64,000 bases of DNA from Halomonas sp. GD1P12 (GTDB taxonomy: Bacteria; Pseudomonadota; Gammaproteobacteria; Pseudomonadales; Halomonadaceae). Below, in pieces: positions 1 to 64,000 of the stretch. The position numbers were made by a program, and so were the translations under genes. The stretch covers positions 3,715,311 to 3,779,310 of the forward strand of contig NZ_CP107007.1 in NCBI RefSeq assembly GCF_025725645.1, given 5' to 3'. Numbering within the stretch: the stretch's first letter is position 1; each line of letters opens with the position of its first letter. The notes under the pieces were generated by a model. It made no database searches. It was not told the origin of the DNA and saw nothing but the letters and a program-made list of their open reading frames with translations.

Positions 1-1
1 G

Positions 2-310
2 AGTAGCCGCGTCAGCCAGGTGGATCACGTGGGAAGTTTTGCCTGTCGCAACGTTTACGGAAGATCAACGGGAAGGCGGAGCGAGCACGCTACCGCGGAA
101 GCGCTGGATGTTACGGGGTTTCGGTTCGAAAACGGCCAGCGCATTACGCTGATCAGCAACTGGGACGACGAGGGGTCAGTAGGAGCGTTCTTTAGAGCGG
201 CGCGGGATGGCGCCTGCAAGAGCTTTGGGAACGTGCTGGGACCAAACTATAACGCCGCGCATGCCGACCACTTTCACATGGGCATGCGCGGCTACGGGCT
301 GTGTCGTTAG
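2..310 (+). CDS. Extensin-like C-terminal domain protein (5' end outside window)
   Basis: The reading frame is open to the left edge, so only the last 102 residues are visible and the true start lies outside the window. The visible part matches the end of extensin-like family proteins (Pfam Extensin_2): a GSFACRN stretch, SEHATAEALDVTGF, a RDGAC segment and a final AAHADHFHMG. The His/Asp pattern in SEH...LD and the HxDHFH end resemble the metal site of M15-type peptidases, so a peptidoglycan-linked role is plausible, but that is family inference. It ends five bases before the convergent lipoprotein gene. Confidence 0.8.
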   Translation, partial: SSRVSQVDHVGSFACRNVYGRSTGRRSEHATAEALDVTGFRFENGQRITLISNWDDEGSVGAFFRAARDGACKSFGNVLGPNYNAAHADHFHMGMRGYGLCR

Positions 311-314
311 ACGA

Positions 315-566
315 TTACTCGAGGTTGATGTCGTCTTCGTCGGTCAGCGCGCCCGCCGCGGCACCTGCGCCGGCACCGAGGATCGCGCCGCCACCGATGC
401 TGCCGCCGGTGGCCGCCGCGGTACCCGCGCCTACCGCGGCGCCCACACCCGCGCCGCTGGTGGCACGCTCACCGGTGGTGGAACCACAGCCAGCCAGGCC
501 AATCGTCAGTGCCGCAATGGCGGAAAGCGTCACGATGCGCGAGGTTTTCAAAATCGGGGTATGCAT
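315..566 (-). CDS. Small glycine-zipper lipoprotein, OsmB-like
   Basis: 83-residue precursor. The N-terminus is a lipoprotein signal with lipobox LAGC, lipidated Cys at residue 27. The mature part is almost entirely Gly/Ala/Thr/Ser (runs such as GAGVGAAVGAG and GAGAGAAAGAL), typical of glycine-zipper envelope lipoproteins such as OsmB, and ends in an acidic tail (DEDDINLE). A clear AAGGAG ribosome site lies 7 bases before the ATG. Likely outer-membrane anchored; the exact role is unknown and the OsmB comparison rests on composition and architecture only. Confidence 0.75.
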   Translation of the reverse strand: MHTPILKTSRIVTLSAIAALTIGLAGCGSTTGERATSGAGVGAAVGAGTAAATGGSIGGGAILGAGAGAAAGALTDEDDINLE

Positions 567-648
567 GAGTCATCTCCTTATGGGGTGCACTTATACAACC
601 TAGAAAGGTTTGCGCAACTTTGCCAGCCTTGTTTGCGCAAACGCCGAT

Positions 649-1857
649 TTAACTCATGTTATTACTGAGCGAGGGTGCCGGATACGTGCGTTTTTCCAGC
701 CACCGCCCAAAAACGAAGATCGCAAGCCCACATAGCGCAAGCCCGGTACCCACGAAGCCCGTGCTCGACGGCGTGAAGCCGGCGCTGATGGCAAGCCCGG
801 CAAGCCAGGCGCCCAGGGCGTTGGCGCCGTTGAACGCCGCGTGATTGAGCGAGGCCGCCATGGTCTGCGCATCTTCGGCCACGTCCATCAGGCGCGTTTG
901 CAGCGACGGCGCCAGCGCCATGCTGGTGCCCACCAGGCCGACGAACAGAAGTCCGGTCCAGACGCTGTTGGCGGCAAAGTAGTAGAGCCCCTGAATCACC
1001 GCACACCAGATCAAAATGCGCGGGATCGCGCGCATCAGGTTCTTGTCCGCCATGCGCCCGCCCACCAGGTTGCCGATGATCGAACCGATACCGAAGATCA
1101 CCAGCACCAGCGGGCCGAGCGCCTCGCTCATGCCGGCCTGGCGGGTCAGCGTGGGCATCACGTAACTGAAGATGGAGAACATGCCGCCGCAGCCGATGCA
1201 GGCGATGGCCACGGTCACCAGCACGCGCTGCTTCAGGAGCGCCGAGAGCTCTTTCACGGGGCTTGCCGCCGAATCGACCGGCTGTACCGGCACGAACAGG
1301 CGGATCAACAGCGCCGTGATGACGGCAATGACGCCTACGCCGGTAAACGCGATCTGCCAGCCGAACTGATTGCCCGCCCAGGTGCCCAGCGGCGCGCCGA
1401 GCAAAATCGCTACGGTCAGCCCCATCATGACCCGCGACACCGCCCGCGCCCGCTGATCCACCGGCACCGCCCCCGCCGCGACCAGCGCGGCCACGCCAAA
1501 GTAGGCGCCGTGAGGCAGCCCTGCCAGAAAACGCAAGCCCACGAAGGACCAGAACTCCGGCGCCATGGCACTGGCGATGTTACCAACGGCAAACACGAGC
1601 ATCAGCAGAATCAATAACAGACGCCGCGGCATGCGCGCCGCCAGCGCCGAGATGATCGGTGCCCCCACGACCACGCCCAGGGCGTAGCTGCTAATGGCGT
1701 AGCCCACCTGGGGCACGGTGACCGCGAGATCCCCCGCCACCCGGTTCATCAACCCCATGATGACGAACTCGCTGGTACCGATCCCGAAACCGCCCAGCGC
1801 TAACGCAAACTCGGCCAGCCGCGGATTACGCGCCCAACCGGTGGAAGACTCCTGCAC
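649..1857 (-). CDS. MFS transporter, DHA1/AraJ-like exporter
   Basis: 402 residues with about 12 hydrophobic segments, the size of a DHA1-family major facilitator. The opening FALALGGFGIGTSEFVIMGL is typical of the AraJ/YdhP-type drug and sugar efflux branch, where a G-x-G-x-x-E-F motif occurs in helix 1. Inner-membrane proton-coupled export is inferred; no substrate can be assigned. The start is GTG at 1857, supported by GAGGAG six bases upstream. It stands alone and is divergent from the glycosylase gene at 2026. Confidence 0.85.
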   Translation of the reverse strand: MQESSTGWARNPRLAEFALALGGFGIGTSEFVIMGLMNRVAGDLAVTVPQVGYAISSYALGVVVGAPIISALAARMPRRLLLILLMLVFAVGNIASAMAPEFWSFVGLRFLAGLPHGAYFGVAALVAAGAVPVDQRARAVSRVMMGLTVAILLGAPLGTWAGNQFGWQIAFTGVGVIAVITALLIRLFVPVQPVDSAASPVKELSALLKQRVLVTVAIACIGCGGMFSIFSYVMPTLTRQAGMSEALGPLVLVIFGIGSIIGNLVGGRMADKNLMRAIPRILIWCAVIQGLYYFAANSVWTGLLFVGLVGTSMALAPSLQTRLMDVAEDAQTMAASLNHAAFNGANALGAWLAGLAISAGFTPSSTGFVGTGLALCGLAIFVFGRWLEKRTYPAPSLSNNMS

Positions 1858-2025
1858 ACTTGACTCCTCGGGCCTCTGCCCGCTTATCGATTCACAATGG
1901 CGCGAATGATCGCAGTATTAGACGAAAGTAGAAACACGTGCGGCCAAAAAGACGGGCGCCAACGCCCTCGTTGACGTTTAGGGCGGATACACTCAAGAAC
2001 GATACCGCCCATTCAGCGAGTTTTT

Positions 2026-2637
2026 ATGACACCCGAGACCATTCCCCAGGCCATGGCCGCCCTTGCCAAGGTTGATGCCGATATCGCCCGCGCCCTACCC
2101 CAGGTCGGCGCCCCCGCCGCCCGGGCGCGCGAGCGCGGCTTTGCCACCTTCTTCTCGACCATCGTCAGCCAGCAGCTCTCCGTCGAGGCGGCGCGCTCGA
2201 TCATGAATCGGGTCAACACTCTGCTGCCGGCGCTTCATGCCCAAGCGGTGATGGACGTGGAGGGCGAGGTACTGCGCGATGCAGGGCTCTCCTGGCGCAA
2301 GGTCGAGTATGCCAGGGGGCTGGCCGAGGCGGAGCTCGCCGGCACCTTCAGCGCCGATGGGCTCGAGCAGTTGAGCGATGAAGAGGTCATCAGCGCCATC
2401 ACCGCCCTCAGAGGTTTCGGGCGCTGGAGCGCCGAGATTTATCTGATGTTCTCGCTCGGGCGAACGGACGTGTTCCCCGCGGACGATTTGGCCCTGCGCG
2501 TGGCGCTGGGGCGGCTGAAAAGAATGGACGACAAGCCCACGCCCAAACAGGCGCGCCAAATGGTCGAACACTGGGCGCCCTGGCGCAGCGTAGGCGCGCT
2601 TTTTCTGTGGCACTACTACCGCGGCGAGCCGCTTTAA
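2026..2637 (+). CDS. DNA-3-methyladenine glycosylase II, AlkA/HhH-GPD family
   Basis: 203 residues, the short AlkA form without the N-terminal domain of the E. coli enzyme. It excises alkylated bases from DNA in base-excision repair. The helix-hairpin-helix LRGFGRWS is at residues 128-135, followed by DVFPADDLAL; Asp154 aligns with the catalytic Asp of AlkA. The C-terminal HWAPWRSVGALFLWHYY matches the conserved WRP-type end of the family. The ribosome site before the ATG is weak. It is followed after ten bases by the convergent pirin gene. Confidence 0.88.
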   Translation: MTPETIPQAMAALAKVDADIARALPQVGAPAARARERGFATFFSTIVSQQLSVEAARSIMNRVNTLLPALHAQAVMDVEGEVLRDAGLSWRKVEYARGLAEAELAGTFSADGLEQLSDEEVISAITALRGFGRWSAEIYLMFSLGRTDVFPADDLALRVALGRLKRMDDKPTPKQARQMVEHWAPWRSVGALFLWHYYRGEPL

Positions 2638-2647
2638 CCACGCATCC

Positions 2648-3523
2648 TCAGGCGTTCAAGCCCCCGAACTTACCCGCCTGGTAATCCTCGACCGCCTGAA
2701 TGATCTCCTCGCGGGTGGTCATTACGAAGGGGCCGTGAGAGTAGACCGGCTCGTCGATCACATCGCCGTGGCCGAAGATCAGCCGCGCATCGCTCGATGC
2801 CTCGAGTTCGACATGGCCGCCCTCACGATCAAGCTCGATCAGGTGTTGGGCCTTTACTGGCTCGCCGCCCACACTCACATCACCCTTCACCACGTAGAGA
2901 AACACCTGCCGCGTTGGGGCGACGGGCAGCGTCTCGCGGCTGCCGGCGGCAAGCGTGAGCGTGGACATGAACACGCCAGTCAACGTATCGATGGGGCCCT
3001 GAAGGCTCTCCCACTGTCCGGCGATCAGGTTCAGCTCGACGCCGCCGGCAAGGGGAATTCGGGGAATATCGCCCTGCTGCAGGCCGACGTAGTGCGGCGC
3101 GCTCATCTTGAGCTTCGAGGGCAGGTTGATCCAGAGCTGCAGAATCTCCAGCGGCCCGCCGTCGCGCTTGAACTCCGGCGGCGACACTTCCGCGTGGACG
3201 ATACCGCTGCCGGCGGTCATCCACTGCACACCACCTTCATGAATCACGCTCTGATGGTCGGTGCTGTCGGCGTGGGCCAGCGAGCCTTCGAGAATGAACG
3301 TCACCGTCTCGAAGCCGCGGTGCGGGTGCGGGCCAAACGGCAGCCCCTGGTTGTTCGCGGGATACGTCTGCGGGCCGTGGTGGTTCAAAAACAGAAACGG
3401 GTCGAGCTGATCGAGCCCGGGCCCCGGTAGCGGCCGCCGGGTGGTGAGATCACCGATATCGTCGCGGTGGGCCGCGTGCTGGCGGATGACGCGGCGCGGG
3501 GTTTCAACGTTCGACGCGGACAT
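2648..3523 (-). CDS. Pirin family protein
   Basis: 291 residues, bicupin. The N-terminal cupin has the pirin metal ligands: His66 and His68 in PHPHRGFET, His110 and Glu112 in GIVHAE, spaced as in characterised pirins. These proteins bind Fe and have been reported as quercetinases or redox-sensing cofactors; which applies here cannot be told. I chose the internal ATG at 3523 because AAAGGAG sits 6-7 bases upstream and the protein then begins with the usual short pirin N-terminus; the frame stays open a further 16 codons upstream. Confidence 0.88.
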   Translation of the reverse strand: MSASNVETPRRVIRQHAAHRDDIGDLTTRRPLPGPGLDQLDPFLFLNHHGPQTYPANNQGLPFGPHPHRGFETVTFILEGSLAHADSTDHQSVIHEGGVQWMTAGSGIVHAEVSPPEFKRDGGPLEILQLWINLPSKLKMSAPHYVGLQQGDIPRIPLAGGVELNLIAGQWESLQGPIDTLTGVFMSTLTLAAGSRETLPVAPTRQVFLYVVKGDVSVGGEPVKAQHLIELDREGGHVELEASSDARLIFGHGDVIDEPVYSHGPFVMTTREEIIQAVEDYQAGKFGGLNA

Positions 3524-3653
3524 GTATCGCTCCTTTATCCAGAATGCGCCCAGTGTAAAACCCGGCGCCACGGTTGAGGAGCGAATAATCTGCTTGGGTT
3601 GGTTGAAGTAAATCGAGTGGACGCTCCGGGCCGTCGCAGCCCGGCTTCACTGG

Positions 3654-4694
3654 CTAGAACTCGGTGACGACCGTCACCCCGGCGCTTTCGAACGTATCCA
3701 TAGTCACCAGCACATCGATCGACGCCTCCAGGCTGATGCGCCGGCCGATCAGCCGCTCAGGGGCCAGCTTGCCGGACTCGATCATCGCCAGCATGTCGCC
3801 GTAGCGGTGGGCCTGCATGCCGTGGCTGCCAAGGATTTCCAGCTCGTTGGCGATGATCTGACTCATGGGCACTGCGGGCGTGCTGTGATCGGCAAGCATT
3901 AGCCCCACCTGAACGTGGCGGCCGCGCTTTCTCAGATTGCTGATCGAGTTGAAGCAGGTACTTGGGTGGCCCAGCGCATCCAGCGAGACGTGAGCGCCGC
4001 CTTGGGTGATCTCGCGCACCGCTTCGACCACGCTACCCACCTCGGCGGCGTTGACGGTCGCCACCGCGCCCAGCTGGCGAGCCAGCTTCAGTGCTTTCTC
4101 CGAGATATCCACCGCGACCACGTTGGCGCCCAGGGCATTGGCGATCATCACCGCCGAGAGCCCGACACCGCCGCAGCCGTGCACCGCCACCCATTGGCCC
4201 GCCGCGGCGCGCCCCTGGTCCACCACCGCGCGAAACGAGGTCACGAAACGACACCCCAGGCTCGCCGCCGTGGCGAAATCGAGACGTTCCGGCAGCGCCA
4301 CCAGGTTTACGTCGGCGTAGTGAATGCTCACGTACTCGGCAAAGGAGCCCCAGTGGGTAAAGCCCGGCTGGAACTGATGATCGCACACCTGATGGTTACC
4401 CGAATGGCACTCCGGGCAGGCACCGCAGCCGCCCACGAACGGTACCGTTACCCGATCGCCGACGCGCCAGCGGGTCACGTCCTTGCCCACCGCTTCCACG
4501 ATGCCCGCAAGCTCATGACCCGGCACGTGAGGCAGCACGACATCCGGGTCGTGCCCCATCCAGGCGTGCCAGTCGCTGCGGCATACGCCGTTGGCCATCA
4601 CCTTCACCACCACGCCGTGGGGTTCGGGCGTCGGGTCAGGTACCTGCTGGATGGCCGGCGGAGCGGAAAAGTTTTCGAAAACAACGGCTTTCAT
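3654..4694 (-). CDS. Zinc-dependent alcohol dehydrogenase (MDR family)
   Basis: 346 residues. Catalytic-zinc ligands are visible at Cys38, His60-Glu61 (GHE) and Cys148; the structural zinc lobe has four cysteines at 90, 93, 96 and 104 ([15 protein letters not shown]). The Rossmann motif GCGGVG near residue 170 indicates NAD(P) binding. Probably a cytosolic alcohol/aldehyde oxidoreductase; the natural substrate is unknown. The ATG at 4694 follows GGAG. It is divergent from an Lrp-type regulator at 4832 with 137 bases between, an arrangement suggesting that the regulator controls it. Confidence 0.88.
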
Positions 4695-4790
4695 GGAGTA
4701 CTCCAACGCAGTCATGTGGCGTTTTACTATAACCAGCCGCGCTTGAAATTACTTTTCTGTTGGCTGGACGACAAGACTAATAATGAAGCA

Positions 4791-4822
4791 CTCTTTCATT
4801 TGGTTCGGCTAATTTGAAAGAG
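4791..4822. promoter_or_regulatory. Inverted repeat between adh and lrp-like gene, candidate operator
   Basis: A perfect 8-base inverted repeat, CTCTTTCA and TGAAAGAG, separated by 16 bases, lies just ahead of the regulator's ATG in the divergent intergenic region. Lrp/AsnC-family dimers often bind such repeats in their own promoter. The right arm overlaps the regulator's weak Shine-Dalgarno (AAAGAG), so binding could give autorepression. No binding data; inference from position and symmetry. Confidence 0.4.
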
Positions 4823-4831
4823 ATAACCACC

Positions 4832-5311
4832 ATGAGCCAAATAGACAAAGTGGATGCCAAAATTATTGGCCACCTGCAGGCCGACGGCCGCCTCTCCAAT
4901 TCCAAACTGGCCGAGCGGCTTTCCATCAGCGAAGCGACCTGCTGGCGGCGCCATAAACGCCTGGAGGAGAGCGGCGTCATCGAGGGCTATCAAGCTAACT
5001 TGAACCGCCGCGCCATCGGCGGCAGCGTACTCGCGTTCGTACAGATCACCTGCACCCAGCACGATGAGGCCGCCACCGCCGAGTTCGAGCGTTTGATACA
5101 ACAAAGCTCGCGGGTGCTCGCCTGCCACAACACCACCGGCGAAGCGGACTTCCTGCTGCAGGTCGTCGCCCGCGACCTGGACGATTACAGCCACTTCGTC
5201 GAGCGGGTACTGCGCCAACTGCCTGGCGTTTCGAGCATCCGCTCGAATCTGTCGCTGCGGGAAGTGAAGGTGACGAACCAGTTGCCGGTGGAAGAATTGG
5301 TGGGTGATTAG
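4832..5311 (+). CDS. Lrp/AsnC family transcriptional regulator
   Basis: 159 residues: an N-terminal winged helix-turn-helix (VDAKIIGHLQADGRLSNSKL and onward, residues about 6-55) and a C-terminal RAM ligand-binding domain (residues about 65-145; GEADFLLQVVARDLDDY). This is the usual size and order for Lrp family regulators that sense amino acids. The ATG at 4832 gives the normal length; a TTG six codons earlier is possible. Its divergent partner, the zinc alcohol dehydrogenase, is the most likely target. Confidence 0.88.
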   Translation: MSQIDKVDAKIIGHLQADGRLSNSKLAERLSISEATCWRRHKRLEESGVIEGYQANLNRRAIGGSVLAFVQITCTQHDEAATAEFERLIQQSSRVLACHNTTGEADFLLQVVARDLDDYSHFVERVLRQLPGVSSIRSNLSLREVKVTNQLPVEELVGD

Positions 5312-5343
5312 TCAGCGGATGGCAAGGCTTTCTTCACGCGCAT

Positions 5344-5505
5344 TTAAACTTCCCATCGGCGCTTAAAGACTGCCTGGAAATCCTCTTCTACCTCGTCAAA
5401 AAGAAGAGTCAGGAGAAGCGGCTCACGCACGCCATGGTCGAATAACGCGGAATAAGAGAAGACGAACTCGAGCTTGGGTTTTCTATCATTCAGAAAGCGA
5501 AAAAC
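5344..5505 (-). pseudogene. Remnant of an unidentified gene
   Basis: The 278 bases between the Lrp-type gene and the GGDEF/EAL gene hold no complete gene, but the minus strand has a stop-free run of 53 codons ending in TAA at 5344, translating to a protein-like sequence (VFRFLNDRKPKLEF, then SALFDHGVREPLLL, LLFDEVEEDFQAV, KRRWEV). It is bounded upstream by an in-frame TAG and has no start codon or ribosome site, so it looks like the C-terminal piece of a decayed gene. I do not recognise the family. Confidence 0.35.
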
Positions 5506-5589
5506 CTAGATGAAGCTCACCAAGGTTTAGACGCCAACCGGACACTCCCAGTCCATTTGTGGCTCATTTTGAGCCCTCTGTATCTTGAA

Positions 5590-7686
5590 TCAATTTTCGT
5601 TATTCGTTCTATCAATCATTGAAGCGTGGCGCCCCCAAAACCGCTTCAACTCTTCCCCCTCCAGCGCTTCGCTGAACAGAAACCCCTGATACTCATGGGT
5701 GTGAAGTTGGCGTATCAGCGACAGCTGCTGCTCGCTTTCCACGCCTTCGGCCACAACCTGCAAGTTCAGGCTTTGCGCCAGCGCAATGACGGCCTTGACG
5801 ATGGCGGCGTCCTGCACATCGGTAACGACGTGGGACATGAACGAGCGGTCGATCTTCAAGCGGTCGATGGGGAGGCGGCGCAGAAGCGCCAGGTTCGAGT
5901 AGCCGGTGCCGAAGTCGTCGACTGACAGCGTCACACCCATCCCGCGCAGCTCGACCAGTATAGTGAGCGCGACCTCCGGATTGAGCACCAGCGCGCTTTC
6001 AGTGAGTTCGAGTTCCAGATGGGAAGGTTCCAAACCGGTCTCTTCGAGCACTTTCTTGACCATATCGATGAAGTGGCGGTTATTGAGCTGGATCGCTGAA
6101 ATGTTGACCGAGACGAACAGCGGCTGCGCCATCTCTTCCTGCCAGTCAAAGGCATAGGTGCAGGCGGTTCGCAGCACCCACTCGCCGATTGGCAGGATCA
6201 GGCCCGTGTCCTCGGCCACCGGGATGATCTCACTGGGCTCCACCGTGCCCAGTTCCTCGTCTTCCCAGCGAAGCAGCGCCTCTACCCCGGTAATGCGGCC
6301 GTTATCGACATCCACCCTAGGCTGGTAGGCCAGGCGCAAACCGTCGTTGTCGATCGCCAGACGCAGGCGCCGCTCGAGAGCAGCACGGCGTTTTTCGTGG
6401 GAGGTCATGTCCAGCTCGAAGAACTGGAAGTTGTTGCGTCCCATGCGCTTGGCGGCGTACATGGCGGCGTCGGCGTGAATCATCAGCGAGTGCTTGTCGC
6501 TGCCGTCCTCGGGATGAAGGCTGATCCCGATACTGGTCGAGACCTTGACCAGACTTGCGCCAATTTGAAACGGGTTCGCCAACGTGCTCACTAGCCGTTT
6601 GGCCAATTCGGCGGCGTCTTCGCGCGTGGAGTGTTCACCCAGCAGTACGATGAACTCATCGCCGCCAACCCTGGCGACCGTATCGGCCTCGCGAATCATG
6701 GTTCTTAACCGAATCGCGGCCTGACGGATGAGCTGGTCGCCGACGTGGTGGCCCAGCGTATCGTTGACCTGCTTGAAGCGGTCCAGATCGACGAAGAACA
6801 GCGCGAAAGGCACCTGCTGGCCTAGCTGCTCTTCCAAACGCTCCTCGAGCAGCAGCCGATTGGGCAGCTGGGTGAGCGCGTCGCGGTAGATCATCTGCTT
6901 GAGCTCGGCGTTGGCCTCCTGAAGCGAGGCGGCCAGCTGCGCGTTGCGTGACGACATATGGGCGTCGAACAGCGAGATCATCAGCGCCGCCAGCATGATG
7001 CAGGTAGAGACCAGCGCTACGCTAATGGCCAGCTGGCCGGTAGAGATGCCGACATTGGCAGAAGGCACGAACCCTTGTGGATAGACCGCTGCCGCCATGC
7101 CGGTATAGTGCATGCCGGAAATACCCACGGCCATGACCAGCGCCGCAATCAGGCGCTGCCAAAGCGGCGCGCGGCGCGTACCGGTCGGGTTGAGCCGAAA
7201 GGCGAGCCAGAGCGCCACGCCAGAGGCGGAGACCGCAATCGCCACCGAGGTCAAAAAAAGCGCTGGCGCATAGCGCATGCTGCCTTCGATATGCATCGCC
7301 GCCATGCCGACGTAGTGCATCAAACACACGCCGCCGCCCATGATCAGCGCACCGATGGACAGTCGTGACAGCGATACCCGCCCGGACTGCACGATAAATA
7401 GCGCCAGCGCCGAGGACGCAATCGCCGCCACCAGCGAGAGTAGCGTCAGGAAAATACCGTAATCGACGCGGGCGCCCATCTCCATGGCCAGCATGCCGAT
7501 GAAATGCATCGCCCAGATGCCGGTGCCCATGGCAAAGGCGCCGCCGGCCAGCCATAAGTGGCGCACGACGCCACGGCTTGCCCGAACGCGGCCGGCGAGG
7601 TCCAGCGCGGTGAACGACGCGATGCTGGCCACACCAAAAGAGAGCAGGACCAACGCCAGATTGTAGGACGTGTGATGATCGTGCAT
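5590..7686 (-). CDS. MHYT-sensor diguanylate cyclase/phosphodiesterase (GGDEF-EAL)
   Basis: 698 residues in three parts. Residues 1-240 form a seven-helix MHYT membrane sensor with three repeats, MHFIG (about 60), MHYVG (about 123) and MHYTG (about 192), thought to bind a metal and sense O2, CO or NO. The GGDEF domain has an intact GGDEF at 341-345 and an RxxD inhibitory site (READ, 332-335). The EAL domain has EALLRW at 469-474 and DDFGTGYS, so both activities may be retained. It synthesises and/or degrades c-di-GMP at the inner membrane, and could feed into the curli locus at 50-54 kb, though nothing in the sequence links them directly. The ribosome site is weak. Confidence 0.92.
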   Translation of the reverse strand: MHDHHTSYNLALVLLSFGVASIASFTALDLAGRVRASRGVVRHLWLAGGAFAMGTGIWAMHFIGMLAMEMGARVDYGIFLTLLSLVAAIASSALALFIVQSGRVSLSRLSIGALIMGGGVCLMHYVGMAAMHIEGSMRYAPALFLTSVAIAVSASGVALWLAFRLNPTGTRRAPLWQRLIAALVMAVGISGMHYTGMAAAVYPQGFVPSANVGISTGQLAISVALVSTCIMLAALMISLFDAHMSSRNAQLAASLQEANAELKQMIYRDALTQLPNRLLLEERLEEQLGQQVPFALFFVDLDRFKQVNDTLGHHVGDQLIRQAAIRLRTMIREADTVARVGGDEFIVLLGEHSTREDAAELAKRLVSTLANPFQIGASLVKVSTSIGISLHPEDGSDKHSLMIHADAAMYAAKRMGRNNFQFFELDMTSHEKRRAALERRLRLAIDNDGLRLAYQPRVDVDNGRITGVEALLRWEDEELGTVEPSEIIPVAEDTGLILPIGEWVLRTACTYAFDWQEEMAQPLFVSVNISAIQLNNRHFIDMVKKVLEETGLEPSHLELELTESALVLNPEVALTILVELRGMGVTLSVDDFGTGYSNLALLRRLPIDRLKIDRSFMSHVVTDVQDAAIVKAVIALAQSLNLQVVAEGVESEQQLSLIRQLHTHEYQGFLFSEALEGEELKRFWGRHASMIDRTNNEN

Positions 7687-7820
7687 GGCGCGTTTTTACC
7701 AGAGCCGCGTGGAAAGAGTGACTGATTTTAAATCAAGTTAATCCACTTGCTCTGGGTTATCAAACGGCTATCCAGCCAACACTTCATTCTTTCGGCTGAC
7801 CTCGTCTCATACCGATCGGT

Positions 7821-8708
7821 CTACTCAATATTCTGAATCTGCTCACGCATCTGCTCGATCAGCACCTTCAATTCCACCGCGCATCGTGTGGTGTCGGCGA
7901 CCACCGATTTCGACGAGAGCGTGTTGGCTTCGCGGTTGAGCTCCTGCATGAGAAAGTCGAGCCGGCGTCCCTGGGGGCCCTTTTGGGTGAGCTGGCGGCG
8001 CACCTCATCGACGTGGGTGTCGAGGCGGTCGAGCTCTTCGTCGACGTCCGCCTTTTGCGCCACTATGACCAGCTCCGCTTCCAGCCGCTGGGGGTCGAGC
8101 TCGGTGCGGGCGGCTTCCAGCCGCTCGAGTAGTAGCGCGCGCTGGCGCTCGAGAATTTGTGGAAGAAAGCCGCGTACCTGATTGACCTGTTCGCTGACCG
8201 CGTCGAGCCGTGACGCGATCATCTCGCCGAGCTTGTCGCCTTCACGGGCGCGGGCGTCGATCAGATCCAACAGTGCCTGGTCGAACAGCGCGAGTGCCCG
8301 CGCCTTGATCAAATCCTGATCGAGATGACGGGTTTGCAGGACGCCGGGGTAATTCAACAACTCGAGTGTGGTGGGCGCGCGGGCGTCGGGGATCCGGGCG
8401 TTGATCGTCGCCAACGCATTGGCGATTTCTGCCAGTTGCGCCTCGTCGACACTGGGCGCCTGGGCCTCCTCGGCGCTTTCGAAGCGCAGAGTGCACTCTA
8501 TCTTGCCGCGGGCCAGGCGCTGCCTGAGCGCTTCGCGCAGGGCGGGCTCGAGATCGCGCAGCGCCTCCGGCAGGCGAAAATGCAGGTCCAAGTAGCGCTG
8601 GTTCACGGAGCGGATTTCGATCTGCAGGGTGCCGATGGCGCTGGCTTCTTCGGCCCGGGAAAACGCGGTCATGCTGTGTACGCGGTGAGTAGCGGCCATT
8701 GAGGTCAT
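7821..8708 (-). CDS. yicC: YicC family endoribonuclease
   Basis: 295 residues, normal for YicC. The N-terminus HSMTAFSRAE and the C-terminus (LDFLMQELNREANTLSSKS, then KVLIEQMREQIQNIE) are the most conserved YicC blocks. YicC proteins are cytosolic endoribonucleases involved in RNA turnover. The ATG at 8708 has AAGG immediately upstream; a second ATG three codons in is possible. Divergent from rph, a pairing common in gammaproteobacteria. Confidence 0.9.
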   Translation of the reverse strand: MTSMAATHRVHSMTAFSRAEEASAIGTLQIEIRSVNQRYLDLHFRLPEALRDLEPALREALRQRLARGKIECTLRFESAEEAQAPSVDEAQLAEIANALATINARIPDARAPTTLELLNYPGVLQTRHLDQDLIKARALALFDQALLDLIDARAREGDKLGEMIASRLDAVSEQVNQVRGFLPQILERQRALLLERLEAARTELDPQRLEAELVIVAQKADVDEELDRLDTHVDEVRRQLTQKGPQGRRLDFLMQELNREANTLSSKSVVADTTRCAVELKVLIEQMREQIQNIE

Positions 8709-8825
8709 CCTTGTGAGAGCGCATTTGCGCCAGTCTACCTGAGGTGGGCGGGTTTAGGCGGTCAGGACGTGTACAATGGGCGCCTTTTATGAATTCTGCG
8801 CGCTCACGCGCAATTGAGAGGTGCC

Positions 8826-9563
8826 ATGCGTCCCGATGTTGTTCGCCCCAGCGGCCGCGAGGCCGACCAGCTGCGCGATATTCGCCTGACCCGTGACTAT
8901 ACCCGCCACGCCGAGGGCTCGGTGCTGGTGGAGTTCGGCGATACCAAAGTGCTGTGTAACGCAAGCGTCGAGGCGGGCGTGCCGCGCTGGCTGCGCGGCA
9001 AGCACCAGGGCTGGGTCACCGCCGAGTACGGCATGCTGCCCCGCGCCACCCACACGCGAGGCGGCCGTGAAGCCAGCCGCGGCAAGCAGGGCGGACGCAC
9101 GCTCGAGATCCAGCGGCTGATCGGGCGCAGCCTGCGCGCGGCGGTGGATCTCAAGAAGCTCGGCGAGTTCACCATCACCGTGGATTGCGACGTGATCCAG
9201 GCCGACGGCGGCACCCGCACCGCAGCGATCACCGGCGGCTGCGTGGCGCTGGTGGATGCGATCCGTTTTCTTCAGCGCGAGAAAAAGATCAAGGGCGACC
9301 CGTTCAAACAGCTGGTGAGCGCGATTTCGGTGGGCATCTTCAAGGGGTCGGCGGTGCTGGATCTGGACTACCCGGAAGACAGCAAGGCCGACACCGATCT
9401 GAACGTGGTGATGACGGAAAGCGGTGAGCTGATCGAGGTGCAGGGCACCGCCGAGACCAAAGCCTTCAGCCGCCACGAACTCAACGCCATGCTGGATCTG
9501 GCCGAGAAGGCCGGCGCCGAGCTGCTCGAGCATCAGCGCGAGGCACTGGGCATTCGCGGCTGA
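8826..9563 (+). CDS. rph: Ribonuclease PH
   Basis: 245 residues (E. coli 238). RNase PH trims the 3' ends of tRNA precursors by phosphorolysis. The start [17 protein letters not shown], the [20 protein letters not shown] region and the C-terminal [21 protein letters not shown] block are diagnostic. I use the ATG at 8826, preceded by GAGAGG, rather than an upstream TTG. A bidirectional terminator follows, facing the Crc-type gene. rph next to crc and pyrE reproduces Pseudomonas gene order. Confidence 0.95.
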
Positions 9564-9604
9564 TCGGCTGCGCCCATGTAGAAACGTCAACGTGTAGAAA
9601 CGCC

Positions 9605-9631
9605 AAAGGCCAGCATGATGCTGGCCTTTTT
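9605..9631. terminator. Bidirectional terminator between rph and the Crc-type gene
   Basis: The arms AAAGGCCAGCAT and ATGCTGGCCTTT form a near-perfect hairpin followed by further T residues on the plus strand and preceded by A residues, so it can end both converging transcripts. Confidence 0.85.
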
Positions 9632-9672
9632 GCGAACGGCTCGCTAAAGGCGACGCGGGAAGCCGTCTTCGC

Positions 9673-10440
9673 TTAAAGCGCGAGATCGTACTCGACGATC
9701 AGCGGCGCGTACTCGGAGAAGGTGGCGTCATAGTCGATCCAGGCGTCGACCACGTGGCGGCGAAAGTTCGGGCCGACCAGCTGGTAATCGATGCGCCAAC
9801 CTTCCTGGCGGTCGCGAGGAACATCCTGGTCGAGCTTCGGCCACCAGGTGTATTCGCCGGCGTCGCGGTTGATTTCGCGGAAGGTGTCGATGAAGCCGGT
9901 CGGGCCGAGCACCTGGTCCATCCAGGCGCGCTCTTCCGGGCGAAAGCCAGAGGTGAGCTGGTTGTCGGACCAGTTGGCCAGATCGACAGTCTTGTGGGCG
10001 ATGTGCCAGGTCCCGCAGATGATGTACTCGCGGCGCTTGCGCGACATCTTGGTCAGGTACTCCTGGTACTGCTCCATGAAGGCGTGCTTGGCCTTTTGGT
10101 CCGAGCCGTCGGGCATCAAAAACGTGGCGATGCTGAAGCGGTCATAGTCCGCCTGCAAAAAGCGCCCTTCGTGGTCGCACTGGGGAAAGCCCAGCCCGTA
10201 CATGATCGCCTTGGGAATCTTACGACAATAAAGGCCCACGCCGGAGAAGCCGTCCTCCTCGGCATCGAGAAAATAGCCTTCGAAGCCTTCCGGATAGAGG
10301 ATATGGTCGCCCAGTTCGAAGCTCTTGGCCTTGAGATTCTGCACGCAGACCACGTCGACATCCTGCTGAGCCAGCCAGTCCAGGAAGCCTCGGTCGACGG
10401 CATCGCGTATACCATTGACATTAATGCTGGCAATTTTCAT
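9673..10440 (-). CDS. crc: Crc-type catabolite repression control protein (degenerate ExoIII fold)
   Basis: 255 residues of the exonuclease III/endonuclease-phosphatase fold, but the catalytic residues are replaced. Asn35 stands where ExoIII has its metal-binding Glu (VQNLKA for LQET), Thr144 and His146 replace the Asp and Asn of GDxN (CGTWHI), and Glu243-Tyr244 replace the terminal Asp-His (SEYAPL for SDHAP). Pseudomonas Crc has similar losses and acts with Hfq in translational repression instead of as a nuclease. The rph-crc-pyrE neighbourhood supports Crc. The ATG at 10440 gives the standard MKIASINVNG start. Some databases would label it ExoIII. Confidence 0.82.
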   Translation of the reverse strand: MKIASINVNGIRDAVDRGFLDWLAQQDVDVVCVQNLKAKSFELGDHILYPEGFEGYFLDAEEDGFSGVGLYCRKIPKAIMYGLGFPQCDHEGRFLQADYDRFSIATFLMPDGSDQKAKHAFMEQYQEYLTKMSRKRREYIICGTWHIAHKTVDLANWSDNQLTSGFRPEERAWMDQVLGPTGFIDTFREINRDAGEYTWWPKLDQDVPRDRQEGWRIDYQLVGPNFRRHVVDAWIDYDATFSEYAPLIVEYDLAL

Positions 10441-10574
10441 AAATCGTCCCTTTTGCGTCGCTGCGGTATGATACCCGACGTTTCGACGTTTGGGTAAATA
10501 GGCAGCCTCAATCAGGCGTGTTACCTGATCAAATCGGTTACTTTCACTCACTTTCGACTCAAGAGACGATCATT

Positions 10575-11243
10575 GTGACTTCGACTCTCAAAACCTATCA
10601 GCGCGACTTCATCGCCTTCGCCATCGAACAGGGCGTACTCAAATTCGGCGAGTTCACGCTCAAGTCCGGGCGTGTCAGCCCCTATTTCTTCAACGCCGGT
10701 CTTTTTCAAACCGGACGCGCCTTGGCCAAACTCGGCCGCTTCTACGCCCAGGCGATCATGGACAGCGACCTTCGCGCCGATGTGCTCTTCGGCCCGGCCT
10801 ACAAGGGCATTCCCCTGGCCGCCGTGACCGCCGCGGCGCTTGCCGACCATCATGGCCGGGACATGCCCTACGCCTTCAATCGCAAGGAGGCGAAGGCCCA
10901 CGGCGAAGGCGGCAACATCGTCGGCGCAGCGCTTGCCGGCGACATTCTGATCATCGACGATGTGATCACCGCCGGTACCGCCATTCGCGAGGTGATGACG
11001 CTGATCGAGGCTCAAAGCGCCCGCGCCGCCGGCGTCATCATCGCGCTGGATCGCCAGGAGCGCGGCCAGGGCGAGAAGAGCGCGCTGCAGGAAGTCACCG
11101 CCAACTACGGCATGCCCGTCGTTAGTATCGTCACGCTCGAGCAGGTACTTGAATATCTCGAAGAGCATGCCGGCGGCGAGATGCTCGCCTACGCCGAGGC
11201 GGTGCGCGCCTACCGCGACCGCTACGGCGTCACCGCCGCCTAA
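10575..11243 (+). CDS. pyrE: Orotate phosphoribosyltransferase
   Basis: 222 residues (E. coli 213). It converts orotate and PRPP to OMP in pyrimidine synthesis. Diagnostic segments: [20 protein letters not shown] at the start, the [13 protein letters not shown] loop that closes the active site, and the PRPP motif [13 protein letters not shown]. The start is taken as GTG at 10575, which gives family length and has AAGAGA upstream. It is divergent from the Crc-type gene and overlaps the end of trmL by four bases. Confidence 0.95.
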
Positions 11244-11707
11244 TTGCCGGCGCCCTGGTAGCCCTGCTGGCGCCAGGCCTCGTAACTCACCACCGCGACG
11301 GCGTTGGAGAGATTGAGACTGCGGTTGTTGGGCTGCATGGGGATCCGAAGCTTTTGGGCATCGTCGATCGCGGCGTGGACATCCGCTGAGAGCCCGCCGG
11401 TTTCCGAGCCGAACAGCAGCACGTCCCCCGGGGCAAAGGCGGCCTCGCTGTGCGCCTTGACGCCTTTCGTGGTGATCGCCCAGATCCGGCGGCCGGCCAT
11501 CGCCTCGACAAAGGCGGCGAAATTGGCGTGGCGCGTCACGTTGGCCAGGTCCCGATAGTCGAGCCCCGCGCGGCGAAGCTTCTTCTCCTCGAGATCGAAG
11601 CCCAACGGCTCGATCAAATGCAGCCGACAGCCGTTATTGGCCACCAGGCGCATGATGTTGCCCGTATTGGGCGCCATGCGCGGCTCGAACAGCGCTACTT
11701 CAAACAT
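11240..11707 (-). CDS. trmL: tRNA (cytidine(34)-2'-O)-methyltransferase
   Basis: 155 residues, SPOUT superfamily. TrmL methylates the wobble 2'-hydroxyl of tRNA-Leu. Conserved parts are [14 protein letters not shown] near the start, [10 protein letters not shown], and the C-terminal knot [18 protein letters not shown]. Length equals that of E. coli TrmL. Convergent with pyrE, overlapping by four bases. Confidence 0.94.
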
Positions 11708-11948
11708 GCCTCTTCCTTTGCGTGCTGCGCCGGCCGGTAGATCAACGGCCGGGGCAGGCTCAACGCGGAAAGCAAAGGCGTGGCGCCTTTAGCGGTCGCG
11801 TATTATACAAGCTCTTATAGAACTTTGGTCTAATGCTATAAAAGATTTTTTAGACGCTACCGGCCACTTTTATTCACCGGTTTCGCCTTCGTCTTGCCGG
11901 CCTGTATGATACGGCCAAAGCGTCCCGCTTTCCTCTCAGGTAGTGATC

Positions 11949-14015
11949 ATGTCCTCTATTCTCAGCCGCATCAAAGGCCTCAACCCGCGACAGCAAGAGG
12001 CGGTTCGATATATCGACGGCCCCTGCCTGGTACTGGCTGGCGCAGGCTCGGGCAAGACCAGCGTGATCACCACCAAGATCGCCTATCTCGTTCAGGAGTG
12101 CGGCATGAGCGCGCGGCGAATCGCCGCGGTCACCTTCACCAACAAGGCCGCCCGAGAGATGAAAGAGCGGGTCGGCCAGATGCTCAAGGGCAAGGAAGGC
12201 CACGGGCTGACCGTCTCGACCTTCCACACCCTGGGGCTCAACATCATTCGCGGCGAGCTGAAAACCCTGGGCTACAAGCCGGGCTTTTCGCTGTTTGACC
12301 CGGAAGACGCCAAGGCGCTCTTGCGCGATCTGATGAACAAGGACGCTCAGGTCGACGCCGAGCAGATCAACGCGGTGCAGGCCAAAATCTCCACCTGGAA
12401 AAACGATCTGGTGCTGCCAAGCCAGGCGCTATCCCACGCCGAAGACGAGGACGAGCAGTTCGCCGCGCGGGTGTATGAAGCCTACATGCGCCATTTGAAA
12501 GCCTACAACGCGGTGGATTTCGACGACCTGATTCTGCTGCCGGTAGTGCTTTTGCAAAACGACGCAGAGGCGCTGGCGCGCTGGCGGCGCAAGATCCACT
12601 ACATGCTGGTGGACGAGTATCAGGACACCAACGTCTCGCAGTATCTTTTAGTGAAGCTTTTGATGGCCGAGCGCGCCACCTTCACCGTGGTCGGCGACGA
12701 CGATCAGTCGATCTACGCCTGGCGCGGCGCGCGCCCGGAGAACCTGGTGACGCTGGGCGAGGATTTTCCCCGCTTGAACGTCATCAAGCTTGAGCAGAAC
12801 TATCGCTCCACCGGTACCATCCTGCGCGCGGCGAACACGCTGATTGCCAATAACCCCCACGTCTACGACAAGACGCTCTGGTCGGAGATGGGCGACGGCG
12901 CGCCGATCCGCGTGGTAGTCAACCGCCACGAGGAGGCCGAGGCGGAGCGGGTGGCGAGCGAAATGCTCACCCGGCGCATCAAGGAGAAAGCGGAGTGGCG
13001 CGACTTCGCGGTACTCTACCGGGGCAATTTTCAGGCCAGGCTTTTGGAGCTCAAGCTCCAGCACTACCAGATTCCCTACAAGCTCTCCGGCGGCACCTCG
13101 TTTTTCTCGCGCAACGAGATCAAGGACGCCATGGCCTACCTGCGCCTTCTGATCAATCCGGCGGACGACAACGCCTTCTTGCGCATCGTCAACGTGCCGC
13201 GCCGCGAGATCGGCCCCGGCACGCTCGAAAAGCTCGCCAACTACGCCAACGACCAGGCCTCCGGCCGCGCCATTTCGCTGTTCAACGCCTGCCGCGAATT
13301 GGGCCTGGAGCAGGTGCTGCCGACCCGGGCGGTGGAGCGTCTGGGGCGCTTTACCCACTTCATCGAAGGGGTCAGAAAGCGCATGGACCAGGGTGACGCC
13401 ATCGCCGCCATTCGCGACATGCTGCGCGACATGGATTACGAGGCCTGGCTCTACCAGAACGCCAGCGCCCCGACCATCGCCGAACGGCGCATGGCCAACG
13501 TGTGGATCTTGATCGACCAGCTCGAGAAGTCGCTCAATCGCGACCCGGAAGAGGACGACGACTCGACGGCAACAGAAACCGACGGCGTCGAAGCGGCCAT
13601 CTCGCGGCTGGTGCTGCGCGATATTCTCGAGCAGCAGGCCGAGGAGGACGACTCCGACCGCGTGCAGCTACTCACCATGCACGCCTCGAAAGGTTTGGAG
13701 TTTCCCCACGTCTACCTGATGGGGCTCGAAGAGGATCTGCTACCCCACCGTAACGCCATCGAGGTCGGCACCGTCGAGGAGGAGCGCCGCCTGGCCTACG
13801 TGGGTATCACCCGTGCCCGGCGTACGCTGACCATGACGCTGGCCCGCCAGCGCAAGGCGTACGGCGAGCTGATGGACTGCCAGCCGAGCCGCTTTCTCGA
13901 CGAGCTGCCCGCCGACGACCTCGAATGGGAGGGGCGCGCCGACAAGGAAGACCCGGACAAGAAACAGGCACGCGGCAAGGATGCGATCGCCGGGCTGCGC
14001 TCGCTGCTGGGCTAG
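11949..14015 (+). CDS. rep: ATP-dependent DNA helicase Rep
   Basis: 688 residues, superfamily 1A. Motifs in order: LNPRQQEAV (Q motif), AGAGSGKT (Walker A), AVTFTNKAA (Ia), DEYQDTN (II), GDDDQSIYAWRGA (III), QNYRST (IV), TMHASKGLEF (V) and GITRARRTL (VI). It has the length of Rep rather than UvrD and helps forks pass obstacles. The ATG at 11949 is chosen over a GTG two codons earlier. A 240-base leader separates it from trmL; I see no convincing promoter consensus there. Confidence 0.93.
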   Translation: MSSILSRIKGLNPRQQEAVRYIDGPCLVLAGAGSGKTSVITTKIAYLVQECGMSARRIAAVTFTNKAAREMKERVGQMLKGKEGHGLTVSTFHTLGLNIIRGELKTLGYKPGFSLFDPEDAKALLRDLMNKDAQVDAEQINAVQAKISTWKNDLVLPSQALSHAEDEDEQFAARVYEAYMRHLKAYNAVDFDDLILLPVVLLQNDAEALARWRRKIHYMLVDEYQDTNVSQYLLVKLLMAERATFTVVGDDDQSIYAWRGARPENLVTLGEDFPRLNVIKLEQNYRSTGTILRAANTLIANNPHVYDKTLWSEMGDGAPIRVVVNRHEEAEAERVASEMLTRRIKEKAEWRDFAVLYRGNFQARLLELKLQHYQIPYKLSGGTSFFSRNEIKDAMAYLRLLINPADDNAFLRIVNVPRREIGPGTLEKLANYANDQASGRAISLFNACRELGLEQVLPTRAVERLGRFTHFIEGVRKRMDQGDAIAAIRDMLRDMDYEAWLYQNASAPTIAERRMANVWILIDQLEKSLNRDPEEDDDSTATETDGVEAAISRLVLRDILEQQAEEDDSDRVQLLTMHASKGLEFPHVYLMGLEEDLLPHRNAIEVGTVEEERRLAYVGITRARRTLTMTLARQRKAYGELMDCQPSRFLDELPADDLEWEGRADKEDPDKKQARGKDAIAGLRSLLG

Positions 14016-14049
14016 ATACGCGCACGATAAAATCGGGTGAATATCGAGT

Positions 14050-14084
14050 TATCCACAGCCGGACCGAGCCGAGCGGCTGTGGAT
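14050..14084. repeat. Long hairpin with a DnaA box between rep and cytochrome gene
   Basis: The arms ATCCACAGCCG (14051-14061) and CGGCTGTGGAT (14074-14084) form an 11-base perfect stem. There is no T-run on either side, so it is not a clear intrinsic terminator, although it lies between convergent genes. A perfect DnaA box TTATCCACA spans 14049-14057. Confidence 0.5.
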
Positions 14085-14100
14085 GGCTTGAATGGGCGCG

Positions 14101-14769
14101 TTAGCGGACGCGCTCGATCATGTAGTCCACCATCGCCTTGAGCTCGTCGTCGCTGGCGGTGCTCGCGCCCCGGGGTGGCATCACGCCCTTGCCCAGGATC
14201 ACACTTTGATAGAGCGTCTCACGCCCCTGCGCCAGCCGCTCCCGCCAGGCGCTTGCGTCACCCAGTTTCGGCGAGCGGGCGATACCGGTGGCGTGGCAGG
14301 TGGCGCAGCGCGCGCGAACGTAAAGCGCCTCGCCGTCGAGACGGCGGTGATCGACGCTTGAGCCTTCGCTTTCGGTGTCAGACTCGGCATCGTCAGCAAC
14401 CGGTAGCGGCGTCTCGCCCTCGACACTCTCATCAAACGCCTCGCTCTTTTCAGCCGGCGTCGCCATGACCGGCTCGATCAGATAGTGCGTGGCCGCACGT
14501 ATCTCGTCGTCGGTCAGGTTGGGATTGCCGCCGCGGGGCGGCATGGCGCCGATGCCGTCGATGGCGTGCTGCACCAGCGTCTCGACGTCCTGCTCCAGGC
14601 GCGCCGTCCAGTGATCGCTTTCGCCGCGGATCGGCGCGCCGGCCACGCCGGTTTGGTGACACGCCATGCAGAGCCGGTCATAGACCGCCTCGCCCTCTCC
14701 GGTCTCACCGGCCACGGCGACGCTTGATAAAACGCCGAACACTACTGCCGCTACGCGCCTGACGCTCAC
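14101..14769 (-). CDS. Dihaem cytochrome c (c5-like)
   Basis: 222 residues. A signal peptide (about residues 1-20, ending AVA) sends it to the periplasm. Two class I cytochrome domains follow: haem sites CMACH (Cys34-His38) and CATCH (Cys155-His159), each with a later MPPRG segment supplying the likely axial Met (about 76 and near the C-terminus). An acidic Ser/Glu-rich linker (about 105-140) joins them. Probably an electron carrier for terminal oxidases. I chose GTG at 14769 because AAGGAG lies six bases upstream; the longer ATG start would contain that ribosome site. Confidence 0.88.
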   Translation of the reverse strand: MSVRRVAAVVFGVLSSVAVAGETGEGEAVYDRLCMACHQTGVAGAPIRGESDHWTARLEQDVETLVQHAIDGIGAMPPRGGNPNLTDDEIRAATHYLIEPVMATPAEKSEAFDESVEGETPLPVADDAESDTESEGSSVDHRRLDGEALYVRARCATCHATGIARSPKLGDASAWRERLAQGRETLYQSVILGKGVMPPRGASTASDDELKAMVDYMIERVR

Positions 14770-14907
14770 CGTGGACTCCTTGTATGACACATCGCCCCGA
14801 CCGGCCGAAAGCCACGTCGGGGCGTGAAGAAAAAGGGGGAAACGATCGCGAGCGCTAGTGCGTCGCGACCGATGGCTGGCTCGAACGTCAAGCCCACGCC
14901 GACACCG

Positions 14908-14991
14908 TCAGAAGATGAGCTTGAACACGCCCGTTAGCGTCAACAAACCGACGAGGAAGATAAATACGATAATACCGAGAATGATTTTCAC
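14908..14991 (-). CDS. 27-residue single-span membrane mini-protein
   Basis: GTG-initiated frame of 27 codons, preceded at six bases by GGAGGA, one of the best ribosome sites in the window. The product begins MKIILGIIVFIFLVGLLT and ends GVFKLIF: one hydrophobic helix with a Lys at each end and no other charge. No homologue is recalled with certainty. It sits alone upstream of the cytochrome c gene on the same strand (138 bases apart). The strong ribosome site and clean membrane-helix composition argue that it is translated. Confidence 0.6.
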   Translation of the reverse strand: MKIILGIIVFIFLVGLLTLTGVFKLIF

Positions 14992-15081
14992 CAGCGTTCC
15001 TCCATGAATTGAACAGTCGTCCTTGTGCGAACGCCCTCAGTATAGAGTAAAAAGGCGTTTTTCAACGACCGTTTGCCGCGA

Positions 15082-15987
15082 TTACGAAGGCTGACGCCAC
15101 GCATAAAGCCATTGCTCGCTTTCACGCTCGAACCCGGCATCGAGGTAAAGCCTGACGGCCGGGGCGTTCTGCGCATCGACGGTTAGACAAAGCTCACGGG
15201 CGCCAGCCTGAAACGCCAGCCGCATCGCCCGCTCTAAAAGCGCCCGGCCAAGCCCTCGACCGCGTAAGCCCGGCAATAACCCCATCAGCTGAAGCTCCCA
15301 GCGCGCGGGGCCTTGCGGTGCCAGCAGCAGCACACCCGCCGTTTCGCCATCGTGAAGAATGCGATACCAGTGCCTGGGGGCATCGGGAGCCCCGGCGTAA
15401 AATCCCGACAGTAGCGTTCGTATCGGCAGCGCCTCGAGCAGCGCCGGACAGTCGAGCGAGCCGTCGCTGACGCCTTGTAACAGCGAGAGCTGCGCTTCGC
15501 GCTCGAGCGCGTCGAACGGGGCTGTCTCAAGCGTCTGCGTGGCAGGCGGCGTTGAAAGCGTGACGTTCAAGTGCCAAAGCGTAGCCAAGCGCTCCATGGC
15601 GCTTCGTACAAGCACCGGCTCCCAGTGCCTGTCACCTGCCGCAAGCGCCACGTGGCAAAGTGCGACTCCCTGCTCGTCGACCGACTGACGGGCATCTCTC
15701 AAAAGCGCGCCCACACACGCGTGCTGAACACCGGGTAGCCAGAGCCGGGCGATGGCCCCCTCCATGGGCTCGATCCATAGCGCCGTCTCGATGTGAGCGC
15801 CTCGTTTGACGACGCGAAGCCCCTGCCAATCGCTTTTCGGTGCACGCTTCATCCGCTGTAACGCGCGCTGCAGGTCGGCCTGACAGGACGGGTCTGTCAC
15901 CGCACCGAGCTTCAAGAGCGCTTCGCGGCGCTGCTTGAAAGGGCACGCGCCCACGCAATAGTGGTCGAACGCTTCGTGACATGGCAT
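15082..15987 (-). CDS. GNAT family N-acetyltransferase with Cys/His-rich N-terminus
   Basis: 301 residues. The C-terminal half (about 165-301) is a GNAT domain with the acetyl-CoA loop LLPGLRGRGLGRALL and the usual AVRLYLDAGFERE near the end. The N-terminal half is less clear: it opens with Cys3-His4, His9, Cys11 and Cys15 (PCHEAFDHYCVGACPF), a possible metal site, and may be a degenerate second GNAT domain. ATG at 15987 follows GGAGAAG. The substrate is unknown. It is divergent from the response regulator gene, 70 bases apart. Confidence 0.8.
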   Translation of the reverse strand: MPCHEAFDHYCVGACPFKQRREALLKLGAVTDPSCQADLQRALQRMKRAPKSDWQGLRVVKRGAHIETALWIEPMEGAIARLWLPGVQHACVGALLRDARQSVDEQGVALCHVALAAGDRHWEPVLVRSAMERLATLWHLNVTLSTPPATQTLETAPFDALEREAQLSLLQGVSDGSLDCPALLEALPIRTLLSGFYAGAPDAPRHWYRILHDGETAGVLLLAPQGPARWELQLMGLLPGLRGRGLGRALLERAMRLAFQAGARELCLTVDAQNAPAVRLYLDAGFERESEQWLYAWRQPS

Positions 15988-16057
15988 GTTAGCTTCTCCG
16001 ACGTAACGCGACGGATTCGTCCGGTCCCGCTGTGAATGAAAGGAGTCCTGCACTGCT

Positions 16058-16735
16058 ATGCGTATACTGCTGGTCGAAGACGATCCCAGTCTAGCGTCGG
16101 GAATTCGCCTGGCCTTGAAGCCCGAACACTACACCGTGGATCATCTTGGCGATGGCGCCGCGGCGTTGAACGTCCTGAAAAACGAAATTTTCGATGCGGT
16201 TATTCTGGACCTGGGCCTGCCGCGCCTGGATGGCATGGCGGTGCTGGAAGGCGCACGCCGTCTCAACGTACAGGTGCCCGTGCTGATCCTCACCGCCCGC
16301 GACGGTGTCGACAGCCGCATTGCCGGGCTCGACGCCGGTGCCGACGACTACCTGACCAAACCCTTCGAGGTCGAGGAGCTCAAGGCGCGCCTGCGGGCGC
16401 TGTTACGCCGAAGCCAGGGTCAGGTAAGCTCCAGGCTTTGCTGCCGCGGTATCGAGCTCGATCCGGAGTCGCTCAGCGTCACCTACCAGGGCCAGGAGAT
16501 CGCGCTGTCGCGCCGCGAGTTTACCCTGCTGCAGGAGTTCATGAGCCATCCGGGGCGCGTGTTCACCCGTGACGCGCTCGCTCAGCTGCTTTACGGCTGG
16601 GAGGAGGATGTCGAGAGTAACGCCATCGAGGTGCACGTTCATCATCTTCGCCGCAAGCTCTTCAGCGACGCGGTGCGCACCGTGCGCGGCATCGGCTACG
16701 TGATGGACAAGGCCACCGCAGAGCCTGCGCCGTGA
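16058..16735 (+). CDS. OmpR-family response regulator (QseB/PmrA-like)
   Basis: 225 residues. Receiver domain 1-115: acidic pocket Glu7-Asp8-Asp9, phosphoacceptor Asp51 (VILDLGLP), Thr79, and Lys101 (LTKPF). The OmpR-type winged helix follows (about 130-220; SRREFTLLQEFMSHPGRVFT, then EVHVHHLRRKL). Cytosolic transcription factor. Its stop overlaps the start of the sensor kinase gene (GTGA), so the two are translationally coupled. The target genes cannot be read from the sequence. Confidence 0.92.
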   Translation: MRILLVEDDPSLASGIRLALKPEHYTVDHLGDGAAALNVLKNEIFDAVILDLGLPRLDGMAVLEGARRLNVQVPVLILTARDGVDSRIAGLDAGADDYLTKPFEVEELKARLRALLRRSQGQVSSRLCCRGIELDPESLSVTYQGQEIALSRREFTLLQEFMSHPGRVFTRDALAQLLYGWEEDVESNAIEVHVHHLRRKLFSDAVRTVRGIGYVMDKATAEPAP

Positions 16736-18141
16736 CATCGCTTCGCCAGCGCACTCTCGGCCTGACCCTGCTGGTGTTTGGTCTTAGCGTGCTGGTCATC
16801 GGCTATATCAGCTATCGCTACGCCGCCCAGGAGATCGAGGAGCTTTACGACGCGAGCCTTTCGCAAAACGCGCGGCTGCTCGAAGGATTTTTGCGCGCGC
16901 CGCTGCCCGAGGCCGACCGCGACGTGCTGCTGGAGAGCCTCGCCCGGGCGCTCTCCGAGGCAGAAGGCGCATCGGAGCGCGCCGACAGTCCTCTCTACGA
17001 AAGCCACCGCTACGAAAGCCCGCTGGTGTTCCAGCTCTGGGAAGGTGATTCGCTGCTGCTGCGTTCGACGGCGGCCCCAACCGCGGCGCTCAACCGGCAG
17101 CCGCCGGGCTACTCCTCGCTCGAGGTAGAGAACCAGGCATGGCGCGTCTACACGCTGAGCGTGCCGGAGACCGACCGCCGGGTGGTCGTGGGCGAGCGTG
17201 AGGACGTGCGCGACGAGCTGATCGCCCGGGTGGCACTTCGCACCCTGATGCCGGATCTGTTGGGTCTGCCGCTTTTGACGGCGCTTTTGTGGTGGTCGAT
17301 CGGCTGGGGGCTGTCGCCGCTGTCGCGCATGGCCGAACAGATCCGAAACCGCGACCCTAATAATCTGAAACCGCTCTCGCGGGAGCCACTGCCGCTCGAG
17401 CTTGCCACCATCGCCGGCGCGCTCGACCGGCTGCTCGAACGAGTGGGCCGGCTGAGAGCGCGCGAAAAGCGCTTCATCGCCGATGCTACCCACGAGCTTC
17501 GAACGCCGCTGGCCGTGCTCGACCTTCACGCCCAGAACGCGCTGGCCGCCGATAACGCCGAGGATCGCGGGACCTCGTTGACGCTCCTGCGCGATGGCGT
17601 AGCGCGCGCCACCCGGCTGGTTGGCCAGCTTTTGACGCTTGCACGGCTCGACCCGGACGTGGATGCGCCGCCGGCGGCCAGGCGTATCGACGTCGCTTTT
17701 GAAACTCGCGAAACGCTGGCGAAGCTCTCGCCGCTGGCCGCCAAAAGCGGCCATCAGCTGTTAATGAATGCCGACCCGCACGCAAGCTGGCGCATGGATG
17801 AGGAGCCCGGCGCCATCGAAACGCTGATCCAGAACCTGGTCGGCAACGCGCTGCAGCACGCCCCACCCCAGACCACCGTGACCGTCACCCTAAAGGCCGA
17901 TGCAAAAACCGTCACCGTTCTCGTCGACGACCAGGGCCCGGGCATTATCGAGAGCGAGCGCCTGCGCGCCCTGGAGCGTTTTCAGCGCGCGGGGCCAGGT
18001 GCCGGGGCGGGTCTGGGGCTTTCGATCGTCGGGCGGCTGGTCACGCGCCACTCGGGTGAACTGAGTCTCGAGGACGCCCCCGACGGCGGGCTTCGCGTGC
18101 GCGCAGTGCTTGCACGTCACGCGGCGGCTACACCGTCATAG
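16732..18141 (+). CDS. Sensor histidine kinase (QseC/TctE-like)
   Basis: 469 residues. TM1 about 10-28, a periplasmic sensor region of about 140 residues of the 2CSK type, TM2 about 172-194, then a HAMP-like linker. The DHp domain has FIADATHELRTPL with phosphoacceptor His254; the catalytic domain has the N-box (IQNLVGNALQHA), G1 (VDDQGPGI) and G2 (GAGAGLGLSIV). It starts at a GTG overlapping the regulator's stop. The periplasmic domain does not reveal the ligand. Confidence 0.92.
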   Translation: MTSLRQRTLGLTLLVFGLSVLVIGYISYRYAAQEIEELYDASLSQNARLLEGFLRAPLPEADRDVLLESLARALSEAEGASERADSPLYESHRYESPLVFQLWEGDSLLLRSTAAPTAALNRQPPGYSSLEVENQAWRVYTLSVPETDRRVVVGEREDVRDELIARVALRTLMPDLLGLPLLTALLWWSIGWGLSPLSRMAEQIRNRDPNNLKPLSREPLPLELATIAGALDRLLERVGRLRAREKRFIADATHELRTPLAVLDLHAQNALAADNAEDRGTSLTLLRDGVARATRLVGQLLTLARLDPDVDAPPAARRIDVAFETRETLAKLSPLAAKSGHQLLMNADPHASWRMDEEPGAIETLIQNLVGNALQHAPPQTTVTVTLKADAKTVTVLVDDQGPGIIESERLRALERFQRAGPGAGAGLGLSIVGRLVTRHSGELSLEDAPDGGLRVRAVLARHAAATPS

Positions 18142-18267
18142 CGTTGGGTTATCACCTTCATTTAACAAAGTTTGGACACTCTTAAGCTTGTGATAAGAAT
18201 CATGTGTAACTCTTGAAGTACGAAACGGGCTCCCAGGCTCGCTCACTCTTACTCTGGAGGTATCGCC

Positions 18268-18885
18268 ATGAATCTGATGGTTCGCAAACCCAAGCCGCTT
18301 GTCCAATTCGGCCAGACCCCGTTCCTGACCACTCCGGCTGCGAAAAAGCTGACCCCGGACAGCCCGGCGTTCGAGCTTTTGACCGATTTCAAACAGGTCG
18401 CCCCGCAGTCGGTCGCCTCGGATATGCCGATCAACGAGGCGAATCTGAAAATGCGCCACAGCGGTGTTCGCCTGCTGTTCGTAATCGACCCGGAAGGCCA
18501 CTGCATCGGCGTGCTGACCTCCAAGGAAGTGATCGGCACTCGCCGCGTGAACCTGGCCATGCAGCAGCGCCAGATCGATCGCGAGGAAGTCACCGCCGAG
18601 ATGATCATGACGCCCTGGGAGAAGCTCAGCGCCATGCCGCTGGAGCATCTGGAATCCCTGAGCATTCAGGATCTGATTCTCTCCATGGAGAGCTTTACCG
18701 AGCAGCACCTGTTGATCACCGAGCACAACGACGAGCACGCGCTGAGCGTTCGCGGCCTGATCTCGGTGACCGATATTCAAAATGCCATCGGTAAGGGCGC
18801 GAACAGCAAGGTATCGAGCTCCGCCATCCCGATGGCCAGCAGCTTCGCCGATATTTGCCAGGTTATCACCGGCCACGATTTGTAA
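18268..18885 (+). CDS. CBS-domain protein
   Basis: 205 residues consisting mainly of a CBS pair (about 45-105 and 110-175), with VRLLFVIDPEGHCIGVLTSKEVIG and HLLITEHNDEHALSVRGLISVTDIQ as the strand-helix signatures. Such pairs bind adenosyl nucleotides and act as energy sensors. GGAGG eight bases before the ATG predicts strong translation, and it has its own terminator, so it is a single-gene unit although it follows the two-component system. No catalytic domain is attached; function unknown. Confidence 0.82.
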   Translation: MNLMVRKPKPLVQFGQTPFLTTPAAKKLTPDSPAFELLTDFKQVAPQSVASDMPINEANLKMRHSGVRLLFVIDPEGHCIGVLTSKEVIGTRRVNLAMQQRQIDREEVTAEMIMTPWEKLSAMPLEHLESLSIQDLILSMESFTEQHLLITEHNDEHALSVRGLISVTDIQNAIGKGANSKVSSSAIPMASSFADICQVITGHDL

Positions 18886-18920
18886 GCCCCGCCTGTTTTG
18901 CCGAACGAATTTGCCGAATA

Positions 18921-18950
18921 AAAAAACCGCCCTCCTTCGAGGGCGGTTTT
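18921..18950. terminator. Bidirectional terminator between CBS gene and nhaD
   Basis: The stem ACCGCCCT/AGGGCGGT has A residues before and T residues after it, so it can terminate both the rightward CBS transcript and the leftward nhaD transcript. Confidence 0.9.
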
Positions 18951-18986
18951 CGTTTGGCTCACGCCATACGTCAAACGCTTGCGAGC

Positions 18987-20453
18987 CTAGAACAGCGAGG
19001 CGTTGATCAGCAGGTGCGCGCCGATACTCGCGGCGTAGCCGAGCAAAATGGCCGGCACCCAGCGTAGATGCACCGCAAAGGTGTAGATGCCGCGGGCCTG
19101 ACCCATCAGCGCCACGCCCGCCGCCGAGCCCATGGAGAGCAGGCTTCCGCCTACGCCAGCGGTCAGGGTGATCAGCAGCCAGTTGCCCTCGGACATGTCC
19201 GGCGCCATGGAGAGCACGGCGAACATGACGGGAATGTTATCCACCACCGCCGAGATCAGCCCCAGCACCACGTTGGCCCAGACCGGATTCCAGCCGCCGT
19301 AGAGCGTCTCGGAGAGAAGCGCGAGATAGCCCATGAACCCGAGCCCGCCCACGCACAGCACTACCCCGTAGAAGAACAGCAGCGTGTCCCACTCGGAGCG
19401 GGCGATCCGGCTGAAGATATCGAAGGGCACCACGCTTCCAAGCTGCTCGAGCTTTTTCCAGTCGCCGCGGCGCGAGTAGCGCTCACGCTTGCGCTCGAGC
19501 GAGCGCGGCAGACTCCGGCGCAGGTAGTAGCCGAAGAACTGCAAAAGCCCGAGACCGAACATCATGCCCATCGCCGGCGGCAGGTAGAGTATCGAGTGGC
19601 ACAGCACCGAGATCGCCACGGTCAGCAGGAAAAGCACGATGATGCGTCGTGCGCCGCGCTTGAGCCAGACGTTTTCGGTGAGCGCGGCGGGCTGACGATT
19701 CTGGATGAAGAAGTTCATGATGGTGGCGGGGACCATGAAATTGATGATCGCCGGCACCAGCAGCACGAAAAAGCCCATGAACGGTACCTGACCACCCTGC
19801 CACACCATCAGCGTGGTGATATCGCCAAACGGGCTGAAGGCGCCGCCGGCGTTGGAGGCAACCACCACGTTGACACAGCAAAGGCCGATGAACTTGTTAT
19901 CGCCTTCGGCGACCTTGAGCACCACGGCGCACATCAGCATCGCCGTGGTCATGTTGTTGGCGATCGACGAGATGAAAAAGGCGAGCACGCCGGTGATCCA
20001 GAAAAGGCTACGGTAGCTAAAGCCCTTGCGCACGAGCCAGGCGCGCAGCGCATCGAACACCCGGCGCTCCTCCATGGCGTTGATGTAGGTCATCGCCACC
20101 AGCAAAAACAGCAAAAGCTCGGTGTACTCCAGAAGCGTTTCGCGAAACGCCTCCTCCGAGACCTCGGGCATGCCCGCCTGCACGTAGACCCAAGCCACGA
20201 TCGCCCAGATCAGCCCCGCCGCAACCAGCACGGGCTTGGACTTGCGCATGTGGATGATTTCTTCGGACATCACCAGCGCATAGGCGAGGATAAACAGCGC
20301 AACGGCGGTGATACCGGCAGCAGATGTGGTGAGATCGATGGGGCCGGGGGCGGCGAAGGCGAGCGAGGGAAAAGCGAGAAGCACAAACGAGATCAACAGC
20401 CAGGCACCCCGGCGGTTGGAGCACCGGGCTGCGAGGGCGTTTGATGGAGTCAT
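18987..20453 (-). CDS. nhaD: Na+/H+ antiporter, NhaD type
   Basis: 488 residues, ion-transporter superfamily, with an N-terminal signal-like helix and about 12 further hydrophobic segments. Diagnostic of NhaD are SSIANNMTTAMLMCAVVLKV, SNAGGAFSPFGDITTLMVWQ and DNIPVMFAVLSM, which carry the Asp, Asn and Thr residues expected for Na+ and H+ exchange. NhaD exports Na+ or Li+ at alkaline pH and is typical of marine and halophilic gammaproteobacteria. ATG at 20453 has an AGGA upstream; a GTG 12 codons earlier is possible but lacks a ribosome site. Confidence 0.9.
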   Translation of the reverse strand: MTPSNALAARCSNRRGAWLLISFVLLAFPSLAFAAPGPIDLTTSAAGITAVALFILAYALVMSEEIIHMRKSKPVLVAAGLIWAIVAWVYVQAGMPEVSEEAFRETLLEYTELLLFLLVAMTYINAMEERRVFDALRAWLVRKGFSYRSLFWITGVLAFFISSIANNMTTAMLMCAVVLKVAEGDNKFIGLCCVNVVVASNAGGAFSPFGDITTLMVWQGGQVPFMGFFVLLVPAIINFMVPATIMNFFIQNRQPAALTENVWLKRGARRIIVLFLLTVAISVLCHSILYLPPAMGMMFGLGLLQFFGYYLRRSLPRSLERKRERYSRRGDWKKLEQLGSVVPFDIFSRIARSEWDTLLFFYGVVLCVGGLGFMGYLALLSETLYGGWNPVWANVVLGLISAVVDNIPVMFAVLSMAPDMSEGNWLLITLTAGVGGSLLSMGSAAGVALMGQARGIYTFAVHLRWVPAILLGYAASIGAHLLINASLF

Positions 20454-20595
20454 GGCGGCGAGATCCTGGGCGTTTAGGTGGAGAGACACCGCCGAATGAT
20501 AAGCACACTAACGACGTGTTGCAACGCAGCGGTTGCGCATACGATGCGACAATTGACCGCGTCTTGCAAAGCCCAATTTGTGAATCTTTGCAACG

Positions 20596-22422
20596 TTATT
20601 CGACGGTGACGCTCTTGGCCAGGTTACGCGGCTGGTCGACGTCGGTGCCCTTGAGTACCGCCACGTGATAACTCAGAAGCTGCAGCGGAAGCGTATAGAG
20701 AAGCGGCGCCAGCGCTTCGTGCACGTGGGGTAATGTCAGTACCTCGATGCCTTCCTCGGGCTTGATGCCCACGTTCTCGTCGGCGAAGACAAAAAGCTGC
20801 CCGCCGCGAGCGCGAACTTCCTGCAGGTTCGACTTGAGCTTTTCGAGCAGGTCATCGTTGGGCGCCACCGAAACTACCGGCATTTCGCTGTCGACCAGCG
20901 CAAGAGGGCCGTGCTTGAGCTCACCGGCCGGGTACGCCTCGGCGTGAATGTAGGAGATCTCCTTGAGCTTGAGCGCGCCTTCCAGCGCTACCGGGTAGTG
21001 GGCGCCACGCCCTAAAAAGAGCGCGTGGTGCTTCTCGGCAAAGGCCTGGGAGAGCGTCTCGATCTGGCTATCCAGCGCCAGCACTTTTTGGCAAAGCTCG
21101 GGCAGCGTGCGCAGTACTTCGACGATGTCGCGGTAATCGCCCCGCTCTTTTACCTTCGCCACCGACAGCGTCAGCAGCATCAGCGCCACCAGCTGGGTGG
21201 TGAATGCCTTGGTCGAGGCCACGCCGATCTCCGGGCCAGCGCGGGTCATCAGCGCCACATCGGATTCGCGTACCAGCGAGCTTCCCGGCACGTTGCAGAT
21301 CGCAAGCGTTCCCACATAGCCCAGGGTTTTGGCAAAGCGCAGCGCCGCCATGGTGTCCGCGGTTTCGCCGGACTGGGAGAGCGTGACGAACAGCGTGTCG
21401 TCTGGTACCACCGGGCAGCGGTAGCGATACTCCGAGGCGACCTCCACCTGAACCGGCACGCCGGCGTAGCGCTCGAGCCAGTAGCGCGCGACCATACCTG
21501 CATGGTAGCTCGTGCCACAGGCGACGATATGGATCTGGCGCGTGGCCTTGAACAGCGACACCGCCTCGGGGCCGAAGCTTTCGACCAGCACGCTGTCGGC
21601 GCTCAAGCGCCCTTCCAGCGCCGCGCTGATCAGCCCGGGCTGCTCGAAGATCTCCTTGAGCATGTAGTGGCGGTATTCACCCTTGCTCGCCGCACCGTCA
21701 CCGTGCTCGAAGGTCTGAACCGGGCGGTCGACGGATGTTCCGTCGCGGTCGATCACCTGAACCTTGCCGTGCTCGCGCAGCACCACCAGATCGCCCTCTT
21801 CGAGATAGATGAAGCGGTCGGTCACCGGCAAAAGCGCCATCGGATCCGAGGCGAGAAACGCCTCGTCGATGCCCACGCCGACCACCAGGGGGCTTCCCTG
21901 ACGGGCGCCGATCACCACGTTCGGCTCCGCGGCGCTCACTACCCCCAGCGCGTAGGCGCCGCCGAGCTGGTCGACGATCTGCCGGGTCGCCTCATAAAGA
22001 CTCGCGCCCCCCTTGATACGCTCGTCGAGCAGATGAGCGATCACTTCGGTATCGGTTTGCGACTCAAACGTATAGCCGTCGCCTTCGAGGCGGCGTTTGA
22101 TCGATTCGAAGTTTTCGATGATGCCGTTATGCACCACGGCGACCCGGTCGCTGCTGTGGTGCGGGTGGGCGTTGGCCTCGACGGGCGTGCCGTGGGTGGC
22201 CCAGCGGGTGTGGGCAATGCCGAAGGTGCCGGGCAGCGGTGCATCCTCGAGTTTTTGTGCCAGTGCGGCCACCTTGCCGACCGCACGGTGGCGCTTTAGC
22301 TGGCCACCGCTTGGCACCGTCATTCCGGCAGAGTCATAGCCCCGGTACTCCAGGCGCCGAAGACCCTCCAGCAGAATTTCCTGTACGTTGCGCTGTGCAA
22401 CCGCTGCGACGATGCCACACAT
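20596..22422 (-). CDS. glmS: Glutamine--fructose-6-phosphate aminotransferase
   Basis: 608 residues, standard for GlmS. It makes glucosamine-6-phosphate from fructose-6-phosphate and glutamine. MCGIVAAV puts the nucleophile Cys directly after the initiator Met; the glutaminase domain (1-240) is followed by two SIS isomerase domains (GTSYHAG, SQSGETADT, SxEGALKLKEISY) and the conserved end LAKSVTVE. AAGGAG precedes the ATG. Last gene of the uppP-apbE-glmU-glmS cluster, 34 bases after glmU. No glmS ribozyme is expected in this group. Confidence 0.96.
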   Translation of the reverse strand: MCGIVAAVAQRNVQEILLEGLRRLEYRGYDSAGMTVPSGGQLKRHRAVGKVAALAQKLEDAPLPGTFGIAHTRWATHGTPVEANAHPHHSSDRVAVVHNGIIENFESIKRRLEGDGYTFESQTDTEVIAHLLDERIKGGASLYEATRQIVDQLGGAYALGVVSAAEPNVVIGARQGSPLVVGVGIDEAFLASDPMALLPVTDRFIYLEEGDLVVLREHGKVQVIDRDGTSVDRPVQTFEHGDGAASKGEYRHYMLKEIFEQPGLISAALEGRLSADSVLVESFGPEAVSLFKATRQIHIVACGTSYHAGMVARYWLERYAGVPVQVEVASEYRYRCPVVPDDTLFVTLSQSGETADTMAALRFAKTLGYVGTLAICNVPGSSLVRESDVALMTRAGPEIGVASTKAFTTQLVALMLLTLSVAKVKERGDYRDIVEVLRTLPELCQKVLALDSQIETLSQAFAEKHHALFLGRGAHYPVALEGALKLKEISYIHAEAYPAGELKHGPLALVDSEMPVVSVAPNDDLLEKLKSNLQEVRARGGQLFVFADENVGIKPEEGIEVLTLPHVHEALAPLLYTLPLQLLSYHVAVLKGTDVDQPRNLAKSVTVE

Positions 22423-22456
22423 GGCTCACTCCTTGGCGTTTTGGGCAGTAATAGGG

Positions 22457-23824
22457 TTAAGACGTTTTTTTGGCCGGGCGTGACCAGGGCGTTTTCTGGG
22501 TTTGCTGACTGCGCGCCAACGCCAACGCATGGTCGTCGACATCCCGCGTCACCGTCGAGCCCGCGCCGACCGTCGCCCCCGCGCCGATCAGCACAGGGGC
22601 GACCAGGGCGCTGTTGGAGCCGATGAACGCACCGTTCTCGATGACGGTTTGATGCTTGTTCGCACCGTCGTAATTGCAGGTAATCACGCCGGCGCCCACG
22701 TTCACATCGCGGCCCAAACGCGCATCGCCTACATAACTCAAATGGTTGATCTTACTGCCTTCGCCCACCTCGGCATTCTTGGTCTCGACGAAGTTGCCAA
22801 TTTTGGCCCCCCGCGCCAGCCGCGTTCCCGGGCGCAGTCGGGCAAAGGGGCCAATCTGATTGTGGCCAGTGGTTACGGTATCTTCTATTACGCTGTGGCT
22901 GTCAATCGTACTATCGGGGCCCAGCGTGCTGTTTTTAATCACACTGTAGGGCCCGACGCGTACGCCTTTTTCCAGGCGTACTTCGCCTTCGAACACGCAC
23001 CCGACGTCGATGAAGACGTCCTCGCCACAGGTGAGCGAGCCGCGCACGTCCAGCCGTGTCGGGTCCGCCAGCGCCACGCCCTGCTCCATCAACGCCTCGG
23101 CCAGCATAAGCTGGTGGGCGCGCTCAAGCCTGGCCATCTGAGCGCGATTGTTGATGCCTTCGACCTCGAGAGCGCTTTGCGGCTGGGCGGTGCAGACTCG
23201 GGTGCCTTCATTACTTGCAAGCTCGATCACGTCGGTCAGGTAGTACTCGCCCTGGGCGTTTTGATCCGAGAGCTTTGGCAGCCAGCGCGAGAGCTGCTCG
23301 CTGGTCATCGCCATGATGCCGGTGTTGCATTCGGTGATGGCGAGCTCGTCACGGCTGGCATCCTTTTGCTCGACGATGGCGACCGCCTCGCCCTGCTCGT
23401 TGCGCTTGATGCGCCCGTAGCCGGTGGGGTCGGGAAGCGTGACCGTCAAGAGCCCCATGTGGCGATCGTCGACCTGGTCGAGCAGCGCGCGCAGGGTGTC
23501 GGTTTGAATCAAGGGCACGTCGCCGTAGAGCACCAGTACCTTGCCGCTTCCCCACTGCGATTGGGCCTGGGCGACGGCGTGGCCGGTGCCTTTCTGCTCG
23601 GTCTGGACGGCGAAATTAACGTTCTGGCCTTCGAGCGCTTCGCGCAGCTGGTCTGCGCCGTGGCCGATCACCACATGGGTACGCGTGGGCGAAAGCGCAA
23701 AAGCGCTATCCAGCACGTGCTGAACCAAAGGTTTACCGGCCAGTTGATGGAGCACCTTGGGCGTTTGCGAGCGCATTCTCGAGCCCTTGCCAGCGGCGAG
23801 AATGACGATATCGAGTTCTTGCAC
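22457..23824 (-). CDS. glmU: Bifunctional GlmU (UDP-GlcNAc pyrophosphorylase/acetyltransferase)
   Basis: 455 residues (E. coli 456). It acetylates glucosamine-1-P and then uridylates it to UDP-GlcNAc for peptidoglycan and LPS. The N-terminal pyrophosphorylase has LAAGKGSRMRS and the YGDVPLI block; the C-terminal left-handed beta helix has FARLRPGTRL and NFVETKNAEVG. I set the start at GTG 23824, which gives the family length and has AGGTG upstream; the frame is open 25 codons further but that part overlaps apbE. Only one base separates it from apbE, implying coupling. Confidence 0.94.
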   Translation of the reverse strand: MQELDIVILAAGKGSRMRSQTPKVLHQLAGKPLVQHVLDSAFALSPTRTHVVIGHGADQLREALEGQNVNFAVQTEQKGTGHAVAQAQSQWGSGKVLVLYGDVPLIQTDTLRALLDQVDDRHMGLLTVTLPDPTGYGRIKRNEQGEAVAIVEQKDASRDELAITECNTGIMAMTSEQLSRWLPKLSDQNAQGEYYLTDVIELASNEGTRVCTAQPQSALEVEGINNRAQMARLERAHQLMLAEALMEQGVALADPTRLDVRGSLTCGEDVFIDVGCVFEGEVRLEKGVRVGPYSVIKNSTLGPDSTIDSHSVIEDTVTTGHNQIGPFARLRPGTRLARGAKIGNFVETKNAEVGEGSKINHLSYVGDARLGRDVNVGAGVITCNYDGANKHQTVIENGAFIGSNSALVAPVLIGAGATVGAGSTVTRDVDDHALALARSQQTQKTPWSRPAKKTS

Positions 23825-23825
23825 G

Positions 23826-24956
23826 TTATTCACCTGTTGCGTCGGGTGTCGTCTCGGCGTTCCATACATCGACGCCGAGCGTTTGAATGAGGTCTTCACC
23901 GAAGTAGTCGACGAAGGCGGGACTCGCCACGCTCTGCCACTGCCCTTCGTCGCCGCTTACGAGCATCAGCACGCTCAGGTCGTTGTCGACGGCCATCTGC
24001 ATACCGACCTCCTCGCCCACCACCAAAAGCGCGGTGGCCCAGGCGTCCGCCCAGGCATTCGAGGGATGAAACACCGACACCGAGGCAAGGCTGTGGGTAA
24101 CCGGGCGCCCGGTGCGCGGGTCCAGGGTGTGGGCGTAGCGCTGCCCGTCCACTTCGAAGTAGTTGCGGTAGTCACCGGAGGTAGCCACCGACAGCGTCTC
24201 CAGCGGAATGATGTGCTGCGCTTGGGGGCGCCCGTCTCGGGGCACCTCGATGCCGATGCGCCAGGGCTCCTGCTCGGCGGCAACCCGGTGGCCGCGGGCG
24301 ATCAGATCACCGCCCAGATTGACCAGGTAGTTGTCGATGCCTTGCTTGTCGAGATACGCCGCGACCCGATCCGTGGCGTGGCCTTTGGCTACCCCGGAGA
24401 GGTCGACGAAAACGTCGCGCACGCGCCGCGCCTGCATTTTCTGCGTATCCACTTCGACGGCATCGAAGCCGATGCGCGCCAGGCGCTCTTCGAGTTCCTG
24501 ATCGGAAGGGATTTCCTGAGGCCGCGCCTCGGGGCCAAAACTCCAAAGATTGACCAGCTCACCGACGGTGATATCGAAGGCGCCGTTGCTCGCCTCGGCC
24601 ACCGACTGGCTGATCGCCATCACTTCGATCAGCTCGTTGGAGAGCGGCTGCCACTCGTCGAGCGGGGCATCGTTGAAGGCGATCAGCTCCGAGTCGTCGC
24701 GGTAGGTGGACATCGCCTGATCGACATCCTCGAGCTCGGCGAGAATGCCCTCCTCGAGCGACTGCGCCTCACCCTGGGTGAGCGGATCGGCAATGGTGAC
24801 CTGATAGAACGTACCAAAGATGCCGCCCTCCAGGCGTACGGGCGAGTCGAGCGGGCGGTCGCTTTCCGAGCAGCCCGCCAACAGGCCAAGCGCCAGCAGC
24901 AGCGCGAGAGGAAGATAGCGCGCGGGTCGGTTCGCGCTCGGCGAGGTCATTTTCAT
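23826..24956 (-). CDS. apbE: FAD:protein FMN transferase, ApbE lipoprotein
   Basis: 376 residues. A lipoprotein signal peptide with LLAGC at about residues 25-29 anchors it in the periplasm. The ApbE domain has GTFYQVTI near the start, DLSGVAKGHATDRVA (flavin/Mg site), NLGGDLIARG and THTLDPRTGRPV-type segments. It attaches FMN covalently to proteins such as Na+-NQR or RNF subunits. Its place between uppP and glmU in an envelope operon is unusual and probably reflects cotranscription only. ATG at 24956 is supported by AAGAGA upstream. Confidence 0.92.
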   Translation of the reverse strand: MKMTSPSANRPARYLPLALLLALGLLAGCSESDRPLDSPVRLEGGIFGTFYQVTIADPLTQGEAQSLEEGILAELEDVDQAMSTYRDDSELIAFNDAPLDEWQPLSNELIEVMAISQSVAEASNGAFDITVGELVNLWSFGPEARPQEIPSDQELEERLARIGFDAVEVDTQKMQARRVRDVFVDLSGVAKGHATDRVAAYLDKQGIDNYLVNLGGDLIARGHRVAAEQEPWRIGIEVPRDGRPQAQHIIPLETLSVATSGDYRNYFEVDGQRYAHTLDPRTGRPVTHSLASVSVFHPSNAWADAWATALLVVGEEVGMQMAVDNDLSVLMLVSGDEGQWQSVASPAFVDYFGEDLIQTLGVDVWNAETTPDATGE

Positions 24957-24984
24957 GCAGGATCTCTTCGAAAACGCTGGGCGG

Positions 24985-25785
24985 CTAAACGTAAAAGAAC
25001 CACAACAGCCAAAGGCCAAATAATACGCGATAAACCACGAAGGGTTGCATACTCAACTTTCTAATCACCGCTAAAAAGTAGTGAATACAGAGATAGGCGC
25101 TGACGCCGGAGAGCAGGGTCGCCCAGAGCATGGCGGTGACGTCGACCGACACCGGCGTGCTGACGAGTTTGAAGGTTTCGAGCCCGCCGGCCAGTACGAT
25201 TACGGGAATGGAGAGCAGAAACGAGAAGCGCGAAGCCCCCTCCCGGCCCATTCCCACCATCAGCGCGGCGGTCATCGTGATGCCCGAGCGCGAGGTGCCG
25301 GGAATGAGCGCAAGCACCTGGGCGGCGCCAATGATGAGAGCATCCTTCAGGCGCATGTCGTACTCCGTGCGCTCACCGCGCTTTTTCATGTCGGCGTAGC
25401 CCAGCAGCAGCCCGAACACGATGAGGCTGACCGCGATGACGGATGTCGAGCGCATGTTCGCCTCGACGACGTCCTGAAGCAGAAAACCGACCGCGCACAC
25501 CGGAAGGGTTGCCACCACCACCCAAAGCGCCAGCGTTGCGTCGCGATTGATGCCTTTGCCGCCCAAAGTGGCGAACGTACTGGTCACCATCTGCCAAAGC
25601 TCGTGGCGAAAATAGAGGATGACCGCGCTGAGACTGCCCAGATGCAGCGCCACGTCGAACGCCAGGCCCTGGTCGTCCCAGTCGGTTAGTACGGGAACCA
25701 GAATGAGATGCGCCGAGCTCGAAACGGGAAGAAACTCGGTCAACCCCTGTACGACTGCCAGCACCACTACTTGAAGCCAATCCAT
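24985..25785 (-). CDS. uppP: Undecaprenyl-diphosphatase, UppP/BacA
   Basis: 266 residues (E. coli 273), polytopic inner-membrane protein. It regenerates undecaprenyl phosphate, the carrier for peptidoglycan and O-antigen. Signature 1 is GLTEFLPVSSSAHLILV (catalytic Glu and Ser) and signature 2 is IPGTSRSGITMTAAL (catalytic Arg). ATG at 25785 has AGGA seven bases upstream; the frame extends 38 codons further but crosses a hairpin. First gene of the uppP-apbE-glmU-glmS cluster, 28 bases before apbE. Confidence 0.94.
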   Translation of the reverse strand: MDWLQVVVLAVVQGLTEFLPVSSSAHLILVPVLTDWDDQGLAFDVALHLGSLSAVILYFRHELWQMVTSTFATLGGKGINRDATLALWVVVATLPVCAVGFLLQDVVEANMRSTSVIAVSLIVFGLLLGYADMKKRGERTEYDMRLKDALIIGAAQVLALIPGTSRSGITMTAALMVGMGREGASRFSFLLSIPVIVLAGGLETFKLVSTPVSVDVTAMLWATLLSGVSAYLCIHYFLAVIRKLSMQPFVVYRVLFGLWLLWFFYV

Positions 25786-25820
25786 GAATAATCCTGTTCG
25801 TATGACGTTATTCGGGTGCT

Positions 25821-25856
25821 GTCTGAAAAGCCGGCGAGCGGCCACGCTTTTCAGAC
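25821..25856 (-). promoter_or_regulatory. Hairpin/inverted repeat in the uppP leader
   Basis: A perfect 11-base inverted repeat, GTCTGAAAAGC and GCTTTTCAGAC, with a 14-base GC-rich loop, ends 35 bases upstream of the uppP ATG. Nothing is transcribed toward it from upstream on the minus strand, so it is not a terminator of a previous gene. It is either an operator or a structured 5' leader for the uppP-apbE-glmU-glmS unit. It does not match a riboswitch I know. Confidence 0.5.
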
Positions 25857-26018
25857 AAGACCTCTTCGATGTGGCCCTGACCGGGTTGCAAGAATACACA
25901 TCCTCTCGATATTTGTCCGCTTTGTAACATCAAGTGAACAAACGTTCAGGGGTATGGATGAAGCCTTGATGCGCTACAATAGAGCCCTATCGATCGTGCA
26001 AGCCCCGGCAGGGAACCC

Positions 26019-27212
26019 ATGTCTGAGACCGTAGAATCGCCAGTGGTTCAACACTATGCGCTCGACCATCAAAAAGCCAAGCGGGTGACCTACGTGGGCG
26101 CTTGGCTCGACGCGCTTTTAAGCATCGTGAAAGTGGCGGTTGGCTATCTGGTCGGCTCGGCGGCGCTGATTGCCGACGGCATTCACTCGCTCTCCGATCT
26201 GGTCACCGATGGCTTCGTACTCACGGCCATCCATTACGGCCGCCAGGGGCCGGACGACGACCACCACTATGGTCATGGGCGTATCGAAACGCTGACCACG
26301 CTGCTGCTGGGCAGTATCCTGATTTTCGTGGCCGGGGCGATCGCCTGGTCGAGCGTCGATCGACTGTTGAACGGCGAAGGCGTCAACGCGCCGGGCGTGG
26401 TGGCGATTGCGATCACCGTGGCGGCGCTTTTGAGCAAGGAGTGGATCTTTCGCTACACCATGCGCGTGGCGAAGGAGGTGAAGTCGAAGCTTCTGGAAGC
26501 CAATGCCTGGCACTCGCGAAGCGACGCGCTCTCCACCGCCGTGGTGCTGGTAGCGCTTCTCGGCGCGCAGTTCGGCGCCGGCTGGCTGGACGCCGTGGCC
26601 GCCGTGGTGGTCGGGCTGTTGGTCGGCAAGGTGGGTTGGGATCTTCTGTGGCAGTCCGCTCGCGAGCTCGTCGATACCGCACTGCCCGAGGAGGTGCAGC
26701 GCCAGATGTACGATGTGGCCTGCAGCGTGCCAGGCGTTGACAGCGTGCACGACCTGCGCACGCGCCAGTCTGCGGGCTGGGTAATGGTCGATCTGCATAT
26801 CGTGGTGGGGCCGACGATCACCGTGTCAGAAGCCCACGAGATCGGCAACGAAGTGAGCCGCCGGCTGCGCCACGAATTTCCGCTGCTCACCGACGTGATT
26901 TTCCATATCGACCCGGAAGACGACGCCGGCGAAGGCGACCCAAGCAAGCTGCCGGGCCTGCCGCTGCGCCCGGAGGTCGAAGCCGCGCTCGACGAGCGTT
27001 GGTACGCGCACCCGGTGTGGCGCACCCTGAATGATCTACAGCTTCACTACCTGGACAACAAGGTGTCGGTGTCGCTGATCATCAGCGACCCGGTGCACCA
27101 GCCGCCCCAGTGCCTGGCCAGCCAGCTCAAGGCCATGGCCGGCGATATCGAATGGCTGGGCCACGTCGAGATTCTCTTCATCACCCGGGCGGCGAGCAGC
27201 GCGCTGCGCTAG
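26019..27212 (+). CDS. Cation diffusion facilitator (CDF) metal transporter
   Basis: 397 residues, longer than FieF (about 300) because of a C-terminal extension after the cytoplasmic domain. Six TM helices are expected in 1-220. Metal-site motifs are HSLSDLVTD (TM2), HHYGHGRIETL (TM2-3 loop) and HSRSDALST (TM5). The C-terminal domain (about 225-310) is the usual dimerisation fold; residues about 325-397 form a further region of unclear role. Likely exports Zn2+, Fe2+ or Mn2+ with H+ exchange. CAGGGA precedes the ATG. Confidence 0.88.
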   Translation: MSETVESPVVQHYALDHQKAKRVTYVGAWLDALLSIVKVAVGYLVGSAALIADGIHSLSDLVTDGFVLTAIHYGRQGPDDDHHYGHGRIETLTTLLLGSILIFVAGAIAWSSVDRLLNGEGVNAPGVVAIAITVAALLSKEWIFRYTMRVAKEVKSKLLEANAWHSRSDALSTAVVLVALLGAQFGAGWLDAVAAVVVGLLVGKVGWDLLWQSARELVDTALPEEVQRQMYDVACSVPGVDSVHDLRTRQSAGWVMVDLHIVVGPTITVSEAHEIGNEVSRRLRHEFPLLTDVIFHIDPEDDAGEGDPSKLPGLPLRPEVEAALDERWYAHPVWRTLNDLQLHYLDNKVSVSLIISDPVHQPPQCLASQLKAMAGDIEWLGHVEILFITRAASSALR

Positions 27213-27253
27213 TCGCATTTGACTGGTTGACACCGTCTGCTGGTTCCAACGGT

Positions 27254-28639
27254 CTAGTTCACGCTGACCAGTACGGCAGTGGCGATGCTGAAGTAGATCA
27301 ATACGCCCGTGGCGTCGATCAGCGTGGTCACCAGTGGCGCCGAGGCCGTGGCCGGGTCGACCTTGAAGCGCTCGAGTACGAAGGGCAGGCACATGCCAAT
27401 CAGGCTGCCAAACAGCACGATCACTACCATGCTCAGCGCAACGATTCCCGCCACCGCCTGGCCGCCGCGCATGATGCCAATCGGCGCCACCGCAATCGCC
27501 ATGGTCACCCCCAAAGAGCCTGCGACCAGAAGCTCCCGGCCGAGCATCTTGCTCCAATCCTTTACCCCGACATCCCCGGTCGCCATACCGCGCACCATCA
27601 GCGTCGCCGCCTGGGCGCCGGCGTTGCCGCCGCTGCCGATCAGAAGTGGTAAAAAGAATACCAGCGCTACCTGAGCGGCGATCACGTCCTCGAAGTAGGC
27701 GATGCCTGCTCCAGAGAAAAGATTGGCGAACACCAGCAGCACCAGCCAGGTCACACGCTTGCGGTAAAGGCTTGTGAGCGATACGCGGCTCACGCCGTCC
27801 TCGAGCTGGCCGATCGACATCCCCTTGTGGATATCCTCGGTCGCCTCGGACTCCGCCACGTCCATCGCATCGTCGTGGGTGACGATGCCGACCATGCGCC
27901 GATCACTATCGATCACCGGCAGCGCCAGCAGATCGTAGCGGGCGACCACGCGGGCGACATCCTCCTGGGCGCGATCCACGGCGGTGCTGATCACATCCTT
28001 GATCATGATATCGTCGATCACCGCGCCCGGACGCGCCACCATCAACTGGCGCAGCGACATGGTGCCGATCAGCTCGCCGTCGCTATCCAGCACGTAGAGC
28101 TGGTAGACCGTCTCCGCGTCCGGCGCGGTCTGGCGAACGCGCATCAGCGCCTGCGACACCGTCATGCCGCTGGCGATCGCGACATAGTCCGAGGTCATGA
28201 TGGCGCCGGCGGTACCCTGCTCGTAGCTTGCCAGGCGCTTTAGATCCTCGCGCTCCTGGTGGGCCATGCGCCGCAACAGCGCCTCGCGGCGATCTTCACC
28301 CAGCAGGTTGAAAAGATCCGCCCGTTCGTCAGAGCCCATCTCTTCGAGAAGTTTCAGTACCTGGGTGTCAGAGAGCTCGCCGACGACCTCGAGCTGGCTT
28401 TCCCCGGGCAGGTAGCCCAGTACGTTGGCAGCGCGCTCCGGTGAGAGAATATCGAGGATGGCGATCGCTGCCGGCAGCCGCTCGTCATCCTCGATAAGCT
28501 CCTCGAGCACTTCGCCGATATCCGCCGAGCGAATTTCCGCCAGCCGCCCGGCGAGCAGGTCCCGGCGCACGGGGTTGGCGTCGAGCGCGTTCAAGAGCGC
28601 CGCTTTCAATGCCTGCAGGGTTTCATCGTTTAGCGACAT
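27254..28639 (-). CDS. mgtE: Magnesium transporter MgtE
   Basis: 461 residues in standard order: N domain (1-135), CBS pair (about 140-265) and five-helix membrane pore (about 290-461). FFLPLLIGSGGNAGAQAATL is the pore helix with the conserved GNAGAQ, and a conserved Asp occurs in LVTTLIDATGVLIYF. Homodimeric Mg2+ channel gated by Mg2+ at the N/CBS domains. AGGA precedes the ATG. It is convergent with the CDF gene; no Mg2+ riboswitch is apparent in the 155-base leader. Confidence 0.94.
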   Translation of the reverse strand: MSLNDETLQALKAALLNALDANPVRRDLLAGRLAEIRSADIGEVLEELIEDDERLPAAIAILDILSPERAANVLGYLPGESQLEVVGELSDTQVLKLLEEMGSDERADLFNLLGEDRREALLRRMAHQEREDLKRLASYEQGTAGAIMTSDYVAIASGMTVSQALMRVRQTAPDAETVYQLYVLDSDGELIGTMSLRQLMVARPGAVIDDIMIKDVISTAVDRAQEDVARVVARYDLLALPVIDSDRRMVGIVTHDDAMDVAESEATEDIHKGMSIGQLEDGVSRVSLTSLYRKRVTWLVLLVFANLFSGAGIAYFEDVIAAQVALVFFLPLLIGSGGNAGAQAATLMVRGMATGDVGVKDWSKMLGRELLVAGSLGVTMAIAVAPIGIMRGGQAVAGIVALSMVVIVLFGSLIGMCLPFVLERFKVDPATASAPLVTTLIDATGVLIYFSIATAVLVSVN

Positions 28640-28730
28640 CGCAATTTCCTCTACTAAACCCAGTGGGCAGGATGAAGGGTGACCGTGCGTTTTTTGACGC
28701 GGCGCGTATGCGCCTATAGTAGCAGAGAAA

Positions 28731-28767
28731 AAAAACGCTCCCTGAACCCGATGGGCTCAAGGAGCGT
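28731..28767 (-). terminator. Terminator of the atp operon
   Basis: Fifteen-base imperfect stem (ACGCTCC pairing with GGAGCGT, then an inner CCC/GGG) with a run of T residues on the minus strand, 29 bases after the atpC stop. Confidence 0.88.
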
Positions 28768-28795
28768 GTTCGTCGCGCGAGAGGCGTAGATCTTC

Positions 28796-29224
28796 CTAGC
28801 CCTTGCCCGCCTTCTTGCGCAGCTGCTGGATCGTACGCAGCTGGGCCACGGCTTCGGCAAGCTCTGCCGATGCGCGCGTGTAGTCGAGCTCAGCGGACTT
28901 GTCGTTGAAGGCTTTCAGCGCTTCTTCCCGCGCCTGTTCGGCAGCGGCTTCGTCAAGGTCGCTCGCTCGCGAGGCGGCATCGGCCAGGATGGTCACGTGG
29001 TCCGGCTGGACCTCCATGAAGCCCCCGGAGACAAAGAAATGATCTTCCTTGCCACCGTCGTGAAACACGCGAACCGGCCCGGGCTGTAGCTCAGTCAAAA
29101 GCGGAGCGTGCCCCGGCAGAATACCGAGATCGCCCACGACGCCGGCCGCCACCACCATTTCGATGGCTCCCGAGAAGATCGAGTCTTCGGCGCTGACGAT
29201 ATTGCAAGTGAAGCTATTCGCCAT
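28796..29224 (-). CDS. atpC: ATP synthase epsilon subunit
   Basis: 142 residues. Central-stalk regulatory subunit of F1. The beta-sandwich (1-85; ILPGHAPLLTELQPG) is followed by two C-terminal helices (about 90-135) that can inhibit ATP hydrolysis. A strong GGGGGA ribosome site lies before the ATG. Last gene of the atp operon, 24 bases after atpD. Confidence 0.95.
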   Translation of the reverse strand: MANSFTCNIVSAEDSIFSGAIEMVVAAGVVGDLGILPGHAPLLTELQPGPVRVFHDGGKEDHFFVSGGFMEVQPDHVTILADAASRASDLDEAAAEQAREEALKAFNDKSAELDYTRASAELAEAVAQLRTIQQLRKKAGKG

Positions 29225-29248
29225 AGCGAATCCCCCTATTGAACGGGA

Positions 29249-30640
<1,392 letters not shown>

Positions 30641-30695
30641 TTAAAACCTGCAAATGAAACCTGTCTGCCTGAAGCCGTTGGCGGCTCCAAAGGCG

Positions 30696-31583
30696 TTATA
30701 CGGCTGAAGCGCCGCCGACAATCTCGGAAATTTCCTGGGTAATGGCGGCCTGGCGGGCCTTGTTGTAGACCATCTCCAGATCGTCGATCAGATTACCCGC
30801 GTTGTCGGTCGCGCTCTTCATGGCGATCATCCGGGCGGCCTGTTCGCACGCACCGTTTTCGACCACCGCCTGATACACCTGGGATTCGATAAAGCGAATC
30901 AGCAGGCTGTCCAGCAACGCCTTGGCATCCGGTTCATACAGGTAGTCCCAGCTTCCGGGACGGGCGTTTTCTTCGTTGTCATGTCCGGCGTTCTCACCCA
31001 TGTCGGATGAGAGCGGCAGGAGCTGACGAACCACCGGCTTTTGCGTCATGGTGTTGACGAATTCGTTGTACACCACGTATAGACGATCCAGTCGGCCTTC
31101 GTCGTACGCTTCGAGCATGACCTTGACACTACCGATCAGACCCTCGACGGTCGGCTTTTCGCCCAATCCGCTTTTCGCCGCAACCAGGTTGCCGCCGTAC
31201 TTGCGGAAAAAGGCGCCAGCCTTCGAGCCCAGGGCGCAGAAGTCCAGCTCGGCGCCTTCCTCTCTCCAGGCGGCGGCGTCTTTCAGCACGGCCTTGAAGA
31301 GGTTGACGTTCAAACCGCCGCACAGACCGCGGTCGGTGGACACCACGATGTAACCAACGCGCTTCACCTCGCGCTCGACCATGTAGTCGTGCTTGTACTC
31401 GGGGTTGGCGTCAGCGATGTGGCCGACCACGTTACGAATCTGTCGTGCGTAGGGCTGGCCAGCCTTCATCAGATCTTGTGCTTTACGCATCTTCGACGCA
31501 GCGACCATTTCCATGGCGCTGGTGATTTTCTGCGTATTTTTGATGCTCCCGATCTGGGTGCGTATCTCTTTTGCAGCTGCCAT
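30696..31583 (-). CDS. atpG: ATP synthase gamma subunit
   Basis: 295 residues, central rotating shaft of F1. The N-terminal helix [20 protein letters not shown] and the C-terminal helix ([20 protein letters not shown], then [15 protein letters not shown]) make the coiled coil, with a globular domain between ([10 protein letters not shown]). No plant-type regulatory insertion. 67 bases separate it from atpD. Confidence 0.96.
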
Positions 31584-31648
31584 AGCGATCTACCCTTCGT
31601 TCGTGGCTCTCAGAAAGTAGGCAAGCCCGCCGCGAGGCGGGCCAATCA

Positions 31649-33193
31649 TTACCAGCTCTGAGTCGCCTTGAACTGTTCGAGACCCGACTTCAAGCCGTTT
31701 TTGATCTCGTCGTTGTAGTCGCCGGTCTGGTTGATCTTGTCCATCAGATCAGCGTGCTCGGACTTCATGTAGTCGTGCAGGGCACGCTCGAAATCCAGCA
31801 CCTTGTCGACGCTGACATCATCCAGATGACCTTCGTTGGCGGCGTACAGGGTAAGCGCCATTTCAGCCACGGACATCGGCGAGTATTGATTTTGCTTCAT
31901 CAGCTCGGTGACGCGCTGACCGTGCTCGAGCTGCTTGCGCGTGGCTTCGTCCAGATCCGAGGCGAACTGCGAGAACGCCGCCAGCTCACGGTACTGGGCG
32001 AGTGCCAGACGCACGCTACCACCAAGCTTCTTGATGATCTTGGTCTGGGCCGAGCCACCAACACGCGATACCGAGAGACCGGCGTTGATCGCCGGGCGGA
32101 TGCCCGAGTTGAACAGGTTGGTCTCCAAAAAGATCTGACCGTCGGTGATCGAGATCACGTTGGTCGGAACGAACGCGGAGACGTCGCCGCCCTGGGTTTC
32201 GATGATCGGCAGTGCGGTCAAGGAACCGGTCTTGCCGGTTACTTCGCCGTTCGTGAATTTCTCCACGTAGTCGGCGTTGACGCGCGCGGCGCGCTCCAGA
32301 AGACGCGAGTGGAGGTAGAACACGTCACCCGGGTAAGCTTCACGGCCCGGCGGACGACGCAGCAAAAGCGATACCTGACGATACGCCACGGCCTGCTTGG
32401 AAAGATCGTCATAGACGATCAGCGCGTCTTCGCCGCGATCGCGGAAGTACTCGCCCATGGTGCAGCCGGAGTAGGCGGCGAGGAACTGCATCGGCGCCGG
32501 GTCGGCAGCGCCGGCCGCGACCACGATGGTGTGCTCCATCGCGCCGTGCTCTTCGAGCTTGCGTACCACGTTGGCGATGGTCGACTGCTTCTGACCGATC
32601 GCGACGTAGACACAGGTGACGCCCTTGCCTTTCTGGTTGATGATCGCGTCGATCGCGATCGCCGACTTACCGATCTGACGGTCGCCGATGATCAGCTCAC
32701 GCTGACCGCGACCGATCGGCACCATGGAGTCGATCGACTTCAGACCCGTCTGGATCGGCTCGTCGACGGACTGACGTGTGATGACGCCCGGCGCGACTTT
32801 CTCGACCGCGTCGGTCATCTTGGCGTCGATGTCGCCCTTGCCGTCGATGGGGTTACCGAGCGCGTCGACCACGCGGCCAACGAGTTCAGGGCCTACCGGC
32901 ACTTCGAGGATGCGACCGGTACACTTGGCGGTCATGCCCTCTTCGAGGAGCAGGTAATCGCCCAGTACGACGGCACCCACGGAGTCGCGCTCCAGGTTGA
33001 GTACCATGCCGAACACGGAGTTCGGAAATTCGATCATTTCACCAAACATCGCGTCTTCGAGGCCGTGAATTTTCACGATACCGTCGGAAACGGTGACGAT
33101 GGTGCCCTGATTACGGGCTTCGGATGCGACGTCAAGCTTCTCGATACGCTGCTTGATGATGTCGCTGATCTCGGAAGGATTCAGTTGCTGCAT
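31649..33193 (-). CDS. atpA: ATP synthase alpha subunit
   Basis: 514 residues, nucleotide-binding F1 subunit. The Walker A motif reads GDRQIGKS (residues 170-177) rather than the more common GDRQTGKT; it still fits GxxxxGK[ST]. The arginine-finger region [10 protein letters not shown] and [14 protein letters not shown] are conserved. The N-terminus [20 protein letters not shown] binds the delta subunit. Confidence 0.97.
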
Positions 33194-33209
33194 GCCATGT
33201 CCCTCGGAC

Positions 33210-33743
33210 TCAAGCGGTGAGCGCGTCAGAAAGGCGGTTCAATCGACCGCGTACCGAACCGTCGATGACGGTGTCGCCGGCACGCAGGATGACACCGCCG
33301 ATGAGCGACTTGTCTACCTGAGTAGTAATGGAGATTTCGCGATTCAGACGCTTTTTAAGCGCGTTTGCCAACTTGGTTTTCTGCGGCGCCGTCAGCTTGT
33401 AAGCCGACGTGACCAGCACCTCGACACGCTCCTCGTGTTCGGCGCGCAGGCGCTCGAACTGATCGGCGATGAAGGGCAGAGCCATGAGGCGCCCCTGAGC
33501 GGCCAGCGTCGTCAAGAAACGATCCAGGCCGTCGGGCTTTTCCGACAACAGGTCGCACAGAAGCTCGACCTTTTGCTCGCTGGACACCTTCGGGCTGCCA
33601 AGCACGCGGCGAAGCGTGTCATCGGCGACTGCAACGCTTAGGAAGTTCAGCGTCTGGGACCAGCTATCAAACGCTTGTTGGTCACGCGCGTATTCAAACG
33701 CCGCCTTGGCGTAAGGACGAGCGACGGTCAGTAATTCCGCCAT
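33210..33743 (-). CDS. atpH: ATP synthase delta subunit
   Basis: 177 residues. Peripheral-stalk subunit linking alpha to b. The N-terminal helical domain begins [19 protein letters not shown] and the C-terminal part has the conserved [20 protein letters not shown]. Eleven bases from atpF and 16 from atpA. Confidence 0.95.
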
Positions 33744-33754
33744 GGGTCACCTCC

Positions 33755-34225
33755 TTACAGTTCGGCGGCAAGCTCATCAAGCAACTTGCGATGTGCGTTC
33801 TCGTCGACCGACTCTTGCAAAATACGCTCAGCGCCGATGATCGCGAGGTGAGACACCTGAGCAAGAAGCTCGCTTTTCGCGCGATTGACCTCTTGCTCGA
33901 TTTCAGAGCGGGCGCTTGCAATGATGCGCTCGCCTTCAACTCGCGCCTGCTCCCGCGCCTCTTCGATCATCTGGGCAGAGCGCTTGTTGGCCTGCTCGAT
34001 GATAGCGGATGCCTGCTCCTTGCTCTCCTTGAGCGTCTGCTCGGAGCGCTCCTGGGCAAGTTCGAGATCGCGCGTTGCACGGCTGGCTGCGTCCAAACCA
34101 TCAGCAATTTTCTTCTGGCGCTCGTGAAGCGCGTTGCTGATCGGAGGCCACACGTACTTTATGCAAAACCAGACAAAGATCGCGAAGGCGATCGTCTGCC
34201 CGATAAGCGTCATGTTGATATTCAC
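33755..34225 (-). CDS. atpF: ATP synthase b subunit
   Basis: 156 residues, same length as E. coli b. One N-terminal membrane helix (about 5-26; [20 protein letters not shown]) and then a long, highly charged right-handed coiled coil forming the peripheral stalk. It starts at GTG 34225 with AGAGG upstream. Confidence 0.95.
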
Positions 34226-34301
34226 AGGACTGTACCTCTGACAAGTTCGTGGCGACCGGGGTAAAACAAAACCGAGCGAAAAAGCGCCCGGTCAGGTTTG
34301 A

Positions 34302-34547
<246 letters not shown>

Positions 34548-34597
34548 TCAAGTTTAAGGTTGAGGTTGAGGGTTGAAGTTAAGGGTGGATCTTGAGA

Positions 34598-35437
<840 letters not shown>

Positions 35438-35833
35438 TCAATCAGTTGTACGGCGTTTCAGCATTAACCAGGGCGCCAGCCAATGCGTCAGTATCACCGC
35501 AACATAAGCGCTAAAAAATAAAGTAGGGTTTGAGGGAGGCACTGCCACGAAGACCAGCGTGAAAAGTGCCACCGTCAAACCAAACTTGCCTGCCTCGGCG
35601 CGCAGCAGGTGCGTGGCGCCGGCTCGGCGGCCACGAGTGCGAAGAAACCCCATTCGCTGTATGAAAAACGCGTGCGGCAGTATCGCCACCAGCGCCCCGG
35701 TCACCACTGAAACGCTGCCGGATAAACCGGCCACCGGGTACGCAAGCGCCGCGCCGAGTAGCATGATGGCTAACTGAGCGAGCGTGAGCTGAACGATATA
35801 GGTTCTGCGCCGCTGCGTTTCGAATCGCTGCAT
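35438..35833 (-). CDS. atpI: ATP synthase assembly protein AtpI
   Basis: 131 residues with four hydrophobic segments; the first gene of the atp operon. AtpI aids c-ring assembly and may act as a Mg2+ or Ca2+ channel. I chose ATG 35833, giving MQRFETQRRRTYIVQLTLAQ and the usual length of about 130; the frame extends 36 codons further without a ribosome site. A G-rich stretch just before this ATG may serve as ribosome site. Confidence 0.88.
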   Translation of the reverse strand: MQRFETQRRRTYIVQLTLAQLAIMLLGAALAYPVAGLSGSVSVVTGALVAILPHAFFIQRMGFLRTRGRRAGATHLLRAEAGKFGLTVALFTLVFVAVPPSNPTLFFSAYVAVILTHWLAPWLMLKRRTTD

Positions 35834-35951
35834 AGCCCCCGGCCCAACCCCTCGGCACTTGCGTGTCAGCATCGAAGGCTGAAGCCGTGGCGTTCGCTGT
35901 TTTACTCTTTGCCGTTCCGTTACTGCGAACAACCTGCACAAATCTTGCGCG

Positions 35952-35980
35952 ATTATAGGGAAGCGCTATCACACCTTCAA
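35952..35980 (-). promoter_or_regulatory. Sigma-70 promoter of the atp operon
   Basis: On the minus strand, TTGAAG (35980-35975) and a perfect TATAAT (35957-35952) are separated by exactly 17 bases. Transcription would begin near 35945, leaving a leader of about 110 bases before atpI. It is the best -10 match I found in the window. Confidence 0.75.
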
Positions 35981-36090
35981 CCGAAGTTGCGTCTAATTTG
36001 CGGGTTTACGCGCGCAGTTGCGACCAAAGCGCTAAAAATAGGGGCTAACGTGTGGCTATTTAATGAGCCTGCTATTTATCCATCAGCCCG

Positions 36091-37020
36091 TTATTTGATG
36101 TGTCCGAGAATACCGTCGAGCTCTTCGAGGCTGGTGTAACGGATGGTGACCTTGCCCTTGCCGCGCTGACCGTGATCGATGGATACCGGCGCGCCAAGCA
36201 GCTCGCCGAGCTGAGTCTCGAGCCGCGTGACGTCCGCGGTCTTTTTCGAGCGTTTGGGCGCGGCCCTGGCGGCTTCGTCGCTGCCGAGCTTTTTGACCAG
36301 CGCTTCGGTGGCGCGCACGGTCAGGTCGTTATTGACCACTTCATGGGCAATGCGCCGCTGCTGGGCACTGGTGAGCGATAAAAGCGCGCGGGCGTGACCC
36401 ATGTCGAGATCACCGCGCTCCAGAAGCGTTTGCACCTCGTTGTCCAGACTCAAAAGCCGCAACAGGTTCGCCACCTGAGTACGCGACTTGCCGACCGCAT
36501 CGGCGATCTGCTGCTGGGTGAGTTCGAACTCGTCGCCCAGGCGCTTGAGCGCGATCGCCTCTTCCACCGCATTGAGGTTTTCACGCTGGATGTTCTCGAT
36601 CAAAGCGAGTGCCAGCGCGACTTCGTCGCTGACGTCACGAATGACCGCGGGGATGACGTCGAGCTCGGCGAGCTGGGCCGCGCGCCAGCGCCGCTCGCCG
36701 GCGATGATCTCGTAGCGGGACTGCCCGACCGGGCGTACCACGATCGGCTGCATCACGCCCTGGGCGCGGATCGAGTCAGCGAGCTCCTCGAGGGCTTCGG
36801 GCTGGATATCGCGGCGGGGCTGGTATTTACCGCGGCTCAGTTGACCAAGCGGCAAACGCTCGAGACGCTCGTTGTCGGTGGCCTCGACGACCACGCTCGA
36901 CGGCGCTGTATCGACGCTTTCAAACGTTTCCTCACTGGTGAGATCCAGACTGTCACGACGACGTGCGCCCGCTCCAATGAGGGCGTCCAGGCCACGTCCT
37001 AGCGCGCGTTTACGCGTCAT
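36091..37020 (-). CDS. parB: Chromosome-partitioning protein ParB
   Basis: 309 residues. ParB CTPase domain with LPLGQLSRGKYQPRR and the GERRWRAAQLAE (C-motif) segment, a central HTH (LTQQQIADAVGKSRTQVANLLRLL), and a C-terminal dimerisation domain ending IRYTSLEELDGILGHIK. Binds parS sites near the origin and spreads as a CTP clamp. AAGGGGA precedes the ATG. 43 bases after parA. I found no convincing parS sequence in the window. Confidence 0.95.
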   Translation of the reverse strand: MTRKRALGRGLDALIGAGARRRDSLDLTSEETFESVDTAPSSVVVEATDNERLERLPLGQLSRGKYQPRRDIQPEALEELADSIRAQGVMQPIVVRPVGQSRYEIIAGERRWRAAQLAELDVIPAVIRDVSDEVALALALIENIQRENLNAVEEAIALKRLGDEFELTQQQIADAVGKSRTQVANLLRLLSLDNEVQTLLERGDLDMGHARALLSLTSAQQRRIAHEVVNNDLTVRATEALVKKLGSDEAARAAPKRSKKTADVTRLETQLGELLGAPVSIDHGQRGKGKVTIRYTSLEELDGILGHIK

Positions 37021-37063
37021 GCGCTTCCCCTTAAACGTTGAGTCAAACCCCGGCCGTCAGGCG

Positions 37064-37831
37064 CTAAAGCGCCAGCTTGCGAATCATCTCTTTGGCGAGC
37101 ACGCGATACGCCTGGCTGCCCCGCGAAAAGCGTGCGTAGTGGGTGACCGGCAGGCCGTGGCTCGGCGCTTCGGCCACCTTCACGTTGCGCGGAATGGTGG
37201 TCTTCAAAAGCGCGTCGCCGAAAAAGTCGCGCAGCTGCTTGTCCACTTCGCGGGTCAGGCTCGTGCGCTTATCGTACATGGTGCGCAATATACCGGAAAT
37301 CGCGAGCTCCGGATTGACGCTCTCCTTGATCTGCTCGACGGTATCCAGAAGCGCCGACAGGCCTTCCAACGCGTAGAACTCGCACTGCAGCGGAATCAGC
37401 ACGCCGTGAGCGGCGGTCAGTGCGTTGACGGTCAGCATGTTGAGCGACGGCGGGCAGTCGATCAGCACCACGTCGTAGTTCTCGGCCACCGTGCTGAGCG
37501 CGGTGGAGAGTCGGCTCTGGCGCTCATCGCGATCCAGCAGTTCGACCTCCGCGGCGGTCAGATCACCATTACCCGGCAGCACGTCGAAGTTGACCGGCAG
37601 ATTCCTGATGATCGCCTCGTGAGCGCTGGCCTCACCGAGCAGGACATCCAGCACGCTCTTGTCCAGATCGTACTTGTCGATGCCGCTGCCCATGCTGGCG
37701 TGGCCCTGGGGGTCGAGATCCACCAGCAGCACGCGGCGGTCGAGACTCGCCAGGCTCGCCGCGAGATTGACGGCCGAGGTGGATTTGCCCACGCCGCCTT
37801 TTTGGTTGGTCAGGGCAATGATCTGGCTCAC
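37064..37831 (-). CDS. parA: Chromosome-partitioning ATPase ParA/Soj
   Basis: 255 residues. Deviant Walker A KGGVGKST (about 11-18), DLDPQGHAS and DCPPSLN motifs. It moves the ParB-bound origin region and may influence DnaA. It starts at a GTG whose first base is the last base of the rsmG stop (TAGTG), with AAGGAG seven bases upstream, so translation is coupled. Confidence 0.95.
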   Translation of the reverse strand: MSQIIALTNQKGGVGKSTSAVNLAASLASLDRRVLLVDLDPQGHASMGSGIDKYDLDKSVLDVLLGEASAHEAIIRNLPVNFDVLPGNGDLTAAEVELLDRDERQSRLSTALSTVAENYDVVLIDCPPSLNMLTVNALTAAHGVLIPLQCEFYALEGLSALLDTVEQIKESVNPELAISGILRTMYDKRTSLTREVDKQLRDFFGDALLKTTIPRNVKVAEAPSHGLPVTHYARFSRGSQAYRVLAKEMIRKLAL

Positions 37832-38496
37832 TACAAGGCTCCTTCAGGGGTCAAAATCAACAGCTGCCGTATTGCCGTCTCATAGGGAATGGGCAGCCGA
37901 TGCCGCGCCGTCAGCACGATATCGGCGGGAAGTGCACTGAGTTCATCGTCGGCGCCGGGGCCTTTCATGGCCAGCCACTGCCCGCTGGGCTCCACCAGCG
38001 TTCGGGTCAGGTCGATAAAGTCGACCAGGCTTGCAAACGCGCGGGAGACGACCTGATCGAAGGTGCGCTCGCCAAAGGCCTCGACCCGTACCTGGGTCGG
38101 GGTCGCGTTGTCGATCGAAAGCTCCATGATCGCCTGGCGTTGAAAGCGCACTTTCTTGCCGTTGCTGTCGACCAGCGTGACCTGAACGTCGGGCTTCAAA
38201 ATGGCGATGACCAGGCCTGGAAGGCCTGGGCCTGCGCCAACGTCGAGCAGCGTGTCGCCGTGCACGAAAGGTGCAATGGCGGCGCTATCCAGCACGTGGC
38301 GCGAGACCATCTCGACCGGGTCGCGCACTGCGGTGAGGTTATAAGCCCGGTTCCACTTGTGCAACAGCGCCACCAGGGCCAGAAGCCGCTCGCGCTGGGA
38401 AGCGCTGACCTCGAGGCCGAGGGTCTCGAGGCCGCTGTCCAGCCGGGTGGCAACGTCAGCGGGCAGGTCGTTCAAAAGCGGGGACAGCGAACTCAT
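37831..38496 (-). CDS. rsmG: 16S rRNA (guanine(527)-N7)-methyltransferase
   Basis: 221 residues. AdoMet motif [18 protein letters not shown] and the [19 protein letters not shown] block are diagnostic of RsmG/GidB. It methylates G527 of 16S rRNA. Its ATG overlaps the mnmG stop by four bases (ATGA). Confidence 0.96.
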
Positions 38497-40397
38497 CCGT
38501 TCGCCACCTCGGCGCTGCCAACCAGGCGGCGCTTTTTCAGATGGATCAAAAGAATCGAGACCGCCGCTGGCGTCACGCCGGAGATACGCGCTGCGTGGGC
38601 CAGGGTTTCCGGGCGGGCGTCCATGAGCTTCTGGCGAATTTCGTTGGAGAGGCCCTCGACCTTCTGATAGTCGAGCTCGGCCGGCAGCGGCGTATTTTCG
38701 TGGCGCTTGAGCTTGTCGATCTCGTCCTGCTGACGATCGATATAGCCCTGGTACTTGGCGTGGATCTGGACCTGCTCGGCCACGGCGCCGCTTTGCACTG
38801 CCTCGCTTTCAAGCCCGGGAAGTGTTGCGATATCGGCGTAGGTCAGCTCCGGGCGTTTCAGAAGATCCGCCAGCGAGTACTCGCGATTGAGCGGGTGGCC
38901 GGTTTTCTCGGCGACTTTCTCGGCGGCGGCGGTGTTGGGCTGTACCCATACCGACTTGAGCCGTGCGCTTTCGCGCTCGATCGACTCACGCTTTTCGCTG
39001 AACGCCTGAAAGCGAGCATCGTCGACCAGGCCAAGCTCGCGGCCCTTCTCGGTCAGGCGCAAATCCGCGTTGTCTTCACGCAGCATCAGACGATACTCCG
39101 CGCGTGAAGTGAACATGCGGTAGGGCTCCTTGGTGCCCATGGTGATCAGGTCATCGACCAGCACGCCCAGATAGGCCTCATCGCGGCGCGGATGCCAGGA
39201 CTCGAGTGATTTCGCCCGGCGGGCAGCGTTGAGCCCGGCCAAAAGCCCCTGAGCACCGGCCTCTTCGTACCCAGTGGTACCGTTGATTTGCCCGGCGAAA
39301 AACAGGTTGTGGATAAATTTTGTCTCCAGCGAGTGCCTGAGATCCCGCGGGTCGAAGAAATCGTACTCGATGGCGTAGCCCGGGCGCGTGATATGGGCGT
39401 TTTCCAGCCCCTTCATCGAGCGCACCACCTGAAGCTGCACATCGAAGGGCAGCGAGGTGGAAATGCCGTTCGGGTAGAGCTCATGGGTGTCCAACCCTTC
39501 GGGCTCGATGAAGACCTGATGGCTCGACTTGTCCGCGAAACGGTGAACCTTGTCTTCGATCGACGGGCAGTAGCGCGGGCCGGTGCTTTCGATCACGCCG
39601 GAGTACATCGGCGAGCGGTCCAGATTCGCCATGATGATGTCGTGAGCGCGCTGGTTGGTGTGCGCTATATGACAGCTCACCTGGCGCGGGTGCATGTCGC
39701 GCGAGCCCAGATAGGACATGACCGGCGTTGGCGTGTCGCCGGGCTGCTCCTCCAGCTGGCTAAAGTCGACACTTCTAGCGTCGATGCGCGGCGGCGTGCC
39801 GGTTTTCAGCCGATCGACGCGAAACGGCAGCGCGCGCAGGCGCTCGGCCAGCGCGTTGGAAGGCGGGTCACCCGCACGGCCGCCGCGGCTGGTATCGAGG
39901 CCGATGTGAATCACGCCGCCCAGAAATGTACCGGTCGAGAGCACGACGGTTTCACTCATAAAGCGAATGCCGGTTTCGGTGACCACGCCGCGCACAATAT
40001 CGTTATCCACAACCAGGTCGCCCGCGGCCTGCTGAAAGATCGTCAAGTTCGGCTGGTTTTCGAGCATGCCGCGAATGGCGGCCTTGTAGCGTACCCGGTC
40101 GGCTTGAGCGCGCGTGGCGCGTACCGCCGGCCCCTTGCGGGCATTCAACACGCGAAACTGAATACCACCCAGGTCAGTGGCAAGCCCCATGGCGCCGCCC
40201 AATGCATCGATTTCCTTGACCAGGTGGCTCTTGCCGATACCGCCAATGGCGGGATTACACGACATTTGGCCTAGGGTTTCGATGTTGTGAGTGAGCAGCA
40301 GGGTTTGACAACCCATACGAGCAGAGGCCAACGCGGCTTCGGTTCCCGCATGGCCACCGCCGATGACAATCACGTCAAAGCGGTCGGGGTAATTCAA
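38493..40397 (-). CDS. mnmG: tRNA uridine-5-carboxymethylaminomethyl synthase MnmG
   Basis: 634 residues. With MnmE it installs cmnm5 at wobble U34. FAD motif [19 protein letters not shown] at the N-terminus, the [20 protein letters not shown] block, and [25 protein letters not shown] motif. The start is an unusual TTG at 40397, supported by GAGGTG upstream and by the match to the family N-terminus. First gene of mnmG-rsmG-parA-parB. Two perfect DnaA boxes lie inside the gene (39308-39316 and 40003-40011). Confidence 0.95.
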
Positions 40398-40473
40398 TTA
40401 GCACCTCAACTTGGCCCTTTCAAAAAGCGCCGATCGATCGTTTGAGAACGAGGCTCGCCTCGATAAGCCCGCC

Positions 40474-40502
40474 AGTATAAACCTCCTGTGAATAACAGTC
40501 AG
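40474..40502 (-). promoter_or_regulatory. Predicted mnmG operon promoter with a DnaA box in its spacer
   Basis: On the minus strand, CTGACT (40502-40497) and TATACT (40479-40474) are 17 bases apart, each matching the sigma-70 consensus at four or five of six positions. The spacer contains a perfect DnaA box TTATTCACA (40495-40487). Transcription would start near 40467. DnaA bound there should block RNA polymerase, which would couple this operon to replication initiation. Confidence 0.55.
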
Positions 40503-40882
40503 GTTTTTCCACACCTTGGTTCGCCAGTACTGATCTACTAATAACAAAATAAAAAATATAAAGAGAAGTTCTGTTGATGTTGTAACTACTGGTGTGGATA
40601 AAATCTGTGCATAAGGCATTTAAAATGATATTTTTCAAACTTTTATATTGTTGACCATTCGGTGATTAAAGGGCGTAGTTGCTGCGTAGAAGCGGTGTCG
40701 GGGCTGTGGATCGAATGGGTATTTATGCACAGCGCCAAAAAAACACGGCTTATCCACCGATGCATACCGACGCTGTGCGCTCGATTGTGAACATTCGACC
40801 TGAACCTTGATAAATGGCTGGAAAGCGTACGTGGCGGGCATGGTGGGCGGACATGAAAAAAATCGAAAAAATGTTGTCCACA
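40487..40882. other. DnaA-box cluster, candidate replication origin (oriC-like)
   Basis: This 577-base gene-free stretch (40398-40974) beside mnmG holds four perfect DnaA boxes (TTATNCACA): 40487-40495, 40593-40601 and 40606-40614 on the minus strand, 40723-40731 on the plus strand. One-mismatch boxes lie at 40505-40513, 40750-40758 and 40874-40882, and a weaker one at 40705-40713. An AT-rich block (about 40535-40680) could be the unwinding element. E. coli oriC also adjoins mnmG. However, in Pseudomonas-type chromosomes the active origin lies between rpmH and dnaA, just beyond the right edge here, so this may be a secondary or ancestral origin or a titration site. Confidence 0.65.
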
Positions 40883-40885
40883 GGC

Positions 40886-40916
40886 AAAAAAAAGAGCCTG
40901 TCGCAAGGACAGGCTC
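40886..40916 (-). terminator. Terminator of the amino-acid ABC transporter operon
   Basis: Nine-base perfect stem GAGCCTGTC/GACAGGCTC with a five-base loop and eight T residues following on the minus strand, 58 bases after the ATPase gene stop. It also shields the DnaA-box region from read-through. Confidence 0.92.
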
Positions 40917-40974
40917 GGAAATGGCAGGTTTTGATGAAGGGGGCTGAGCGTATAGCGCGTGCGATATGCGCGTT

Positions 40975-41745
40975 TCAGTGCTTGAGTACGCGGGCCAAAA
41001 ACGATTGGGTACGTTCGTGTTGGGGCGTATCGAACAGCTGCTCCGGCGGGCCCTCCTCGGTGATCTCTCCCTTGTGAATGAAGATGACGCGATCGGCGAC
41101 TTCGCGGGCAAAGCCCATCTCGTGGGTGACGATCACCATGGTCATGCCCTCTCTGGCAAGCTCACGCATGGCGTCGAGCACCTCGCCGATCATCTCCGGG
41201 TCGAGCGCCGACGTGGGCTCGTCGAACAGCATCAGCCGGGGTTCCATGGCCAGCGCCCGGGCCAGCGCCACACGCTGCTGTTGGCCGCCGGAGAGCTGGC
41301 TGGGGTACTTGTTCGCCTGGTCGGCGATTCCCACTCGGTCGAGCAGGCGCTTGGCGGTTTGGGTCGCCTGATCGCGGCGCTGGCCGCGTACCTTGATCGG
41401 CGCCAGGGTGACGTTGTCGATCACGCTCAAATGCGGAAAGAGGTTGAACTGCTGAAACACCATGCCGACTTCGGTGCGGATGGTTTGAAGCGCTTTTGAG
41501 CTCTTTCCATAGGGCTTTAGCGTGTTGTTATCCACCTCGAGGGTGCCGGACTGAAACTCCTCGAGCCCGTTGATGCAGCGGATCAGAGTGGATTTTCCCG
41601 AACCGCTTGCGCCGATTACCACGACGACCTCGCCGGAGGTGATCTCAAGGTCGATATTGTTGAGCACGTGCAGGGCGCCAAAGTGCTTGTTGAGCTTTTC
41701 CATGCGCACGATGGGAGCGGGATGTGAAGAGTGGTTCGCTGTCAT
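40975..41745 (-). CDS. Polar amino acid ABC transporter, ATP-binding protein (GlnQ-like)
   Basis: 256 residues. Walker [11 protein letters not shown]-loop, signature [15 protein letters not shown], Walker [15 protein letters not shown] and the switch His in VTHEMGFA. It belongs to the GlnQ/ArtP/HisP group of amino-acid importers. ATG at 41745 is preceded by AAGGAG, and the gene starts just before the end of the permease gene (41756). Last gene of a three-gene unit. Confidence 0.93.
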
Positions 41746-41755
41746 GGCGCGCTCC

Positions 41756-42427
41756 TTATTGACCGGCAAGGTTCGAACGCTCGACCAGACGCAGCACCAG
41801 GGAGAGCGTCCAGGTGATGGCCAGATACAAAAGGGCCACCATGAAGTAGACCTCGAGCGCGGTGAAGGTGGTGGCGATGTAGATCTGCCCCTGACGTACC
41901 AGCTCGCCGACGCCGATCACCGAGAACAGTGAGGTGTCCTTGATACTGATGATCGCCTGGTTACCCAGCGGCGGCACCATGCGCCGAAGCGCCTGAGGCC
42001 AGATCACGTAGCGAAACGACTGGGCGCGAGAAAGCCCGAGCGAAAGAGAGGCCTCGCGCTGACCGCGTTCGATGGACTGCACGCCGCCGCGCACGATTTC
42101 CGAAATGTAGGCGCCGGAGTTCACCGCGATAGCGGCAATACCGGCGACCAGCGCGTTGATCGGTCCGCCCAGAAGCTGCGGCAGTCCGTAGAAGATGAAC
42201 AGTACCTGCACCAGAATCGGCGTGCCGCGAAAGACTTCGATGTAGATCGTCGCGACCCAGCGCATCCAGGCCACGGGGCTGATGCGCAGAAGCCCGAAGA
42301 AGATGCCGATGAAAAACCCGATGGCCAGGCCCCCGAAGGAGATGGCCAGCGTCCACGGAATACCGGGTAACAGGTGGGGGATCGAGGCAAACGCCGCCGA
42401 CCAGTCGAACTCAAAGGTAACGTCCAC
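41756..42427 (-). CDS. Polar amino acid ABC transporter, permease
   Basis: 223 residues, one HisMQ-type permease with about five membrane helices and the EAA loop ([24 protein letters not shown]). Only one permease gene is present, so it would act as a homodimer. The GTG start at 42427 follows GGAG. It is preceded by an intercistronic palindrome after the binding-protein gene. Confidence 0.92.
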
Positions 42428-42471
42428 GCGTTATCTCCAGGTGAAAATCACAGGTAGTACGGGTAAACAAA

Positions 42472-42495
42472 GGGTCGGGCGATATCGCCCGACCC
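42472..42495 (-). promoter_or_regulatory. Intercistronic palindrome between binding protein and permease genes
   Basis: A perfect 24-base palindrome with arms GGGTCGGGCGAT and its complement. It can form a very stable hairpin in the mRNA. Hairpins at this place in binding-protein operons commonly protect the upstream message or attenuate downstream expression, giving an excess of binding protein. There is no T-run, so it is not a full terminator. Confidence 0.65.
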
Positions 42496-42523
42496 TGAAG
42501 GAGTGCGCTACTCGAGAGCCGCG

Positions 42524-43291
42524 TCAATCAGCGGTCGGCGCTTCGCCGAACCACTTCTCATAGATCTCGTCGTAGGTGCCGTCTTCGCGCATGGCCGCGA
42601 GCGCTTCGTTACTCGGCTCCAGCCACTCGCTGCCCTTGTGGAAAACGATGCCGTACTGCTGGCCTTCGTAAAGCGGGCCGACCACTTTGGTACGGCCTTC
42701 GCCGCGGGTTTGCGAGAAGTAGGCGACGTTGGGCGCGTCATACAGCACCGCGTCGACGTTGCGGCCCAGAAGCGCCATGTACATGTCGGCGGTGCCCGGG
42801 TAGGGGGTGATGTCGGCGTCTTCGCCCAGCTCTTGCTGCAGGAAGTTGTAGCTGGTCGAGCCGATCTTGGTGGCAATGCTCAAGCCTTCCAGATCGTCGA
42901 TCTCTTCGACGTTATCGTTATCGGCGCGCACGATGATCTGCAGGCCAGAATCGTAGTAGGGGTCAGAGAAGTCCACGACCTGGGCACGCTCATCGGTGAT
43001 CGTGGTACCGGCGATGGCGATCTCCTGGCTGCCGGTCTGGACCGCCGGGATGATGCCCGAGAACTCCATGGTGGTCAGATTGACCTCGAAGCCGGCGCGG
43101 CGGGCGACTTCGTTGATGATGTCCATATCGAAGCCGATCATTTCGCCGGAATCCGGGTCCATCATCTCGAAGGGAACGAAGCTTGGGTCGGTGGCCACGT
43201 TGACCGATGGCATCTGGGCGAGTGCGGCGGTGCTGCCAAGACCGAGCGTCAGAGCGGCGGCGATAGCGCTATAGCCAAGTGTATTGTTCAT
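42524..43291 (-). CDS. Polar amino acid ABC transporter, periplasmic binding protein
   Basis: 255 residues. Signal peptide about 1-26 (ending ALAQ), then a type II periplasmic binding fold of the SBP_bac_3 family: [39 protein letters not shown], and a C-terminal [10 protein letters not shown]. The Asp and Arg expected to hold the amino-acid backbone lie in regions of this type; the side-chain specificity cannot be read. ATG at 43291 with GGGGAA upstream. Confidence 0.92.
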
Positions 43292-43440
43292 ATGTTTCCC
43301 CGTGATGTTATAGGGCACGACGTGTCGGGCAGCCATTGCCCGTACGCGCGCGCCGTTTTAGACCTATCAACCCTGGCGAGAAACCGCCAAGGCGTCAAGT
43401 CACGAGAAAGCAGGGGAGTTAACGCAAGCGCCCGGCGGGC

Positions 43441-43794
43441 TCAAACCATGAAGGAGGCGCCACACCCGCAGGTGGTGGTGGCGTTGGGGTTTTGCACGCG
43501 AAAGCGCGCGCCGGCCAGGCCCTCTTCGAAATCGACGGTGGAGCCGACCAGGTACTGGTAGGAGAGCGGGTCGACCACCAGGGTGGCGTCGCCGAATTCG
43601 ATGAGCGTGTCGTCGTCGTCGACGCTATCGGCGAAATCGAACCCGTACTGAAAGCCCGAGCAGCCGCCGCCAGTCACGTAGACGCGCAGTTTCAGCGCGG
43701 GGTTTTGCTCCTCGCTCATTAGCGCCTTGATGCGTTGGCGGGCGCTGTCGGATAGCAGTAGTGGGGTTGGTACGAAAGCTTCTGCACCGCTCAT
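43441..43794 (-). CDS. erpA: Iron-sulfur cluster insertion protein ErpA
   Basis: 117 residues, A-type Fe-S carrier. Three conserved cysteines: Cys45 ([11 protein letters not shown]), Cys109 and Cys111 ([10 protein letters not shown]). It delivers Fe-S clusters to target apoproteins, including isoprenoid synthesis enzymes. ATG 43794 follows GGGAGGT; the frame extends 23 codons upstream without support. Confidence 0.93.
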
Positions 43795-43909
43795 GGGTAC
43801 CTCCCGCAAGCTGAATGGCTGGATGAAAGGCCAATTATGGGTAATCCCCAGCAAAAGGGTCAACTATTGTGTGCCCTTTTACCGGGAAGCTTGCGCCACT
43901 ACCAAGCGT

Positions 43910-44944
43910 TTACGGCATTAGCGCCGGAGCGTTGAGCCCCGTTTTCTCATCGAAGCCGAACATCAGGTTCAGGTTCTGAATGGCCTGGCCGGAAGCGCCC
44001 TTGACCAGGTTGTCGATGATTGAGAGCACCACCACCGTGTCGCCGCCTTCCGGGCGATGAACGGCGATGCGGCAGGTGTTGTTGCCCTTCACGCTGCGGG
44101 TTTCCGGATGACTGCCCGCGGGCATCACGTCAACGAAGGGTTCATCCTGGTAGCGCGCCTCGAACAGCGCCTGTAGATCCCGAGCGCTTTCGGTCAGCGT
44201 GGAGTAGAGCGTGGCGTGGATACCGCGAATCATCGGCGTCAGGTGTGGCACAAACGTCAGGCCGACCTTCGCCGCCTGCATGTCGTTCAGGCCCTGGCTG
44301 ATTTCCGGCAGGTGGCGATGGCCAGAGGCGCCGTAGGCCTTGAAGGATTCACTCGCCTCGGCAAGCAGCGACGGCACCTTGGCGCCGCGCCCGGCGCCGG
44401 TCACGCCGGATTTGCAGTCGGCGATCAGCCGGGTCGGGTCGATCAGCCCGGCGTCCAAGAGCGGCAGATAGCCAAGCTGTACGGCGGTGGGGTAGCAGCC
44501 GGGCACGGCAATCAGGCGTGCGGTCTTGATCTTTTCGCGGTGCATTTCGGGCAGCCCGTAAACGGCTTCCTCGAGCAGTTCCGGGGCGCCGTGGGGCTGG
44601 CCGTACCAGCGGCTCCACTCGTCGGCGTCGCGCAGGCGAAAGTCCGCAGAGAGATCGATTACTCGCGTGCCGCCTTTCAAAAGCTCGCCGGCAAGCGCGT
44701 GGGCCACGCCATGGGGAGTGGCGAAGAACACCGCATCCATCGCGCTTAGAGCGCGGGCGTCGGGTTCGCTGAAGGCGAGCGCATCATAGTGGCCGCGCAG
44801 GTTGGGATACATGTCGCACACCTTGACCCCGGCTTCCGAGCGCGAAGTGATCGCCTCGACGCTGACCTCGGGATGCCCGGCCAGAAGCCGCAATAGCTCT
44901 ACACCGGTGTATCCCGTACCGCCCACGATGCCGACCTTGATCAC
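43910..44944 (-). CDS. argC: N-acetyl-gamma-glutamyl-phosphate reductase
   Basis: 344 residues. NADPH-dependent third step of arginine synthesis. The Rossmann start is [19 protein letters not shown], catalytic Cys150 is in [12 protein letters not shown], and the C-terminal [13 protein letters not shown] is typical. It starts at a GTG with AAGGGG upstream. Next to erpA, as in several Pseudomonas-type genomes. Confidence 0.95.
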
Positions 44945-45175
44945 ATGTCACCCCTTATCCGTTCTCTGGTTTGATTCGAATACATCGTTCACAGCCTAAT
45001 AAACTGGCAACGGGCTGTCCAAGCTCTTCAAACTGTCCAAGCTCGTCGAGCTATGATACACAAGAGTAGCGGCCCGTGAGTGCAGCAATCGGTGAGTGAA
45101 CACTTACTTTTTAGCGGCCAGGTCGCACACAGGGCACCTCTTCTATAAAAAAGCCAACAGCTAAGGAACGCGGTC

Positions 45176-46984
45176 GTGGCACGGTATTCCCGAGCAGATT
45201 TCACCCTGGAGGCCTTTCGCCGCCAGCTCGCCAACGTCGACGCGCTACCCCAGCTTTGCGTACTGGGGCTGCTCTCCGGGATCATCACCGGCGCGGTCAT
45301 GGTGGGTTTTCGTCTGCTTCTCGAGATGGGCGCGGTGCTCTATATGCCCGACGCCAACCCGGAGGCTTTCGAAGGGCTCGCCCCCTGGCTTCGCGCGCTG
45401 CTGCCGCTTTGCGCGGTCACGGTGATCGGCGTGTTTCTTTACCGCCAGAAGGCCGCGGCGCAAAAGCTCGGCGTCAGCCACGTGATCGAGCGCCTCTCCT
45501 ATCATCAGGGCCGCTTTCCGCTGCGCAATTGGCTCAATCAGTGGTGGGTCGGCGTGGTGTCGGTGCTCGGCGGGCTTTCCGCCGGGCGTGAAGGCCCGGC
45601 CATCCACCTGGGCGCGGCGGCGTCGAGCGGGCTCGGGGTCAAGCTTCGCTTGCCTAACAACAGCCTGCGCGTGCTGGTCGCCTGCGGCACCGCCGCGGGG
45701 ATCTCGGCGTCGTTCAACACGCCGATCGCCGGGGTCATCTTCGCCATGGAAGTGGTGATGATGGAGTACACGCTGATGAGCTTCATGCCGGTGATTCTGG
45801 CCTCCACCATGGGCGCGGTCGTGGCCCAGATGGTGTACGGCAGCGAACCCGCCTTTCGTATTCCCGACGTGGCGCTGGGCTCCTTGATGAACCTGCCCTG
45901 GGTCGTCATCACCGGGCTTTTCATCGGGCTTTTGGCCGGGCTGTTCATTCATATCGCGCGTAACAAACGCCTCGCCGGGATGCCGCTGTGGGTACGCCTG
46001 GCGGCGGTGGGGGTTGCCACCTCGGCGATGGCCTGGTGGTTCCCCCAGGTACAGGGCATCGGCTACGACAGCCTGGCAGCGGCGCTCAACAACCAGCTTG
46101 GCGTCTACGTGCTGCTGGGGCTGGTCGTCGCCAAGCTTTTGATCACCGCGCTGACCGTGGCCGGGGGCGTGCCGATCGGTATCATCGGCCCGGTGCTGGT
46201 GGTGGGCGCGGCCGCCGGGGCGCTCAGCGGCTCGCTGGGGCTTTGGATCTGGCCGGCCCCCGCCGCCGATCCGGGCGTGTTCGCCATGCTTGGCATGGCG
46301 GCGATGATGGGCGCGGTGCTCCAGGCACCGCTGGCCGCGCTCATGGCGCTTTTGGAGCTGACCCATTCGCCGAACATCATGCTGCCCGGCATGCTGGTCG
46401 TGGTGGTGGCGTGTTTGACTTCGCGCCAGCTCACCGGCTGCGAAGGCTTTTTCCTGAGCTCGGTGCGCTACGGGCTGCACCCGCTGCAGCAGCCCTTGAT
46501 GCAGGCGCTCTCGCGCGTGTCGGTACCAGCGGTAATGGAGCGTCAGCTGGTACGCACCGAGCGGGTGGTCACCCCGGAGCAGGCGCGAAAGCTTCTGGAA
46601 ACCAACCCGGTGTGGCTTTTGATCGAGCGCTCCAGCGACAAGAAGCCGGTGCTCGGGCTCAAGGCGGCGGCGCTGGCACGCTGGCTGTTAGAGCACGACG
46701 AGGCGCTCGACGGCAAGCCGCCGCCGGAGGACGAGCTGGTGGATCTTCTCGAAATCCCGGGCCAGCGCGTTGAGATGGCGCCGATCGCGCTTCAAGCGAC
46801 GCTCTCCGAGGCGTTTTTGAAACTTCAGGACAACGCTCTGGGCGCGCTTTACGTGGTGCACGGTTATCGCCCGAAGCAGCAGCGAATTTCAGGTATCATT
46901 ACCCGCGGTGCCATCGAGCGCTATTATCACTACTCGGATCCGAACGACAAAGCCGGACCCCGGGACAATGAGCCGTCCGCGTAA
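45176..46984 (+). CDS. ClC-type chloride channel/antiporter with C-terminal CBS region
   Basis: 602 residues. The membrane part (1-430) has the ClC motif GREGP (137-141, gating Glu139) and GVPIGIIGPVLVVGA. After about residue 440 a cytosolic region contains two CBS-like segments (about 455-505 and 540-590), which E. coli ClcA lacks. Probably moves Cl- with or without H+; useful in osmotic or acid stress. The GTG start at 45176 has AAGGA upstream. Divergent from argC. Confidence 0.9.
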   Translation: MARYSRADFTLEAFRRQLANVDALPQLCVLGLLSGIITGAVMVGFRLLLEMGAVLYMPDANPEAFEGLAPWLRALLPLCAVTVIGVFLYRQKAAAQKLGVSHVIERLSYHQGRFPLRNWLNQWWVGVVSVLGGLSAGREGPAIHLGAAASSGLGVKLRLPNNSLRVLVACGTAAGISASFNTPIAGVIFAMEVVMMEYTLMSFMPVILASTMGAVVAQMVYGSEPAFRIPDVALGSLMNLPWVVITGLFIGLLAGLFIHIARNKRLAGMPLWVRLAAVGVATSAMAWWFPQVQGIGYDSLAAALNNQLGVYVLLGLVVAKLLITALTVAGGVPIGIIGPVLVVGAAAGALSGSLGLWIWPAPAADPGVFAMLGMAAMMGAVLQAPLAALMALLELTHSPNIMLPGMLVVVVACLTSRQLTGCEGFFLSSVRYGLHPLQQPLMQALSRVSVPAVMERQLVRTERVVTPEQARKLLETNPVWLLIERSSDKKPVLGLKAAALARWLLEHDEALDGKPPPEDELVDLLEIPGQRVEMAPIALQATLSEAFLKLQDNALGALYVVHGYRPKQQRISGIITRGAIERYYHYSDPNDKAGPRDNEPSA

Positions 46985-46993
46985 GGAGAGACC

Positions 46994-47425
46994 ATGTATT
47001 TATGGATGAAGGCCCTGCATTTGATGGCCATGGTGACCTGGTTTGCTGCGCTTTTTTACCTGCCCAGGCTTTTTGTCTACCACGCCACGGCTCGCGACGC
47101 GTCTGATGAGCAAGCGATCACTTACTTCAAGACCATGGAGCGCAAGCTCTACCGTGGCATCATGACGCCGTCGATGATTCTGGTACTGATTTTCGGCGGG
47201 ATCATGCTCTATCTGGTGCCCGGCTGGATGAGCCAGGGCTGGATGCACGTCAAGCTGACGCTGGTGGCGCTATTGATCGCCTATCACCACGTTTGCCTGA
47301 TCTATCTCAAGCAGTTCGCCCAGAACCGCTGCACCAAAAGCCACACCTTCTTTCGCTTTTTCAATGAAGCCCCGGTGATCGTGCTGGTCGCGGTGGTACT
47401 GCTTGCCGTGTTGAAGCCGTTTTAA
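46994..47425 (+). CDS. hemJ: Protoporphyrinogen IX oxidase HemJ
   Basis: 143 residues with four membrane helices. HemJ oxidises protoporphyrinogen IX in haem synthesis where HemG/HemY are absent. Conserved: MKALHLMAMVTWFAALFYLPRLFVYH with His9, and KLTLVALLIAYHH. Nine bases after the ClC gene, and its stop overlaps the thiD start by one base (TAATG). Confidence 0.92.
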   Translation: MYLWMKALHLMAMVTWFAALFYLPRLFVYHATARDASDEQAITYFKTMERKLYRGIMTPSMILVLIFGGIMLYLVPGWMSQGWMHVKLTLVALLIAYHHVCLIYLKQFAQNRCTKSHTFFRFFNEAPVIVLVAVVLLAVLKPF

Positions 47426-48234
47426 TGCATCAACCGCTTCCTCCCACCGTTCTGGTGTTGGCCGGGCATGACCCGACCGGCGGCGCGGGCCTGATCGCCG
47501 ATAGCGAAGCCATCGCCGGCTGCGGCGGCTGGGCGCTGACGATCCCGACCGCCACCACCGTGCAAAACTGCCATGATGTCCAGCGCGTGTTGCCCGCCGA
47601 CCCGCAGATGATGCTGCAAAGCGCGGCGGCGCTTGGCGACTTCACCATTGGGGCGATCAAACTGGGGCTTCTGGCCGACGCGCCGACGCTGTTGGCCGCT
47701 GAGCAGATCATTCGCCGCTTTCCCGGTATTCCCGTGGTGGCGGATCCGGTATTGAAAGCCGGCGGTGGCGCTGAGTTATCCACAGCCGCTTTGCAAAGGC
47801 TTTATATCGACCGGCTGCTTCCGCTTGTGGATATCCTGACACCCAACCGTTTTGAGCTGGCGACGCTGACCCCGGATATCGGCGAAAGCGAGGACGATAC
47901 CGCCCGCGCGGTAGCGCTGATTTCCCAGGGCTGCCAGGCGGTGCTGGTAACGGCCACCGATGATCCGCTGCCGGGTAACACGGACCAGGTGGTGCATACG
48001 CTGCACTCGCCGGATACCACGCGCCAGTGGCAGTGGCCGCGTCTGCCAGAGCGCTTTCACGGTTCGGGCTGTACGCTGGCCTCTGCGATTGCCGCGCGCA
48101 TGGCGGTGGGTGAGCGCTTACCCGCCGCCTGCGAGCAGGCGCAGCACTTTACCTGGCAGGCCTTGTCGAAGGCCTACGCACCGGAAAGTGGGCAGTATCT
48201 ACCGCGCCGCTTGCCTCGCCCGACCCGCTTTTGA
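47425..48234 (+). CDS. thiD: Hydroxymethylpyrimidine/phosphomethylpyrimidine kinase
   Basis: 269 residues, ribokinase-like. Phosphorylates HMP and HMP-P in thiamine synthesis. VLVLAGHDPTGGAGLIADSEAI at the N-terminus and HGSGCTLASAIAA (catalytic region) near 210-222. Translation is probably coupled to hemJ. A perfect DnaA box lies inside at 47776-47784. The partner thiE often found between thiD and hemL is not here. Confidence 0.93.
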   Translation: MHQPLPPTVLVLAGHDPTGGAGLIADSEAIAGCGGWALTIPTATTVQNCHDVQRVLPADPQMMLQSAAALGDFTIGAIKLGLLADAPTLLAAEQIIRRFPGIPVVADPVLKAGGGAELSTAALQRLYIDRLLPLVDILTPNRFELATLTPDIGESEDDTARAVALISQGCQAVLVTATDDPLPGNTDQVVHTLHSPDTTRQWQWPRLPERFHGSGCTLASAIAARMAVGERLPAACEQAQHFTWQALSKAYAPESGQYLPRRLPRPTRF

Positions 48235-48326
48235 TCTCATTGGCCGCCGATCGATCAAGCACCTGTTTACGCCGCGCCGTCAGACGCTAAGCTATCAATC
48301 ATCGAGCCAACCACGCTGAGGATGCC

Positions 48327-49607
48327 ATGACTACATCTGCCGAACTCTTCGAGCAAGCCACGCGCCACATTCCCGGCGGCGTCAATTCCCCCGTTCGCGC
48401 GTTCAAGGGCCTGCACCGCCCGCCGGTGTTCATGGAGCGCGCCCAGGGCGCCTACCTGTTCGACGTCGAAGGCAACCGCTACATCGATTACGTCGGCTCC
48501 TGGGGCCCGATGATCACCGGCCACGCCGACCAGGACGTGTTGGCGGCGGTGCGCGCGCGTCTCGATAACGGGCTGTCGTTTGGGACGCCCACCGCGGTGG
48601 AAACCACCATGGCAGATTTGATCTGCGAGATGATTCCCTCCATGGAGATGGTGCGCATGACCAGCTCCGGCACCGAGGCGACCATGTCGGCGATTCGTCT
48701 GGCCCGGGGTAGCACCGGCCGCGACAAGATCGTCAAGTTCGAGGGCAACTACCACGGCCACTCGGACTCGCTGCTGGTGAAAGCCGGCTCCGGCGCCCTG
48801 ACCCACGGCGAGCCAAGCTCGCCAGGCGTGCCGGCGTCCCTGGCCGAACATACCATCACGCTCTCCTACAACGACCCGGAAGGGGTCGACGCGTGCTTTG
48901 CCGAGATCGGCAGTGAAATCGCCTGCATCATCGTCGAGCCGGTGGCGGGCAACATGAACTGCATTCCGCCGCAGCCCGGCTTTCTGGAAACGCTTCGCCG
49001 GGTGTGCAACGAGCATGGCAGCCTCCTGATTTTCGACGAGGTGATGACCGGCTTTCGCGTGGCGCTTGGCGGCGCCCAGGCCCATTATGGCATCACGCCG
49101 GATCTCACCTGCCTTGGCAAGATCGTCGGCGGCGGCATGCCGGTCGGCGCCTTCGGCGGGCGCCGCGATATCATGCAGAACATCTCGCCCATGGGGCCGG
49201 TCTACCAGGCGGGTACGCTGTCGGGCAACCCGCTGGCCATGGCCGCCGGGGTCACACTGTTGCAGAAGTTGAAAGAGCCGGGTTTCCACGACGCGCTTGC
49301 CCAGCGCGTGCAGACGCTGTGCACCGGGCTCGAAGAGCGCGCCGAGGCGGCGGGAGTCCCCATGATGACTCAATCCGCCGGCGGCATGTTCGGTCTCTTC
49401 TTCACCTCGCAGTCGCGGGTCGATAACTTCGCACAGGCCACCGCCTGCGACCCGGAAATCTTCCGGCGCTTCTTCAGCGCCATGCTTGATCACGGCGTGT
49501 ATCTCGCGCCCTCGGCGTTCGAGGCGGGCTTCATGTCCAGCGCCCACACGCCGGAGAATATCCAGAAAACGCTGGAGGCCGCCGAAAAGGCGTTTGCGCT
49601 GCTCTAA
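48327..49607 (+). CDS. hemL: Glutamate-1-semialdehyde 2,1-aminomutase
   Basis: 426 residues, PLP enzyme giving 5-aminolevulinate. [15 protein letters not shown], the DEVMTGFRV Asp that binds the cofactor, and the Lys region [17 protein letters not shown] are diagnostic. GAGGA precedes the ATG. Together with hemJ and hemW the window holds three haem-related genes. Confidence 0.96.
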
Positions 49608-49640
49608 CCCTGTGATCGGTAAACTCCTGCTACACTCAAA

Positions 49641-49666
49641 ACGCCGCCCATTGGGGCGGCGTTTAT
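49641..49666 (+). terminator. Terminator after hemL
   Basis: Nine-base perfect stem ACGCCGCCC/GGGCGGCGT, four-base loop, followed by a short T-rich tail (TTTAT), 34 bases after the hemL stop. Confidence 0.7.
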
Positions 49667-49686
49667 GGTTGACGAGGTTACTCACC

Positions 49687-50049
49687 ATGAAACGGCGATC
49701 GATTTGGTCTTATACATTGGGCGTTGCGGGTTTGGTGGGCGCCTTATCCACAGGCGCACTGGCCTATCAGGAGCAGGACATGACCCGAATTCAGATCAAC
49801 ATTAGCGGCACGGAAGGTGCGGAGTTTTCAGCGCATTGGCGGGTCAGCGACGGCGATCAGGTTACTGAGTACTCGGAGGAGCGTATGAGCGTTCCCGCTG
49901 ACTTCAGCTACGAAGGCACCGCATTGGAGGGTGAGGTAACGCTTTTGACCGATAACGAGCGTTTAGAGGTGGATATTCTCAAGGGTACCAATCGTTCTCG
50001 CTCATCAACCCAGGGTAAGGGAGGAACGCTTACCCTGCATCTTAGATAA
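49687..50049 (+). CDS. Small secreted protein of unknown function facing csgA
   Basis: 120 residues. Signal peptide of about 26 residues (Arg-rich start, hydrophobic core, ending GALA). The mature protein of about 94 residues has no Cys and alternates hydrophilic and hydrophobic residues in a beta-strand pattern (TRIQINISG, AEFSAHWRV, GEVTLLTDNERLEVDI, GTLTLHL). I do not recognise a family. It is the gene converging on csgA, with only a bidirectional terminator between. A periplasmic curli accessory protein analogous to CsgC/CsgH is a possibility, based on size, secretion, predicted fold and position only. Confidence 0.75.
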   Translation: MKRRSIWSYTLGVAGLVGALSTGALAYQEQDMTRIQINISGTEGAEFSAHWRVSDGDQVTEYSEERMSVPADFSYEGTALEGEVTLLTDNERLEVDILKGTNRSRSSTQGKGGTLTLHLR

Positions 50050-50073
50050 GCACTTGCGATAATTCCTGTGCAT

Positions 50074-50100
50074 AAAAAAACCGCCCCCAAGGGCGGTTTT
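50074..50100. terminator. Bidirectional terminator between the secreted-protein gene and csgA
   Basis: Perfect ten-base stem AAAACCGCCC/GGGCGGTTTT with a four-base loop; A residues on one side and T residues on the other allow termination in both directions. Confidence 0.92.
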
Positions 50101-50129
50101 AACGTCCAACATCTTTGAGTGATAAGAGC

Positions 50130-50840
50130 TTAGCGAGCCTGCTTTACAACGTTGTTGTTGTAGCTGCCGTAAGTTTCGATAGTGGACTGATGAGCATTTT
50201 GAGTGTACAGAGCGCTTTGGCTAACTTGCTGGTAGTTGCCATAGCCGTTGGTCAGGATGTAAGAGTCGTGACGGTCGCCGCTCTGCATAACGTTATATTC
50301 GTTGTCGTTACCGCCCTGGTTAACGATAACGCTTTTCAGCTCGTTACCAGATTGAGTTACATCAGCAATATTACGGTCGCCACGCAGGGTAACGGTGCTG
50401 TCGTTCATATCGCCGTTTTGATTGAGCATGGTCAGGTTATCGCTGCCGTAAGACTGCGCCACTGACTTGTTATCAAGGCCGTCTTGCATGATTTCAGCTG
50501 CGTTACCGTTACCGTCCTGAAGAACGTAGCTATCGTTGCCGTTACCTACTTGGTTCACAGTTGTATCGTTGCGGCTGCCCTGCTGTTGAATGCTGGAAAC
50601 GTTCGCTGCCTCGAACGGAGTCGGAGCTTGGCCAATAACGTCGTCTTGAACGACAGTAGCTGCGTTATCATTACCACGTTCCTGGCGGATACGTGACTCT
50701 TGGTTACCGTACTGCGTAACGTTGGTGCTGTGTTCGTTGCCGTATTGGATAATGTAGGAATCGCTGGCGACTTGAGCAGAAGCAGCGGTGCTCAGTGCAA
50801 GAGCGATACCAGCGGCGATAGTGGTGATTTGAGTTTTCAT
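50130..50840 (-). CDS. csgA: Curlin major subunit, CsgA-like
   Basis: 236 residues, longer than E. coli CsgA (151). Signal peptide cut after residue 22 (AASA). The mature protein is low in aromatic and aliphatic residues and rich in Gly, Asn, Gln, Ser and Thr, in imperfect curlin repeats of about 22 residues with the spaced Gln/Gly/Asn pattern (for example NQVGNGNDSYVLQDGNGNAA). About eight to nine repeats are visible. Secreted through CsgG and polymerised as functional amyloid. AAAGGGG lies before the ATG. 59 bases after csgB. Confidence 0.88.
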   Translation of the reverse strand: MKTQITTIAAGIALALSTAASAQVASDSYIIQYGNEHSTNVTQYGNQESRIRQERGNDNAATVVQDDVIGQAPTPFEAANVSSIQQQGSRNDTTVNQVGNGNDSYVLQDGNGNAAEIMQDGLDNKSVAQSYGSDNLTMLNQNGDMNDSTVTLRGDRNIADVTQSGNELKSVIVNQGGNDNEYNVMQSGDRHDSYILTNGYGNYQQVSQSALYTQNAHQSTIETYGSYNNNVVKQAR

Positions 50841-50899
50841 GTAGTAATCCCCTTTATGATGACGACTTGCTTTGGTGGTTACTGAGCAAGGATTTTTGC

Positions 50900-51418
50900 T
50901 CAGTAAGTTACGACGGTGACTGGTCGCGCATTGCCCGAGAACGCTTGTTGCTCGACGTTGATGCTGCGGTAGCCACTCCCCGATTGTGAAATCGTGATAT
51001 TGCTTTGCTGACCCGTTTGAGTAACGAAGGCTTCCGCTCCTTGAGGGCCGTTGTCCTGAAGAATCGAAACGCTGTGCTCGTTACCTTTTTGAGAAACCTG
51101 GCTGGTATTGTTGCCACCGATTTGTTCGATTGACGCCGCATTGGCGTTACCGACTTGGCGGATACTCGAAAAATTACCTTGTTGGTATTGGGCCGAGTAG
51201 GATTGAGCGACGCTGGTCCGGTTGTCGTTACCGTTTTGGTAAATGACGCTGTAATTACCGGGGCCTAACTGCTTTGATCCGCTATAAACATACTGAGCGA
51301 TACGGTTGTCTTGGCCGGCGTGGGCAGCGGATGAAAACGTCATCGTTAGGGCAATTAGTGCCAGCGTCGACTTGACCACTGCCGCTCCTAAAAATGAAAA
51401 CGCCTGATTGATAGCCAT
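50900..51418 (-). CDS. csgB: Curlin nucleator, CsgB-like
   Basis: 172 residues. Signal peptide of about 34 residues ending AAHA. Curlin-type repeats follow (YSVIYQNGNDNRTSVAQSY, SSIRQVGNANAASIEQIG, SQVSQKGNEHSVSILQDNG), then a C-terminal tail with Tyr, Arg and Val as in CsgB, which anchors to the surface and seeds CsgA. I chose ATG 51418, seven bases after AAAGGG; ATG 51424 and a TTG at 51448 are possible. csgA versus csgB identity is inferred from order and tail. Confidence 0.82.
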   Translation of the reverse strand: MAINQAFSFLGAAVVKSTLALIALTMTFSSAAHAGQDNRIAQYVYSGSKQLGPGNYSVIYQNGNDNRTSVAQSYSAQYQQGNFSSIRQVGNANAASIEQIGGNNTSQVSQKGNEHSVSILQDNGPQGAEAFVTQTGQQSNITISQSGSGYRSINVEQQAFSGNARPVTVVTY

Positions 51419-51590
51419 CCTCATACCCTTTGAAAGTTTTTGTATCAAATTGTATTCACGGCTTGAGTTTGGCGTATCTGTAGAATTGCGCTATCAGCAA
51501 TTCTCCTGGACGTGGGATCATTTATTTGATTATTTTAAATCTCTCAGGTATTAGTTTTTTGGTATATCTGTAAGTTTTTGTTTTTAATGA
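51419..51590 (-). promoter_or_regulatory. csgBA upstream region with an 8-7-8 inverted repeat
   Basis: The 302 bases between csgG and csgB contain no gene. The part next to csgB is AT-rich and holds a perfect inverted repeat, AGAATTGC and GCAATTCT with a 7-base spacer (51482-51504), 64-86 bases upstream of the csgB ATG. This is a plausible regulator site for csgBA. I see no clear -35/-10 pair. Confidence 0.45.
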
Positions 51591-51627
51591 AATAAAAAAG
51601 CGGTGCCGCATAATTTTGGCACCGCTT
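51591..51627 (-). terminator. Terminator of csgDEFG
   Basis: Ten-base perfect stem AAGCGGTGCC/GGCACCGCTT with a T-rich tail on the minus strand, 94 bases after the csgG stop. It separates csgDEFG from csgBA. Confidence 0.88.
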
Positions 51628-51720
51628 CTCGTAGATTTTCTGGTAATTATAGGGTTGTATCACTTCATCTTTATTAGATGAAGCTCAAGCATGAACACCA
51701 GAAACACTGCTCACGTATAC

Positions 51721-52551
51721 TTACAATTCTGGAATAGGCGCATTCAGATAGTCGGCGAGTACCGAACCCTGAATATTGCTGCCACTGGCCAGATTCCACA
51801 GGTTGTTTTCCACCCCACGAGCGATCAGGTGTATGACTGCGGACTCCACCGCCGACATGACCGCCATCTGTACCGGCTCGTTGGTCGTGATGCCCGCTTC
51901 GGCTTCCAGCAGGCGACGGAAGTCGATAAAGCGATACACCCCGGCGCGCAGCTCTTTCGAGTAGATGGTTTTGGTGGTCGTTACGTTGGCGAGTATCTCG
52001 CCGGTGGAAATCTCCACGGCGCGCAGGTTGACCGTGACCTGGTCGACCTGGTACTGGCCCGAGGCGCCAATGCCGAAGTATTCAGCACCCGCGCCGCCGG
52101 TGCGTACGTTGGACTCATACGCAATGATACCGCCTTCGAGCATGACCGACGCCGCGCGCAGTGATGGCAGCGTATCGGGCTGGCCGAAGCGCTCGAACTC
52201 AGCGCGGATGATGCGTCGCTCGGTCAGAAGGTTCTGAAGCCCGACCCGCTCCAGCGGAATGAACCAGCCGGAATCTGCAAGCGCCCCGGTCAGCATCGCC
52301 GCTGCTCCTTGCGTTACGGCGGTGGAGAAGGTGCTGGCCGGGGCCGGGCGGTACTGGCCGGTCTGATCGCGGAAGTCGTAGACCGAGACGAAGATCTTGC
52401 CCGCCGGCGGCGGCAGCGACACGAGATCCTGGTAGGTAGCCCCGCGCGGCATGAGCGTGGCTTGAGCGCCTTCAAGATTTTCCGAGTTGGCGACCATACC
52501 GGCACAGCCGCTGAGAAGCGTGGCCAGCATGAGTGAAGCGATGATTTTCAT
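51721..52551 (-). CDS. csgG: Curli secretion channel CsgG
   Basis: 276 residues (E. coli 277). Lipobox LLSGC with Cys16. CsgG domain: VYDFRDQTGQYRP, FSTAVTQGAAAMLTGALADS, WFIPLERVGLQNLLTERRIIR and MLEGGIIAYESNVRTGGAG are near the E. coli sequence. It forms a nonameric outer-membrane pore for curlins. ATG 52551 follows GGGGA. 78 bases after csgF. Confidence 0.95.
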   Translation of the reverse strand: MKIIASLMLATLLSGCAGMVANSENLEGAQATLMPRGATYQDLVSLPPPAGKIFVSVYDFRDQTGQYRPAPASTFSTAVTQGAAAMLTGALADSGWFIPLERVGLQNLLTERRIIRAEFERFGQPDTLPSLRAASVMLEGGIIAYESNVRTGGAGAEYFGIGASGQYQVDQVTVNLRAVEISTGEILANVTTTKTIYSKELRAGVYRFIDFRRLLEAEAGITTNEPVQMAVMSAVESAVIHLIARGVENNLWNLASGSNIQGSVLADYLNAPIPEL

Positions 52552-52629
52552 TATGATCCCCTGACGACACAAATAAGCGTTATGCGGCGTTTTGCCGGTT
52601 AGGTATTGGTAAACGTGAGCGCTGTTTTA

Positions 52630-53052
52630 TTAAGGATTAAAGGCGCCGCCTACGCTGATATTGGTTATATCGCCGGTCAGCTTGTCTACCACGCGCACGA
52701 CGAGCTCGCCGCCATCGTCGCTCACCACCACGTTGAACTCGCCGCTGTCGAAAGAGCCCTGATCGACATTGCCTGCACCGACATCGGATATCAGCTGCGA
52801 GATGAGTCGGCTTTCCAGACTTTGAACGAGTCGATCAGTAGAAGAGAGCCGCTCGAAGCCTCGTGCGTTAGGATCGGTAGTGGTGTCCTGGGCCTGCGCC
52901 TTACCCAGCAGATAGCTCCCCATGAAGGGGTCGCCACCAAACGATGGATTCAAGGGGCGATAGACCAGATCCCCCGCAATGGCTTGTGCTCCGCTTGTGA
53001 GTGCCAGCGCTGCGACGGTACCCAGCATGAAACTGCGTTGTTTGACTTTCAT
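52630..53052 (-). CDS. csgF: Curli assembly factor CsgF
   Basis: 140 residues (E. coli 138). Signal peptide about 1-26, then the pore-inserting segment DLVYRPLNPSFGGDPFMGSY, followed by LLGKAQAQ; the C-terminal part ends NISVGGAFNP. CsgF plugs into CsgG and anchors CsgB. Its ATG overlaps the csgE stop by one base, so expression is coupled. Confidence 0.95.
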   Translation of the reverse strand: MKVKQRSFMLGTVAALALTSGAQAIAGDLVYRPLNPSFGGDPFMGSYLLGKAQAQDTTTDPNARGFERLSSTDRLVQSLESRLISQLISDVGAGNVDQGSFDSGEFNVVVSDDGGELVVRVVDKLTGDITNISVGGAFNP

Positions 53053-53600
53053 TATCGTAACTCCTCGCTTCCCAGGTCTTTGTCCGACGTTAGCGCCGTT
53101 GCCAACTGTTCCTTCAGCAGCGCTTCTTGAACTACTTGTACCGCCTCATTGGCGGCTTCATCCGCCTGATTGATTCTTGGCGAAAGCTGCGTGCGGAAAT
53201 ACATTTGATTGCCCTGCATGATCCAGAGTTGGCTTCCCCAACGGGCGTCCGGGCGCTCCTGAATCGTGATCGTGGCGTTATTGATCAGCGGGCTATCCAT
53301 GGCACGTTGACTGAATGCGCGGTAGAACGAACGACCGGCCATGGTAATGGTGCGGTCAATCATGACCCCGGTCAGCTCACTGCTGCCGTAGCCGCGCGGC
53401 TCGATTTCCGCACCGTCCGGCCCGGAGAGGCGGTTGATCGCATCCACCGCTTCCTGCTCGTTTTCCGGCAGGGAATCGCTTGGCGAGGCCGGCTGATTGG
53501 GAGACACGGGCTGGCCGGGAAGCTCTTCGCTGGCGTGCACCGACAGAGCCAACGTCAGTAGACAGGCAGCGAGCGGTAAATGAAAACGATACGTGACCAT
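53052..53600 (-). CDS. csgE: Curli secretion chaperone CsgE
   Basis: 182 residues, longer than E. coli CsgE (129) because of a Pro/Ser-rich insertion after the signal peptide (about 24-55). The conserved part is GVMIDRTITMAGRSFYRAFS, ITIQERPDARWGSQLWI and the C-terminal EALLKEQLATALTSDKDL. It caps CsgG from the periplasm and selects substrates. Confidence 0.94.
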   Translation of the reverse strand: MVTYRFHLPLAACLLTLALSVHASEELPGQPVSPNQPASPSDSLPENEQEAVDAINRLSGPDGAEIEPRGYGSSELTGVMIDRTITMAGRSFYRAFSQRAMDSPLINNATITIQERPDARWGSQLWIMQGNQMYFRTQLSPRINQADEAANEAVQVVQEALLKEQLATALTSDKDLGSEELR

Positions 53601-53621
53601 GGCCGAATGCTCGTTGGGAAA

Positions 53622-54314
53622 TTAGCGGCCGCGCTGCAGGCTACGCGCGGTTTCGATATTGGGCAGAATCGGCCCCAGGTTCTGATGAATCCAGTTCAGC
53701 GCCTGAATACGGTTGTGCACGTTGATTTTTCTAAAGATGTTGTAAAGGTGCGACTTGACCGTGTGCTCGCTGACGAAGAGCTTTTCAGCGATCTGCTGGT
53801 TCGACGAGCCCGCGCTCAACAGCGAAATGATCTCCATTTCACGGTTGGTCAGCCCGCAGGCCGGGCGGAACGCGTTGCTTTGGTACTTGCGATAAAAAAG
53901 AATGAGCCGTGCCATCAGGTCCCGCGACATCCAGAGTTCGTCGTTCAAAAGCGCGTGGATACCCTTGCAAATCACCTCGAGATTTTCGTTGCGGTAGAAC
54001 ACGCCCTTGAGCTGTGAGCAAGAGAGCGCTTCCAGGGCGTGATCCATGTCACGGATGTTGAACGCGGCCAGCGGCATGCGGGCAAGCGATTCGGGAAGCT
54101 TTTCTTGCCAGTCGGGGATGGCATCGACGCTGATGTGATCCGCATCCACCAGCAAAAGCTGTTGCTCGGCGTTGGACGTTGGCAGCGCCGCCCCCGGCGC
54201 GTAAAGATCGATCGTATGACCTGTTTTTTTGTTCAGGTACTCTGCAAACAACTGAGATTGAGGGCTTTTTTCGGTGACGATGTACACCACGCCCTGGGCC
54301 TTTTCCTGCATCAT
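53622..54314 (-). CDS. csgD: LuxR-family regulator CsgD
   Basis: 230 residues. N-terminal receiver-like domain (about 8-125) without the full acidic pocket, then a LuxR HTH (about 165-225; LTNREMEIISLLSAGSSNQQ, LFVSEHTVKSHLYNIFRKI) very close to E. coli CsgD. Master activator of curli and biofilm genes. GGAGGG precedes ATG 54314 by eight bases. First gene of csgDEFG, 21 bases before csgE. Its upstream region carries a TTTAGTAA/TTACTAAA repeat. Confidence 0.92.
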   Translation of the reverse strand: MMQEKAQGVVYIVTEKSPQSQLFAEYLNKKTGHTIDLYAPGAALPTSNAEQQLLLVDADHISVDAIPDWQEKLPESLARMPLAAFNIRDMDHALEALSCSQLKGVFYRNENLEVICKGIHALLNDELWMSRDLMARLILFYRKYQSNAFRPACGLTNREMEIISLLSAGSSNQQIAEKLFVSEHTVKSHLYNIFRKINVHNRIQALNWIHQNLGPILPNIETARSLQRGR

Positions 54315-54381
54315 CGATAAACCCTCCAACTGCAAATAAAGTGTGAGACGTTAATGAGGTGATTGTTACCTGGAAGATCAG

Positions 54382-54404
54382 TTTAGTAAAGTTATGTTAC
54401 TAAA
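54382..54404. promoter_or_regulatory. Inverted repeat upstream of csgD
   Basis: Perfect inverted repeat TTTAGTAA and TTACTAAA separated by 7 bases, 68-90 bases upstream of the csgD ATG. The geometry equals that of the repeat upstream of csgB, but the sequence differs. A candidate binding site in the divergent csgD/rdgB region. Confidence 0.45.
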
Positions 54405-54574
54405 AATAAGTGAAGTGCCGCTTCGCCTTCACATTGCTTAGGAAAAAATAAGCCGCTGGTCTGATTGGCTAGTCATATGACGGATGAATCGTCTAACCCA
54501 TCCCTCTGATGTTGCCACCTTTAGCTGCTATCACGATCGGCGTAAACTGGCGAGCCCATACTGGAGGTGATGCC

Positions 54575-55183
54575 ATGTCCGCGGTCGATACGCTCGTTTT
54601 AGCCAGCGGTAACGCTGGCAAGTTGAAAGAGTTCAAACAGCTTCTTTCGCCCTTGATGTTCGATGTGCGGTTGCAGTCCGAATTCGGCGTGGTGGACGTC
54701 GAAGAGACCGGCCTGACCTTTATCGAAAACGCGCTGTTAAAAGCGCGCGAAGCCAGCCGAGTCAGCGGGTTGCCGGCGTTGGCTGATGACTCGGGCCTCG
54801 AGGTGGATGCGCTGTTCGGGGCGCCGGGCATTTACTCGGCGCGCTTTGCCGGCGAGCCCAAAAGTGATGCGCGCAACAACGAGAAGCTTCTTCATGCGCT
54901 CGCCGACTGCGCCGAAGGTCAGCGCACCGGGCGCTACTGGTGCGTGCTGGTGTATCTGCGCCACGCCGACGATCCGGTACCGATCATCGTGCAGCGCAGT
55001 TGGGAAGGGGAGATCCTGGCCCACCCGCGCGGTGACAACGGCTTCGGCTACGACCCGCTTTTCTGGCTCCCGGACCAGGGCATGAGCGTGGCGGAGCTTT
55101 CGTCTGACACCAAGAACCGGCTCAGCCACCGGGGCCGGGCGCTGCAGGGGCTGGTCGATCTGTTGAAGGTGGCACATGGGTAA
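54575..55183 (+). CDS. rdgB: dITP/XTP pyrophosphatase RdgB
   Basis: 202 residues (E. coli 197). Removes non-canonical purine nucleotides. LVLASGNAGKLKEF at the N-terminus, ADDSGLEVDALFGAPGIYSAR, and GDNGFGYDPLFW are signature blocks. ATG 54575 follows GGAGGTGA. It overlaps hemW by eight bases. Confidence 0.95.
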   Translation: MSAVDTLVLASGNAGKLKEFKQLLSPLMFDVRLQSEFGVVDVEETGLTFIENALLKAREASRVSGLPALADDSGLEVDALFGAPGIYSARFAGEPKSDARNNEKLLHALADCAEGQRTGRYWCVLVYLRHADDPVPIIVQRSWEGEILAHPRGDNGFGYDPLFWLPDQGMSVAELSSDTKNRLSHRGRALQGLVDLLKVAHG

Positions 55184-56342
55184 TACCCCGCCGCTTTCGC
55201 TTTATATCCACACCCCCTGGTGCGTGAGAAAGTGCCCTTATTGCGATTTCAACTCGCACGAGCCACAAGGCGGTGAGCTGCCCGAGGCGGCCTACCTCGA
55301 GGCACTGTTGGCGGATCTGGACGCCGATCTGGCGCTGGCTGGCGGCCGCTCGCTCGAGACCATCTTCATCGGCGGCGGCACGCCGAGTTTGTTATCGCCT
55401 TCGTTCTACCGGCGTTTGTTGAGCGAGGTACGCGCCCGGCTGCCTTTCTCCCCCTCCATCGAGATCACCCTGGAAGCCAATCCCGGCACCACCGAGCAGG
55501 CGCGCTTCAATGGCTACCGCGAAGCGGGGATCAACCGGCTATCGATTGGCACTCAGAGTTTTCAGCCGGCCCAGCTCGAGGCGCTGGGCCGTATCCACAG
55601 CGCCGATGAAGCCGCCAACGCCGTGGGCCAGGCGCGCGCCGCGGGTTTTGATAACCTCAACATCGATTTGATGCACGGCCTGCCGGGCCAAACGCCACAG
55701 CTGGCGCTGGCCGACATCGACCAGGCGCTTGCGCTGTCGCCGGATCACCTCTCCTGGTATCAGCTCACCCTCGAGCCCAACACCGCCTTTCATTCGAGCC
55801 CGCCGGTGCTCCCGCGCGAAGAAGCGCTTTGGGATATTCAGGAGCAAGGCCATGAGCGGCTGGTCAAGGCGGGGTTCGAACGTTACGAAATCTCGGCCTA
55901 CGCTCAGCCGGGTCAACAGAGCCGCCACAACCTCAACTACTGGCAATTCGGCGACTATCTGGGAATCGGCGCCGGTGCCCACGGCAAGCTTTCGCATATC
56001 GACGAGCAGGGGCACTGGACAATCGAGCGGCGCTGGAAGACCCGTCAGCCCGATGCCTACCTTCGCCGGCGTCATGACCCGCGCGGGTTCATCGCCGGCA
56101 AAGCGGCGATCGAAGAAGCGGAGCTTCCGCTGGAGTTCGCCATGAATGCGCTGCGTTTGACGGACGGCGTCGAGATGGCGCTTTGGTCGGCGCATACGGG
56201 CCAGTCGCCCGAGGTTCTTTTGAAGAAACTCTCCCGCGCCGAAAAAAAAGGACTTTTAGTGCAAGTGCCCGTAAAACTACGTGCTTCACCTCATGGTCTA
56301 TTATTCTTGAACGAGCTGCTGGCGTTGATCAGTGACGACTGA
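55176..56342 (+). CDS. hemW: Radical SAM haem chaperone HemW
   Basis: 388 residues. Radical SAM cluster Cys16-x3-Cys20-x2-Cys23 (CVRKCPYC) after SLYIHTPW; FIGGGTPSLL and NIDLMHGLPGQT follow. The lack of the extra N-terminal segment of HemN supports HemW, a haem-trafficking protein, over coproporphyrinogen oxidase. The start lies inside rdgB, so the two are coupled. Confidence 0.93.
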   Translation: MGNTPPLSLYIHTPWCVRKCPYCDFNSHEPQGGELPEAAYLEALLADLDADLALAGGRSLETIFIGGGTPSLLSPSFYRRLLSEVRARLPFSPSIEITLEANPGTTEQARFNGYREAGINRLSIGTQSFQPAQLEALGRIHSADEAANAVGQARAAGFDNLNIDLMHGLPGQTPQLALADIDQALALSPDHLSWYQLTLEPNTAFHSSPPVLPREEALWDIQEQGHERLVKAGFERYEISAYAQPGQQSRHNLNYWQFGDYLGIGAGAHGKLSHIDEQGHWTIERRWKTRQPDAYLRRRHDPRGFIAGKAAIEEAELPLEFAMNALRLTDGVEMALWSAHTGQSPEVLLKKLSRAEKKGLLVQVPVKLRASPHGLLFLNELLALISDD

Positions 56343-56386
56343 CCCGCAGCCCGGTTCAATCAAACAAGCTTTTAAAGGAGTGAGTG

Positions 56387-57082
56387 ATGCGTATTTCTCG
56401 ACTGTTGACCCCGGTAGCCGCGGCCCTTCTGATTGCCGGGTGTGCCAGTTCCGACCCCTACGGCGGCCAAACGCAGCGCTCCAGCACTGGCATCGGTACG
56501 GGTATTGGTGCCGTGGTCGGCGCGGCGGCCGGCGCGCTCTCCGGTGACGGTGCCACCAGCCGTCGCGACCGCGCGCTGATCGGCGCCGCGGTGGGCGCGG
56601 CCGCAGGTGCCGGTGTCGGCGCTTACATGGACCGCCAAGAGAACCAACTGCGTGAAAGCCTGCAGGGCTCGCGTATCGAAATCGACCGTCGCGGTGACGA
56701 CATCGTACTCAATATGCCCAGCAGCGTGACGTTTGGCTTCGACTCCTCGGAGCTGACCGGTCAGGCACGCAGCGCGCTCAACGAAGTCGCCAACGTCCTC
56801 ACTCAATACACCGATACCCGTGTCAACATTGCCGGTCACACCGACAGCACCGGCGCCGCCGACTACAACCAGCGCCTTTCCGAGCGCCGCGCTCAGGCCG
56901 TGGGCAGCTACCTGAGCCAGAACGGCGTTTCCTCTTCGCGTCTGGTGACCAGCGGCTATGGTGCCTCGCAGCCGGTAGCCAGCAACGATAACGAGCAGGG
57001 CCGCGCGCAGAACCGCCGCGTAGAGATTACCCTGACGCCGACCGGCCAGGCCGGTCAGAGCCAGGGCCAGGGCAACTACTGA
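56387..57082 (+). CDS. OmpA-family lipoprotein with glycine zipper (YiaD-like)
   Basis: 231 residues. Lipobox IAGC with Cys19; a glycine-zipper region (about 32-85; GAVVGAAAGALSG and GAAVGAAAGAGVGAY); and a C-terminal OmpA peptidoglycan-binding domain (about 100-215) with GHTDSTGAADYNQRLSERRA and NRRVEI. Outer-membrane lipoprotein tethering the envelope to peptidoglycan. AAAGGAG precedes the ATG. It has its own terminator. Confidence 0.92.
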   Translation: MRISRLLTPVAAALLIAGCASSDPYGGQTQRSSTGIGTGIGAVVGAAAGALSGDGATSRRDRALIGAAVGAAAGAGVGAYMDRQENQLRESLQGSRIEIDRRGDDIVLNMPSSVTFGFDSSELTGQARSALNEVANVLTQYTDTRVNIAGHTDSTGAADYNQRLSERRAQAVGSYLSQNGVSSSRLVTSGYGASQPVASNDNEQGRAQNRRVEITLTPTGQAGQSQGQGNY

Positions 57083-57118
57083 TCGATTTGATTCGACCCG
57101 GTAGGGTCTAACCCGCGA

Positions 57119-57148
57119 GCCCGCTATCATGGATAGCGGGCTTTTTTA
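57119..57148 (+). terminator. Terminator after the OmpA-family gene
   Basis: Perfect ten-base stem (GCCCGCTATC/GATAGCGGGC) followed by six T residues; it also lies directly before rlmJ. Confidence 0.92.
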
Positions 57149-57168
57149 TTCCACCAGTGCGAACCGCC

Positions 57169-58014
57169 ATGCTCTCCTACCAACACGCTTATCACGCCGG
57201 CAATTTTGCCGACGTTCATAAACACCTTACCCTCTACGCAGTGTGCGACTACCTGTTACGTAAAAAAAGTGCCATTACATATATTGATACCCACGCCGGT
57301 CGCGGCCTTTATCCACTGAGCTCAAGAGAAGCCCTGAAGCTCCAGGAGCACCGCGAAGGTATCGAGCCGCTGTGGAAGGCACGAGAAAGCCTGGGTAACC
57401 CGCTCCTGTGTGAATGGCTTTCCCACGTTGCTCGTGTTCAACAGGGTGACACCGACTTGAGCCGTTATCCCGGCTCGCCATGGTGGCTAAGCCAAGGGCT
57501 TCGCGAGCAGGATGCGCTGCGCCTTTGCGAGCTGCACCCACGCGAGCACGCCGAGCTCGACAGCCAGGCGCTGCCCGAGACGGCGCTGCGTATTCACGGT
57601 GATGGGCTGGCCGAGCTCGAAAGACGCGTGCCGGTGAGAACGCCCCGGCTGTGCGTGCTGATCGACCCGAGTTTCGAGCGCAAGGCGGAGTATCAGGAGG
57701 TGGCAGATAGCGTGATTTACGCCCTCGAGAAGGTGCGCCACGCGGTGATGTTGATCTGGTACCCGCTGTTGCCGTCAGGCGCGCATCACACGCTGCTCAG
57801 CGCGTTAAAAACCAGCGGCGTGCGTAAGATCTGGCAAAGTGAGCTTTTGCTGCGCGAACCGGCCGCCGAGACTCATGGGATGTACGCCAGCGGCATGCTG
57901 GTGATCAATCCGCCCTGGGGGCTCGATGAGCGCATGCAGGGCGCGATGAGCGAGGTCACCGCGTTGCTCGGTGGCGAGAGCCGCTTTAACGCTCGCTGGC
58001 TGGTCGAGGAGTAG
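57169..58014 (+). CDS. rlmJ: 23S rRNA (adenine(2030)-N6)-methyltransferase RlmJ
   Basis: 281 residues (E. coli 280). MLSYQHAYHAGNFADVHKHL at the start, YIDTHAGRGLYPL (AdoMet), and the catalytic LIDPSFERKAEYQ (DPPYE-type motif, here DPSFE) near residue 164. ATG 57169 gives the family length. The second Pro of DPPY is Ser and Tyr is Phe here. Confidence 0.93.
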   Translation: MLSYQHAYHAGNFADVHKHLTLYAVCDYLLRKKSAITYIDTHAGRGLYPLSSREALKLQEHREGIEPLWKARESLGNPLLCEWLSHVARVQQGDTDLSRYPGSPWWLSQGLREQDALRLCELHPREHAELDSQALPETALRIHGDGLAELERRVPVRTPRLCVLIDPSFERKAEYQEVADSVIYALEKVRHAVMLIWYPLLPSGAHHTLLSALKTSGVRKIWQSELLLREPAAETHGMYASGMLVINPPWGLDERMQGAMSEVTALLGGESRFNARWLVEE

Positions 58015-58019
58015 ACAGG

Positions 58020-58295
58020 CTAGGCGGGCAGAGCCTCCTGAGAGGTCTTGACCCGGTCCAGTGCGACCAGCGTGCGAAACCATTTCACGTTCGGGTTTTC
58101 GTGAAACAGCGCATCGCAGATCGCTTGGAAGCGGCGCATGCTGGGTACCAACAGCACCAGCATGAAGTCCGCCTCGCCGGTCACGTAGTAGCACTGCTGA
58201 ATCTCCGGGCCGGAAAAGCGCGCCTTGAGCGCCTCCAGGTCGGCGGCGTGGGTCTTGTCGGCGCGCACCTCGACGAAAATCGTGATCACCTGGCC
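58020..58295 (-). pseudogene. Truncated Lrp/AsnC regulator (C-terminal domain only)
   Basis: The last 91 residues of an Lrp-family protein: the RAM domain from VITIFVEVRADKTHAADLEAL through CYYVTGEADFMLVLLVPSM to KWFRTLVALDRVKTSQEALPA. The DNA-binding half and start codon are missing; upstream the frame runs into antisense rarD sequence. It abuts the rarD fragment within a few bases. Probably nonfunctional. Confidence 0.8.
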
Positions 58296-58742
58296 GTGCT
58301 TGTGGTCTGTCTGGGCTATCCGCTCTATTTTTGGCTGCGCCGGGCGACCGATACCAACCACATCGGCGGGCTCTGGTTCGACATGCTGCTGGCGCTGCCG
58401 GTCAGCCTCTTTTTCATCATCAAAGAAGGAGGTGTGATCGGCGCGCCGAGCATCGAATCCGCGGGGTTGGTCGTGGGCCTTGGGCTGTTGAGCGCGCTGG
58501 CGCGGGTATTTCAGGCGCTTTCGGCGCCGCTTTTGAACCTGAGCCTTTTCGGCCTTCTGGTCCATGTAGAGCCTCTGCTGCTGTTTTTGGTGGCGCTGTG
58601 GTTTGGCGAGTCGGTCGCCCCCAACGAGTGGCCGACCTATATCGCTATCTGGCTGGCCGTTCTCGTTTTGTGCGTGGAAAGTGTGCTTGGTATGAATAGA
58701 GGCCGGCGAGCGATTTGGCCGATACGTCGGCGCGGCCATTAA
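58290..58742 (+). pseudogene. Truncated RarD-type EamA permease (C-terminal half)
   Basis: About 150 residues matching the second half of RarD-family permeases: LGYPLYFWLRRATDTNHIGG, MLLALPVSLFFIIKEGGVIG, QALSAPLLNLSLFGLLVHVEP and YIAIWLAVLVLCVESVLGM. The first five or so helices and the start are absent; the frame enters antisense lrp sequence upstream. Probably nonfunctional. It ends about 100 bases before the MetE-like gene. Confidence 0.8.
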
Positions 58743-58842
58743 AATGATTCACCTGAGATCAAAAAATGATCACTTTTGCTCAGCCTGGGTTTGCGCGAGC
58801 ATGAAGGTTATCGAGTCACGTGTAACAGAGCAGGAGAGTACG

Positions 58843-59934
58843 ATGAGCGATCAAACCGCCCCCTTTCGCGCAGATGTCGTGGGAAGCCTGCTGCGTCCAA
58901 CGGCGATCAAGAACGCCCGTGAAAAAGGCGATCGCGACCTTCGCCGGATAGAAGACGCGGCGATCAAGCATGCGGTCGAGGAGCAGTGCCAGTGCGGCTT
59001 GAAAGTGGTCACCGACGGTGAGTTTCGCCGCGCCTGGTGGCACTTCGATTTCTTCGAGGGGCTCGAAGGCGTCGAGGGGATCGACGCCGAGCAGGGCATC
59101 CAGTTTAGCGGCGTGCAGACCAAATCGCGCAACGTTCGCGTGACGGGCAAGCTCGGCTTTGGCGCGCACCCGATGCTCGAGGACTTCAAGTATCTCGCCA
59201 GCATCAGCGGGGGCGCCATGCCCAAGATGACCATCCCGAGCCCCAGCGTGCTGCACTTTCGCGGCGGTCGGAACGTAGTCAGCAGGGATGCCTACCCCAA
59301 TATCGACGACTTCTTCGACGACCTCGCCCGGGTTTACAAGGAGGCGGTTCAGGCGTTTTATGACGCCGGCTGTCGCTACCTGCAGCTCGACGATACGGTC
59401 TGGGCGTATCTTTGTTCTGATGAGCAGCGCGCCCAGGTCGTCGCGCGCGGCGAAGACCCGGACGCGCTGGCGCGCACCTACGCCCGGGTGATCAACCAGG
59501 CGCTCGAGAACAAACCCGAGGATCTGGTGATCGGCATGCACGTCTGCCGCGGTAACTTCCGCTCCACGTGGATTTCCGAGGGCGGGTACGAGCCGGTTGC
59601 CGAGCGGCTGTTTGGCTCGGTGAATATCGATGCGTTCTTTCTGGAGTACGACTCCGACCGCGCCGGCGACTTCGCCCCGCTGCGCTTCATAAAGCCCGGC
59701 CATCAAAAGGTGGTGCTGGGCCTGGTGACCACCAAGACCGGCGAGCTCGAGGACCCGAAAACGATCAAGGCACGCATCCGGGAGGCGGCGCGCTACGTGT
59801 CACTCGAGCAGCTTTGCCTGAGCACCCAGTGCGGCTTCGCCTCGACCGAAGAGGGCAACGCGATCAGTGAAGCCGAGCAGCAGGCCAAGCTCAAGCTGGT
59901 GGTCGACATCGCCCGCGACGTCTGGGGTGAATAG
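58843..59934 (+). CDS. MetE-like cobalamin-independent methyltransferase (YxjG/YxjH type)
   Basis: 363 residues, corresponding to the C-terminal catalytic half of MetE only. Zinc ligands are conserved: His and Cys in GMHVCRGNF (about 235-243), Glu in FFLEYD and Cys in LSTQCGF. Such short proteins transfer a methyl group to homocysteine or act in sulfur-compound demethylation; the donor is unknown. ATG 58843 follows CAGGAG. No SAM or B12 riboswitch is apparent upstream. Confidence 0.88.
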   Translation: MSDQTAPFRADVVGSLLRPTAIKNAREKGDRDLRRIEDAAIKHAVEEQCQCGLKVVTDGEFRRAWWHFDFFEGLEGVEGIDAEQGIQFSGVQTKSRNVRVTGKLGFGAHPMLEDFKYLASISGGAMPKMTIPSPSVLHFRGGRNVVSRDAYPNIDDFFDDLARVYKEAVQAFYDAGCRYLQLDDTVWAYLCSDEQRAQVVARGEDPDALARTYARVINQALENKPEDLVIGMHVCRGNFRSTWISEGGYEPVAERLFGSVNIDAFFLEYDSDRAGDFAPLRFIKPGHQKVVLGLVTTKTGELEDPKTIKARIREAARYVSLEQLCLSTQCGFASTEEGNAISEAEQQAKLKLVVDIARDVWGE

Positions 59935-60001
59935 AAACGGATAGAGGCTTTAATGGGGTACTGCTATAGAAGTAAGCACTTACTCACATGAGTGACCGAC
60001 G

Positions 60002-61372
60002 CTACTTCCCGATACAGAAGCTGCCAAAAATCTCACCCAGCAGGTCGTCGGCGCTGAACTCGCCGGTGATCTCGCCAAGCGCGGCCTGGGCGTCGCGCAG
60101 GTCTTCGGCGAGCAGCTCGCCGGCGCTTGGGCCTTCGAGCTGAGCGCGGCCGGCCTCCAGCGCGGCCAGCGCCCTATCCAGCGCGTCCAGGTGGCGCCGG
60201 CGCGCCGAGAAACGTCCCTCGGTGGTGGCGGCAAAGCCCATCACGCTCTTCAAATGCTCTTTCAAACTGTCCACACCCGCCCCGGTCTTCGCCGACAGGC
60301 GCAGCGTCGGGGTGGCTGTGGATAAATCAATACCCGCGGCTTCTTCGCTTTCGTCGATCTTGTTGCGCACCAGCGTCAGCCGCGATCGATCCGGCAGGCG
60401 CTCGACGAACTCCGGCCAGATCGCCATCGGGTCGGTGGCCTCGGTGGTCGCGGCGTCCACCATCAGCAGCACCCGATCGGCTTTCTCGATTTCCGCCCAG
60501 GCGCGGGCCACGCCGATCTTCTCTACCGCGTCCGGCGTGTCCCTGAGCCCGGCGGTGTCGATGACGTGCAGCGGCATGCCGTCGATATGGATATGCTCGC
60601 GCAGCACATCGCGGGTGGTGCCGGCGATGTCGGTGACGATCGCTGTCTCCTGCTCGGTCAGCGCGTTCAAAAGGCTCGACTTACCGGCGTTGGGACGCCC
60701 GGCGATCACCACGCTCATGCCTTCGCGCAACAGCGCCCCCTGGCCCGCGGCGCGGCGTACCGACTCCAGCTCCTCGCGTACGCCCGCAAGCCGTGTAGCC
60801 ACGTGCCCGTCGGCGAGAAAGTCGATCTCTTCTTCGGGGAAGTCGATGGCGGCCTCGACATAGACGCGCAGCGCAATCAGCCGCTCGACAAGCGTCGACA
60901 CCCGATTCGAGAACTCGCCCTGCAGCGAGCGCACGGCGTTTTCGGCGGCCGAGCGCGAGGTGGCGTCGATCAGATCGGCGATCGCCTCGGCCTGGGCGAG
61001 ATCCAGCTTGTCGTTGAGAAAGGCGCGTTCGGAGAACTCGCCGGGCCGGGCGAGACGCGCGCCGAGCGCAACGCAGCGCTCGAGCAGCATGTCCATGATG
61101 ATCGGCCCGCCATGGCCCTGAAGCTCGAGCACGTCTTCACCGGTAAAGGAGTTCGGGCCCTCAAAGCGCAGCGCGATGCCTTCGTCGATGATGCCGTGCT
61201 CGCCGTGAAACGGCCCGTAGTGGGCGTAGCGGGCTGGCGGGCATCGCCCCAGCAGGGCAGTGGCGATATCGCCGCAGGCGGGCCCGGAGACCCGAATGAT
61301 ACCGACACCGCCGCGCCCGGGCGGGGTGGCTAGTGCGGCGATCGTGTCTTGGGTGTAGAGTGTTGAAGCCAT
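60002..61372 (-). CDS. mnmE: tRNA modification GTPase MnmE
   Basis: 456 residues (E. coli 454). Partner of MnmG for U34 modification. N-terminal folate-binding domain ([22 protein letters not shown]), a G domain inserted in the helical domain ([29 protein letters not shown]), and the C-terminal CIGK with the catalytic Cys. ATG 61372 has AAGAGA upstream. A perfect DnaA box lies inside at 60317-60325. Confidence 0.96.
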
Positions 61373-61420
61373 GGCGCGTCTCTTGAATGAATGGCGATAG
61401 TGTGAATTCGCGGCGCCCAA

Positions 61421-61453
61421 AACGCCAGACCCCCGCACGGGGCGGGGGTCTGG
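61421..61453 (-). terminator. Hairpin between yidC and mnmE
   Basis: Twelve-base perfect stem CCAGACCCCCGC/GCGGGGGTCTGG with CG and then TTTT on the minus strand, 22 bases after the yidC stop. Probably a terminator or attenuator, making mnmE partly independent of rpmH-rnpA-yidC. Confidence 0.75.
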
Positions 61454-61474
61454 TAAGTCGAGCAAGGGGAGCGA

Positions 61475-63160
61475 TTACTTGGTTCGCATCCCTTTACCAA
61501 CGCTTGGGTCGTTCTCGATGCGCTTGGTGATGAAGTACTGCTGCGCCACCGAGATGATGTTGTTGACCACCCAGTAGATGACCAGACCCGCCGGGAACCA
61601 CAGGAAGAAGAAGGTGAAGATGATCGGCAACAGCCGCATGATCTTCGCCTGCATCGGATCGGGAGGTGTCGGGTTGAGCATCTGCTGCACGAACATCGAC
61701 ACACCCATCAGAATCGGCAGGATGAAGTAGGGGTCCTTCACCGAGAGATCCTGAATCCAGAAGATGAACGGCGCGTGGCGAAGCTCCACGGACTCCAGAA
61801 GCATCCAGTACAGTGCGATGAACACCGGCATCTGTACCACGATCGGAAGACAGCCGCCGAGCGGGTTGATCTTCTCTTTCTGGTAGAACTTCATCATCTC
61901 CTGAGACATCTTCTGGCGATCGTCGCCGTAGGTCTCTTTAAGACGCTGCATCTCCGGGCCGAGCTTGCGCATCCGCGCCATCGACTTGTAAGCCTTGGCG
62001 GACAGCGGGAAGAGTACGGCCTTGACCAGCACGGTCAGCAGCACGATCGACCAGCCCCAGTTGCCGACGATGTTCTGGATATGATCCAAAAGCCAGAACA
62101 GCGGATTGGCGATGAACCAGAGCCAGCCGTAATCCACGGTCAACTGAAGGTTGGGGGCGACCTGTTCCAGATAGTCCTGCACCTTGGGGCCCATGTAGAG
62201 CGTGGCACCCAGAGTGGCTTCGCCATCGGCCGCGACGCTGCTGGTCGGGCCGGCAAAGGCGACCACGTTGCGATCGCGCGCGTCGGTGGTGACATAAAAA
62301 AGGTTTTGCTCGTTCTGCTTCGGCGCCCAGGCGGAAACGAAGTAGTGCTGGATGATGGCGATCCAGCCGCCTTCGGCTTCTTGATTCTGGAAATTACGAT
62401 TTTGAATATCTTCGAAATCGATTTTTTCGTAGCGCGTGTCTGGCGTGGAGTACGCCGCGCCCATGTAGGAGTTCATGCCCAGCGTCACGCCGCTGGAGGG
62501 GTCGGGACTGTTATCGCGAGCGAGCTGACCGATGAAGCGGGCGCTGACCGGTGCATCGGTGTTGTTCGCCACGAAGTAGTTGACGTCGACCGCGTAGTCG
62601 CCGCGCTCGAAGGTCAGCCGCTTGGTGACTTCGACACCGTTGACGTCGGCGGTCAGGTCGACGTTGAGCGTCTGCTCGTCGTTGCCCAGGCGATACTCGG
62701 TGCGCTCCGGCGTAAAGGCGATACGGCTGGCCTGACCATCGAGCTGAATGCCCGAGCGTGCGACATAGCTTCGCGTGGCGTTGTCCGAGAGCAGCACGTA
62801 GTTGCGTTCGGAATCCAGCGTCATTTCGTGCTGGGGCAGGGCGGCAAAGACGATATCACCGCCGTAAGGGTCGATGCGCACGTCCAGCACGTCGGTGGTA
62901 ACGGCGATGAAATCGCGGCTGGCAGCATCGCTTGACGACTCCGCCGGTAGCCCTTCGTCGGCGCTGCCTTGCGGGGCACCGCTGCTGGGTACGGTCAAGT
63001 TGTCGCGGCCCGCGCCGTCACTGGCCGAGTTGTTTTCGCGCTGGGTGATTTCCGGCGTCGATTCGAAGCTGGTTTGCCCGTAGTCCTGATTCCACTGGAT
63101 CACCAGTAGATAGGCCAGTATGGCCAGTGGAATCAGCAATAAAAGTCGTTTTACGTCCAT
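61475..63160 (-). CDS. yidC: Membrane protein insertase YidC
   Basis: 561 residues, five-helix Gram-negative type. N-terminal TM (MDVKRLLLLIPLAILAYLLV), a large periplasmic domain (about 45-345), and the conserved core (about 365-550) with KMSQEMMKFYQKEKINPLGG, LPIVVQMPVFIALYWMLLESV and the positively charged C-terminal tail. Acts alone or with SecYEG. The ribosome site is poor. Confidence 0.96.
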   Translation of the reverse strand: MDVKRLLLLIPLAILAYLLVIQWNQDYGQTSFESTPEITQRENNSASDGAGRDNLTVPSSGAPQGSADEGLPAESSSDAASRDFIAVTTDVLDVRIDPYGGDIVFAALPQHEMTLDSERNYVLLSDNATRSYVARSGIQLDGQASRIAFTPERTEYRLGNDEQTLNVDLTADVNGVEVTKRLTFERGDYAVDVNYFVANNTDAPVSARFIGQLARDNSPDPSSGVTLGMNSYMGAAYSTPDTRYEKIDFEDIQNRNFQNQEAEGGWIAIIQHYFVSAWAPKQNEQNLFYVTTDARDRNVVAFAGPTSSVAADGEATLGATLYMGPKVQDYLEQVAPNLQLTVDYGWLWFIANPLFWLLDHIQNIVGNWGWSIVLLTVLVKAVLFPLSAKAYKSMARMRKLGPEMQRLKETYGDDRQKMSQEMMKFYQKEKINPLGGCLPIVVQMPVFIALYWMLLESVELRHAPFIFWIQDLSVKDPYFILPILMGVSMFVQQMLNPTPPDPMQAKIMRLLPIIFTFFFLWFPAGLVIYWVVNNIISVAQQYFITKRIENDPSVGKGMRTK

Positions 63161-63232
63161 GAGGGGTCTGCCCGATGGGTGGTGAACATGCCAATGGCGC
63201 AGCGCCGTTTACTCGGCCCAAGACACACGAAA

Positions 63233-63250
63233 GCCTGCCAGAAGGCAGGC
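63233..63250 (-). terminator. Small hairpin between rnpA and yidC
   Basis: Seven-base stem GCCTGCC/GGCAGGC with AGAA loop followed by TTT on the minus strand. Weak terminator or processing site. Confidence 0.45.
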
Positions 63251-63275
63251 CCGGGTCGAGCTGCGACGTATTGAA

Positions 63276-63683
63276 TCAAGCGCCATGCGTAGCGTTTTCA
63301 AGCGGGGAAGGCGGTGTGGCGGCCGTTGCCTCTCGGGCGAGTCGTTTCCACATGCCGTGTAGCTGGCGGGCAAGAGTGTCATTATCGATATCCTGTACGC
63401 CACGCTTAGCCAATACCACGATGTCCATCGAGGGAAGGCGGTGCTGGCGAAGTCGAATGGATTCTCTAACAAGACGCTTGAAGCGGTTACGATCGACGGC
63501 GAGCTTGACGTTCTTCTTACTGACCACAAAACCAACGCGAGGATGACCTCGAGGCGAAAAGCGCGCGAGCGCCATCATGCCTTTGCCGTGGACCTTGAGG
63601 TCTGCCTGCTCGAATACGTGGCTGAAATCCCCGGCATTCAGTAAACGTAAATCCCGGGGAAAGCCTTGATGCGACACACGCAA
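63276..63683 (-). CDS. rnpA: Ribonuclease P protein component
   Basis: 135 residues. Basic protein subunit of RNase P. PRVGFVVSKKNVKLAVDRNR followed by FKRLVRESIR is the RNR motif region. The start is taken as TTG at 63683, seven bases after rpmH; a GTG two codons downstream (63677) is equally possible, as no clear ribosome site separates them. Confidence 0.93.
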   Translation of the reverse strand: MRVSHQGFPRDLRLLNAGDFSHVFEQADLKVHGKGMMALARFSPRGHPRVGFVVSKKNVKLAVDRNRFKRLVRESIRLRQHRLPSMDIVVLAKRGVQDIDNDTLARQLHGMWKRLAREATAATPPSPLENATHGA

Positions 63684-63690
63684 TCTGAAA

Positions 63691-63825
63691 TCAGGCGCTC
63701 AGACGCTTGCGGCCCTTGGCGCGACGGCGATTGATAACGGCACGGCCGTTTTTGGTTGCCATACGAGCACGGAAGCCATGCGCGCGCTTGCGCTTGAGAA
63801 CGCTGGGTTGAAAAGTGCGTTTCAT
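63691..63825 (-). CDS. rpmH: 50S ribosomal protein L34
   Basis: 44 residues, highly basic: [20 protein letters not shown], followed by [20 protein letters not shown] and RLSA. A near-universal sequence next to dnaA and oriC in gammaproteobacteria. First gene of rpmH-rnpA-yidC; dnaA is expected to lie divergent just beyond the right edge. Confidence 0.98.
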
Positions 63826-63920
63826 AACTCGTTATTCCCACGTGGTTTAGGACGAAAGTGAATTCCAAACGACCCGGTCCAGTGAGCAACTAGCCGGGGA
63901 GATCCGATTCAAGACCGGAA

Positions 63921-63949
63921 ATTGTAGAGACTTCGCGCCTCCGGTGCAA
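63921..63949 (-). promoter_or_regulatory. Sigma-70 promoter of rpmH-rnpA
   Basis: On the minus strand TTGCAC (63949-63944) and TACAAT (63926-63921) lie 17 bases apart, each differing from consensus at one or two positions. Transcription would start near 63914, leaving a leader of about 90 bases before rpmH. Confidence 0.7.
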
Positions 63950-64000
63950 TTTTTCTGCGTACAAAAAGCGCTAAAAACCTCCTAACGCCTCGCAACGTGT

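Follow-up and report, generated by a model that had tools for sequence, protein, structure and literature searches.

A DnaA-box cluster upstream of mnmG is the probable chromosomal origin of Halomonas sp. GD1P12

At which of two places does replication of the Halomonas sp. GD1P12 chromosome start? The window analysed here is the last 64 kb of a closed, single-contig genome of 3,779,310 bp (3.78 Mb), and it carries a cluster of DnaA boxes in the gap upstream of mnmG (gidA). A first-pass annotation of the window likened this placement to that of E. coli oriC and proposed that the lineage may keep two DnaA-binding loci of origin character, the flagged one possibly being a second, cryptic or titrating site. 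Sequence comparison of both loci within this genome and across its relatives indicates that the gap next to mnmG is very probably the active chromosomal oriC, in an E. coli-like placement.

The gap between the 5' end of mnmG (40397) and the end of a glnQ-like gene (40975) is 577 bp long and holds four perfect copies of TTATNCACA and three one-mismatch boxes, which together span 396 bp (40487-40882; Table 1). Its 60-bp GC minimum is 0.23. The seven boxes within 400 AT-rich bases reported at first pass were all recovered at their positions, and they are far above chance: none of 2000 dinucleotide shuffles of the gap reached four perfect boxes (largest 2) or seven boxes in total (largest 5), the shuffled averages being 0.03 perfect and 0.60 one-mismatch boxes. 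The cluster is also the top-scoring 500-bp cluster over 384 contiguous kb (score 11), followed by one between rpmH and dnaA (10) and a third (5), and the best score in 20 sampled 20-kb stretches elsewhere in the genome is 3. The third cluster, about 71 kb left of mnmG (L098:9329-9632, window -30671 to -30368, genome ~3.6846 Mb), contains one perfect box and is either a titration site or due to chance. A mechanical ORF of 158 aa (40635-41111, minus strand) enters the gap, but it overlaps the glnQ-like gene and is absent from the choices of a codon-usage gene caller, so the gap is still taken to be gene-free. A search of the whole 64-kb window against Rfam at gathering thresholds gave no match, and BLAST of positions 40300-41000 against plasmid records returned two records, matching the mnmG end only.

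Table 1. Features of the mnmG and rpmH-dnaA regions (window coordinates)
Feature	Position	Strand	Basis or remark
parB-like partition protein	36091..37020	-	TIGR00180, over cut-off
parA-like partition ATPase	37064..37831	-	best family NF041546, below curated cut-off; named from context
rsmG	37831..38496	-	TIGR00138
mnmG (gidA)	38493..40397	-	TIGR00136
Proposed active oriC, DnaA-box cluster in intergenic gap mnmG / glnQ-like gene	40398..40974	.	boxes, skew switch
DnaA box, perfect, TTATTCACA	40487..40495	-	box scan
DnaA box, one-mismatch, TTTTCCACA	40505..40513	+	box scan; similar place in congeners
AT-rich stretch, GC 0.23, candidate DNA unwinding element	40526..40585	.	composition and alignment; putative unwinding
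DnaA box, perfect, TTATCCACA	40593..40601	-	box scan
DnaA box, perfect, TTATGCACA	40606..40614	-	box scan and alignment; opposite presumed enteric R1
DnaA box, perfect, TTATGCACA	40723..40731	+	box scan and alignment; opposite presumed enteric R2, 117 bp from 40606
DnaA box, one-mismatch, TTATCCACC	40750..40758	+	box scan
DnaA box, one-mismatch, TTGTCCACA	40874..40882	+	box scan
glnQ-like amino-acid ABC transporter ATPase	40975..41769	-	best family NF007027, below curated cut-off
mnmE (trmE)	60002..61465	-	just left of dnaA
yidC	61475..63160	-	just left of dnaA
rnpA	63276..63683	-	just left of dnaA
rpmH	63691..63825	-	read by eye
rpmH-dnaA gap, left part, second DnaA-box cluster	63826..64000	.	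continues into genome C1:1-356

Family matches bear out the neighbours named at first pass, namely mnmG, rsmG and the ParA- and ParB-like genes, and glnQ-, glnP- and glnH-like genes lie on the far side of the gap. The mnmG gene matches those of named Halomonas and Billgrantia contigs at 85-89%. Immediately left of dnaA stand mnmE, yidC, rnpA and rpmH, the last about 23 kb from the cluster, as had been stated; the dnaA start codon (genome C1:357) is located just past the window, 24 kb right of mnmG. In named Pseudomonas loci the row mnmG-mnmE-yidC-rnpA-rpmH-dnaA occupies only about 5-9 kb, whereas here its ends are 24 kb apart, and therefore the row has been split between mnmG and mnmE. Since this old origin gene cluster is split, GC skew is able to tell the two candidate origins apart. 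A low-GC patch between mnmG and mnmE harbors curli-like genes (50130-53600; csgB, csgA and csgE matches, below curated cut-offs).

A box count in the rpmH-dnaA gap, suggested by the first-pass annotation, gives three perfect and four one-mismatch boxes in 527 bp, with a core as AT-rich as that on the mnmG side. The notion of two loci with origin-like anatomy is borne out by this second, nearly equal cluster. Both loci share a 26-column block (40874-40899 and L083:264-288) around TTGTCCACAGGC, with an A-run and GAGCC. Their stringent local alignment scores 35, a value reached in 0 of 500 shuffles (reverse strand 25, reached in 26 of 500), and permissive alignment gives 410 forward (2 of 300 shuffles as high) and 367 reverse (4 of 300). 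Since the shared boxes could account for most of this similarity, we do not claim that the loci arose by duplication of one origin.

With an origin at dnaA, the 24-kb interval between the loci would belong to the left arm and its skew would be negative, and with an origin at mnmG it would be positive. The interval has a skew of +0.031, compared with -0.011 for 40 kb on its left side and +0.018 for the 20 kb that run right from contig base 1. The cumulative skew minimum over 384 kb falls at window position 32,072, 8 kb left of the cluster, which counts against an mnmG origin, and the switch is estimated at 34 kb by a model with one change, fitted to 1-kb blocks; these estimates, 6-8 kb left of the cluster, come with a 95% bootstrap range of 24-44 kb that takes in the mnmG cluster and leaves out dnaA. 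Under this model the log-likelihood peaks at 1204.4, with values of 1202.2 for a switch at mnmG and 1189.1 for one at dnaA. Skew sampling at the terminus locates the turn only to 1.82-1.90 Mb, a resolution that does not distinguish origins 24 kb from each other. What skew records is an average over the long term and no measurement of firing.

The same layout was followed in 20 of the 36 listed relatives of the same genus, analysed around both loci (G009 without 15.5 of the 44.3 kb of its interval), with longer flanks for 10 of the 13 single-contig ones. Interval skew is positive in all 20, from +0.005 to +0.048, and the left flank is negative in 19. The exception, G024 (+0.016), is the nearest relative by mnmG, and its 10 kb left of mnmG are weakly positive; this counts against an mnmG origin, as does the lowest interval value, that of G012. 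In the 10 congeners with both flanks the cumulative minimum always lies between -1.6 and +2.3 kb from mnmG, with dnaA 22-26 kb away, and the likelihood favours mnmG over dnaA by 6.1-24.5. The first-pass annotation had named a switch at rpmH-dnaA as the finding that would speak against its reading, and the outcome is the opposite; skew switches at mnmG both here and in the congeners, and the view of the flagged locus as the second, cryptic or titrating one finds no support.

Gene strand was controlled for in 11 genomes (our own and 10 congeners) by means of four-fold degenerate sites, split by the strand of the gene, and of intergenic bases. Mean skews in the left arm, the interval and the right arm are -0.111, 0.040 and 0.007 for plus-strand genes, 0.026, 0.201 and 0.153 for minus-strand genes, and -0.052, 0.066 and 0.061 for intergenic bases. 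The interval behaves as the dnaA-side arm in all three classes, and its share of the left-to-right shift is 1.29 (bootstrap 1.10-1.51), 1.38 (1.13-1.69) and 1.05 (0.82-1.37), respectively. With shares of 1.05-1.38, nearly all copies of the interval were replicated from the mnmG side over the time in which the skew was built. These 11 genomes share orthologous genes and descent, so that they provide the record of one lineage and not 11 independent ones. Gene calls trained on this window were sparse in some congeners, and calling with self-training on each stretch left the conclusion unchanged.

It could be argued that both loci fire, mnmG being the main origin and rpmH-dnaA a regular or conditional second one. 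Both clusters have been retained in all 21 genus genomes, and an excerpt of PMC12000880 describes rnhAB mutants of E. coli in which oriC gives way to an initiation zone next to dnaA, whose induction by UV is dnaA-dependent. However, shares of this size leave no visible long-term contribution of forks running from dnaA to mnmG, and we consider dual firing very unlikely, with the proviso that rare or conditional firing at dnaA would leave no skew trace. Judged exceedingly improbable is a main origin at rpmH-dnaA, as in Pseudomonas, with the mnmG cluster as its remnant. This reading draws on the well-equipped rpmH-dnaA gap, on the position of the P. putida and P. aeruginosa origins beside dnaA (excerpts of PMC3056050, PMC3642087 and PMC5109545), and on other families of the order that are dnaA-side by skew. 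It gives the wrong sign for the interval here and in 20 of 20 congeners, also after splitting by strand, and it places the switch outside the bootstrap range.

The origin proposed at mnmG can further be compared with that of enteric bacteria. All 21 genus genomes (our own and 20 others) have boxes with at most one mismatch in comparable positions upstream of mnmG, and all have a minus-plus pair of boxes 117 bp apart (here 40606 and 40723). A perfect box is lacking on the mnmG side in four of the 21 (G009, G023, G027 and G029), and at least one is present on the dnaA side in every genome, both of which count against an mnmG origin; mean box scores over the 21 are 11.3 on the mnmG side, taken over 700 bp, and 8.1 on the dnaA side, taken over 600 bp. 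The 900 bp upstream of mnmG (720 bp for one locus) contain one or more perfect boxes in 62 of 80 loci; Halomonas and Billgrantia L005-L009 lack perfect boxes and carry six to eight one-mismatch boxes instead. In an alignment with the regions upstream of mnmG of Kosakonia, Vibrio and Shewanella, the boxes at 40606 and 40723 correspond to the enteric ones that we take to be R1 and R2, and, as in enteric oriC, the AT-rich stretch is found between the R1-like boxes and mnmG.

The E. coli-like placement put forward at first pass holds, then, in its adjacency to mnmG and in boxes that can be aligned with enteric oriC. As in E. coli, the site is directly upstream of mnmG and dnaA is tens of kb off with a box cluster of its own, the oriC-dnaA distance in E. 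coli being about 42 kb according to an excerpt of PMC12000880. The two differ in the R1-R2 spacing, which is 117 bp here and in L004, L010, Pseudomonas L012, L021 and L040, and 106 bp in enteric L065, L075, L077 and L078 and in Vibrio L047, L051 and L057. Moreover, parAB stands next to rsmG here, and a glnQ-like gene takes the place of mioC, presumably the E. coli neighbour on the far side of oriC. SeqA (PF03925) and the D12-type methylase family that includes Dam (PF02086) had no match in our genome, in contrast to an E. coli control in which both were found, and the gap contains four GATC sites. Sequestration by Dam and SeqA is a trait of E. coli and not a general feature of oriC.

A datA-like titration site, which has an IHF site, alters the timing of initiation without origin activity. 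A role of the mnmG cluster in DnaA titration or regulation (datA-like, DARS-like or a control element of mnmG) in place of origin function is judged extremely unlikely, for although a dense box array alone is no proof of origin function and DnaA is also a transcription factor (excerpt of PMC8203912), such a role leaves unexplained the skew switch, the AT-rich core beside the R1-like boxes and the alignment with enteric oriC.

From the layout of the mnmG gap we infer a conventional course of initiation. DnaA, bound to the arrayed boxes, would open the AT-rich DNA between mnmG and the R1-like boxes (about 40526-40585), and a pair of forks would then depart from the gap. The rpmH-dnaA cluster, 24 kb off, would not be the main start; it is probably a regulator of the dnaA promoter, a relic origin, or both, and has most likely been retained for promoter control. 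Self-control of the E. coli type is the simplest reading, by analogy with the dnaA promoter of that species, whose DnaA boxes are separate from oriC (excerpts of PMC5835720 and PMC12000880). It may also be a relic or conditional origin. What it shares with a Pseudomonas-type oriC are the box cluster and AT-rich core between rpmH and dnaA, where open DNA has been mapped in P. aeruginosa (excerpt of PMC5109545), and what differs is the skew switch, located here at mnmG. Two candidate loci on one chromosome also recall the two putative P. aeruginosa origins, autonomously replicating elements described by Yee and Smith 1990 and Jiang et al. 2006 (as cited in an excerpt of PMC4403523).

Four perfect parS sites lie within 5 kb on the dnaA side (L083:3483-8177, genome C1), 27-32 kb from the proposed oriC. 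The consensus used in the scan is the one we take to be that of parS, and no further site with up to two mismatches was found elsewhere in the 384 kb searched. Their position was counted against an mnmG origin, yet it is compatible with either origin.

The probable origin of the Halomonas-like group is hereby placed at mnmG. Among the matches listed from open-licence literature, which leaves DoriC aside, none gave the placement of a Halomonas origin. Nine of the 14 single-contig genomes of the group, our own included, are numbered from dnaA, and an origin at mnmG would bear on gene-dosage analyses and on origin plasmids. The separation of oriC from dnaA is an old question, which marker frequency in a few strains could address.

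All 126 genomes examined from the order gave a match to mnmG and to the C-terminal domain of DnaA (the latter only weakly in G066). Thirty-four genomes were picked by eye in which one contig carries mnmG and dnaA at a distance of about 8-40 kb, and 31 of them, with our own, make up the 32 analysed; G161 (~10 kb apart) and the closed G094, G119, G140 and G145 are outside this survey, and the 3.1-kb pieces of G063 and G071 were unused. Interval skew is mnmG-side in 16 of the 32 and negative, that is dnaA-side or neither, in the other 16, two of which are near-neutral (G149 -0.0004, G095 -0.009). The own family, f1, is mnmG-side in the four genera tested, as are f7 (2/2), f23 (3/3) and f26 (3/3, G162 weakly), and f16 and f28, with one genome each, have positive interval skew. 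Skew is negative throughout in f8, f20, f33, f35 and f36. In f27 (G095, G143 and G120; L214, L240-L243) the mnmG cluster is gone (scores 1, 2 and 1), the dnaA-side cluster is strong (9-11) and interval skew is negative in 3/3, one of them neutral. Two rearranged genomes outside the 32, G041 and G054, are dnaA-side. Skew signs carry less weight for intervals of about 10 kb, whose genes are mostly on the minus strand, and the three f20 genomes checked, G156 and G102 have positive intergenic skew against negative totals.

In family f34, G125 is strongly dnaA-side (-0.090; box scores of 13 and 12 for its two clusters), unlike the mnmG-side G100 and G148 (L244-L247, L226), and strand-split and intergenic sites concur with the skew side of all three, so that the side of the origin has apparently switched inside this family. 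Judging by the survey, origin use of the E. coli type and of the Pseudomonas type seems to alternate within one order. It is a doubtful extension that two origin-competent loci, mnmG and rpmH-dnaA, have existed since an early ancestor of the order, that the firing one switched and neither moved, and that the silent one, still rich in boxes, may serve as a conditional backup. Among 43 named loci with dnaA in reach, the 17 of Pseudomonas all have clusters at both places (mnmG 7-10, dnaA 6-15). Box strength at mnmG seems only loosely linked with origin side: the Spearman correlation is 0.37 (p 0.04) over 32 genomes and 0.43 (p 0.14) over 13 family means, and 0 of 7 genomes with an mnmG score of 3 or less are mnmG-side against 16 of 25 above 3 (Fisher p 0.007), a cut chosen post hoc and a test that ignores relatedness. 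In G043 (L212) strong clusters at dnaA (12) and mnmG (11) lie 14 kb apart with the skew minimum between them, so that either a switch in the recent past or use of both loci may be considered for this genome.
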